Positions 1-64,000 of a stretch of DNA of 64,000 nucleotides are shown here, in pieces; within the stretch, counting starts at the first letter, position 1, and every line of letters begins with the position of its first letter. This stretch comes from Mya arenaria. Lineage: Eukaryota > Mollusca > Bivalvia > Myida > Myidae. Location: contig NC_069134.1 of NCBI RefSeq assembly GCF_026914265.1, positions 16,585,205-16,649,204 of the forward strand, written 5' to 3'. The notes beneath the pieces are model-generated. The model ran no database searches. It was not told the DNA's origin and was given only the letters and a program-made list of their open reading frames with translations. The translations under genes and the position numbers were made by a program.

Positions 1-697
1 CTGAAATACTTCAAATATGTATTATTACTTTTCTACTGGTATTGTAGGAGAGAAAACAATGAATGCGCACTAAGATTTCCGAAACACAAGTAGTATGTAA
101 ATGGGGATGCCTGGTGGCCACATGTTCTTATGGTATCATCTGAAATGGTTTCAATTGCAGAAAAATAAAAGCTAATATTTATTAATTTAAACTTGATTTT
201 TTTATGTTAGATATCAGTTGAAATATAAAGAACAAAAATAAAATATGTAATAAAACTTTAATTATAATGTAGTTTAGGTCATTTAGTCAGCATTAAATGG
301 TGCCACAAGGTATTAAACTTGAACACCATAGTTAATGTAGCTATCCGAAAATAATTTATTTGTGGGTTTTTTTCCTTAAGGGCTGTTATGTTGTATTGAT
401 TTCAGTTAACGAACTATTACAAACAACGTCTTGACGATTGGCTGATAGATGTTTTTATTCGATCGTTGAGGTTTGATATTTCAATACGCATAATACCAAT
501 TATATTTTCTCTGATTAGTTTAATTATGTTCTGCTTAAATATCGCAGACCCCTAGCATCCAATCATCCAAGTTTTCAATGACTAGATTATTAAATTTAGT
601 TACTGATTGTGAAAGTGAAAGTAATTATTTTGTAACAAGTATATATCGTTACTTTTTCTACAGCAATTAAAAGCTGCACGTTTGTTTCTATATTAAG

Positions 698-3206
698 TGC
701 ATGTTCGGTACTGTTTTATTTTGCAATAGTAAAGGAAGTCTGATTGTGCAACACGATGTATTGGTGAAGGACGAGGAACAAGCACTTCAAGAACTGTCAT
801 TAGCTATTGTGGAACTGTTGACCTTTACTGACAGCAATTCATCAGGATTAATGCTAGATGGTGAACAAATTGCTGTCGAAAACGTTCGTCTTGGAAGTAG
901 CAATGGTAAGGATGGCTTAGGCAGGTCAAATTTGTTCATTTAAGAAATCGGCAAAGTATTTGACAATGAGTTCACTGGTTTTCGGAAGAACAAAACATTT
1001 ATATTATTAAGAGAAATATTAGATCCCACATGCTTATTTTCTGAAAGAATGTAAAATGTAATAAAGAAAACGACGTTGTATTTTGTGAAGGCGTCTCAGA
1101 GATTGACACCATTGTATTAAGATTGATACCTGTTTGTACCATTGAGTAAGTTTTTTTCAAAAACACTTCTAGCCCTAGATGCATGCAGTGTGTTTACGTC
1201 TTTAAATCCATGTGAGACTGGCTGCCAGGTTGATGACAAAGGAACACCGACATGCAGGTCAGTTACACACTGCTACAAATATACTGGTGTAAGTAATTAT
1301 AGTAAATGTAGCATTTTACTTGCAGCATCCAGAATTATACTAATATTATTATGCTTGATGTTCTATAGAGTAATTAAATGTATACAGAATCCGTTTGGTA
1401 TTGTCTTATCGAACTACTTCAATTCCATTCAACTGAGTGAATGTACGTCCGTGTTTATAATTCGTCGTTTGTAACACATAAACAAAACAAACAAGCTACA
1501 CTTCAAACAAGTACGTTTTACAAAATAGTTTGTTTTGAAAGGAGCGCGGCATATTGTTATATTAAACGGGCAGCAACATCTGCCTAAATGCCATTATGAC
1601 ATATTATTATATAAATACTTATATGATTATTTAAACAATTCTTATTAGCGATTGAAAACTAGACATAATCGATGATCGTAATAATTGGAATGTTATTTTT
1701 TATCAATAATCGATATCATAATCGAATCTGAAAATATGAACAATAAGGATCAGTTGCCAAAATATTTTCTAACCGATAATTCATGAATGATAGAAAAAAA
1801 AAACATTTGGTCGATCAGAGTTATCTTCTTTGCTTTGAAATTAACACTAATTAGTCAAATCCATCGAGAGAACAATACTTGTTTTTGAAGTTGTTTCTTA
1901 CAACAAAAAAGTTCCGAAAATTACAACCGTTTACTGCCGACTTCAGGAGCAAAAAAAGGTTTTTCAATAGTTTTCGATCATCGGTGTATCCCTTATTCTA
2001 ACACACTCTGTCTACATTTTCAGACCGGTTTCACAGGAAGACGGTAAAACAGGTACACGAATTTACAATTTATCGTATACTTCCTTGAAAAAGATGTCCG
2101 TCGACTGTCCGCAGTGCTTCAGCGCATGACCCAGTTGTCTTGGTCAATGAAATACACTATCGTTTCAGGTGATTATCTACAATGCTTCTGGGCATGATCC
2201 AGTTGTTAAGGCAATGTAATGCACTATTGTATGAATTTCCTGTCAGTTTCATAACGCTTTTTTGTGACAAGTAATGTAAATGGTGCTGATATAATGTCAG
2301 AATTATGGCCCTTTGTATGCATACAAATTATGACATTTATGGTTTTGTTAATAACAAAATAAACGTTGAAGATATTCAGTTCAAACTTTCGTTACTTGCT
2401 CACAGTTAAAATACGCTCTTTAATGACAAGTATATTGGCACAACTATGCAATTTTGAAACTTTCATACTTAAAAAATGTGACATTAGTTATGGTTTTGTT
2501 CAAACGCAAAATAAATGCAGGTGCCCTATAGTAATCACCCTGTCCGTTCGTCCGACTAGTCCGTCGTTACGTCCGTTCCTCTGTTTGTCTATCTGTACTA
2601 CATTTGTTTTGTTAATTACCTATCCGCCGTTCAAGATATCAAATGCATACTTTCTTAACTTTCTCACAGTAAGAACACGCTATTTTGTGACAAGTTATAT
2701 AAGTGATGCTTATATATTGCTTGCTGACAGTAATTATACGCTCTGTTGTAATAAGTTATGTAAGTTATGTTTAAATGTAGGCACATTTATGGCCTTTTGT
2801 CTACTTATAAATAATTTTCCATTTTTATGGCTTGGTCTATTTCTGAAAACCGTTCGGATACAACAAAAATATTGCTTTACCATCCTTAGTCTGGAAACTA
2901 GACAAATACCGAGATACTCACTATAAAAAAACTCCATTCCATGATTTTTTACCGTTTGGCTAACATCATTTGATGTTCACTTGTCCATTTTTTATTTCAG
3001 ACTACAAAGTGTTTATAATAGCATTTGGCGTGACATGCGCATGCGTGGGATTGGGCATTGTAGTCGTTGTTGCAGTTCGCAAACATAGGCAATTAGCGAA
3101 GAACGTCAACTTAAATTCTGGAATAAATGAAGCAGATGGTAACGGAAGGGAAATTGTTGGCGCTTTTCATAATCCAGTGTATGGTGAAAATGTAGAGAAA
3201 CTATAA
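698..3206 (+). CDS. Single-pass membrane protein with SEA domain and EGF-like piece, 3' end of gene (partial)
   Basis: This is the 3' end of a spliced plus-strand gene; earlier exons lie outside the window or were not found. Phase-consistent exons are 698-905, 1173-1257, a 20-nt microexon 2024-2043, and 3001-3206 ending in TAA. The first exon looks like the end of a SEA domain, with the G-S-hydrophobic-hydrophobic-V motif (GSLIV) typical of self-cleaving SEA domains. The second has four cysteines in an EGF-like arrangement (ACSVF...NPCETGCQ...TC), short of a full six-cysteine EGF. The last exon encodes a hydrophobic transmembrane helix (FIIAFGVTCACVGLGIVVVV), a basic stop-transfer segment (RKHR), and a short cytoplasmic tail with an NPVY motif of the kind bound by PTB adaptors. 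Transmembrane mucins share this layout. The microexon was placed because it makes the phases agree and has AG/GT borders, so it is less certain than the rest. Function is not known. Confidence 0.6.
2100..2760. repeat. Diverged tandem repeats in the last intron of the SEA/EGF gene
   Basis: Two diverged copies of a roughly 67-bp unit (around 2112 and 2179, sharing GCATGA-CCAGTTGT and an AATG-AAT-CACTAT core) are followed by longer diverged units. The latter share a TTGTGACAAGT block near 2262 and 2693 and flank a TCCGT-rich stretch (2530-2575). This TCCGT/ACGGA-rich stretch next to a tandem core recurs elsewhere in the window. Confidence 0.45.
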
Positions 3207-3372
3207 CATGTCAATGTCATATGTACATGAAATTTGATTCAACATGTTCATTTTTGGATAAAGGCAAAACTTCTTCTCTTCTACAATATGATTGAAAATG
3301 TACTTACCTTATTTAATGTCATACTGGCAGTGTAAACGTTCGTATCTAAGAGTCAAATCGTATCTTAGAGTC

Positions 3373-3378
3373 AATAAA
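3373..3378 (+). promoter_or_regulatory. Polyadenylation signal AATAAA
   Basis: An AATAAA hexamer lies about 170 bp after the stop codon of the SEA/EGF membrane protein gene and is the first good signal downstream. The cleavage site itself cannot be placed from sequence. Confidence 0.5.
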
Positions 3379-3587
3379 CAAAAACGTTTTCTGTGCTTTA
3401 AAGAATGTATGTGATCTTCATTGTAATTATTTAAGTCTTTTCGATGTTGAATTTACCCGAAATCTAAAGCAGTTTGAATGTCTTTTGAACACGTAATGCG
3501 TAAAACTGTTGACACATCAAGATCTAGTTTACATGCACTTTCCTTTTAATCTAATTTATCCTTATTATGTTCCGTGTTTACACGGTA

Positions 3588-3589
<2 letters not shown>

Positions 3590-3672
<83 letters not shown>
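3590..3672. repeat. (TA)n microsatellite
   Basis: An uninterrupted alternating TA tract of about 80 bp. Tyr-Ile ORFs through it on both strands are artefacts. Confidence 0.97.
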
Positions 3673-3675
<3 letters not shown>

Positions 3676-3714
3676 TTTGTAAATGTATAAAAATACCAAA
3701 ATGTACAAAAACAA

Positions 3715-3795
3715 TCGAGTCGGAGACCGGGTTTGAACCGGTGTCGCCAAAATTGCAGTCTGGTGTTGTATCCTAAACCCTTGGAATATTTAAGC
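3715..3795 (-). repeat. tRNA-derived SINE head (degenerate)
   Basis: On the minus strand this stretch holds a perfect tRNA T-arm (ACCGG, loop TTCAAAC, CCGGT) with a pol III B-box, followed by a plausible acceptor-like CTCCGA. Upstream is a weak A-box-like stretch. No complete cloverleaf can be drawn, so it reads as a tRNA-derived SINE remnant next to the (TA)n tract rather than a working tRNA gene. Confidence 0.45.
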
Positions 3796-3799
3796 TATA

Positions 3800-6700
3800 T
3801 ACCTAACTTGGTAATATCACGTGATAACATCGACTAGCCAATCACGCATAAGAATGAATTCTACTAGGACCATTTTTTTATTAATTGGTTAGCGGATTTT
3901 TTTAAAAAAAATGTTGGACGGGTGGTGCGAAAAAAAAAAGAATTTCATACTCATACTTATTTGTTTACAAAACATGTACATGTATTTTTCATAGCGTTTG
4001 TGGTCAAACCCAAAACCAAAAGATCAAAATAACAACAAACAGGAAAGACATGTTCATAGAATGAATATTGATATGTTCAAATGCTCACTTTGTCATACAC
4101 ATATGTTTGGCTTTATAGTCCAATTTCCTCTCCTACCAATTTCAAATTCAAATGTTATCCTTATATAAGCATTTTATACACGTCCAACTTATAATAGTGT
4201 CACATTTTAAGTCAATATTATTACAAACTTTCAGTTTTACTTTCACTTTTTGTTGCTGTTTTTTGAAGCACATCCTGACTGCAAGAGTTTTCTTATTTGC
4301 AACAATATTTCCAACCTTACAATGAATATGCCTGTGTCTCCTCATTGCTTGGCACTACTTCTTCTCAACAGAAAACGCCCAATGTAACAAATTTCACTGA
4401 CTCAATTATTTATTAAATGGAATATAAAATGTAAATAAAAATGACTTTATATTCAGTAATGAATTCTTCGAAGTAAAGATATTTCTCTGCAGCTTTAACA
4501 AAATCTAAATTACCCCAGATTTTGATTACTTGAATAGTTAGTCTCCATATAATTTGTTTAACAATTTATGCCCCCTGGGACAAACACAGGACAATATATT
4601 TCATCAAAAACTATGATTTATATGTGATTTGTTACCATTGAAACAGACATCAGCCTTGATATCAGTTATTCCAAAACAATAGTTTAAATGCATATGGTAT
4701 GTTGAAAATGAGAATTCATTTTTATGTATGATCTCAGCTCAATTGAGGCCACCATTTTGAAAATAATTTTTAAAACTGCATCATTATGTTGCAAAGGAAC
4801 AGGCAACAGGTGTTACATCATTTCATGTGCGCAAAAAACCAACTGATTTACTCTTTTCAATATTTAAAAAAAAATAAAAAAATACCATTTTTCGATTGGA
4901 GTTTTCGAAAATATTGGGCTGCGGATCCGTAAACCAATTTATTAAAAAAAAGGTATACATACCAAGTAAAAATAATAATGGAAAACTACGACAGAACTGC
5001 GTAAAAAGTTGTAGGCATATCTCCGTCATTTCGGATTAAGATCCACTGACCAAAGAGCAAATGCGATGGCGCAGTGTCCGTCGTCCGTCCGTCCGCATTG
5101 CTTTGTATAACAATCCTTGATAAAGCTAGTTTTTTTTTATATAGCATATATGCACTTTGTTGTTTGTGGAGTGCTATTGTTCCCTGTTTCTTGTTTGTGA
5201 GTTTTTTGTGTTCTATGTCTTTGGCATTTACCCTGTGCCATTAAACGGGGATGGATAATGTTTAAACTTTTGGCTACTGAGCTTGTTTCTGTACTTTTTA
5301 ATATAAATATTGAACACGATATTGCCTTAAGTTTTGCATGTATCTAAATATTTGGTCAAAAGTTACATATACATCCAGACCTACCATGCATGGATTCTGG
5401 CCATCGAACTTGTCAAAGTTGCTATAAAAGAGTTCTTATTCCACCATCACAACTCGTACATAGTAGTAATATATACATGAAACATGCATTTCTTTCAAAA
5501 ATAATGCATGGCAAGATTTTTCTTTGAAATAGGCCAATCTCTTTCAATGAACTTATGAAAATAATAGAACCTCCATTCGTTATCCGAAGTGCGCTAAACG
5601 TATACTATTAAAGATAGATAACCATGAAACTTTGGTTTTTGTAAAAAAAAACAGCATATGCATGGCTCGTGAAAACAATAGAGCGCCCATTTAATGACCA
5701 ACGTTTATTCAACTTATAAAGTAGTAAGATATCCAAGAGACTTCGTTTCCTTTCGAAAACCCTTGGTTGTCTAGTTTATGGCCCTAGAAACTGGCAAAAA
5801 TTAAAGCCGTTTAAAATTCTTCAGACCTTGATTCATTTTGAAAACCAGCCATAACCACCCATGAATGACCTGTTAATAATCTTAAGAAAAGGTAAAAAAT
5901 ATATAATTATGAATACAATACAGACTTTATTTAATATCTGATGGTTACCAAATGTATACGTTAGCGAGATATTCATCAGACCTTAACAATTAGCCATGCC
6001 CGCTCATGCTTGTAGCCATCAGTAAAGTTTGATCGTTATTCAGTATCGTATCCAGTAATTACTACAAAACCTAAATCTAACTCCACTGACAACAGTGTGC
6101 GACCTTGACCTTTGAGAAAGTGACAAAGCTACAGCTGAAGCACGCAGTTTTACTACTATGAATTCCTAATTGACTCCAATGGCCAACGAATGTCACCTTA
6201 AAATTGCAGTTAGTTATACGCCTTCCCGTGTAAGTTACGTGAAAATTGATTAAAGTTCCAGTAATAATTAAACAGTTAAAGATGAGACACGAATTATTGC
6301 TACTCGTATGAGCTCAATATTGAAAGACATTCAGCTATGGATGCGAAAGAACGGCAAAAAAATAATATTCGAATATTTGGTCATTTTTTCGATCTAGTAT
6401 TCGGATATTCGATTACAAAAGCTAATATTTAGAAGTTGTAGTAAACTAGAATTATTCCATATAGTTATAGCCAGGGCTCTTTTTTAACTCTTTTGTGTCG
6501 TAGCCGATACACGCGACGGATCTTGATTCTTTCCAAAATTAGTCTCTGAAATTCCCCTCCCCAACAAAAAACATTTTAAACAAACAAAATACAAACTCGA
6601 ATATTTTCAAATCCAGTGCATTCATTTGTTTTAATAATGCGAAATTAGGTCGGCAAAGATCGTAAATTCCTGGTTTAATGATGTTATAAGCAAACAGAGG

Positions 6701-8517
6701 ATCGTTCCGTATGACGAGCAGCCTTGTTCTGGCATTGACCTTTACTGAATATAACCATGAAACAACAGCAACAAAAAACTCGGTAACTAGTAAAATTATA
6801 AAGCGAATACAAACGTGGATTTTGACATCTATTGTACAACAATTCAGGAAATATGTCCTAAAATGCTGTACTATACAGTAATATTTCAAAGCACACACGG
6901 TATTTTGAAACACGGAAAACAGTGTAACAAGCTCATATCATGCTTACCAACATGGAGATTCGAATTATATTACACAGCTTAATTGGAAGCCAAGACAACA
7001 ATTTGGTGTGAAGTCCAATTCCGCATCTTCTTAACTGGCATGGCTATTTAAATTTTACCGAAAGTATTCGAAACTTGTTTGATGTCACTTGTCTAATAGA
7101 CAGTTATTGTTAAATTGCGGAAATCGTTTATTGTACCCGACGACATGCCCTTACTGGCGCGTGTATAGTGCATTGTCATCACATCCACGCCTCTGACATT
7201 TGTGGCCTATCGTGGCAAAAAAGACAAAACAAAACTTTTGTAGCCATTAATTCTGACGGACGGAAAACCAAACAGGTATTCACAGATTCAGCTAGCCAGA
7301 GTTAGAGCGCTTGACTAAGTAAACAATAGTCTGCTATTTTTTTCAACCTTTCACACTTAAAATACCACTTGTCGTCGTCCGGGAGGACCATTCACTGTGC
7401 TATACACGAATGCACGTTAAAAACCAGCGTAGCTCTAACCCGCGTTATATTATGTCTATAAATTATGTTCTAAAAACTAATGTGACTAATACTGTTATCC
7501 GAGCACTCCGATTTTACTCCACCGAAATTCAAAAAGCATGTGATTATTTCGAAAAAGATCATTAACAGTACACGATATATATGTAGAATCAATACTTATA
7601 TTGATATATCTTCTTTGGACACCTCTATAACAATTCAAATAATATAGTTTTGTGTTTTATTTCATTAACACGTGTATTTGTTTTGAAAAATTCGATAAAT
7701 AATGAGGTTATTTCTTTTAAATTATGCATTCTCCTTGATGTAAGAAATATGAAACATTGTATGGCATAACGTTGTGTTCTTATTGATTGAAACTATAGGT
7801 TGTTTATGAATTCTAAAAAAATACAAACATTTGGTAAATAACATGGGATGAAATCATATAATATCGTTTATCTTTTTTTCATAATGGTTTAAAACAGGCA
7901 CAACTTCACCTCTTGATTCATATTCATCCTCTTAACAGCGTGAAATTGAGCATTGGAAATAAAGCAATTTCAGATCGAGGTTCTTTTAAATAAACATGAT
8001 CAGAATGTTTGTTTTTGTAATATTTGATATGGACCATATTAAGTTAATAAATAGGTAGCAGGGCCAAATTTAACTGAAGCTGCAGCCCAGGTACACAATT
8101 CTCGTGACTTTAATGTCGTTTGTGTTTGAACAGTAGGCCACATGGTTTGTTTAAACTAGAGGCCATTTGTTGTACACAAAGGAATGTTTGTCTAAATGAA
8201 CGTCACGTTCTATTATAGATCATATCAGGTAAAATAAAGTAGGGTGCTAGGTTAAGTGTTTCGAAATGGGTTCATGTCAGAACTAACACTAAAGCGACAA
8301 CTCCTAACGAGAAACATTTGTCTCCCATATAACTTGTCAAACAATGTTTAATGCAGATGGTGTATCGGAATTCAGATGTCTTATGTATAAGTTTTTAAAA
8401 AATATCATTCTGAGTGCAAAGTCATTTTGTAAACCACAACAATACAGTAATGCATTAGGAAGGTGTTTAACAACAGATACAGCAAAAATTACACTAAACG
8501 CGTAGATACAAACGTAT
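3800..8517. other. Gene-poor AT-rich intergenic stretch
   Basis: I see no supported gene. Open frames here are short, lack family resemblance and lie in AT-rich sequence. A TCCGTCG-TCCGTCCGTCC stretch near 5078-5096 and the following T-rich text (5110-5250) look like dispersed-repeat debris. A short cluster reading GACCTTGACCTTTGA lies near 6102-6116. Confidence 0.6.
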
Positions 8518-10873
8518 AAGAGTTCAGTTAATGTAATTTACGCCAATGTTTGAGATATCAGTTAATGTAACTTAGACCAATGTGTGAGAGGTCAGTTAAT
8601 GTAAGTTACGCCAAAATGTGAGAGGTCAGTGAATGTAAGTTAAGCAAATGTGTGAGAGTTCAGTTAATTTTAGTTACGCCAATGTCTGAAGGGTCAGTTG
8701 ATGTATGTTACGCCAATGTGTGAGAGGTCAGTTAATGTAAGTTACGCCAATGTGCGACAGATCAGTCAATGTAAGTTACACAAATGTGCGAGAGTTCAGT
8801 TCATTTTAGTTACGCCAAAATGTGAGAGGTCAGTAAATGTAAGTTACACAAATGTGCGAGAGTTCAGTTAATGTAACTTAGACCAATGTGTGAGAGGTCA
8901 GTTAATGTAAGTAACGCCAATATGTGAGAGGTCAGTAAATGTAAGTTACGCCGATGTGTGAGAGTTCAGTTAACTTTAGTTACGCCAAAGTCTGAGAGGT
9001 CAGTAAATGTAAGTTACACAAATGTGCGAGAGTTCAGTTAATGTAACTTAGACCAATGTGTGAGAGGTCAGTTAATGTAAGTAACGCCAATATGTGAGAG
9101 GTCAGTAAATGTAAGTTACGCCGATGTGTGAGAGTTCAGTTAACTTTAGTTACGCCAAAGTCTGAGAGGTCAGTTAATGTAAGTTACGCCAATGTGCGAG
9201 AGTTCAGTTAATTTTAGTTTCGCCAATGTCTGCGAGGTCAGTTGATGTTTGTTACTACGCCAATGTGTGAGAGGTCAGTTAATGTAAGTTACGCCAATAT
9301 GTGAGAGGTCAGTTAATTTAACTTACGCCAATGTGTGAGAGTTCAGTTAATGTAAGTTACGCCAATATGTGAGAGGTCAGTTAATGTAAGTTACGCCAAT
9401 GTCTGAAAAGTCAGTTGATGTATGTTACGCCAATGTGTGAGAGGTCAGTTAATGTAAGTTGCGCCAATGTGTGAGAGGTCAGTTAATGCAAGTTACACAA
9501 ATGTGCGAGAGTTCAGTTAATGTAACTTAGACCAATGTGTGAGGCCAATGTGCGAGAGGTCAGTTTTTGTAACTTAGACAATGTGTGAGAGGTCAGTTAA
9601 TGTAAGTAACGCAAGTATGTGAGAGGTCAGTCAATTTTAGTTACGCCAATGTCTGAAAGGTCAGTTGATGTATGTTATGCCAATGTGTGAGAGGTCAGTT
9701 AATGTAAGTTACGCCAATGTGCGAAAGGTCAGTTAATGTAAGCTACGCCAATGTGTGAGAGTTCAGTTAATTTTAGTTACACCAATGTCTGAGAGGTCAG
9801 TTGATGTATGTTACGCCAATATGTGAGAGGTCAGTTAATTTAACTTGCGCCAATGTGTGAGAGGTCAGTTAATGTAAGTTACGCGAATATGTGAGAGGTC
9901 AGTTAATGTAAATTACGCCAATGTGTGAGAGTTCAGTTAATTTTAGTTACGCCAATGTCTGAAAGGTCAATTAATGTAAGTTACGCCAATGTGTGAGAGT
10001 TCAGTTAATGTAAGTTACGCCAATGTCTGAGAGGTCAGTTTGATGTATGCTACGCCAATGTGTGAGAGGTCAGTTAATGTAAGTTACGCCAATGTGCGAG
10101 AGTTCAGTTAATTTTAGTTACGCCAATATGAGAGAGCTCAGTTAATGTAAGTTACACAAATTTGCGAGAGATCAGTTAATTTTAGTTACGCCAATGTGTG
10201 AGAGGTCAGTTAATGTAAGTTACGCCAATGTGTGAGATGTCAGTTAATGTAACTTAGACCAATGTCTGAGAGGTCAGTTAATGTAACTTAGACCAATGTG
10301 TGAGAGGTCAGTTAATGTAAGTAACGCCAATATGTGAGAGGTCAGTAAATGTAAGTTAAGCCAATGTTTGAGAGTTCAGTTAATTTTAGTTACGCCATTT
10401 TCTGAGAGGTCAGTTGATGTAACTTAGACCAAAGTGTGAGAGGTCAGTTAATGTAAGTTACGCCAATGTGCGAGAGGTCAGTTAATGTAAGTTACGCCAA
10501 TGTGCGAGAGGTCAGTTAATGTAAGTTACACCAATGTGTGAGAGTTCAGTTAATTTTAGTTACTCCAATGTCTGAGAGGTCAGTTGATTTATGTTACGCC
10601 AACGGCGAGAGGTCAGTTAATGTAAGTTACACCAATGTGTGAGAGTTCAGTTACTTTTAGTTACTCCAATGTCTGAGAGGTCAGTAAATGTAAGTTACGC
10701 CAATGTGTGAGAGTTCAGTAAATGTAAGTTACGCCAATGTGTGAGAGGTCAGTAAATGTAAGTTACGCCAATGAGTGAGAGTTCAGTTAATTTTAGTTAC
10801 TCCAATGTCTGAGAGGTCAGTTGATGTTTGTTACGCCAATGTGTAAGAGTTCAGTTAATGTAAGTTACGCCAA
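8518..10873. repeat. 34-bp minisatellite array, about 2.35 kb
   Basis: A tandem array of a 34-bp unit readable as CAGTTAATGTAAGTTACGCC followed by AATGTGTGAGAGGT, around 69 units by length. Units differ by a few substitutions (AGGT/AGTT, GTAAGTTACG/TTTAGTTACG, ACTTAGACC). One five-unit block of 170 bp (8831-9000) is repeated exactly at 9001-9170, which shows recent block expansion. There is no open reading frame through the array. It ends about 330 bp from the 3' end of the glycosyltransferase gene. Confidence 0.97.
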
Positions 10874-11208
10874 TCTGACCAACATATAATGACTTCAAAC
10901 TAATGTCTGAGATCTAGTTTTAGATTTAATTCAAACGTGGTTATTTGTATAGTTAACGATAATTAAGATATTGTTTTGCAAACGAAATCTTTATCGGGGA
11001 CACTGTCATTGGCAGTAATAAAGTGTTCGTTGGGCCCGGTGGTGGTGAGATCAGCACCGAAACGGGAACATTGGCATTTAGCTGCCGATAACGATTATAT
11101 CGATATTGATCTACGTAGCGGACATTTGATGACCGCGCAAAAAGCCTTTGATGATGTATGGAATAACTGCTGAATAGAAACATAACATTGCAAGCGAATG
11201 TGTTGTCT

Positions 11209-12474
11209 TTAAGTAGTCATTTTAATCCATCTATTGTTCCAGTTTGCAAGTTCAATCGCAGCCAAACCATGGTCATGACACTTGGCCTCCCATACCGTAC
11301 GCATGCGTGATGCGTTGACGCCGTGCACGAGATACACATGCGTGTTCTTGTGAGAACAGGTTGTAACTGGCGTCGGAAGTCGTAAAAACCCACTGGTATG
11401 TTCAATTGTATAGCCAAGGCTTTCCATACACAGCCCAACATACACATCCTCAAGTCGAAAGAACGGAACGCTCGGCGACACTTGGACCAATTCCCGAGCA
11501 ACATTAATCGGTAATACATATCCATGTCCATCGAGATAATCGGGATACTTATCTCTGGGATATTCTGATTTTGAAACAACCCATTTCTGAAATATATTAT
11601 GACTAGCGTCCATTCTAAATGGAGCAGAATCGTTCAATAACAGCCCAAATATTCCGTTTTTTGCTTGCGTTTTTACAATTTCTAAAACATTAGTTGGCAT
11701 TTGCTGCTTCGTAGCAGCTTCTTTGACATTTGGAATATGTAGTTCAGTCTTATTTTCTTCATAGTTATGGAGAAGATGCGAAATCGCGGGAACATTAACA
11801 TACACGTCACTGTCGACTTTCAGGATGAATTTAGCTTTGGGACAATATTTAACGGCATGTTGAAATCCCAGAATAGTCTTTATCGTCAGGTTTTTGTACG
11901 AATCAACGAACTCATATTGAACAATATCATGATACACATCGCTTTCATCCTTCAAATCGTTTTGTGCAGTTGCATTATTTGTTAAACCAAGCATGAAAAA
12001 ATATCTCATAAATCCCGTATTTCTTTTGCTGTAAGAAGCCCACGTCTCTCTTATGGTATTTCTTGACCCCCTTTCTCCTACTCGTGTTGCTATGAAGGCT
12101 ACAAACAAATGTGACTTTCCATCAAAAGTTTTACAGATCTCCGAATGCCCAATGATCTGTCTGAAATTTACACTAAAACATTCGTTACACTTTTCAGGCT
12201 CCTCATTTATATCCGTCTTTTTTCTGACGACGAATAATTCACTTCTAAATTGTCTCGATTGTTGTGCGTTTAAAACATTAATGTTACCCACCATTATTGG
12301 CAGAATCCAATTACGAAATGTCAGAGTGTAAGTCATTCCAGCAACAATGAAAATGTATACAACTTGTTTTAAGAGTTTGAATATTTTGCTTAAAGCTCTC
12401 GGGTTCATTTTTAATGACTGCCCTTTTCTGGACAAGCACAAAATGTTCGTGATCAGAAAATAAGCCACTTTCAT
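11209..12474 (-). CDS. Beta-1,3-galactosyltransferase-type glycosyltransferase (family GT31)
   Basis: An intact, intronless 421-residue ORF. It has the ordered GT31 signatures: RNTIRETW near residue 140, FFMLGLT, DVYHDIVQYEFVDSYKNLTIKT, the metal-binding KVDSDVYVN (DSD as the DxD motif), YPDYLDGHGYVLP, and EDVYVGLCMESLGY. A hydrophobic anchor (VVYIFIVAGMTYTLT) near residues 38-52 fits a type II Golgi membrane protein. The family moves galactose or GlcNAc from UDP-sugars to glycans in the Golgi lumen. The upstream ATG at 12474 gives the full ORF; a second in-frame ATG at 12408 would place the anchor closer to the N terminus and is a reasonable alternative. Acceptor specificity cannot be read from sequence. 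Single-exon structure is common in this family. Confidence 0.92.
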   Translation of the reverse strand: MKVAYFLITNILCLSRKGQSLKMNPRALSKIFKLLKQVVYIFIVAGMTYTLTFRNWILPIMVGNINVLNAQQSRQFRSELFVVRKKTDINEEPEKCNECFSVNFRQIIGHSEICKTFDGKSHLFVAFIATRVGERGSRNTIRETWASYSKRNTGFMRYFFMLGLTNNATAQNDLKDESDVYHDIVQYEFVDSYKNLTIKTILGFQHAVKYCPKAKFILKVDSDVYVNVPAISHLLHNYEENKTELHIPNVKEAATKQQMPTNVLEIVKTQAKNGIFGLLLNDSAPFRMDASHNIFQKWVVSKSEYPRDKYPDYLDGHGYVLPINVARELVQVSPSVPFFRLEDVYVGLCMESLGYTIEHTSGFLRLPTPVTTCSHKNTHVYLVHGVNASRMRTVWEAKCHDHGLAAIELANWNNRWIKMTT

Positions 12475-12479
12475 GAATT

Positions 12480-15400
12480 GGAGTTCAAACGAGGAGAGTC
12501 TTTTTTATGGACAAGGGAATCAATATAGTATCCATGCCGAGTGTTTGATTATCTAGTGCACAGATATTTAAACAAGTAATTAATAAGACTAACATGTAAT
12601 GAGCAAGAAATTTAAGCGACTGTTCTACATATCAAATGCCTTACATTACCTACCGGTAATACTGACCATAGCTGAACTAAGATCTCGCATAAAGTTAAAC
12701 GTGTGACAAAAGACAATTTCATGTACATTTTCAGATGATTATAGGACCACGTTCTTTCGAAATGTATCTACAAATAAGAAACGGTAATATGCCGAAGTCA
12801 AAGTATGGCCAACGAATAAAAAATATCATAGGATATTTAAAATCAAATTACAGAAATAGTGTGGTAAGTTGAGGTCTGGTAACTATTGATTAAACAGTAA
12901 ATTTAAATTTTCAAAAGAGATAGTGTGATCTTGTACAAATCATCAAATTATCAATGTTATTATAAAACACATCAACAAAACAATGGCGGGTGTAGTATTA
13001 GTCCATTGTTTATTAATCTCTGAATAACAAGTATCCTGCAAATGAATCCAAAATAACATGGCCCCAGCAAACACATAACGTTTGTATAACGTTGTGTGAA
13101 GATTGAATCATAATAAGGTTATTGCTTAACGTTGTCACAACGTTAGTGTCTCAGTTTATTCAAATCATGAGTAATGGAATGAATATTTCAATACAAGCAT
13201 CTTTTAACGATTTGCAGGTCACAAGTATGATTACATACTATTAGTTATTTATTTGTGTTATAGGTTTATGCAAATAAAAAAATGAACAACTTATCGATGT
13301 ATTACATTGATATAAGCTTGTCGAGTTATATGCAGTCGAACGTCAGTTTTCTTGTAATAAATAAGAAATCTTAAATATTCAGTCTCTTATTGAGGACTCT
13401 ATAGTTTGAAAATATACAGCATCACATAACAATAAGTTTTCCAATTCAATGTATTATTTCAAAACGAATTCTACAGCAATAGGTTTAAATGCTTTTGATC
13501 ACAACGTATGCATAATAAAGAACGTACCAGTAGACACTACATCCATATTTAAAGCAACGGTATAGCAGTGAGAACACCGTTGAATGGTTCTTTTCACGCC
13601 AATGTCGGGGGAAATGAGCATGGTCTTCAAATAGATCGCAAAACAGATTTATTATGTATTGTCAGTAATCACTACAGGTAATATTTTCATTTTTTAAGGT
13701 TATCTATTCAGTATTCAGTTCACTTCAAAACAGCATTATAGATTTTTAATAGTTATACATTCAAAGTCCGAAACGGATCAGAAAATAAAAAACGTTCCAT
13801 TTAAAAACACTATAAACGTCGTATTGGCCTATGTTATGAATAAAATGTATGGCTAACCATAAATTTCAGAGCATTTTTAAGAAGGATGCCACACAACAAT
13901 GTCGCATGATATTATGTATTGGAGACTCTTTTCTAAGCTACAAATATTATGCTTTTCAGAGAGTATTATATTATAAATTTGTTTTACTAACGTCTCCAAA
14001 CCATGGACACTCGAAGGAAGAGGCTTAATCCGATCCGAAATTGTAAACAATCGTTTTGATCCGAACACAACCCTCTAATTTTAAATTAAGAATTTATAAC
14101 TTTTATTATTGAATACACAGCTGTAAAAAACAATTTAACAGTTGAATGTGCAGACATATATTCTAAACGAGAGAGAAATTTCATTTTTTTTTTCGATTCG
14201 AGAATGTAAGCTAAGTTTTGCGTTTTGCAAAAGTGTGAAAACACTTTGAATTTTAGAAAAGCCAAATGTCACAATCATTATTTGTTTCTTTGTAATGTTA
14301 CCTTTACCTATTGCGTTATTGTGTCGTGATCACACAATACACGACAGAAATGAATAATAATGTTACATATATATATATATACACACACAAGAGTGTAGAC
14401 AACTTGAGTTTGTGTTCACTGCAATTTTTTAGTTATCTAATTACCATTACTTAACTAACAAATTGTTTCAGGTCAGAATTATGAAATAAAGTAATCTATT
14501 TTGATTTCTGTGTTTAATCACGAACAACACATTTACAATTAAATAGGGCAATTCTAATGTTTACAAAGCACAAGCCTTAGACCCAATTGAAAAAAACACC
14601 ACCAATATCCTTTTTGTTGGACCAGAACACTTCAGATGAAGATTACGGCTTCTGGGACTTGACTATTTTCTGTTGAAGTCTTTCCGTGTAGGTAGGTTTG
14701 CCGTCAGATGTGGCTTGCAACCCTGCTAAATAACTGGTCCTCATCTCACCATAACTGGTGTGTTCCAACATCAAAAAGCTTATCTTAATCTAAAAAATAA
14801 GAGGCCATTGTTCGTTTTATATCCACTTCTTTGATCTACCTCCCAATCTTTGTGTGAGTTAAGAAGTGCTCAGTTTGTTCACATTTTTTTCTGTCCTACA
14901 TGGGACAAGATTACATGTGGGGGTCAGGGAAAAAAATAAACATTGAGACTGAAACTACTATCAGAGGGGTGATGATTATTCTAAAAAGGTGTAATTAAAT
15001 GACTTTATCTTCAATTTAAGGTATATTATAAAAAGTACAAAAACTATTCGTTTCAAAGTAAGATAAAAATATACTTCAGTTCGTAAACACCAAAATTAAA
15101 TATATATATATATAGATATATATCTTTTGGTGCTCACTCAGTGAAATATATTACGATCTTACACTGAGTCAAGCAATTATCCTCTATGTGTTTGTATAAT
15201 TTTTGGTTGAAATTGCATTTTAAAGCAGCTAATTAGTTCCTTTTTTTGAGTATATGTAGTTGTACAATGGTCTGGTTGTAAATTGGTAAAATATGCTTAG
15301 TGTGTGAGAAACTTGAACATCCCTATTTCCAAACAAAACGAATTGCCATTGTATAAAGTCTCATTGCAATAGTTGCTGAGATATTAACCTATGTGTGCTT

Positions 15401-16900
15401 ACATGCAAAACCTTTAAGATGCACTCTTACTCCCAAATAAGATTTACCACAATTAAAGCAATTGTTTTAATAGTAATTTAACAAAAAGGATGAATAAATG
15501 TCGAAAACAATGGTTCTTATGAAGGATGACGAGTTTTATTTGAAAGTAAGGAGCAGAAAACACGGTATTTCTACCTTATGACAAGATAGTAGAACACAGT
15601 AAATCTTTTAGCATTCACCAATCATTTAATATATTTGCGTTTTCAGCTATTAAATACACGGTACTGAAACAAGAACGAAAACGTAAAAAATCAGGATGCG
15701 AAATTAATTCTGAACACCGTTTCCTTATAAGAAGGGTGTCATATACATGCACAGCCAACATCAGTGTGAAATGTTGTCGTTGAGTTGAGCCTTCAATCAT
15801 GACCTAGGCCAATATAATTGAATTGTTGAGTTTTCATCTTTTTTCAAAATGGGGATAGGGATGACATTTTATTTTTATATTCTCTTTTACTTTTTTTATA
15901 TGACTGTTTCATTCTTATTGCACAAAGGACCATAAACATATACTTCTTGACGAACCACGAACTCAGATTGTATCTCATTTATTACATGTGGAGGTTATAT
16001 ATCGACTTCGTAGGTAAGAATAAACGCCAATTTAAGACGGTATAGGACTGATGAAAATCTAGAAATTAATTTATAGTTGCCTTAGTGTAAAGACATCTGT
16101 GAAGATTTGTACATGATTCAAGCTCTAGATTGTGATCCACAAACATTAATTCACTCTTATTTCATGCAATACAATTCTTTTTCGAATATTAAACATGAGC
16201 ATATCAAATTCCCCACAACTTCAAACTCTCACACAACATCATATCAAGAGAGTTAATTTGTATAATTTAATAAATTATCCTGCATAATTATTATAAAATA
16301 AAAAAAAGTTTAAATTGAGCATGCTCAGTTTTATAAAGTTGTGCTCAAAACTGTTACTTCACATAAACCCCATGTTTTTTTTAAATAATTCTTCGGTGCA
16401 GCAAATTATTTCAATAGCTCCGAGACACTTGACTGTAACTTAATAACTGGTAGAAAGCAAAATCAATTTGAATCTTTAAGAAATACTTAATAATTGAGTG
16501 TGTTTGTTTAAAAGTTACAAACAGTGACAAAACACTCCAATAAGACTATACATGAATGTACCTTTTTGTGTTTTGTGACTTTGGTCTGCATGCTGCACAC
16601 ACTCTCAGTGGAAGATTTGTGAAAGTCTAGTAGACCACCGCCCTCATAATTTCCATTTTAATTGGCCGTAGCTGAAGCTCTATCCTGTAAAACGTTTTAA
16701 AACAAATTAATTAAATCCTAAAATAAATATAAATGGGAATGCATTTAACCTAAAATAAAGTGACCAAGGAACGTAAGTGAAAAATAATCATATTTAAAGC
16801 TGTACTCTCACAGGTTGACAACTTTTTTCATTTCTTGTTTTGGAATGAGCAAATTATTGCGTATTGTCTGGAAACCAATGATATAAAGCTGTTGATGAAA
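12480..16900. other. Gene-poor intergenic stretch
   Basis: No supported gene. It contains short TA and CA tracts near 14369-14390 and 15100-15123. A segment at 15340-15420 (TTGCAATAGTTGCTGAGATA and CTTACATGCAAAACC) is the same dispersed repeat seen in several copies at 33.1-33.7 kb. AACGTT motifs cluster around 13077-13145. Confidence 0.6.
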
Positions 16901-16904
16901 AAAT

Positions 16905-19900
16905 CGTCCCCTAAAAGGAAAAACTGGTCCCAGCCTGGTCCGGTGCAGGGATGCTGAGATATCTTCGGGATTGCCGACCCAATTTTAAGGCATTTTTGCC
17001 GCATTTTAGAGTATAAAATAGCCTTGTAGGCGAATGGAAACGGTGACGAAATGAGGTCAGAGATGCACCGACGATGGCGACTCGTAGGGAATCGAGAGAT
17101 CTAAATTTCAATTCCAGAACCAACCTCTTATCATTTCTGGTTCCGGAGATATCTTCAAGATTAGCTCCCCATTACGAGCTACCTGAGAGCGCGTTAAATG
17201 TACGAAATGTCACGAATTCGGGTATAATTTGACGCGCTAGAAACCGGTGACCAAATAACATCCGAGATACTCCAATGAGTGCGTCTTGTAGGGTGTAGTG
17301 ACCCCTATATGGAAAAATTGGTCCCAGCATGGTCAGGTGCAAGGATGCTGAGATATCTTTGAGATGGCCTACCCCATTTATAGGCATATTTTGCGGTATT
17401 TTACAGTATAAAATAGCCTTGTAGGCGAATGGGAACGGTGACGGAATGACGTCAGAGATACGCCGACGGTGGCGAAACGTAGGGAATTGAGAGATTTCAA
17501 TAGCAGTACAAACCCAAAGTCATGCTTGGTTCCGGAGATATCTTCGAGATAACATCCCCCTTAGAGCTATATGGGAGCGCGTTAAATGTACGAAATGTCG
17601 TGAATTGGGGCACACTTTGACGCGCTAGAAATCGGTGACCAAATATCATCCGAGAAACCCCGACGGGTGCATCTTGTAGGGTATAGCCTCCTCTAAATGG
17701 AAACATTGGCCCCAGCCTGGTCAGGTGCATGGATGCTGAGATATCTTTGAGATTGCCAACCCCATTTTAAAACATTTTTTGCCGAATTTTAGAGTATAAA
17801 ATAGCCGTGTTGGTGGATGGAAACGGTGACACAATGAAGCCAGAGATGCGCCGACAGTGGCGAAACGTAGGGAATCGAGTGACCTAAATTTCATTATCAG
17901 AACCAATCTCCTTTCATTTCTGGTTCCGGAGATATCTTCGAGATTAGCTCCCCCTTACGAGCTATATGGGAGCGCGTTAAGAGTAGGAAATGTCGCGAAT
18001 TTGGGCATATTTTGACGCGCTAGAAACCGGTGACCAAATATCATCCTAGACACACCGACGTGTGCATCTAGTAGGGTAAAGCGTTATCTAAATGGAAAAA
18101 TTGGTACAAGCCTAGTCAGGTGCAGGGATGCTGAGATATCTTCAAGATGGCCTACCCCATTTTAAGGCATTTCCCCGCATTTTAGCGTATAAAATATCCG
18201 TGTAAGCGTGTGGAAACTGTGACGCAATGGCGTCAGAGATGCGCCGACGGTGGCGAAACGTAGAGAATTGAGAGACCTAAATTTCAATACCAGAACCAAC
18301 CTTCTATCATTTCTGGTTCCGGAGATATCTTCAAGAATAGCTCCCCCTTATGAGCTACGTGGGATCGCGTTAAATGTATGAAATGTCGCGAATTCGGGTA
18401 TAATTTGACGCGCTAGAAACCGGTGACCAAATAACATCCGAGACACCCCGATGAGTGCATCTTGTATGGTATAGCGTCCCCTAAATGGAAAAATTGGTCC
18501 CAGCCTGGTCAGATGCAGGGATGCTGAGATATCTTCAAGATTGCCTACCTCATTTATAGGCATATTTTGCGGTATTTTACAGTATAAAATAGCCTTGTTG
18601 GCAAATGGGAACTGTGACGCAATGACGTCAGAGATGCGCCGTCGGTGGCGTTACGTAGGAAATTGAGAGATCTAAATTTCAATACCAGTACAAACCCAAA
18701 GTCATGCTTGATTCCGGAGATATCTTCGAGATAACATCCCCCTTACGAGCTATATGGGAGCGCGTTAAATGTACGAAATGTCGCGAATTTGGGCATGTTT
18801 TGACGCGCTAGAAACCGGTGATCAGATAATTTCCGAGAAGCCCCGGCGAGTGCATCTTGTAGGGTATAGCGTCCCCTAAATGGAAAAACTGGTCCCAGCC
18901 TGATCAGGTGCAGGGATGTAGAGATATCTTCGAGATGGCCTACCCCATTTATAGGCATATTTTGCGGTATTTTAGAGTATAAAATAGCCTTGTAAGCGAA
19001 TGGGAACGGTGACGCAATGACGTCAGAGATGCACCGACGGTGTCGTAACGTAGGTAATTGAGAACTAAATTCCAATACCAGTACCAACCTCCCATCATGA
19101 TTGGTTCCGGAGATATCTTTTAGATTAGCCAACCCCTTACGAGGTATTATTAGGCCTACGTTACGCCACCGTCGACGCATCTCTGACGTCATTGCGTCAC
19201 CGTTTCCATTCACAAACATGCCCTGAAAACATAGCAGAGCCAGTCAATTTCCTTGTCTTCTTCAATTCTCCTCAGGGAAATAGAGCTTTATACGCGAATG
19301 GAAACGGTGACGCAATTACGTCAGAGATACTGATGGTGGTGTAACGTAGGGAATCGAGATACCTACATTTCATGACCATTACCGAGCTCCTAGCATATTT
19401 GGTTCCGAAGATATCATCGAGATTAGCTACCCCCTACAAGCTATATGGGAGCGCGTTAAAAGTACGAGATGTCGCGAATTGGGGGATACTTTGACGCGTG
19501 TGAAACCGGTGACCAAATAACATCCCATGCACCCCGACGAATGCTTCTTGTAGCTTTAGGGTCCCTTTTTTGGCAAAACTGGTCCCAGCCTCGTCAGGTG
19601 CAGGGATGCTGAGATATCTTCGACATTAACTGCCCCATTATTAGGCATTTTTCTCAGGCATTTTAGCGTAAAGGGAAGCCTTGTTTGCGAATGGAAACGG
19701 TGACGCAATGACGTCAGGGATGCGCCGACGGTAATGTTACGTAGGGAATCGAGAGACCTAAATTTCAACAACAGTACCGACATCCTAGCATTTTTTGGTT
19801 CCGGAGATATCTTCGAGATAAGCTCTCCCTTACAAGGTATATGGGAGCGCGTTTAAAGTAAGAAAAGTCGCGACTTAGGATGCACATTGTCGCGTTAGGG

Positions 19901-20527
19901 ACCGGTGACCAAATGACATCTTAGGCAATACGACAAATGCTTCTTGTAGGGTATAGGATCCCCTAAATGGCTAAACTGGTCCCAGCCTCATCAGGTGCAG
20001 GGATGCTGAGGTATGTTCGATATTTACTACCCCATTTAAAGGCATTTTTTGCGGTATTTTAGCGTAAAGGAGAGCCTTGTTTGCGAATGGAAACGGTGAC
20101 GCAATGACGTCAGAGATACTGACGGTGGTGTAACGTAGGGAATCGAGATACCTACATTTCATGACCATTACCGAGCTCCTAGCATATTTGGTTCCGAAGA
20201 TATCATCGAGATTAGCTACCCCCTACAAGCTATATGGGAGCGCGTTAAGAGGTGCACCGATGGTGTCGTTACGCAGGTAATCAAGAGACCAAAATTTCAA
20301 GACCTGAACGGACCTCCTAGCATTTTTGGTTCCGGAGATATCTTCGAGATTAGCTCCCCCTTACAAGTTATATGGGAGCGCGTTTAAAATACGAAAAGTC
20401 GCGAATTCGGGGATACTTTGACGCGTTAGGAATCGGTGACCAAACGACATCTTAGGCAACCCGGCAAGTGCTTCTTGTAGGGTAAAGGATCCCCTAAATG
20501 GCAAAACTGGTCCCAGCCTCATCAGGT
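16905..20527. repeat. Satellite array, about 392-bp monomers
   Basis: About nine head-to-tail monomers. The landmark GGTGACGCAATGACGTCAGA recurs near 17041, 17433, 17826, 18219, 18611, 19008, 19308, 19698 and 20096, a spacing of about 392 bp except one short unit. Each monomer also has a GGTTCCGGAGATATCTTC block, a GAGCGCGTTAAA block, a GAAACCGGTGACCAAAT block and, in the left six, a GTATAAAATAG block. A small inverted piece lies at about 19150-19215. Some non-adjacent copies are more alike than neighbours (for example 17172-17290 with 18348-18460). Repetitive minus-strand ORFs here are chance open frames of the monomer. Confidence 0.95.
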
Positions 20528-21060
20528 TACATTCAGCAAGCCCTATGAAAACGTCCCGTAAATCAGCCCCATCACTCTAATGCAGACACATAGCCATCTG
20601 TTTCATGATACTGTAATTTTCATCTTAATCTTGCCCTAAAAACGTAACAGTGCCAGAAAAAAATTCTTGTCGTTTTCAATTCTCCTCAGGAAATTATTCT
20701 GTTTCCTACAATGATGGTCTCTGAGATACTTACAATTACGTATCATTCTGTTTTTCTTGATGACGGCATTGTACTGGGTAAACATATTTCCCAAGATGAA
20801 TTTTGGTTCAACCTTCATAAAAGCAAGGTAGTGAATCAGCGGCATCACAGTTGGAGATGAGAGACTCTGACTTCGTAGGACTAACAACGATTTTTGAAAT
20901 GTTACTCCGGTCCCGGAGAGCTTTCCTCAACCAATATCTTAACGCGGGTGTCCGGTCCGGCGAACAGGTGGCATTGTGCGCAGTGAACGCCATCAGAGGC
21001 CATCGAATAGCGTAACCAGAGAAACGACAAAAAGTATTTCGGTTGAAGTATGCGAAGCCT
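20528..21060. other. Unique-looking flank sharing a fragment with the satellite
   Basis: The segment near 20628-20700 (TTTTCAATTCTCCTCAGG) is related to a fragment embedded in the array at about 19215-19290 (TCTTCAATTCTCCTCAGG). This suggests the array and this flank came from one larger repeat unit. No gene is recognised. Confidence 0.4.
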
Positions 21061-21324
21061 TCCTTTGGTATATCTGAAAATATTTTTTTATATCTATTAA
21101 TTTATAACTTATAAGCAGAGTGGACAGTACTCTCAACTTGGTACCTCAGTAAATTGGATTTCTAACTCGGACCTATAATTGTAACATGCGACGTCAGCGA
21201 ACACCAGCAGATCCCTTCAGAGAAAGCATACTCGCGGCCGTTGAAGGGTCCACTGGTCTTTATATATACACTAATTTCTCTATTCACACAGAGCCCGGGC
21301 TTTGCTAATTTGCATATTATTAAC

Positions 21325-21460
21325 CAAGTTAACATCCGTTCTATGAACGTACTTCCGTTTATAACGGAATGTTATTATGAACGCACATCCGCCGCCTACA
21401 GCGGGCCGTTACACTATGAACACACATCCGCCTCCTACAGCGGACCGTTACACAATGAGC
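21325..21460. repeat. Short tandem repeat, about 39-bp units with hairpin potential
   Basis: Two clear copies of a 39-bp unit beginning TATGAAC-CACATCCGCC and ending GCCGTTACAC/ACCGTTACAC, preceded by a diverged copy. Each holds CCGC...GCGG self-complementarity around CTACAG. Confidence 0.65.
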
Positions 21461-21531
21461 AAGTTCATCGTTCAAGAATGACATGTGTTTGCAAATGAAA
21501 CAAATATGGTTTCTGACGGTTTCGAAGGAAC

Positions 21532-21534
<3 letters not shown>

Positions 21535-21562
<28 letters not shown>
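21535..21562. repeat. (TA)n microsatellite
   Basis: Uninterrupted TA tract of about 28 bp. Confidence 0.9.
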
Positions 21563-21564
<2 letters not shown>

Positions 21565-22092
21565 CGTCTTGATTGTGTAAGCAGGCTCTGATTTGTTATG
21601 ATTTATAAATGTTTGACCTTCCGTAGTAGGTTAACACATGGTAGTTCGTAACCTTTGACAGCTTTTACAATATATCAAATTTCCAACACCGGTGTCAAGA
21701 TAAACAAATGGCGGATAAATCACGGTGAGGAATTTTTGACTATTTAACATAACTGTTTGATACATTTTCACAAGCTTTATTGACCTTTAACACTGTAATA
21801 CGACAGACAAGAAGGGATTTTCAGCGCCCACGCCTTCACTCTTTTGTGGTGATAGTGTCTTAAGTTTTATATCTAGGATAGAAAAATTATGGAAAGCATA
21901 AAGATAAGTCTCAAATAATAGACGAGTTATACGGGATTCTTCTAATCCCTAACGTGTAAACGGGTTTATCGCAAAACTTGGGGGGGAGGATATTGAAATT
22001 GTATTATTAGTTTATGTTTGAAATAGATCATAATCCTTTATATTCATATTTTACCATGTAATAGCTGTAGTGTGTGTACGTTAGAACCAGCC

Positions 22093-22167
22093 GCCCGGTT
22101 AGCTAAATTGGTTAGAGCGCCTTGCTAGTGTTCCGGCATTTGTGGGTTCGAGCCCCACATCAAGCGC
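22093..22167 (+). repeat. tRNA-derived SINE head, copy 1
   Basis: The 5' part reads as a tRNA D-arm (TAGCTAAATTGGTTAGAGC, pol III A box) after an acceptor-like GCCCGGT. The 3' part has a perfect T-arm (GTGGG, TTCGAGC, CCCAC; B box). The anticodon arm does not fold and the 3' acceptor (ATCAAGC) pairs poorly, so this is not a functional tRNA. A second copy of the same family lies at 61115-61187 in the same orientation. Confidence 0.75.
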
Positions 22168-22770
22168 ACTTTTCCTCCCCAGTTTACTTTATAGCCACAA
22201 TAATGCGTGATTAGGGAACTTTACTTTTGGTTATACCTTTTGCTCTGTAAACGCCACAAGTCTACTGATTCATACCAATGTAAAATATATTATTCAACTG
22301 TTGCTCCACAAAGCTTTACACTTCATTGATAAATAAATTCACAAAAGTGTACACATTAAATTGTTTTAGCCAATATTTTTCTCTTATTACACTTTTAAAA
22401 GTGTTTCATGAAACACCAGTGTACTTGAAAACACGTCGGACAGTCTGACATTGCCAGTAGATTTTCTATCTGTCCATTGTATCTTTAAAGAAAGTAGGAC
22501 AGAACTGTCCGACATTTATGTCAGGGTAAAACTGATATCCAAAGTTGAAATATTCATCACGTATGAAACCTTTGACAACTCTTATATTTACCAATATTTA
22601 TATTCCAATTCTGTGTAGTACACAGGCGCAACAGATGAAACTAAAATGCGGCTTCCCGGTATTTCACGAAAAGACCCAATTTGGATGCGATTTGCCATGT
22701 AAACCAGTATTGCCAAATTAATTTTAAACGATGACAATAATGAACTTTTATTAACATAAAATTATGTTAG

Positions 22771-22956
22771 TTTCATAATGTGGATATTGACCACATTTGT
22801 GAAGCAGCGAGTATTCAAAAGGACACACCAGTGGCAATTGATGAAGACTATGAATGTGATTCAGATATTGACTCTTACTTTGGATATGAAGGTTTCAGCA
22901 AGGAAGATTATGCCACCACTTGTACAAATTTTGCTCGTATTCTAACTGATGTCTAA
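22771..22956 (+). other. Acidic 61-codon open frame, unrecognised
   Basis: An open frame from a stop codon to TAA at 22954, without an ATG near its start. Its acidic, tyrosine-containing composition (DEDYECDSDIDSYFGYEGF) reads more like coding sequence than its surroundings. No acceptor with a good pyrimidine tract was found upstream. It may be a last exon, a gene fragment or chance. No family is recognised. Confidence 0.25.
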
Positions 22957-22959
22957 TGT

Positions 22960-24490
22960 GACAGGTCGCAATAATGTGTAAATTGAAAAAAAATATGTTG
23001 GAGTCATATCCTGTTATAAATTTATGACAAATAATACAATTTATTCCATTATTTACATGTTCCTGAAAAGTGTCCTACGTAACATGAAAATGTTCCGGGT
23101 ACACTAAAACACTAATTCAGATTGACTTCTCTGTCAACAAAACATCACCATTTTAGCACTTTCTAGCAGGTGCCCATTATCTTTCCGCTCAATATACTTC
23201 AAGCGCTGGGATCTGTCATTCTTGGCTAGGAAAAAAACAACTGGGATATGGACGCGTAGAGTCGCCAAATAAAAAATCGTCAATGACTCTGAAGCGGCTA
23301 TTTATATGGACTGACCATGTAAGTGCAAAGATATTTTGCACAAAACAAGCATTAAAACACAAGATTAATAAACGAAAACGAAACTTTACTGACACAGACA
23401 ACAATTATGCCATCATAACAACTTGGCCATCTCCAGTAAGCTTCGAGATAGACCTCATAAATACAATCATAACAACTACGCCATGACAGCGGTGTTCCAA
23501 TTGTTATAAAATTGTGATTCGCAGCCTTGCAGGTGCCCTTCATGTATATATCGTTATGTTTTGATAGTATGAAATGAAAAAAACACATCAAACTCATAAT
23601 AATTTGCATAATATTTATGTTTTTGTGTAAGGAACTAATATAAAATAACATTATCTGGTAATATATCTTGTTTTTATATTTTTTTATTGACACAATATAA
23701 TTAAACCAGAATCCCAATTGAAATACCTACCCACTTTTGGTACAAAACAATTTGTATGTGGAGGATTTGAAGCAAATCAAAAATCATAAAAAAATCTGTC
23801 AACTTACAATTATTACAACTTTAAAAAGATTTGATACATTATACATTTATTTACTGGTACCAGAGCAGATAAAAGTATAAAAGACTCTTGCAAGCCATTT
23901 CTAAATGCGTTTTAAGGCTTTGAAGACCTTAACCAGCAGAATGAACATAAAGTTCACTTTAGATATTTCTTCTCCAATCTTTACCAAACCCACAGCAATA
24001 CTGATTGGAATAATATCTACAGTTTCATAGACTGATTTCAATTACCAATTATATTGCCATTGTCAAGTAATCAGCACTTAATCTGATTTAAAAATGCTAG
24101 TTTATGTTCCTATTTTCTTTGCAAAAGACACAAACACAAGATTTAAGTAGAATACATCTTTAAGAGGTGAAACTAATGGATTTGTTAGCGTGGTCCAACT
24201 TCATGTATGTTGGAGAAATATTTATCTAAGGCTAAAATCAGACTCATAAAAGTTCCGCATAATGTAGAGATTTGTCATTTCACCATGCAATATCTAAGCA
24301 GATGTCAAACTGACACTTAGACATTGTGTTAAGTGGTGAGGCTCTGTATGACCATCATCAAAGCCATAACGGGTTGAGGCTGTTTTTTATTATACCTAGT
24401 AACAAACAAAAACATTGTTGAAAATATACACATATGTACAGAAGTAATTTTCGACAACTATATATATACAAAAAAAAATCTCTCCTTGTT
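22960..24490. other. Intergenic stretch upstream of UBE2U
   Basis: No supported gene. The UBE2U promoter, and possibly a 5' untranslated exon, should lie here, but nothing specific can be pointed to. Confidence 0.5.
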
Positions 24491-24522
24491 TTGCAGGTGT
24501 TTTATCTGTAAAAAATGTAGTG

Positions 24523-27500
24523 ATGGACATTGCTAAGCATGCCATATTGAAAATAAAGAAAGAAACAAAAAATACAAGTGTTGAAAAAAGATGTAATTCT
24601 AATTGCAGGGTGTGTTTTTTTTCCAGACCAGACAGTGATAAACCAGTAATTTTTTCAAGAGCACATCTGCTGATTGAAAGAGAATATGAAAACTTCCAGA
24701 AGGATAACCCATGGGTTTGTTTTTGTATTTATCCCTGTCTTTTTTAGTTTCATTAAACCTATGAATTTTGTAGATGGACATATGATCAGCAATGATTAGG
24801 CAAATGGTTGCTTAATAAATGCAAAGTTGAGCCATCTTTTATTAAAGATTATCTTTATTAAAGTCAGATTTATATTACGTCAGTTTCAGTAAATTGAAGA
24901 TACCAGTTCAAAGTGATGTTCTGATGATTGATTATAATCGAAAATCAATTGATTGGGCCTCAGATATCCATGACAATCTATTAAATTTGGTTTTAATCGA
25001 TCATCAAAAAAAAAAAGAAAAAATATTAGTAAGTGTTCAGATGTTGTCTTTAACAGAATACAGCTGATGAAAGCCACAAGGAGAAAGTAATTAAACTACA
25101 ACACTTCATAACTTCAATCATAGACATAATGTATATGCATATATAATGATTAAGAGTTTGAATACTGTGCATGAATAAAACTACAATTCAGGTTCAATAT
25201 AGTGTTTAAAAACAAAAATGATTGTATATCGATAGTTGGTTACTTAAGTGGTGCCGATTATCGATAGTTAAATTGGAACCCATTCCCAACACAACCAGTT
25301 CTAGAAATTTCAGCTACACAGGCTATCTGCCATCAAACAAGATTTATCACTTTAACAAAAATCATATATTTACCTTTCTTATGAACAAGTTATGCAAATT
25401 TAGGTACTTAAAGATGTTAAGAAATAGTGTTAAAATTGTTAAGTATATAGAACAGTCATAGCGGTGCACAGAGGCTGAAATAAAACATTTTATCTTTCAG
25501 GGAATTGAAGCCCGTCCACTGACAAATGAAAATGTGTTTGAATGGGTTGCAAAGATGAGGGGCTTGCAGGACACAGTATGGGAAGGTAAATCTTATTTTT
25601 TTTATTTGATTACCGTAAATATATTGGATTTTATAATCACTGAGAATTTCATTTATTTCCATACATGGCTGATAATATTCTTTGCAAATTTACTTCGCAT
25701 TTCAAGTCTTTGATGCATTAACTGTTTGTGGCCCAATCTGCCAAAATTGTACAAGGGAATTCCTTATCAAGTGCAGCATCTATAGCCTGTCGATCGACAA
25801 CCAACATCAACGGAAAATGCTGCATTCATCAATGATTTGGCATATGCTTAGACATATCATGATATCACCATGAACTTACTACCAAAGAGGCGAGCATCAA
25901 TACATGTGCAGTTTGCATTAGTTTTACATCAAGCAACTGTTTGATCCTAGCCTTAAATTATGCTCATGATGATGGTATGGTTACAACTAAATCTTTTTGA
26001 TGTGCAGAAAAACTAACTGTTCGAAACTGATTTAGGCTTGAACAAATTGACTTTTGTCTCCTCATTGCAAAATGACATTGTGAACATGATTTTATTAACT
26101 GATTGGCGAGTATAATTTCCCTGTGTTCATTAGCAAACAGTAATACATACATGTTCAGCCTAAATATTTGTTTTCTTTAATTTTATTTGCAAAATAGATA
26201 TACTTTACAGGCCTGGCTTACCTGTAGCTGTAAAATGTAACCATTTCATGTTTTTCAAACTGCATAAAATGATAACAATTATTGTCAATATTAAATGCCT
26301 AAATATAAAAATGAATGCTCTTTCAGGAGGAACATTTACATTATACATCAAGTTTGATGAGCATTTTAATGTCAGACCACCTGACGTGTGCTTCCATACT
26401 ATTCCTTTCCATCCAAATGGTAAGAGCAGAATCAACTCAATGAGGTGTTCATAATACATGCCTTAATCATCTGTTCATATATTATACAAATTGGAATTTA
26501 AGTAAGACAAAGTTCATACCACCTAATAAAATTGTAGTTCATTTGACACTCTAACTTGACATATACCGTCAGTTAAATTGGTATTTGCTTCAATTATTAA
26601 TATGAAAAGTTTTTGTTCAAATATTGAATCATTCTATTGTGTTCATTTTAAATTTAGTTTTGATTTGTTTTAAAATTGATATTTTCAGTTGACATGATCA
26701 CAGGCCGTCCCTGTATAGACTTCCTAGACAACTATTCACAGTGGAAGGAAACATACTCCCTAACAAAGATTCTAGTCACAATTCAGGTTGGTGCTCTTTA
26801 TTGCAAATTGTACATTCTTGGAGAGGGTCATTGTGTAGTCAGATTTATTCTTAACCACAAAAGGAGATAATTTTATTTGTAATACGCACAAAGGATGTCA
26901 AGGATTGTGATTCATCTTTGATGAATTATCAAAATGTAATTCTTGATTTTTCACAAAATAAAAAATGTTCATGCTAAAAACATTTTTTGCATGAACAAAA
27001 ATTCTATATTTATGTACAGTCAAACCCCGTTGGCTTGATTTTGAGCCAAGTTGGAATGCTGACGTTCAGTATAATGAAATCGGTCCTTTTGATCCAGTTT
27101 GAGCCAACAAGGAAATCAAGCCAAGGGGGTTCCAGCCAATGAGGTTCGACTGTATATTGATACTCATAATAGAGAATGTTTTTGAAAGCAGAGCTGTTAC
27201 TGAATTATGATAAAATCTGATTAGGACTTACTGGCGAATCCTGACCTGAGCAAGCCTGTGAATGGTGAGGCTGCAGAGATGATCATGAGGTCGCCTCACA
27301 CATACAGACAGATGGTGCTAGACTGTGTGGTGGCCTCACAACGAGTGGAGGACTCCTACCAGAGCATTGACCCTGCTAAATACAGTATGTCACTTACAGA
27401 AACACCTGAAATGTCATGAATAATAAATGATAATTTATCCAGCCTATGAGTACACTCATTTTGGGAACATCAAGATACCACCAGTAAAGATGTTAAAAGT

Positions 27501-30178
27501 TTCATGTGGCAACACTGATAGACTTGAACAGCTTTGAAAATAAAATCTTGCAAATTTGGGTGTGCCAATAACATGATTGACTGCCAACAACAGACAGAGC
27601 TTCAAATGACTTATGTTTCAACTGTAAACGTTTGGAAATATTGTATGTGTTTGTCCTTGTTTTCAGCAGTATAACACAACCTTGCCATCAGGAAACAATT
27701 GAAATTAAGATATGCTTTATTCAACTGCTTGACAAATACGTTGTTTCTTCTTTTTAAACTTCAGATTTACATATTCCTTGATTTTGTTCAATGTTCAAGG
27801 TCTATACTTTTGGATTCAGGCATAGGTTAAAGTCTATTAGTGTTGGAAATCAGACAGAAAAAATACTATCAATAATTGGTTTATAAATCGAGCAATGATC
27901 GTTTATTAATTGATTTAATCATTTTTTTTTTATTATCATTGGTCATCATATTAAAGGCTGCGATACAGAAACAGTACTTGCACCATGTTCCCTTGTTTGT
28001 TTATTTCTGTGTATAAATTACATTATTTATTGAGACCACAATTATGTTTTAGTGTTTACAAGTTACTATTACAGAGCATGAGACCAATGGCTCTAAATTT
28101 TGTCTACATTTCTTTTTAAAAATCAATCAATAACAAATACAACAAGCATTTGAATATTCATATATTAGATGTTCTTGTACAGCATATATTATATATGCTG
28201 TACAAGAACATCTTTCAAAAAACTGAGAAAACAAAATTCTTATACCGGGTAAGAAGTAAACAGTAATATGTTTTAAAAATCACTTTTAAACCACAAACAT
28301 GAGAAGTTGAGAACCATTCCTTTAGCAGTTAAATTACAAAGAAAATTTGTAATAAGGTACTGTAGTGACTTACTGACTTGATAAGAATATGACTAGATAA
28401 CTTAACATAGTAACACCTTAACATTTCAAAATTAACTAGCATTGATCAGAAGAAGAAAATTAGTGAGTAGCGGTTTGGTCCCTTGTTTCTATAAGCAATT
28501 GTTCAAATTTCACTATATATCGATTGTCGCCGATGTAGACCTTTCCAATCAATTGTCAATTATAATCAATCATCTGCACAACACTTAAGTCTATGAAACT
28601 GTAAATACATGAAGATTTTTGTTCAAAGCAAAACTTACTATATATTCTCCCAGTAATACAGACACCACACGCAGACCTGGAATCCAGGGTAAGGTTCAAG
28701 GTGCCAGACACACAGAAGTCCAGCCGTAAAATATTTACTTCTCGCCCACCAGCCAAGATGGCAAAACTCTCATTTGAGGACTACCATGTCACCTGGAGTG
28801 GGATAGCTACCTCAAAGGCTCGACAGGACCTTAAAAATCCTTGTAAGTTTATACGATAGACTTGCTTTAGATTTTATTCTGGTAAGCTTCATCATCAGGC
28901 AAAAATGTCTGGTTGTAACTAAAAAGCTGGATCACATTAGAATTGTAGCAATAAAATTTAACTACATGAAGCAAGTTCCATCTGTCTTTTCTTATGTTTT
29001 CTTTACTTATGCCTTTTAGATGTATATACTATTATGTCAGCCATGCATAATAGTATTACATGTAATGCCATATCTGTATTTCAGTGTTGGAGGCGATCAA
29101 AGACAAGCCTGCCCTACAGAAGGCTCACCTTGGCCTGCCCCAAGAGGAGATCGAGGAACAGATGAAAAGACAACTTGAGGAGTTAGCCTCTCTTTTAGCT
29201 TTTCCTTTATTCAACAGGCTTTATATACTATTTCTATTTAACACATATTTTTAGATACTAGCACCATTTTCATATTCCATGACTTGCAGTCCCAAATTAT
29301 GATTATGACTATGATATCTGTATGATAAGCTGTCTGTCATTTACTCAATTTTACAGATTTAAATCTACTTTTTTATATCTTTTTAACTATGGTATATAAC
29401 CTATTGGAAATATAGTTTATGAACAAATTATGGCCATTTTCTTCAGTTCACATGATATTTAAGTTGAATATAAGTTATTTATATAGAATAATTAACCATT
29501 TAATACACTGCAGACATGAGACGCTGATGTATGGTCGGTTCCGCACCAAACCTTCAGAGGAGGAGGAGAGAGCTGTAAAACTGGCACGGCTCAATAAGAT
29601 GAAGAAAATATATCTCCCACCTCGAATGTCACCCAGTATGTAACTGATGCAATGTTTGATCATGAAACACTGAAGGTAGAATCTAGTAAGACAGAATGGG
29701 TTAATACGGCTAAGGCAGAATTGGTTAAAATCTAGCAAGGCAGAATGGGTTAAATTCTACTAATGCAAAATGGGTTGAAATCTATGAAGACAAAATGGAT
29801 TAAAATCTACTAGGGCAGAAGTGTATAAAATCCAGTAATAATAACTGTAAAAAATAACTAAATGATTTTTGAATTTGATTGAATACATAACATACATGTA
29901 TTAAATTTCAGTAAGTAAATTAGTTGCAGGATTATTTCTAGAGGATAAATTACGTATTATGCTCTTTAAGCAACATATTCAGCAGTACAAATATTTATCT
30001 ACTGAGCCTGTGATACCTGAGAAGTGTTTGTGACAAGGTTAACATTATTTCAGCCAACATCCACAGCACAGAGCCGCCACCACCATCTGGGAAAGGGAAA
30101 GAAGAACCATGGGAGAAAGAGGTGGACGACCTTGTCGCCTGGACTTCCAAACTTGATGCCAAGGCACTAGAGGTCTGA
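24523..30178 (+). CDS. UBE2U: Ubiquitin-conjugating enzyme E2 U
   Basis: Nine coding exons join in phase: 24523-24714, 25501-25585, 26327-26419, 26689-26786, 27225-27384, 28654-28842, 29085-29181, 29514-29635 and 30054-30178 (TGA), giving about 386 residues. The UBC fold is complete: SRAHLLIEREYENF (helix 1), a WEGGTFTLYIKF strand, the HPN motif, then the active cysteine in GRPCIDFLDN. After the UBC domain come segments resembling vertebrate UBE2U: YHVTWSGIATSKA and a C-terminal DLVAWTSKLDAKALE. As an E2 it should carry thioester-linked ubiquitin for E3 ligases. Odd points: about 40 residues precede the usual UBE2U start, so the ATG at 24523 is provisional and the first exon could instead begin at the AG at 24495-24496; the seventh donor is GTTAGC, weaker than the others but supported by phase. 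It is convergent with TRIM23. Confidence 0.92.
27015..27154. mobile_element. Small TIR element (MITE, mariner/pogo-like) in UBE2U intron 4
   Basis: A roughly 136-bp element (27017-27152) flanked by TA dinucleotides. Its ends are inverted repeats: CAGTCAAACCCCGTTGGC at the left and GCCAATGAGGTTCGACTG at the right. TA duplication and CAGT termini point to a Tc1/mariner-pogo type MITE. It has no coding capacity. Confidence 0.8.
28167..28213. repeat. Perfect 22-bp inverted repeat with 3-nt loop
   Basis: A 47-bp palindrome in UBE2U intron 5. The left arm begins AGATGTTCTTGTACAG, the right arm ends CTGTACAAGAACATCT, and the arms match over 22 bp around TTA. The loop is too short for an ordinary microRNA precursor. 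Confidence 0.9.
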
Positions 30179-30593
30179 GCCTGGAGACCTCATGATTATG
30201 GTTTTAGACTCCAGGTCACAAATTGTGATCAGCAGTGAAATATTTACATTGTCTTTCATTACAAGAGTCCCTTGACGTGTGAAAATTATTGTGAAGCAGT
30301 AATTATATATCATAATGTATCGAGACATACGTGTGAGGCATAGATCTTCACATTTTCAGATTACCACAATGTTAAAAAAATAAGACTTTGCAAGTGTTTG
30401 TTGCACAGGCATACAGGAAAAAGTTTATTATGTATATAATTGCAATGGGCATGGACAAATAATTGCTGACATTCATGTAATACATTTGAATTAATAACCT
30501 TGCTGAAGGCACATGTAAAACAAATTAATGAAACAGATATTGTCATTTGTTGTTGGAAAAAAATGTTGTATTTGTTGTTTATTTACTGAAAAT

Positions 30594-30599
30594 AATAAA
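30594..30599 (+). promoter_or_regulatory. Candidate polyadenylation signal for UBE2U
   Basis: AATAAA about 415 bp after the UBE2U stop codon. I see no earlier canonical hexamer. Placement is tentative. Confidence 0.35.
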
Positions 30600-30734
30600 T
30601 TATTTTTTTACATCTACAGTTTGTTGTATTCAAGTAATCATGTCCAACTTTTGGGACCATGCAGAAGCCATATTCGCCCTACAGGTTACCATGGAAATGT
30701 AAATGAGAACAAGAGCTGTCACAGTATGTGACGA

Positions 30735-31800
30735 ATGCCCCCGAATGTGACATTGACCTATGAACAAGGTCAGTACATGAAAAGTTAAACATCAAACAAA
30801 TACATATGGCAAGTTATTTTAAATTGCCTCTGAACATAAAAAAATACCACCCGTACTTGACAACCTACATTCTTATGTCCTTAAATTCAGCATTTCATTG
30901 TGAATAAACACAAAGTGTATCTTTCACCTTAGAGGTAGGAACATGGGTCTTGCACGTGACACGTTGTCTTGGTATGTCGAACACATGTGGCAAGTAATTT
31001 TAAAATCTGTCCATACAAGAAAAAGTTGTGGACATAACAACCAATACTCTGTATCCTTATATGCAGCACTCCATTGTTAATAAACACCTAAGTGTGACCT
31101 TGACCTTAGAGGTAGGGACACGGTTCTTGCACGCAACACATTGTCTTGGTATGTCGAACACATGTGGCAAGTTATTTTAAATTCTGTCCATACAAGGGAA
31201 AGTTACAGCCCGGACACGACAACCTATACTCTTTGTCCTTATATGCAGCATGCCATTGTGAATAAACACTAAGTGTGACCTTGACCTAAGAGGTAGGGAC
31301 ACGGGTCTTGCACGCGACACATCGTCTTGGTATGCCGAACACATGTGGTAAGTTATTTTAAAATCTGTCCATACAAGGGAAAGTTACAGCCCGGACACGA
31401 CAACCTATACTCTATGTCCTTATATGCAGCATTCTATTGTGAATAAACACCTAAGTGTGACCTTGACCTTGGAGGTAGGGACACGGTTCTTGCACACGAC
31501 ACGTCGTCTTGGTATGCCGAACACATGTGGCTAGTTGTTTTAAAATCTGTCCATACAAGGGAAAGTTACAGCCCGGACAGGACAACCTATACTCCATGTC
31601 CTTATATGCAGCATTCCGGTGAATAAACACCTAAGTGTGGCCTTGACCTTAGAGTTAGGGACACGGTTCTTGCACGCGACACGTCGTCTTGGTATGCCGA
31701 ACACATGTGGCAAGTTATTTTAAAATCTGTCCATAATATTCTGAGTTATTGAGTCGGACGGACGGTGCGATTTTAATATGCCCACCTTCGGGTATTAAGG
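30735..31800. repeat. Dispersed element with about five 180-bp tandem units
   Basis: Units share GGTAGGGACACGG, TTGCACGCGACACGTCGTCT, GAACACATGTGGCAAG and CCATACAAGGGAAAGTTACA. GGTAGG landmarks fall near 30932, 31112, 31292 and 31473, with GTTAGG near 31652. The array ends in GGACGGACGGTGCGATTTTA and ATGCCCACCTTCGGGTATT, the GGACGG-plus-ATGCCC type of end seen in other elements here. It lies between the convergent UBE2U and TRIM23 genes. Confidence 0.85.
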
Positions 31801-33050
31801 AACAAAATAGTAAATGTTACATATCATTAGAGATCCAGCACGGCAGCAGCATCTTAAAATTTATGACTTATATTACTTATAATTATTGAGATGCAAACGT
31901 ACATAACATTTTATTATTTTTAATAAAGTTTTGTTATTACCAATAAAGATCGTAAAGCATTGTATAATTTGTGTCTTCAACGACTATTGAAAACAAACCT
32001 TGATAGATGATACTCAGTTTGTTTAATGTAATTGGCACCTGGCGGGTGTTTAAATGTTTTATCATTTATTGAACGCGGAATTACCAATCAGAATAATATT
32101 ATTAAAAGCAATAATCAATTTAACAATCATTTGCTGTTTTTCCTTGACTGGTATTCAAACATATTGAGCCATTAATCTGATAAAGTTCCTTTCTTGTCAT
32201 GTTGCAATGATGTTTTTTTTTTGTAAAAACTTAATTAACTCTTCATTAACAAATGTTTATCAAATTTTGCTCTCTTATAAAAATGTACAAATCACTCCAT
32301 TAAATCATTTCAAATTCACTTAAATTGGGAAATGACATTTTTTGTAAATAAGTTTTGCAAACTATTTTGATCATATTGATAAAATTGATTTTGAAAAAGT
32401 AATTATTACTTTTATGAAGTGTGTGAATAAAAATTAAATGATCAATATCGTGTTGAGTGTAAAGGACCTGTAGAAAATAAAATTATATTTTCCCGTCAAA
32501 GCAACACTAAATACAAAATCTATAACTGACTGCAGATTTAACAGGTGTGTTTTATGACCTCTAATCCGCAATACACAGCGCCACAGGGTGTCGCAGCAGA
32601 TAATGCTAAGCAAGTTCGAAACAACACATCATTGGTCAGTGCAGAAAATCAATATTTGAATTGATTGTCTTAAAAGTTGGTTATGGTGACAGAGAGTTTG
32701 AGTAAATGTCTCTGTTCTTACAACTAAACTGTAGACTAGTATACCAACAGCAATAGGTTAACACTTTCAATATGATAGCTTACATTGAAACCAGGTGTCA
32801 CAGGAACATGACAAATGCCCTAAATATTGGCCTTGTTGGAGAGAATGCCATTTGTACAATAATTATAGTGTTGGTAATTTGAATAGATTGTTGTAGAATA
32901 GAAAAAAGTTGACATATGACCAAGAATCCAGAGGACTAAAATTCCTTACTACATTCCAATACCCCTTGGTTCGCTATCCCAGGGACCAGCCAAACTCATT
33001 TGAGCCTCAGGAATATTGAGCCAGGCAGAACTGGCACACTGGACAATTTC
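31801..33050. other. Intergenic, nothing recognised
   Basis: AT-rich sequence without a supported gene, RNA or clear repeat. Confidence 0.5.
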
Positions 33051-33054
33051 CATG

Positions 33055-33735
33055 CTATTAACCAGAATTATAAAGTCAAATATCAAAGGGACAATGTTAG
33101 CATGCAAGATAATTATCTTACTTGGTTAATAAATAAGTAGGTTGGATGGTTGGGAGCCCTTGAAAAGGCAATGCATTTATACATCTGAAGTAGTTGTGTT
33201 AATGCAATACAAGAAGTTGCTGAGATATTTACTTATGCATGCTTGCATGCTAAACCTTAACCAGAATTTTTAAGTCAAATAATAAAGGGCAAATACTGGC
33301 ATTACATGCAAAATAGAGTTTTCTAACTTGATTCATTTGGTTCATTGGACAGTTTGAAAAACTTGTTTCTACAGTTTCTTTGCAATACATCTGGTATTTG
33401 CTGTGATATTGACTTAAATGTGGTTACATGTAATTCCTTAACTAGAATTAATCAAAGTTGATTTATAAAGACGTGTGCTTGTATGCAAACCCTTAACCAG
33501 AATTTATAAGTTGAAAAATGAGTTCCATAAATTGCATCATATTCAAGATAGAGTTATGTCACTTGACTTATTAAGAAGGTTGGATGGTTTTAAATCCTTT
33601 TTATTATGTTCCATTGCAATACATGAAATATTTGCTGAGACATTGACATAAATGTCCTTACATGCAAAACCTTGACTAAGGTGTGAAACTGGAGCCGACG
33701 CCATGGTGAGTAGTACAGCTCTCAATATTTTACTA
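33055..33735. repeat. Dispersed tandem-repeat element, diverged units of about 200 bp
   Basis: Three or so diverged units share ACCAGAATT-TAAGTC, AAGATAGAGTTATGTCACTTG, TAGGTTGGATGGTT, TTGCAATACA, GCTGAGATATT and CTTACATGCAAAACCTT. The right end reads GAGCCGACGCCATGGTGAGT. A lone degenerate relative sits at 15340-15420, and an end-like piece (GCAGACGCCAATGCGAGTAG) at about 39070. Confidence 0.75.
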
Positions 33736-34395
33736 ATAGTCAAGCTTATAACACTAGTATTGAATTTCATTTTGATTATTCCATCTTTAACAATACAATA
33801 ATATGGCAGGTAAATTACTATTGTGAGAAAACATTCACTGGATTTAGTACCTTGATAGCATTATTAGAAATCAATACAAATATATGATGTCAGTTTTTAA
33901 CTTATCCAACTAAATCTACCAGTTGCCACTTTTCAATAAAACAATAAACAGACCAGTATACAAAATAATCAACAATATGCAAGAACTTTCATACATTTCA
34001 GGCTTTGTTAATGCCACACTTGCATCATTTTCTTACAACTCAAATATCAAGATGAAAATTTTTTATACACCAGTTTATTTCAATTATTTACCAATCAAGA
34101 ATTAAGTTAATGTGAGAAATATTCACAATAGTACCAATGCCACCAGTCGCAATCTCTTTGCTCTTATCAGAAATCTTGTGTGGTCTTACAAAAATCCCTT
34201 CTTTTTAGTAGCATGTGTCATACAGAAACAAAGTGATAAATTTACTATAATGTACATTTACTATGTATGGATTATCATGATAACAGGAAAAATAAATTGT
34301 TCCTGCGTAATAACAGTTTAATGAGTATCATATGACTTTCTGGAACACAAAATGAACCGGCTTAACATAATTATAGTTAGAAACAATACAGAAGC

Positions 34396-34719
34396 TTTAA
34401 GGGATTAGACACCAGATGGTCCCAAAATCGTCAAATACTGAGGCACTGAGTATTTCCTCAAAACAAGCATAGAATTGTCCATGGGAACTTGTATGATGCC
34501 GATAATACATCATATTACATGATTAAAATAATAAATACTTTCCCCTTCTAAAAAGAGCCCTTAATGGTTTCCCAGTCTAAAAAAAATGTGGAATGTTTTT
34601 TAAATTTTACAAACACTTTGCAAGGCATTTCATTTCATTTCACACATTTAACTGTCAAGAAGCGTTCCAGAAACTTCCTGTCATAGTCATTGTATCAACT
34701 GGTGTCTATTTCCTTTAAA
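34396..34719. mobile_element. MITE-like element with imperfect terminal inverted repeats
   Basis: Ends are inverted repeats: TTTAAGGGATTAGACACCAG at the left, and CTGGTGTCTATTTCCTTTAA read on the plus strand at the right. The interior (TAGAATTGTCCATGGGA, GATAATACATCATATTACATG) matches a second copy at about 53968-54560. No coding capacity. Confidence 0.65.
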
Positions 34720-35459
34720 TCTCAAAAGAAATCAAGAAATAATCTACCAGTACAGTGATATTAAAAAATAACAATAAAACAATGAAGGGGAATGCCAGAT
34801 ACTTGGACAAAGTTAGTCAAACATGTAGTACATATTACCAAAAATAACAATCACAAAGTCCCTAGAAAATAAACATGATAGCAAATAATATCAATATACT
34901 GACAGAAGTGTCTCAATGCAAATGCCAACACTTTTGTTTTTGTCTCAGTTTTAACAAGGGGCATAACCACATTACACCACAATTGTGGCCCTTGCTGAAT
35001 ATGTACGAATAGTCCGATCATGTTTAATATTATTACTTTGCTTGAGTTATGGCAAAGGTATTTTTATTAATTTTATTGATTAACAAAGCAAATTTAATCT
35101 AATTTCAAACACACGTCCAATGTACATTTATCTGAATAATACTTTTGGTACACAGTTTCTATGCTCCTTCAAAAACAAAAATAAGACAGTAAAGGAAACA
35201 TTTGGAATAGTACTATCTAGTTTGTATTGAAGTGCACTCATAAAAACTGTTACAGAGAATCACGATGTCTTGTGTCGGGTGGCTCTTCTGAACTAGGGAC
35301 ACACAACTTTATGTAAGTATGTAAGTGCATTCACAACCACAACATCAGCAAGATAGGCAAGTATGGCAGTATTTCTGTAGCCAACAATGAATATGCAGAG
35401 CCATCAGATATTCATCCCACAAATTTCTGCCTTCACACATCTTAGCATCTGCGACCTTC

Positions 35460-42987
<7,528 letters not shown>

Positions 42988-43386
42988 GTTTACATATTTT
43001 AGCTGTCATCGATTAGCAAACACGGGTTGTCAGTCCGACTGTGTTGTAATAAAAACAAATTTTTGTTATATATTTCTTAACATGTTATTTAATATCAGAT
43101 TTCCTCAAAATACAAAATGAATAATGAATTTTAAATGAATATGTCAATATACGTTTTATTTTATCACTAAACGAAACTTGTTTAGTCTTTAGGAATAATT
43201 TAATCGAATGTGTCCACCATGTTTTGGTTCTCGGTCCTATTTGGTAGCCAATGAAATGAACCGTAAGCAGGAACGCAGTAACAAATAATCATGTGTAATC
43301 ATGTGACAATTCAAAATGGTGGATGAACAAGCTGTCAAAAATAGACGGATGTAGTAATTGTCGGATTAAGCATATCTTTGAAGAAG
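42988..43386. promoter_or_regulatory. Probable bidirectional promoter of TRIM23 and ATG4
   Basis: Only 399 bp separate the divergent start codons, so both transcription start regions must lie here or overlap it unless unseen 5' exons exist. Visible motifs are a CCAAT box (GCCAATGA near 43243), two TCATGTG E-boxes at 43289 and 43299 (the second TCATGTGA, an M-box as bound by MITF/TFE factors), and AAAATGGTGG near 43313. Motif function is inference. Confidence 0.6.
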
Positions 43387-46300
43387 ATGGCAGGATCTTC
43401 AGATAGTAATTATGCAATTCGGTCTAGAAAACATTCCGATGATGTGCAGTCGTTGGATTCGTGGAGTGAGTTGATTCCAGAAAGTCCGAGAAATTTAGGT
43501 GAAACAAGAAGTAGAACTGACATGTTGCTCAGTCCAGCAAAACTGAGCACTATACAGGAACCGCCTGAAGTCAAAATTACTCGGGTAAAACTTAATAAAA
43601 GTATCGAGATGGATAATCCTAACATATCTGCACGTCCATTGTTATTTTCTGTACCTCCGGATCAGTTTGTCGAAAAAACTAATTCCCATGCGAAAATGCA
43701 GCAAAAGAAGCACAAGCGAAGACAAAAACATGAGAATGTTCAACAGGTTTCATCAGATATATCCGATAATTCAGGTCTTTCAGGACAAAGCATTACTCAG
43801 TGTGGGTGCCTGGACTGTAAAGATGCCGGCAGATTAGGAGAACACAACTCACAATTACATTCCAGTCCACATAGGCGAACTGCCTTTTTTAAACCAAATT
43901 ACCTTAAACAGTCTGCTCAACCATTTCAAAACATTTTATCAAAAAGGCAAAGGTCAAAGGAATCATTGGAAAATGAAATAGAACAATCAGAAAAAGTGAA
44001 GAATAAATTATTATCAGTCTGGAATAACGTGAAGTATGGTAAGCAATTCTGTATAATTTTAATGATTTAATGCATATTTGTATCTAATAAACTAAACATT
44101 ACTAACAAAATATGGAACAAAATTAGTGACCATTGAGTTTTTGATATTTTTGTTAACCTTGTGTTCATTCAGTATTTTGTTAGTTGACAAAATTAACACA
44201 AGCCTGCAAGCCCTACAATGGTAAAATGTCTTCCGGGCTTGCTATAATTATGAAATTCATTTAGCAGGGCTTGTTCAAAAATTTGATACCAAGCTAAAGT
44301 ATAAGACTTCAGGCTTGTTTATCCAAAAGTCTAATTTTGATGACTGTTTTCTGCCATTAAAATACAATTGAATACTTACATTTTAATGTGATTTCAACTA
44401 ATTTGACCTCTGTGATTTTTATGGAAATGAACACATACTTGTTCAGTAGTTTGTTCAATAATTCTAGCATTCAAAATCATCTAAACAATTAAAGACTAAA
44501 TTTATTTATCAGTCGTTTTTAAACATTAGCTATTAAACTATTGTAGCAAGGTTTTGAAAAAGGGCAGGGTGCAGCAGAAAAGAGGTTGGCTGTTAATGGG
44601 GAAAAGGGCATTTTGTATCGAGCTGTGATGAATTTGAACATTGACAGAAAATTTATAGTATATATTGAAGTTTCAGCTTCCATATATGTATTGTATGTAA
44701 ATTATGTGTGTATTTTAAGTCATATCATAAGTTTAAATCAAAACAAAAGAAATATTTGAAAAGGACAGGGAACAACACCCTTCCATAAATCTTTAGCTAA
44801 AACCTGTATTACGTTCATATCTTCAGGTTGGACATTGAAGCCAAAGACAAGTTTTGAAAAGGACAGTCCAATATTTCTACTGGGAAGTTGCTACACCAGA
44901 AGACCAGATGGTATTTGTGTTATTCATGTCTGCTTTATAAATCTTTATATAATATTTTTTATTGTTGAAGAAATTAACCTAACAAGATGACAACAAAACA
45001 TGAATCAATGGGAAAATTTAGTTTACATGAAATAGAGGTAGAGGTAGAGATGTAAAGTTAAAACAATAACAGCACCTTCTATCGCCCACCCCTCTACCTT
45101 ACATTCAATGCAGATTTCAAACATAAGATATAATAATAATTATTTCCCCTGTACTTTTGATTGTTGTGTTATATATATTAATTAGCATAATATCCCACAC
45201 TAACATGCATAACCCCATTGTGAATATTTCAGATGATGACCTAGAGCCTGGGTCTGTTGTTCACAATCTCCCACACAGCATGGAGCAGTTTAAACAAGAC
45301 TTTCAGAGTCGACTCTGGTTCACATACCGCCGGGACTTCCAGGCTCTACCTAATACACGTTTTACAACGGACTGTGGCTGGGGCTGTATGCTGCGTAGTA
45401 GTCAAATGATGCTTGCCCAGGCTTTTATTATTCATTTCCTGGGAAGAGGTATGCACTACTTAGTTGTTTCTGTATATGCAATAATACATCTCTGGATTGA
45501 CTACATGTACATGCCACTTTTTTAATAACTAAATTTTATACACAAATGTAATCTTTTTTCCTTAAATAACATCCATGTATATGAAATGTACTGATTTGTG
45601 GAAAATTATATTCTTTATAGTTATGAACTTATTTAGTAAAAAGTTCATTTTGTATACATGTTGATTCAGAAAAGGTGTATGGTGCAATCATTGATAAAAG
45701 GGTCCCCATATTTTTGGCAAATATTCTTCTATTTATTTTTAAAAAATCACATAATTGCATTAAAATGTGAAATGATTCTGAACAATATAAAAATGTTCAA
45801 ATGTTCTGAACGTTTTGTACACTTTTTCAGATTGGAGGGTGCATACTCAGAGCAAAGAACAGGAGACATTCTACCGTATGATCATTCAATGGTTTGGTGA
45901 TTCAAACAGCGACCAGTGTCCTTTCTCTGTCCATCGTCTAGCAGAGATTGGAAAAACCTTTGGCAAACAACCAGGGGAATGGTATGGACCATCATCTGTC
46001 GCCTATATTCTGAGGTATTTCTTAAATAGTGGTACATGTATCTCAAAAGAATACCTTTTTATGCCCCCACAAAGTGGCGGCATATAGGGTTGCCCTTGTC
46101 CGTACGTACGTCTGTCTGTCTGTCCGTACGTACGTACGTACGTATGTCCCGAAGATTGTTTCCGATCTAATTCTTGAAAACCGTTTGTCCAATCCTCACC
46201 AAACTTTAAACACATGTTTGTGACCATAATATCTTGATCAAGTTCGATAGTCATGGAAATCGCTTTAGTCATTTAGGAGTTACGGCCCTTTTTTGCCAAA

Positions 46301-49300
46301 AAATACTTCAAAAATATATGTTTCCAATCTAATTCTTGAAAAGTATGTGTCCAATCCTCACCAAACTTTACATACATGATTGTGACCATAATATCTTGAT
46401 CAAGTTCGATAGCCATGGAAATCGCTTTTGTCATTTAGGAGTTACGGCCCTTTATTTGCAAAAAAAGACTTGAAAAATACGTCCCGAAGATTGTTTCCGA
46501 TCTAATTCTTGAAAACTGTTTGTCCAATCCTCACCAAACTTTGAACACATGGTTGTGACCATAATATCTTGATCAAGTTCGATAGTCATGGAAATCGCTT
46601 TAGTCATTTAGGAGTTACGGCCCTTTTTTGCCAAAAATACTTCAAAAATCATTATGGCTTATTTTCTGTGACAAAAAACCGAAGTGGGGGCATCCGTGTC
46701 CTATGGACACATTTCTAGTTTTTACTGCAACAGTATTTGTCAAAATGGGAAAACCAGCAAATGGTTGTGTGATAATGTATTATTTCTTTACTTGATAAAA
46801 CATTTTTCATCATTCATAGTACTAAACTTTTGTATTTATAATATTAAATCCATTTTCTCCATTTGGATTTTTATGTTTATAGAAAACAAATATATTTTCC
46901 ATACAGTCTGTACATTATAGTTGTTTACCAAATACACTTATTTTGACCATTTATTCATTTATTAGTTAAGAATAATAAAATTAAAAATTTCATTATACTA
47001 CAGGAATCTTTTGCCAATGTTTATTTCAGAGATGCAATGGAAAGAGCTGCCAGTTCTCAGCCTGTACTAAAGGATATCTGCGTTTATGTTGCTCAGGATT
47101 GTACAGGTATCAGTTTTAGTTCAAGGATACAGTACACAATTCTGTTTCTAATGATTTATCAACCTTATAGAAACAGTGTTGGTCAAGATAATTCCAATTT
47201 ATTTTACCCCAGTTGTGAAGATATTCTCAAATTTATTACCTGGGTGAAAGCCAATACAGTTGTCCATTTTATAAAGCTTAACATGCTCTTAGAAGGACTA
47301 GAAACCAACAACCTTTTCAGTGTTGGGTGAAAGGCATTCACTTGTACTGCTGTTAGTGTAGAGTTTTAGCTGATGAGTTATAGGAGCGTTCTACACCCTG
47401 TCATTCTTTGGTAGCACACATCTAATGGAGATCAGCATGTGCACCCTTCTGCCTTTTTTAAATGATTGATAATCATACAAAGTGCCCTTTTGACCCTTAA
47501 CATCCTGTCCCTTTTCTGCAGCACCCCGCCCAATAAAAAACCTTGGGTTAAGCCCTTCACAAAAGCCTTTAACTGTTTAGCTTCCATATACATTGTTTAT
47601 TGTATGGAAGGGAACACAGTGTCATCATTACTAAGAAATAATGGATATTATTTAATAAAAATAGATACTACAGATGTTTTACACTCCTTGACATGTGTAA
47701 TGTTCTTTTTTAGTATACAAACAAGACGTCATCAACATGTGTACCGCTCGGCCCAGAAACCTTACGGGTTCCCACGATTCCCACAGCAGTCAGGACACCC
47801 ATGTGGGTGATGCGGGCTCTAAAAACCCTGTTGACCCAGGCAGCAAGGAGTGGAAGAGATCTGTAATCATTCTGATACCAGTGCGGCTGGGAGGGGAGGA
47901 GTTTAACCCGATTTACACTCAGTGTGTGAAGAACCTTGTGGCACAGGAAAACTGCATCGGTTTGATTGGTGGAAAACCAAAGCATTCCTTGAACTTCATT
48001 GGATGGCAGGGTCAGTTGCTTTTGAAACATTTATTTTTATTGTGTTTTTTTAAAGGTAATTGAACCCTTCTTTGATTCATTGTTTGATGATTATGATTGA
48101 TAATATTCTATGAAATTTTCAAGCATGGTAAACGATTGACACATGGACATGTTTATGTCTAAAATGAGAAACACCTGTTTTTAGAAATAACTTTTAAAGA
48201 CATAGCAAAAAACTGTTTGTTAAGTGTTTCCTGACCATCTCTTTTTTGTTGGCACTTGACCATAATTATTTTATTGCCAGCAGACAAACAGTTTCTGACT
48301 TTTTATTCGTTTGTTTTTTCTTTCTGCTTTTGAGATACCATTTTGTAAGTTTCTTGAATGGAAAAGAAATGTGAAGTTATCCTGTATCCAAATTGCAATT
48401 GTTCTTAGTATGAAAATGATATTAGATACATCTTAACTAAGAAAATAAATGAAAAATTCCTAAATCTACCTGCTGTATATTTTCGGCCATGAAATCAAAA
48501 ACAATATTATTTTTTTCGCCTGATAAGAAAAACAAAACAGCACAACAGAAGACATATTATGTATGTTATTTATTTCATATATTATCAGTATGTACAATGT
48601 GTCATATGGCTTGTAAGTCAAACTAATAGAACACAGACTTCTGGTATTTTGAAGAAATCTATACCAATTTTATGAATTTAGTAAATTCTAAATGAAAGTA
48701 ATCAGCAGTTATAATTGACAGTGTTATAAAGCTATGTGTATCAAAAGTTTCAATGAGTGAACTATTTCTTGAACTTAACCTTGAGTGTTTTTATAATGAA
48801 TTATTACATGTATTTATATTGTAATAATGATAACAAGGTAGAGAAACAGCATAGTTGTTTTTTATTTCAGATGACAAACTGATTTACTTGGACCCCCATT
48901 TCTGTCAGGACTATGTGGATACACAGAAGAGGGACTTCAAAATAGAGGTCAGTCAGGATGAAAATATATGGTTAATAATTTACCAAACAAGCTTGTTTAC
49001 CATCCACTTACCAGTAGAGTTTCCTCTTACCAGTAAAGTTCTGATTTACCAGCAGAGTTTCCACTTACCAGTAAAGTTCTGATTTACCAGTAGAGTTTCC
49101 ACTCACCAGTAAAGTTCTGATTTACCAGTAGAGTTTCCACTCACCAGTAAAGTTCTGATTTACCAGTAGAGTTTCCACTCACCAGTAAAGTTCTGATTTA
49201 CCAGTAGAGTTTCCACTTACCAGTAAAGTTCTGATTTACCAGTAGAGTTTCCCCTTACCAGTAAAGTTCTGATTTACCAGTAGAGTTTCCCCTTACCAGT

Positions 49301-52300
49301 AAAGTTCTGATTTACCAGTAGAGTTTCCCCTTACCAGTAAAGTTCTGATTTACCAGTAGAGTTTCCACTTACCAGTAAAGTTCTGATTTACCAGTAGAGT
49401 TTCCCCTTACCAGTAAAGTTCTGATTTACCAGTAGAGTTTCCACTTACCAGTAAAGTTCTGATTTACCAGTAGAGTTTCCACTTACCAGTAAAGTTCTGA
49501 TTTACCAGCAGAGTTTCCACTTACCAGTAAAGTTCTGATTTACCAGTAGAGTTTCCCCTCACCAGTAAAGTTCTGATTTACCAGTAGAGTTTCCACTCAC
49601 CAGTAAAGTTCTGATTTACCAGTAGAGTTTCCCCTTACCAGTAAAGTTCTGATTTACCAGTAGAATTTCCCCTCACCAGTAAAGTTCTGATTTACCAGTA
49701 GAGTTTCCACTTACCAGTAAAGTTCTGATTTACCAGTAGAGTTTCCCCTTACCAGTAAAGTTCTGATTTACCAGTAGAGTTTCCACTTACCAGTAAAGTT
49801 CTGATTTATCAGTAGAATTTCCACTTACCAGTAAAGTTCTGATTTATCAGTAGAATTTCCACTTACCAGTAAAGTTCTAATTCACCAGTAGAGTTTCCAC
49901 TTACCAGTAAAGTTTCCACTTACCAGTAAAGTTCTGAGTTACCAGTAGAATTTCCACTTACCAGTAAAGTTCTAATTCACCAGTAGAGTTTCCACTTACC
50001 AGTAAAGTTTCCACTTACCAGTAAAGTTCTGATTTACCAGTAGAATTTCCACTTACCAGTAAAGTTCTAATTCACCAGTAGAGTTTCCACTTACCAGTAA
50101 AGTTCTAATTCACCAGTAGAGTTTCCACTTACCAGTAAAGTTTCCACTTACCAGTAAAGTTCTAATTCACCAGTAGAATTTCCACTTACCAGTAAAGTTC
50201 TAATTCACCAGTAGAGTTTCCACTTACCAGTAAAGTTTCCACTTACCAGTAAAGTTCTAATTCACCAGTAGATTTTCCATTTACCAGTAGAGTTTCCACT
50301 TATCAGTAGAGTTTCCACTTACCAGTAAAGTTTCCACTTACCAGTAAAGTTCTAATTCACCAGTAGAATTTCCACTTACCAGTAAAGTTCTAATTCACCA
50401 GTAGGGTTTCCACTTACCAGTAAAGTTTCCACTTACCAGTAAAGTTCTGATTCACCAGTAGAATTTCCACTTACCAGTAAAGTTCTAATTCACCAGTAGA
50501 GTTTCCACTTACCAGTAAAGTTTCCACTTACCAGTAAAGTTCTGATTTACCAGTAGAATTTCCACTTACCAGTAAAGTTCTAATTCACCAGTAGAGTTTC
50601 CACTTACCAGTAAAGTTCTAATTCACCAGTAGGGTTTCCACTTACCAGTAAAGTTCTAATTCACCAGTAGAATTTCCACTTACCAGTAAAGTTCTAATTC
50701 ACCAGTAGGGTTTCCACTTACCAGTAAAGTTTCCACTTACCAGTAAAGTTCTGATTTACCAGTAGAATTTCCACTTACCAGTGAAGTTCTAATTCACCAG
50801 TAGAGTTTCCACTTACCAGTAAAGTTTCCACTTACCAGTAAAGTTCTGATTTACCAGTAGAATTTCCACTTACCAGTACAGTTCTAATTCACCAGTAGAG
50901 TTTCCACTTACCAGTAAAGTTCTAATTCACCAGTAAAATTTCCACTTACCAGTAAAGTTCTAATTCACCAGTAGAGTTTCCACTTACCAGTAAAGTTCTA
51001 ATTCACCAGTAGAATTTCCACTTACCAGTAAAGTTCTAATTCACCAGTAGAGTTTCCACTTACCAGTAAAGTTTCCACTTACCAGTAAAGTTCTGATTCA
51101 CCAGTAGAATTTCCACTTACCAGTAAAGTTCTAATTCACCAGTAGAGTTTCCACTTACCAGTAAAGTTTTAATTCACCAGTAGAATTTCCACTTACCAGT
51201 AAAGTTCTAATTCACCTGTAGAGTTTCCACTTACCAGTAAAGTTTCCACTTACCAGTAAAGTTCTGAGTTACCAGTAGAATTTCCACTTACCAGTAAAGT
51301 TCTAATTCACCAGTAGAGTTTCCACTTACCAGTAAAGTTTCCACTTACCAGTAAAGTTCTGATTTACCAGTAGAATTTCCACTTACCAGTAAAGTTCTAA
51401 TTCACCAGTAGAGTTTCCACTTACCAGTAAAGTTCTAATTCACCAGTAGAATTTCCACTTACCAGTAAAGTTCTAATTCACCAGTAGAGTTTCCACTCAC
51501 CAGTAAAGTTTCCACTTACCAGTAAAGTTCTGATTCACCAGTAGAATTTCCACTTACCAGTAAAGTTCTAATTCACCAGTAGAGTTTCCACTTACCAGTA
51601 AAGTTTTAATTCACCAGTAGAATTTCCACTTACCAGTAAAGTTCTAATTCACCAGTAGAGTTTACACTTACCAGTAGAGTTTCCACTTACCAGTAAAGTT
51701 CTAATTCACCAGTAGAATTTCCACTTATCAGTAAAGTTCTAATTCACCAGTAGAGTTTCCACTTACCAGTAAAGTTCTAATTCACCAGTAGAATTTCCAC
51801 TCACCAGTAAAGTTTCCACTTACCAGTAAAGTTTCCACTTACCAGTAAAATTCTAATTCACCAATAGAGTTTCCACTTACCAGTAAAGTTTCCACTTACC
51901 AGTAAAGTTCTGATTCACCAGTAGAATTTCCACTTACCAGTAAAGTTCTAATTCACCAGTAGAGTTTCCACTTACCAGTAAAGTTTCCACTTACCAGTAA
52001 AGTTCTTATTTACCAGTAGAATTTCCACTTACCAGTAAAGTTCTGATTCACCAGTAGAATTTCCACTTACCAGTAAAGTTCTAATTCACCAGTAGAGTTT
52101 CCACTTACCAGTAAAGTTTCCACTTACCAGTAAAGTTCTGATTTACCAGTAGAATTTCCACTTACCAGTAAAGTTCTAATTCACCAGTAGAATTTCCACT
52201 TACCAGTAAAGTTCTAATTCACCAGTAGAGTTTCCACTTACCAGTAAAGTTTCCACTTACCAGTAAAGTTCTAATTCACCAGCAGAGTTTCCACTTACCA

Positions 52301-55300
52301 GTAAAGTACTGATTTACCAGTAGAGTTTCCACTTACCAGTAAAGTTTCCACTTACCAGTAAAGTTCTGATTTACCAGTAAAGTTTCCACTTACCAGTAAA
52401 GTTCTAATTCGCCAGTAGAATTTCCACTTACCAGTAAAGTTCTAATTCACCAGTAGAGTTTCCACTTACCAGTAAAGTTTCCACTTATCAGTAAAGTTCT
52501 GATTTACCAGTAGAATTTCCACTTACCATTAAAGTTCTAATTCGCCAGTAGAATTTCCACTTACCAGTAAAGTTCTAATTCACCAGTAGTGTTTCCACTT
52601 ACCAGTAAAGTTTCCACTTACCAGTAGATTTTCCACTTACCAGTAAAGTTTCCACTTACCAGTAGAGTTTCCGTGTTTCCAATTACCAGTAGTGTTTCCA
52701 ATTACCAGTAGAGTTCCCACTGACCAGTAAAGTTTCCACTTACCAGTAAAGTTTCCACTTACCAGTAGAGTTTCCACTTACCAGTAAAGTTTCCACTTAC
52801 CAGTAAAGTTTCCACTTACCAGTAGATTTTCCACTTACCAGTAGATTTTCCATTTACCAGTAGAGTTTCCACTTACCAGTAAAGTTTCCACTTACCAGTA
52901 AATTTCCCACTTACCAGTAGAGTTTCCACTTACCAGTTTCCACTTACCAGTAGAGTTTCCATTTACCAGTAGAGTTGCCATTGAAAAAGCTGGGATAGCA
53001 TGTAAGAAATATGACTAATCCATTTATCATTTGTCTTTAGTATTTTTATTTCAGATAAAAGAAAATTTAAGTTTTATCATTTTTTTTGTTTAAAGTTGAT
53101 CTCAACAATTTTACCAATATTTAGCTTTCATATAAAGTATTCACCCATTTCCAATTACCATTCTCTCCCTACTGTTAACACAAGTGCTGACACCACCATT
53201 TTGCAATCAATTTTTCTCAAATGATTAAGTGTTGTTTAATCACACTGATGAAATAATATTTACAGTTTTTAAAGCAGAATTCAAAGAACATTTTTTATAA
53301 AAAAAGATTGAAGTTTGTTTTTGTTATTTTAGTTTTAATGCTTTAATAAGATGATTATCTGACAGAGTTTTATTAGAATATAATTACAAATTTATCTCTT
53401 AGGTTATGAGAGCTCCAACAAAGTACCTTAGTAGCCAAAGTCTCATCCAACTTTACTTGGAATTTTGTCACGTAACTCAAAAAAATATTTTTTAACTCCT
53501 AGATAGCCTAAGTTATTCACTTGCTTGATTGTTGCAGACATACCACTGTTTCTCCCCACGTAAGATCTCACTAAACAAGATGGACCCGAGCGCCACTGTC
53601 GGGTTCTACTGCAGAAATAAGCAAGACTTCGACCGCTTTATAGAGTACACCAAACAGGTCAGTACTTGTATCATATTCAAAGAATAAGAAAATATTCTTG
53701 TCATGAAAAGTAAAAAGAAAGATTTGTAAGTTTAATAATTTTAAAAAGGTTAAAGTTAAATTTTGGTTTCTTTCCAAACGTTTGGGATACTACAGTGTAG
53801 TGATACCTGCTATTGCTTCCTTCATTTTTTCATGGTTGGTAAGCCCTAGGCTAGGCATTCATTGAAAATGGTGTTCAACTGAACATCTTGTATTGTCCAT
53901 CTAGTTTGTTTGTATTTTTGCTTTTGAACCTTTTGCATGTCCTTGTTGTTTTAGTTGTATTGGTGTCTTAAAGGGACTTCATGTAGACACCAGACGGTTC
54001 CAAAATTGGCAAATGCAGTATTTCCTTAAAACTAGTCTAGAATTGTCAATCCGAGCTATTATAAGGGCGATAATACATCACTTTACATGTTTAAAGAATA
54101 TTTTGTTGCTGTCTCAGTTGAATTGACCCGTTTAAAATAGCGCATAATGTTTTCCAAGTCTAAAACTGAAAATTTAGCATGTGAAAGTCATATGATTAGT
54201 ACAGATAAATATACTGATGCTATTTTCAAATTTACTGGGTTTAATGTGGTAGACAGACCCAGTAAATTTTAGAATTGGAAAAGTTCACAAAAAGTTTGAA
54301 AGGTACAGTCTAGTATGTTGAAAGCGATGTGATACATAAGTAATTAATGCGTTGTACATAACAATTTCAATTTAATGTTAGTTTTGATCACTTTTCTTTT
54401 TTTCTTTTCTCTTAGAGGTATGTGCCCTTGAATATAATTTATGCTTTTGTCTTTACTGTTCATGGAGCGAACATCTCCCACAGTTTTATAGATAACATTT
54501 TGATATTTGGTATATATTACCACCACAAAAGCAGTAGTGTCTAGTGTATCTTTCTTTACCCATATCTAATATAATTTTCTATGACCCCTGGCCAACTCAT
54601 TTTATGCCTCCATCACACTAGGAGGGGGGGAGAATTGCTTTGCGCATGTGAGTCCATCAATTGGTTAATCAAACCTTGTCCGATTGATGGACCTTAGGTC
54701 TAAACATTCTCTTTACATTGCTAAGACAAGGTTCTTGTGTTTAAGGTCACTGTGACCTTTTAATTGATAACCGCATCGGACACGGTTTTTGTGTTCAATG
54801 TTACTGTAACCTTGACCTCCTGAACTGAAAATCAATTGGGGTCATCTGCAATTCATAACTCCTACCAAGTTTGAGGACAGTAGGTCCGAGCATTCTGTAG
54901 TTGCCAATCGGACAAACTTGTGTTAAAGGTCATTGCAACTTTGACCTTTGACCTGAAAAGCAATAGGGGTAATCTGAGGTAACCAACCTCCCTACTATGT
55001 TAGAGGACCTGGTCAAATGTCAAGGTCTCAACTTTGACAACAACCATTGTCATCTTTCAAAAAAGATATTGAAAAATACAATGGTAAATAACTAAAACAT
55101 TTTGCATCAACTATGTATCGTATTTTAATCAAAAGTATATACATTTTATATCTACTGTACATGTATAATATGTCACCTCTATTGTGTAATTATCTGATCT
55201 ACTGTACATGTATAATATGTCACCTCTATTGTGTAATTATCTGATAACCTGTGGTCTTGTACTTTAATAAATATCTTAATTGTCCTTCAGTAGTAATAGG

Positions 55301-55867
55301 ATGACATATTTTTGAGACATAAGTCAATGTTTATCTCACTGATCGAAAACTAGATTGTACATGCACCTTCATGTCAGTGCATACATCATGATACTGCTTT
55401 GCTAATATATGTTCGCAGCAATGGTGACTGTATTCATGCTGGAGAACAGAAATAGGCATATGCTACTTAAAGTTACTTTCAGCAACACGCCTGTCCTTTT
55501 ATTTGTGTGACATGACATTTCATGAGAATACATTGCATACTTTTGTATGTTTATTTTTGAGTTCCTGAGTGAGTCACACTGCTTTTGAATTATTATAGTA
55601 TTATATTGTATTTATTGTTATTTCAATAGAATTTCTTCATGAAAATCCAAACTCCCTTTCCCTTCCTTCCAGATGGCGAGCACAACTAAGAATGGCGGTG
55701 GCATCTACCCGATGTTCGTGTTCAGCGAGGGACGGGGCGCTGACCTTGACACGAGTGACCTCAGTATGAGCATAGAACGCTCTCTTGTGATACGTCACGT
55801 GGTTAGGGACGAGAACGGCAAAGTACGGTCATCCACGGTGGACTCTGAGGAATTCGTAGTGTTATAG
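43387..55867 (+). CDS. ATG4C/D: Cysteine protease ATG4, C/D type
   Basis: Nine phase-consistent exons: 43387-44038, 44827-44910, 45233-45448, 45831-46014, 47030-47106, 47714-48010, 48871-48947, 53538-53657 and 55673-55867 (TAG), about 633 residues. ATG4 trims Atg8/LC3/GABARAP precursors and removes lipidated forms from membranes. The catalytic cysteine lies in [20 protein letters not shown]. The catalytic Asp and His lie in [25 protein letters not shown] and [10 protein letters not shown] are typical of the ATG4C/D branch. The C terminus EEFVVL fits an LC3-interacting motif (F-x-x-L after acidic residues). The first exon encodes a 217-residue Ser/Lys-rich N-terminal region, much longer than in vertebrate ATG4C or D, with a lone CGCLDC motif. 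Intron 7 is about 4.6 kb because of a minisatellite. Orthology to both vertebrate C and D is likely, so the symbol is a class label. Confidence 0.94.
46061..46693. mobile_element. C-rich-ended TIR element with three tandem units, ATG4 intron 4
   Basis: Ten-base terminal inverted repeats ATGCCCCCAC (46061-46070) and GTGGGGGCAT (46684-46693) bound the element. After the left end comes a (CGTA)n/(CTGT)n stretch, then three units of about 165-172 bp sharing TTTCC-ATCTAATTCTTGAAA, GTCCAATCCTCACCAAACTT, ATAATATCTTGATCAAGTTC and GGAGTTACGGCCC. Units 1 and 3 are more alike than either is to unit 2. No coding capacity; the class of transposase is unknown. Confidence 0.82.
49008..52985. repeat. 4-kb minisatellite in ATG4 intron 7 (19-bp units, 38-bp and 57-bp higher order)
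   Basis: The basic 19-bp unit alternates between ACCAGTAAAGTTCTGATTT and ACCAGTAGAGTTTCCACTT. The left part is a regular 38-bp dimer. From about 49800 the dimer becomes TCTAATTC-type and is interspersed with an extra TTTCCACTT unit, giving 57-bp trimers. The right end (52590-52985) is mostly the TTTCCACTT type. About 4 kb in all. It starts roughly 60 bp after the exon 7 donor. Confidence 0.97.
53968..54560. mobile_element. Second copy of the GACACCAGA MITE-like family (diverged)
   Basis: TTAAAGGGACTTCATGTAGA then CACCAGACGGTTCCAAAAT, and the interior AGTATTTCCTTAAAACTAG with GATAATACATCACTTTACATG, match the element at 34396-34719. The right end (AGTAGTGTCTAGTGTATC) is only a weak inverted match. 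It lies in ATG4 intron 8. Confidence 0.5.
54597..55080. repeat. Degenerate C-rich-ended element with GGTCA motifs, ATG4 intron 8
   Basis: Starts TTTATGCCTCCATCACACTA then GGAGGGGGG. Diverged units follow, each with an AAGGTCA...TGACC-like cluster, including AAGGTCACTGTGACCTT near 54744. The plan resembles the better-kept element at 56823-57412. No right-hand terminal repeat could be identified. Confidence 0.5.
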
Positions 55868-56822
55868 TAGTCATAATTCTAATGACTTATGTGGATCTCT
55901 TGGTAGTGTCCAGTTGACATTATCTCTTTTGCATAATTATAAGGTGTCTAATATAAAGATATCTGGAGTTTTGATGTCTGGTGACCCTTTATCACTTTGG
56001 AAACACTTGAACGAGTTTGATGTGTAGAAAATATATAAAGCTTTATTGGATTTAAAAATTGCAAATGATTCCAAAATTAGTTGGGATCACCGCACATCAA
56101 AAATTAACATTATGGATGAATAGAAAATTAGCATATTTGCGGGTCGGATTCCTTAAGCGTTCCCGTCATAAGTTCCTTATTGAATGAAATGGAATTAGGA
56201 CGAAAGAAATACATCGTCAGAAAGTAACAACATAATACCGAACGTTTAAAAGTGTATGAGTTTTTATTGTACACCAGGAGAATGTTTTTATGTCATAATG
56301 ATTGTTTAAATTTGAATGTGATATATTACACAAGATTACTGTTAATATAACTATTTTTGCATACATGTAATTATTATTCGAGTTCTAGTAACAGAAACCC
56401 CAATAATCTAACCATCAGTAGATGCACTTGTATATTTTGTAGGGCAAACTAGTTGCCAAGTTTATTTCACTCCTCTGTTTTTTGAATAGAAGAGGTACTG
56501 TGATAGCCTTGCTGTTGTCCTCGTGAACCAATACTTTGGTAATTACTTGAACTTTTTGGCAACTTGAAATACCGGTAATTATTTTTATGAAACATGGTAA
56601 ACATGTTCACTTTGACAATACACACTGCACCTCACATGCAGTAACACGTCAATACCTAACCTTGGCTTAAATATGACCGATATATGCCCTTGGATGGATT
56701 AAGGAAAGAGGACTAGTGTTTACATCCACTTGCGCTACTATTGTCGTGTTATTACCTGGAGTAGAGACGCTGTCTGATATCTTTAGTACTACTTCAATCA
56801 TATTCAAACTGTTAATATTTTA
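55868..56822. other. ATG4 3' UTR and downstream intergenic sequence
   Basis: No gene. Part of it must be the ATG4 3' UTR, but I could not pick a convincing polyadenylation signal. Confidence 0.5.
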
Positions 56823-57412
56823 TTATGCCCCCTTTTGAAAAAAGTGGGGTATATTGTTTTGCACATGTCGGTCGGTCTGTCTGTCGGTCGGTCGGAATAC
56901 CAAATGGTTTCCGATCAATAACTTGAGAACGCTTTGACCGAGGGACCTCATACTTGGTACGTGTATTGGTCATCACCAGCAGATGAACCCTATTGATTTT
57001 GAGGTCAGTGGGTCAAAGGTCAAGGTCAGTGTGACCTTTACATGAAAAACGGTTTCCGATCAATAACTTGAGAACGCTTTGACCCAGGAACCTCATACTT
57101 GGTAGGTGTATTGGTCATGACCAGCAGATGAACCCTATTGATTTTGAGGTCAGTGGGTCAAAGGTCAAGGTCAGTGTGACCTTAACATGAAAAACGGTTT
57201 CCGATCAATAACTTGAGAACGCTTTGACCCAGGGACCTCATACTAGGTAGGCTTATTGGTCATGACCAGCAGATGAACCCTATTGATTTTGAGGTCAGTG
57301 GGTCAAAGGTCAAGGTCAGTGTGACTGTAAGCTGAAAAAAGGTTTTCTGATTGTCCATATCTTATTTAAGTGTCCAAATCCTACTAACAATTTGGCTCCC
57401 AAGGGGGCATAA
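56823..57412. mobile_element. C-rich-ended TIR element with three 145-bp units
   Basis: Perfect 12-bp terminal inverted repeats TTATGCCCCCTT and AAGGGGGCATAA. A GTCGGTCGG/CTGTCTGTC stretch follows the left end. Then come three units at exactly 145-bp spacing (GGTTTCCGATCAATAACTTG at 56906, 57051 and 57196; a partial fourth begins at 57341). Each full unit carries GAGGTCAGTGGGTCAAAGG and TCAAGGTCAGTGTGAC. Non-coding. Confidence 0.88.
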
Positions 57413-58278
57413 ATGTTTCACTAACATCTCTTGTTTAAGTTATAACAGCAGTCCCTACGGTACCTTCCCGGTACCTTGTCTTTCAAAACGTCGACTCTAC
57501 GTATGCTTTGTATATACCACTATAAATTATAAATGTCAACTGGTCATTGTTTTGTGTTATTGATTTACGATTGTGGAAACTTGTCTGCATTAAGTTTAAA
57601 TAAATAATGAATTATCTCCCTTTTTCTAGTTGTAATTAATCCAAATATTTGTTGCCAAACTCTGTTGACCCAATGCTCGTATTACTTCGTGACACATTTA
57701 GATTTCACTAAACGTGATATTGGTTGACCTAATTTCTGAATTCAAAAGTCGGACAATATCAATATATAATACTCGCGCGATATACATGGATATCTTCATA
57801 TATATATAACAATCATGTGAAATTGTAATAGTGATACGCTTTAAGAAAATTGGCGCGCTTTTTTGTGCCGGGGGTGGGGCGGGGGCCACCTCCACATGAA
57901 AACATGGTCATGACATAATTTATAGACTGTTTTGACTCGATGATATATAGTTTTGAACTGACACTACACACACACGTTTCATGTTTATTTCCATGTACAA
58001 TCTTAAATACAAAACGAAACAAAGGTCAGTGTACCCTCAATGAAAGTATATTTGTCTTCGTAAATCTATGAGACTAAGAAACGAATACATACAACGAATA
58101 CACAGGCAAACAGGTGTCGAGGAATGACGCCTACAACACGCTATCACAGGGTTAACCACTAGAGCCTCTGCGAATACTGGAAACAGTGCCCACAACAGTC
58201 ACATAGTCACATACTATTTACAAATAATGCAGGTGAAATATAAGTCAATAGATACATCACGATGCAATAATAGTTACA

Positions 58279-58335
<57 letters not shown>

Positions 58336-58904
58336 TAATAATAATAATAATAATAATAATGATAATAATGAACTCATTTCAATTCAACGATAACTACAAG
58401 TATATTCTAACATCAACAGCAACAAGTTATAACCTTCCACAATAAAACTCGTTACAATGAGAACGAAATCTGCAAAATAGATATTCTTAAATGTCGTCCA
58501 AACGCACTGCTTGTTGCAATGTACGTTACACGAATACCCAGCCCGAACAAGGCTGTCATAGAGCACCGTATTTTGAGACGACCTCGCACTGTCCTCACTC
58601 CACAGTATAGTTAACTGTACAGGGAAGTCTTAAAACATTCCAATATGATGATATACTACTACTGATATGCATTATTCTTATACAAGGAATGGCCGGATGA
58701 CACTATTTACACACAACGATTCAAGGAATGACAAGTCTTTTCGAATGCCTTTTGTAAAATACCGGTATCTGATATATCTTCCGTAAAGAGTCTGACCATA
58801 TCATACAAAAACGTAGTTATGTGAATATTCCAACAAATAGCACTTTCAGCTTCACCTGTTTTCGATGTGAAATAGTCTGAGAAAGCAATTTCAACTGACA
58901 AACA
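57413..58904. other. Intergenic and probable PDE 3' UTR
   Basis: No gene. The sequence nearest 58904 is downstream of the PDE stop on the minus strand and probably 3' UTR. The only clear feature is the trinucleotide repeat at 58277-58372. Confidence 0.5.
58277..58372. repeat. (TAA)n microsatellite
   Basis: About 95 bp of ATA/TAA trinucleotide repeat with a few CTA and TGA interruptions. Confidence 0.97.
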
Positions 58905-61900
58905 TCATTCGACGCAATGGACGCTGTCATCCTCGTGTATAAGCACGTGATCGGAGACACTGTCCTCCCCCTGGTGGCTGGCGGTGGGACTGCTACCACT
59001 GACGTCTGTGTCCCTATCTTCTCCGCAGCTCTCCGTTTCCTCAGCGATATCCTCCGGTTTTTCGGAGTCGGTTGAGGAGTCGTCCTCTGGATGTTCGCCG
59101 TACTGGATGAGGCTGTGGCGGCGCTCCGAGATGTCGATACTCAGCTCCGCCTCCACGTCGTCCCGGGGCTTCTCTGCCAGCTGCTTCCATTTCTTCATGT
59201 TCGACCTGAGAGGGTAAGGGAGAGAGTTGTTAAAATTTATGTAACTTGTATTGTTAAGATGTTGCAAATTATATGTGAATATGACACTACTTGGGGCAAC
59301 ATAAGAAACTTATTCAGACACTAATAGTTGCCGTTGAATTATTATAAACTAGAATTCCGTTAAATGAGTTAATGTTTGAAATAAATGAACTTTTGTAACA
59401 AAAGCGCGGCGTTTTCTAGTGAACATGAATTTTGTTTTAGTGTAATCTTTGAAATGAAGGTCAATGCCAATTAGTGAATATTGCAATCTGGCTTCGTTCT
59501 AGGTTTAAAAAAAATATGAGAAAGAATCCCTAATACTTAGGCCTAAAAAAATAATTGTGTGGTTCGGGTCACCCGACCCTACCTGGAAAATATCGCCGAC
59601 CCTACTGTTTTTTTGGTGCGACTTGCGAAAAAACCCACCCCAGAACGTTGGGAGTTTAAGCTCATAACACCCAAGATGAGTTTCGAAGATGTAGAGATAA
59701 TGTTTTTGTTCGAGCCGGGATCTGTATCCGAGATTGACATGTCAACATCCGACGACAAGGGGCCATGGACCCGTTTGTATGAAGAACAGCTGTACGATAT
59801 TCCTTTCGAACAATTTATCGGGAAATTCTCCGACTTTTCGCTCTTCAGAGTAAGGTATATACAATGGAACAAAATGTCTCTGGATAATAGTATAAGTTTT
59901 CCCACACATAAGATTGAATGCCGGTCTAAATTTAATATACCTCACCCACCACTGCAGGACAAGGCATGACCCTTTTCACTTGTCATGTTGTCAGATGCAA
60001 TCATAAAAAAATAGTTTAAATAAAATAGCAGCAGGGCAAACATACTACTAGTATAGAAAGGAAATATAAAATATTGGGAGTTCTGACATAGGCTGGTTCC
60101 TGACAAAATGTGACTTTCTTTTAAACTGGGACTGAAACCTGGGTATGTTGCCATTTGTACAGTATAATTTATTCCTAACTTTACTTCTTGGAGAAGGGCA
60201 GAGAAATGTTTTGAGATGCTGAAGCAGGTCAGTATTGTCACATTTAATTATCAATATGTTTTGCTTTCGGAAGGTGTGTGACGAATGGCAACAAAACTAG
60301 CAATGACACACCACCTAACTGCAGTGATGCTCAGCAATGTCCTTATATAACCGAAATTCTGTTGAAAAAGGACAAAAACAAAGCAAACAAACCTGTACCA
60401 AACTTTAAAAGAAATAAAAAAATCCCGACCTACCCTACCTATTTTTGGGGACCATGTTACCCGAACCACACAATTTAATTTTTAAGGCCTTAGTACCGTA
60501 ACCATTTTTACTCCATTTGCTAAGAATTCGAAAACAAATGCTCAAGAAATTAAGAGGACATTCAACGTGAATTTTTGTCCAGTTTTATAAAATGAAGGTC
60601 CGTAACTCCAAAGTGAAAAGTATTAGTATGCGATCTGGCTGTTTATCAAACTCTGTGTCGGGATATTAAGCACATACATATCGTAACAAAGTTTGATAAA
60701 TATTTGATTACGAATTTATCAAGTCAGAGAACGGACAAAGTGAATGTGGTCAAATCTGGACAATTAAAGGGCAATAACTCTGATAGTAATGATGCGATCT
60801 GATTGAGTAATCGATATATTACGTCAATCAACATCCTAACCAAGTTTGGGAAACATTGGATGATAAACACTTCAGTTAGAGAGCGAACATACAATATTGA
60901 CGCCACAAACGACGAAAGACAACATTATCCCTAAATGTCCACCATAATCGCAGGCGACATGAAACATAAACCGTTGTCTACACTAGTGTGTGTGTGTGTG
61001 GGTTAGAGGTTTACTCTTAGATGATTACTTGTGTCGACGCAAAGGTCAAGAGTGCCTGGGTCGGCCCTAGGGGTTAATTGGGGAGTGTATATTGTGGGTG
61101 GGTAGAAACCAGTCGCACGGTTAGCTAATTTGGTTAGAGCACCGTGCTAATGCGCCGGCGGTCGTGGGTTCATGCCCCACGCTGTACTCACTTTCCCACC
61201 CAATTAATACTTACAGTGCTCCGTCCTTCATTGGTTTAGTTTCAGGCAGGACCTGTGCCATCAGTTCGTAGCAGGGCAAACAGATCCCCACCAGGAATCC
61301 CACCTGTAACGTACAAACAAACTGTGAAGCTGCTGTCAACTTTTTAAAACCATGATTCATAATAATCGGCACCACTCGTCCATCTCCGCCGTCCGACGAG
61401 CCTCGGATATGCCGGTGCATTAGTAAAAGTAGTTCGTTAAATTATATATTATAATACATGTGTGTTGTATCATAAATGCTTTTCCAATAATATCAACTTG
61501 ACTCCCGGTAAAGTGTATTATTGTAGCATAAATCATACGAGCCGGACAATGGAAGGTACACTTTTCTTTTATCAGCGTAAACAGTGTTGCAGTGGCAACA
61601 TCGTATCAAGATCCATTCAAAATGGTTCTTATTGTATTACATTCGGATGTGTTTACTCTATAAAAAACTTTAAATGAAACCGTGTGACAAGCGTCCTTAC
61701 CTCTAGTTGTGGTAGTTCATGTTTCTTCTCTCTGTCCATCATCGGCATCGGGGTCAGCCCCTTCGCTTTCTCTTCGTCTCCCTGGTAACACACGGGCAAA
61801 GGTCAAGGTTAGGGTGTACAGGAAGTTCAAGCCTTCCACAGTTCAAAAGTCGTTTCAAGGACAAGACATAAAATGTTTAAAACTATCATTTTTTATTTAG

Positions 61901-63696
61901 TTTTGAGGTTCAGTATTAAGCGAGCATAATACATATATCCGTTGCAACATGTGTAGCTGTAATTAGGAGTTGAGCGAATTTTACCGAGGAAGTTTTTATC
62001 AGATTGCTAAAAAAGCATTTGCATTTTTCCGGAAATGTCTTTATACAAAATGAATACGTTTTTGTGTCAAAATAGTCAGTTGTCCAAAATCCGATAAATA
62101 TTCTTTCGTAAAATTTAGTCAACTCCTAATTCCCCAAAACATGTCACAAAGGATGGATGTTTTACTCCCTAAAAAGATTGTTCCTCAAAACTAAATAAAG
62201 CATGAATTTTTAAAACTTTTTTTGAATTTTTTGGCCTTCCCCACCAACTTTTGCATTGTGGAAGGCCCTTAAGGATAAAATACAGCGTTGATTGTATGTT
62301 ATTGTTTTTTTAACATGACGATACGCTGCATTAATAACAAATTATTTGTTAATTGAGCATACTTAAATTCATATTTTTCAAATTTATATTGAAATCTAAT
62401 AATCTAGCAAATACCTATTTGTTTTTGATATACAAACATATGTGATTTACATGCTCATCCGTTTTTCTTAAACATGCAATATTTAGCACTACACTTAAAA
62501 ACGTTAATCAAACTACACATGCATTATCGATCACCAAAATGTTTACAGCGCAGTGCACACCCCTGAAGCAACACCCGAGACTTTAGAGAATTCTAAGGAC
62601 TTGAATGAAGTAGTGTACTTTCTACATGTACTTAGCTATGTTATTCTACACCGTATACGACTCTACACGGTATTGCAGCAACTATACGCAACAATTTAAG
62701 GATACAACGTTTAACATACAAGTATAACAGGAAAACAAGCTCATATATCGCCATATTTTACAACGGTTATTCTTTATTACTTACGATGGATATAATATAC
62801 ATATGTGTTATGTGTGTGCTATAACGCATGTACCCAGCTACGACATTGTGTATTGGTTTCGCATCTTAAATTACATGACTTAGTGTGTGTATACCACGTG
62901 ATAAATTACGTCATATATGCTACGTCGGAAGGCAACATTTTGCTTTAAATGAGGACTTAAATCAAAGATAACTTTTCTTTAACATTACCATTTTAAATGA
63001 AACAAAGGGCAATCTATGCCTCTTAACGAGCCCCGCATTTCGTGTATTACCGAAAATAGATAAAGTCATTAGTTTCATCAAACACTTCGACAAACCTGTT
63101 AACAAAAAACATGTTTTGGCAGTGCTCCGTCAGACGGCCGTATTGTGAAAAGGTTTGTCGAAGTGTTTTAAGAAAGTAAAATCTCAATCAAACTCTGGTA
63201 AAGACCGAGGACAGGGCTCCGTAAGCTCCGTAGACTGCGCTTTGTTTTATTTAAAATGGTGAAGAAATAGTGAAGTTATCTTTGTTTTAAGTATTTTTTC
63301 AAATCAAAATTTTGCCTTCCGACGTAGCATTTATGACGCAATTTATCACGTGGTATATATATATACATACACACACACTGTGACTGTGATCACGAAACAC
63401 ATAAATGATAAGCGTTAATCCACGTAAGCCTATGATTATGTTTAGACATATGCACACGTCGGATATGTATCATGTTTTTTGCTTTCAAAAGTCAAACGAC
63501 ATTTAAAATGTTTGAGTGGACACACTTTTGAATCACAAACAATGACCTCATTTATGGCAGTGTGTGTTTCCATGGTAACTATACCTGCTGCCAGAATTCC
63601 TCCATGATGACAAAAACAAGGTCGAGTTGCGTAGCCCAGGGTTTGTACATTGCACAAAGGTCACAAGCGGTCATGCATAGGGTCATAACAAGATTT
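58905..63696 (-). CDS. PDE10-like cyclic nucleotide phosphodiesterase, last four exons (partial)
   Basis: Four minus-strand exons join in phase: 63585-63696, 61701-61781, 61215-61303 and 58905-59205 (TGA). They encode the end of the class I phosphodiesterase catalytic domain: MTACDLCAMYKPW with the metal-binding aspartate, EEFWQQGDEEKAKGL, PMPMMDREKKHELPQLE, VGFLVGICLPCYELMAQVLP and the final helix with KKWKQLAEK. GDE..K.G, P.PMMDR.KK.E.PQ and PCY...Q.LP.T.P fit PDE10A better than PDE5, PDE11 or PDE2. A Ser/Glu/Asp-rich tail of about 80 residues follows. The enzymes hydrolyse cAMP or cGMP. The residue just before VGF, at the exon B/C junction, is glutamine in the family and binds the purine ring; here it is Glu. 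The N-terminal part, including any GAF domains and the metal-binding histidines, lies beyond the right edge. Confidence 0.9.
59534..60496. mobile_element. 963-bp TIR DNA element in the last PDE intron
   Basis: Both ends carry an imperfect inverted repeat of about 40 bp: TAC-T-AGGCCT, an A-rich stretch, then a perfect AATTGTGTGGTTCGGGT core at left (59553-59569), mirrored as ACCCGAACCACACAATT at right (60459-60475). Internal CGACCCTACC-type motifs occur near both ends. The target duplication is unclear. It holds one plausible ORF but no recognisable transposase, so it is probably non-autonomous. Confidence 0.8.
59559..59969 (+). CDS. Unrecognised ORF inside the 963-bp TIR element
   Basis: Open for 136 codons from the left terminal repeat to TGA. 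It has no ATG until 59676, so the ATG-initiated product would be 97 residues (MSFEDVEIMFLFEPGSVSEI onward). Composition is normal for a folded soluble protein (Phe, Trp, acidic and basic residues mixed). It has no transmembrane segment and no motif I recognise. It could be a transposon-encoded accessory protein, a captured exon, or chance. Confidence 0.4.
   Translation: MVRVTRPYLENIADPTVFLVRLAKKPTPERWEFKLITPKMSFEDVEIMFLFEPGSVSEIDMSTSDDKGPWTRLYEEQLYDIPFEQFIGKFSDFSLFRVRYIQWNKMSLDNSISFPTHKIECRSKFNIPHPPLQDKA
60985..61001. repeat. Short (GT)n tract
   Basis: About eight GT dinucleotides. Confidence 0.7.
61115..61187 (+). repeat. tRNA-derived SINE head, copy 2
   Basis: Same family as 22093-22167: TTAGCTAATTTGGTTAGAGC (A box), a T-arm GTGGG-TTCATGC-CCCAC (B box), with ACCAG-CGC before and a C-rich stretch after. 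The acceptor arms do not pair, so it is not a working tRNA. It sits in the last PDE intron. Confidence 0.75.
61920..62884. other. PDE intron sequence, nothing recognised
   Basis: Intronic AT-rich sequence without a recognisable element, apart from a GACGCC-free, low-complexity texture. No gene is supported on either strand. Confidence 0.4.
62888..63356. mobile_element. Foldback MITE with long terminal inverted repeats, in a PDE intron
   Basis: The left arm starts TATACCACGTGATAAATTAC then GTCATATATGCTACGTCGGA. The right arm is its reverse complement, ending CATTTATGACGCAATTTATC and ACGTGGTATA. The arms match over roughly 110-130 bp with some divergence. A second inner inverted pair (AACACTTCGACAAACCT near 63080, AGGTTTGTCGAAGTGTT near 63152) sits in the middle. 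Total about 470 bp; no coding capacity. Confidence 0.85.
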
Positions 63697-64000
63697 CTGT
63701 AGGAAACAAACACAGAACTTCAACATTCAAAAGCCCTGTTATCAAACACGCGACCCCTGGGACCCCTAACACAGACCGTTTGTCACTTCCTGTTTGTTAT
63801 TTGACATACATACCAGAACGTGTTATATCAACATATTAATTAAGGTTACAATTTAAAAAAAAATATACTTATATTAGGAAGGCCTATACGAGCAAGGTTC
63901 AGATATATATCATGAAATATTAGAGGTCAAAGTAACCCTACAGAAAGATCGATATAGTCTGTGTTAATGTATCCCAGGTAAAACGTCCTGTTTACCAGTT

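What the first reader, a model, noticed from the sequence alone, without database searches (positions are those of the whole stretch)
61215..61781. Purine-binding glutamine of a PDE10-like phosphodiesterase is glutamate
Aligning by eye to remembered family sequences: PDE10A has E-V-P-Q-G-Q-L-G-F, PDE5 has I-P-S-M-Q-V-G-F, and this gene has E-L-P-Q-L-E-V-G-F. The glutamine immediately before the (V/L)-G-F segment hydrogen-bonds the purine of cAMP/cGMP in class I phosphodiesterases and is nearly invariant. Here the codon is GAG, the last codon of exon 61701-61781 before a good GTAAGG donor. The nearby conserved acidic or polar position after GF is also changed (VGFLVG). The upstream catalytic Asp is kept. 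The enzyme may have altered nucleotide preference, low activity, or act as a cyclic-nucleotide binder.
Basis: partly seen in the sequence, partly recalled or inferred. Interest (0 to 1): 0.75.

Follow-up and report, generated by a model that had tools for sequence, protein, structure and literature searches.

The report
Phosphodiesterase with swapped purine-pocket residue
An apparently intact animal gene for a PDE10-type enzyme, which breaks down the messengers cAMP and cGMP, has glutamate where such enzymes normally have a glutamine that touches the messenger's base, and it carries two interchangeable-looking versions of the neighbouring exon.

Summary
On the minus strand, exon 61701-61781 ends GAG|GTAAGG and joins exon 61215-61303, so LPQL-E-VGF aligns without gaps to the PDE10A glutamine. 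The gene continues upstream of the window; from GAF-B to the stop I joined 14 exons per isoform, all GT-AG, one open frame. Of 25 catalytic columns invariant in nine comparison rows it keeps 24; only this Gln differs. In 13 of 14 other PDE loci found in the genome the residue is Gln; the 14th exon was not found. Three of five paralogs examined have an intron at the same codon boundary. The protein groups with human PDE10A (97/95). The engineered equivalent, PDE9 Q453E, stays active but binds cGMP about 25-fold worse (PMC3069055). I expect an active enzyme with weakened, cAMP-shifted purine recognition. Open risks: a single individual's allele, and weaker in-frame acceptors that would place a Gln before VGF. 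No RNA, orthologue or assay was available.

The parts
63585..63696 (-). Catalytic exon 6B (alternative): RNLVMTLCMTACDLCAMYKPWATQLDLVFVIMEEFWQQ, with the metal-binding Asp; Met at the PDE9 Glu406 position
   Evidence: acceptor tacag, donor gtatag, 112 nt, phase 2 in / 0 out; aligned to PDE10A. Its twin, exon 6A, is outside the window at C13:16649933-16650044, also 112 nt and the same phases
61701..61781 (-). Catalytic exon 7: GDEEKAKGLTPMPMMDREKKHELPQLE, ending in the Glu codon
   Evidence: acceptor accag, donor gtaagg; ungapped to PDE10A; only one copy found in the 60 kb region and in the genome search
61701..61703 (-). GAG codon (Glu) in place of the invariant purine-binding Gln
61215..61303 (-). 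Catalytic exon 8: VGFLVGICLPCYELMAQVLPETKPMKDGA(L)
   Evidence: acceptor ttacag, donor gtaagt, phase 0 in / 2 out. Weaker in-frame acceptors 18 and 36 nt upstream
58905..59205 (-). Last coding exon: end of the catalytic domain (SNMKKWKQLAEKP) and an acidic, Ser-rich tail of about 85 residues to the stop codon
   Evidence: acceptor ctctcag, in frame to TGA

Best explanation
This is a functional gene for a PDE10-family 3',5'-cyclic-nucleotide phosphodiesterase in which one base change (CAG to GAG) has replaced the purine-contacting glutamine by glutamate. The metal site and hydrolysis chemistry are kept. The carboxylate can accept a hydrogen bond from the purine but, while ionised, cannot donate one as the Gln amide does, so purine binding is weaker and cGMP (whose O6 needs a donor) should suffer more than cAMP. 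I expect a working hydrolase with raised KM and relatively cAMP-leaning selectivity. Two apparently mutually exclusive exon pairs give the gene up to four isoforms: one pair varies the start of GAF-B, the domain that binds ligand in mammalian PDE10, and the other varies the catalytic segment beside the Glu, with Ser (exon 6A) or Met (6B) at the position of PDE9 Glu406. Shown here: the gene structure, the substitution, retention of the other invariant residues, and phase-compatible duplicated exons with saturated synonymous change. Inferred: activity, selectivity, and actual use of both alternatives.
For: Canonical splice sites, a single open frame and 14 exons per isoform from GAF-B to the stop. 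PDEase_I at E 4.7e-78 (6A) and 1.6e-78 (6B), GAF at about 9e-17. PDE10A is the top PDB match, gapless at the site. 24 of 25 invariant columns kept, only Q716 changed (nine comparison rows). Groups with hPDE10A and C3a/C3b at 97/95. Same intron boundary in three of five paralogs. PDE9 Q453E: KM for cGMP 0.113 to 2.8 uM, kcat 0.18 to 0.09 per s; KM for cAMP 501 to 1233 uM, kcat 2.37 to 1.30; cGMP/cAMP selectivity 337 to 29 (PMC3069055). The exon pairs: 6A/6B 22 of 38 residues identical with pS 0.82 and pN 0.34; GAF pair 24 of the first 30 identical with pS 0.78 and pN 0.12. Including both or neither of 6A/6B, or both GAF alternatives, breaks the frame.
Against: No activity, RNA or orthologue data. 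One assembled genome, so an allele or sequence error is not excluded. The PDE9 result comes from a cGMP-specific enzyme with a Glu partner at 406 that this protein lacks, so its numbers may not carry over. The PDE9 authors themselves could not explain the cAMP loss. Some alternative-exon splice sites look weak: exon 6A's acceptor has the lowest score of the 16 scored (-10.7) and GAF alternative 1's the next lowest (-4.7), and the donors of both GAF alternatives (gttatt, gtttgc) depart from consensus.
Confidence: 0.55

Rival explanations
1. A weakly active or inactive PDE whose GAF domains or purine pocket act mainly as a cyclic-nucleotide sensor.
For: The changed residue is called critical for substrate binding, with about 25-fold loss of apparent cGMP affinity in PDE9 (PMC3069055). 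The residue two places after GF is also unusual (Val).
Against: 24 of 25 invariant columns are kept, including the His/Asp metal and catalytic residues; pseudoenzymes usually lose these (general knowledge). The engineered PDE9 equivalent keeps half its kcat.
Confidence: 0.15
2. A private allele or assembly error: most copies of this gene in the species carry CAG.
For: Only one assembly and one copy were available. A single base separates Gln from Glu.
Against: The rest of the gene shows no sign of error or decay over the joined exons. A rare deleterious allele is a less likely thing to find in one sampled genome (inference).
Confidence: 0.12
3. Splicing restores a Gln: an in-frame acceptor 18 nt upstream of exon 8 adds FVCTLQ, giving ...LPQLE-FVCTLQ-VGF with Gln directly before VGF. 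Another, 36 nt upstream, adds LTAASQFVCTLQ.
For: Both acceptors are AG and keep the frame without a stop. The insert would fall at the end of the variable M-loop (recalled).
Against: They score -2.0 and -4.4 against +2.5 for the main acceptor (home-made matrix from 16 acceptors of this gene). That matrix gives some homology-supported acceptors lower scores (down to -10.7), so it cannot exclude them. The main junction is the ancestral one by intron position, and any CAG acceptor in phase 0 would 'encode' a Gln, so this is partly trivial.
Confidence: 0.08
4. The Glu serves a different substrate: a carboxylate that binds adjacent N-H donors, giving a re-aimed specificity (for example bidentate binding of guanine N1-H/N2-H, as in guanylyl cyclases, or another cyclic nucleotide).
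For: Chemistry by analogy with guanine-binding carboxylates (recalled). The pocket position beside it is also unusual in both isoforms (Ser or Met; I, V, Q, E or P in the nine comparison rows).
Against: PDE9 Q453E lost cGMP efficiency most, the opposite of a guanine gain (PMC3069055). No change of pocket shape was modelled.
Confidence: 0.1

Closest known systems
PDE10A (human), GAF-containing class I phosphodiesterase
   Same: Top PDB match, 45-46% identity over 291 aligned residues, same tree clade (97/95), GAF-B and PDEase_I domains, all invariant catalytic residues but one
   Different: Gln716 is Glu; +4 residue after the metal Asp is Ser/Met instead of Val; two duplicated-exon pairs; acidic tail
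PDE9A Q453E engineered mutant (PDB 3QI3, 3QI4; PMC3069055)
   Same: Exactly the same substitution at the homologous residue
   Different: Made in the laboratory, in a cGMP-specific PDE9 with Glu406 as partner; 28-29% identity between hPDE9A and this protein
PDE10-like tandem genes C3a and C3b in the same genome (C3:88.87-88.89 Mb)
   Same: Same family clade, same intron boundary before V/I-G-F
   Different: Gln kept; no second copy of the metal-Asp exon appeared in the tblastn of the fetched stretch

Membership tests
Class I cyclic-nucleotide phosphodiesterase (PDEase_I) | PDEase_I domain over the curated cut-off | tested here: met
   262.6 and 264.1 bits against a cut-off of 24.8
Class I cyclic-nucleotide phosphodiesterase (PDEase_I) | Conserved His/Asp metal and catalytic residues | tested here: met
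   H515, H519, H553, D554, H557, H585, D624 and D664 columns kept in both isoforms
Class I cyclic-nucleotide phosphodiesterase (PDEase_I) | Invariant purine-binding glutamine | tested here: not met
   Glu at this column; Gln in nine of nine comparison rows. I treat this as a variant residue, not as loss of family membership, since PDE9 Q453E still folds and hydrolyses (PMC3069055)
Class I cyclic-nucleotide phosphodiesterase (PDEase_I) | Hydrolysis of cAMP/cGMP | not testable with these tools
   needs an assay
PDE10 | Groups with PDE10A in a tree | tested here: met
   97/95 with hPDE10A, C3a and C3b; 10-row tree, human rows typed from recall
PDE10 | Tandem GAF-A and GAF-B domains before the catalytic domain | tested here: inconclusive
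   GAF-B met. GAF-A only as weak exon-sized tblastn pieces (E 0.006 and 0.29) plus an N-terminal piece (0.03) and stretches picked by eye, not assembled. The genome-wide GAF search did not report this gene (1 match, elsewhere)
Mutually exclusive exon pair | Homologous neighbouring exons with the same phases, where including both breaks the frame | tested here: met
   6A/6B 112 nt each; GAF alternatives 155 and 131 nt; frame breaks shown
Mutually exclusive exon pair | Both alternatives found in transcripts, never together | not testable with these tools
   no RNA data

The most novel reading that the evidence does not exclude
A splicing-tuned purine pocket: the Glu is an adaptive replacement for the 'invariant' Gln, and mutually exclusive exons 6A and 6B set its charge state. 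With Ser beside it (6A) the Glu stays ionised and purine binding is weak or re-aimed; with Met beside it (6B) the Glu is driven towards its protonated form, which can both donate and accept a hydrogen bond like Gln, giving a tighter, pH-sensitive enzyme. One gene would then make two nucleotide phosphodiesterases of different affinity or selectivity, coupled to two GAF-B versions.
Probability: 0.12. Interest if true: 0.85.

Novelty: new variant of a known kind. Interest (0 to 1): 0.55.

Why it matters
[quoted passage not shown] A natural enzyme that does without it, with the rest of the active site kept, would be a ready test of what the glutamine is for. If both versions of the neighbouring exon are used, splicing would change the catalytic pocket itself. 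My searches (of one open-access library, read as capped listings) showed no natural Gln-to-Glu PDE and no PDE with mutually exclusive catalytic exons; that does not show that none is in print.

Tried and rejected
Rejected: the Gln two residues earlier (LPQ) as the true purine residue. PDE10A, PDE5, PDE11, PDE2, PDE9 and PDE4 align without gaps from there to (V/L/I)-G/S/E-(F/W), and the -2 position is variable.

Rejected: a pseudogene. The joined exons have no stops or frameshifts and only Q716 departs among 25 invariant columns.

Rejected: a second gene copy or retrocopy that would show the spliced form. The DNA search gave only the gene's own two exons and the protein search no intronless copy; both searches score best candidates only.

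Rejected: a third copy of exons 6 or of the GAF exon, or a second copy of exon 7. None was seen in the 60 kb region at E 0.05.

Rejected: A-to-I RNA editing as a repair, since it cannot turn GAG into CAG (general knowledge).

Led nowhere: literature on molluscan PDE10. One passage shows that a scallop gene annotated PDE10A is a male-specific hub gene in gonad (PMC6708199); it is not known to be this orthologue. Structure prediction was not run: the tool takes proteins that the DNA gives letter for letter, and this protein is spliced from many exons. Other bivalves could not be checked, because no eukaryote collection is on hand.

Full report
The window lies at C13:16585205-16649204 of a 1.2-Gb genome in 18 contigs. 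The gene of the finding is on the minus strand and its 3' end is in the window; its other exons lie upstream, beyond window position 64000. I fetched the 50 kb beyond the window and the window's last 10 kb and modelled the gene from tblastn pieces and splice sites.

Gene model. Seventeen exons were located from just before GAF-B to the stop: 17 of 17 acceptors are AG and 16 of 16 donors are GT. The first of them (gafB_pre) was located but not joined in frame; each isoform joined has 14 exons. Catalytic exons are cat1 C13:16658343-16658432, cat2 16653194-16653344, cat3 16652528-16652683, cat4 16652051-16652101, cat5 16651090-16651211, cat6A 16649933-16650044, cat6B 16648789-16648900 (window 63585-63696), cat7 window 61701-61781, cat8 window 61215-61303 and the last exon window 58905-59205. 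The joined frame has no stop before the end. Pfam gives PDEase_I at E 4.7e-78 (6A) and 1.6e-78 (6B) and GAF at 9e-17 and 8.3e-17. GAF-A was seen only as weak pieces and was not assembled.

The substitution. Exon 7 ends ...CTA GAG|gtaagg and exon 8 begins GTG GGA TTC, giving L-E-V-G-F. PDB PDE10A aligns without gaps across the site. In an 11-row alignment, 25 columns are invariant in the nine comparison rows (six human PDEs typed from recall and three PDEs of this genome); both isoforms keep 24 and differ at Q716 only (the numbering is recalled). Searching the genome with PF00233 gave 42 exon matches that I grouped into 15 loci (a lower bound); of the 14 other loci, 13 show Gln at this site and one exon was not found. 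In C3a, C3b and the PDE4 gene the intron falls exactly after the Gln codon (CAG|GT...), as it falls after GAG here; C12a and C5:3.98 Mb have no intron there. So the GAG codon is the homologue of the Gln codon, one base away.

Family. A 10-row tree (isoform 6A left out) places this gene with hPDE10A and the C3 pair at 97/95, outside the hPDE10A+C3 pair at 97/95. Identity to hPDE10A is 130 of 291 (6A) and 133 of 291 (6B). The C3 pair may therefore be closer to human PDE10A than this gene is; this gene is a deep member of the PDE10 clade.

Duplicated exons. Exon 6 exists twice, 6A and 6B, each 112 nt, with the same phases; joining both, or neither, breaks the frame. They share 22 of 38 residues with pS 0.82 and pN 0.34. 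The first GAF-B exon also exists twice (155 and 131 nt, same phases; both together break the frame); over the first 30 codons 24 residues are identical with pS 0.78 and pN 0.12. Synonymous sites are saturated while residues are kept, which is what two long-used alternatives would show. Against this: in a home-made acceptor matrix 6A scores lowest of 16 (-10.7) and GAF alternative 1 next lowest (-4.7), and both GAF donors depart from consensus. Use of both alternatives is therefore inferred, not shown.

How it may work. PMC3069055 (parts 1-3 of 4 read) made exactly this change in PDE9: Q453E folds normally, loses about 25-fold in KM for cGMP and 2.5-fold for cAMP, halves kcat, and its cGMP/cAMP selectivity falls from 337 to 29. 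The same paper reports, citing others, that PDE5 Q817A loses about 60-fold in cGMP affinity with cAMP unaffected. In PDE9, Glu406 hydrogen-bonds Gln453; 406 and 453 lie 47 residues apart, which fixes Glu406 as the fourth residue after the metal Asp, aligned to PDE10A Val668. Here that residue is Ser (6A) or Met (6B), against V, I, V, Q, E, P, I, I and I in the nine comparison rows. The eleventh residue after the metal Asp, which is Gln775 in PDE5 (recalled), is Gln in both isoforms. I infer that the enzyme is active, with weaker purine recognition that hurts cGMP more than cAMP, and that the two exon-6 choices place a polar or a greasy neighbour beside the unusual Glu.

What could overturn it. 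In-frame acceptors 18 and 36 nt upstream of exon 8 would insert FVCTLQ or LTAASQFVCTLQ and so place a Gln before VGF; they score -2.0 and -4.4 against +2.5 for the main site, but the matrix is too crude to exclude them. The assembly is one genome; an allele or error is possible. No orthologue, RNA or assay could be examined.

Literature. Searches (capped listings) gave the PDE9 mutant but no natural Gln-to-Glu PDE and no mutually exclusive catalytic exons in a PDE. Passages in PMC5617230 (Giardia) and PMC7720076 (Toxoplasma) report the Gln present in those distant enzymes and call it invariant. [quoted passage not shown] PMC13095499 (one passage) repeats the role of the invariant glutamine. 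PMC6708199 (passages) reports a male-specific PDE10A-annotated gene in scallop gonad. PMC11978232 (passages) gave nothing relevant.

Noticed in passing
C13:16661681-16661835 and C13:16660972-16661102 (outside the window): Two homologous GAF-B exons with the same phases and 24 of the first 30 residues identical: a second apparent mutually exclusive pair in the same gene.
   Followed up: partly
C3:88864001-88892000 region, L016 and L017: A tandem pair of PDE10-like genes (C3a, C3b), both with Gln, closer to human PDE10A in the tree than the window's gene.
   Followed up: partly
window 45127-45525 (+): Open frame matching Peptidase_C54 (ATG4-type cysteine protease), E 9.3e-26.
   Followed up: no
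window 40802-41305 and 41876-42190 (-): B-box (E 3.8e-10) and RING-type (E 1.5e-6) zinc-finger frames, probably exons of a TRIM-like gene.
   Followed up: no
window 59544-60484 and 62890-63357: Intronic inverted repeats: 29-nt arms 883 nt apart, and 144-nt arms 82% complementary; look like short DNA transposons.
   Followed up: no
L010 about 2340-2600 and 4440-4990 (-): Tandem repeats in introns of the PDE gene, seen by eye.
   Followed up: no
C9:71790235-71791451: Many tandem copies of a short frame containing 'ICHDLGxPGYNNAY', the HD motif of a PDE9-like exon, in an intron-like array.
   Followed up: no
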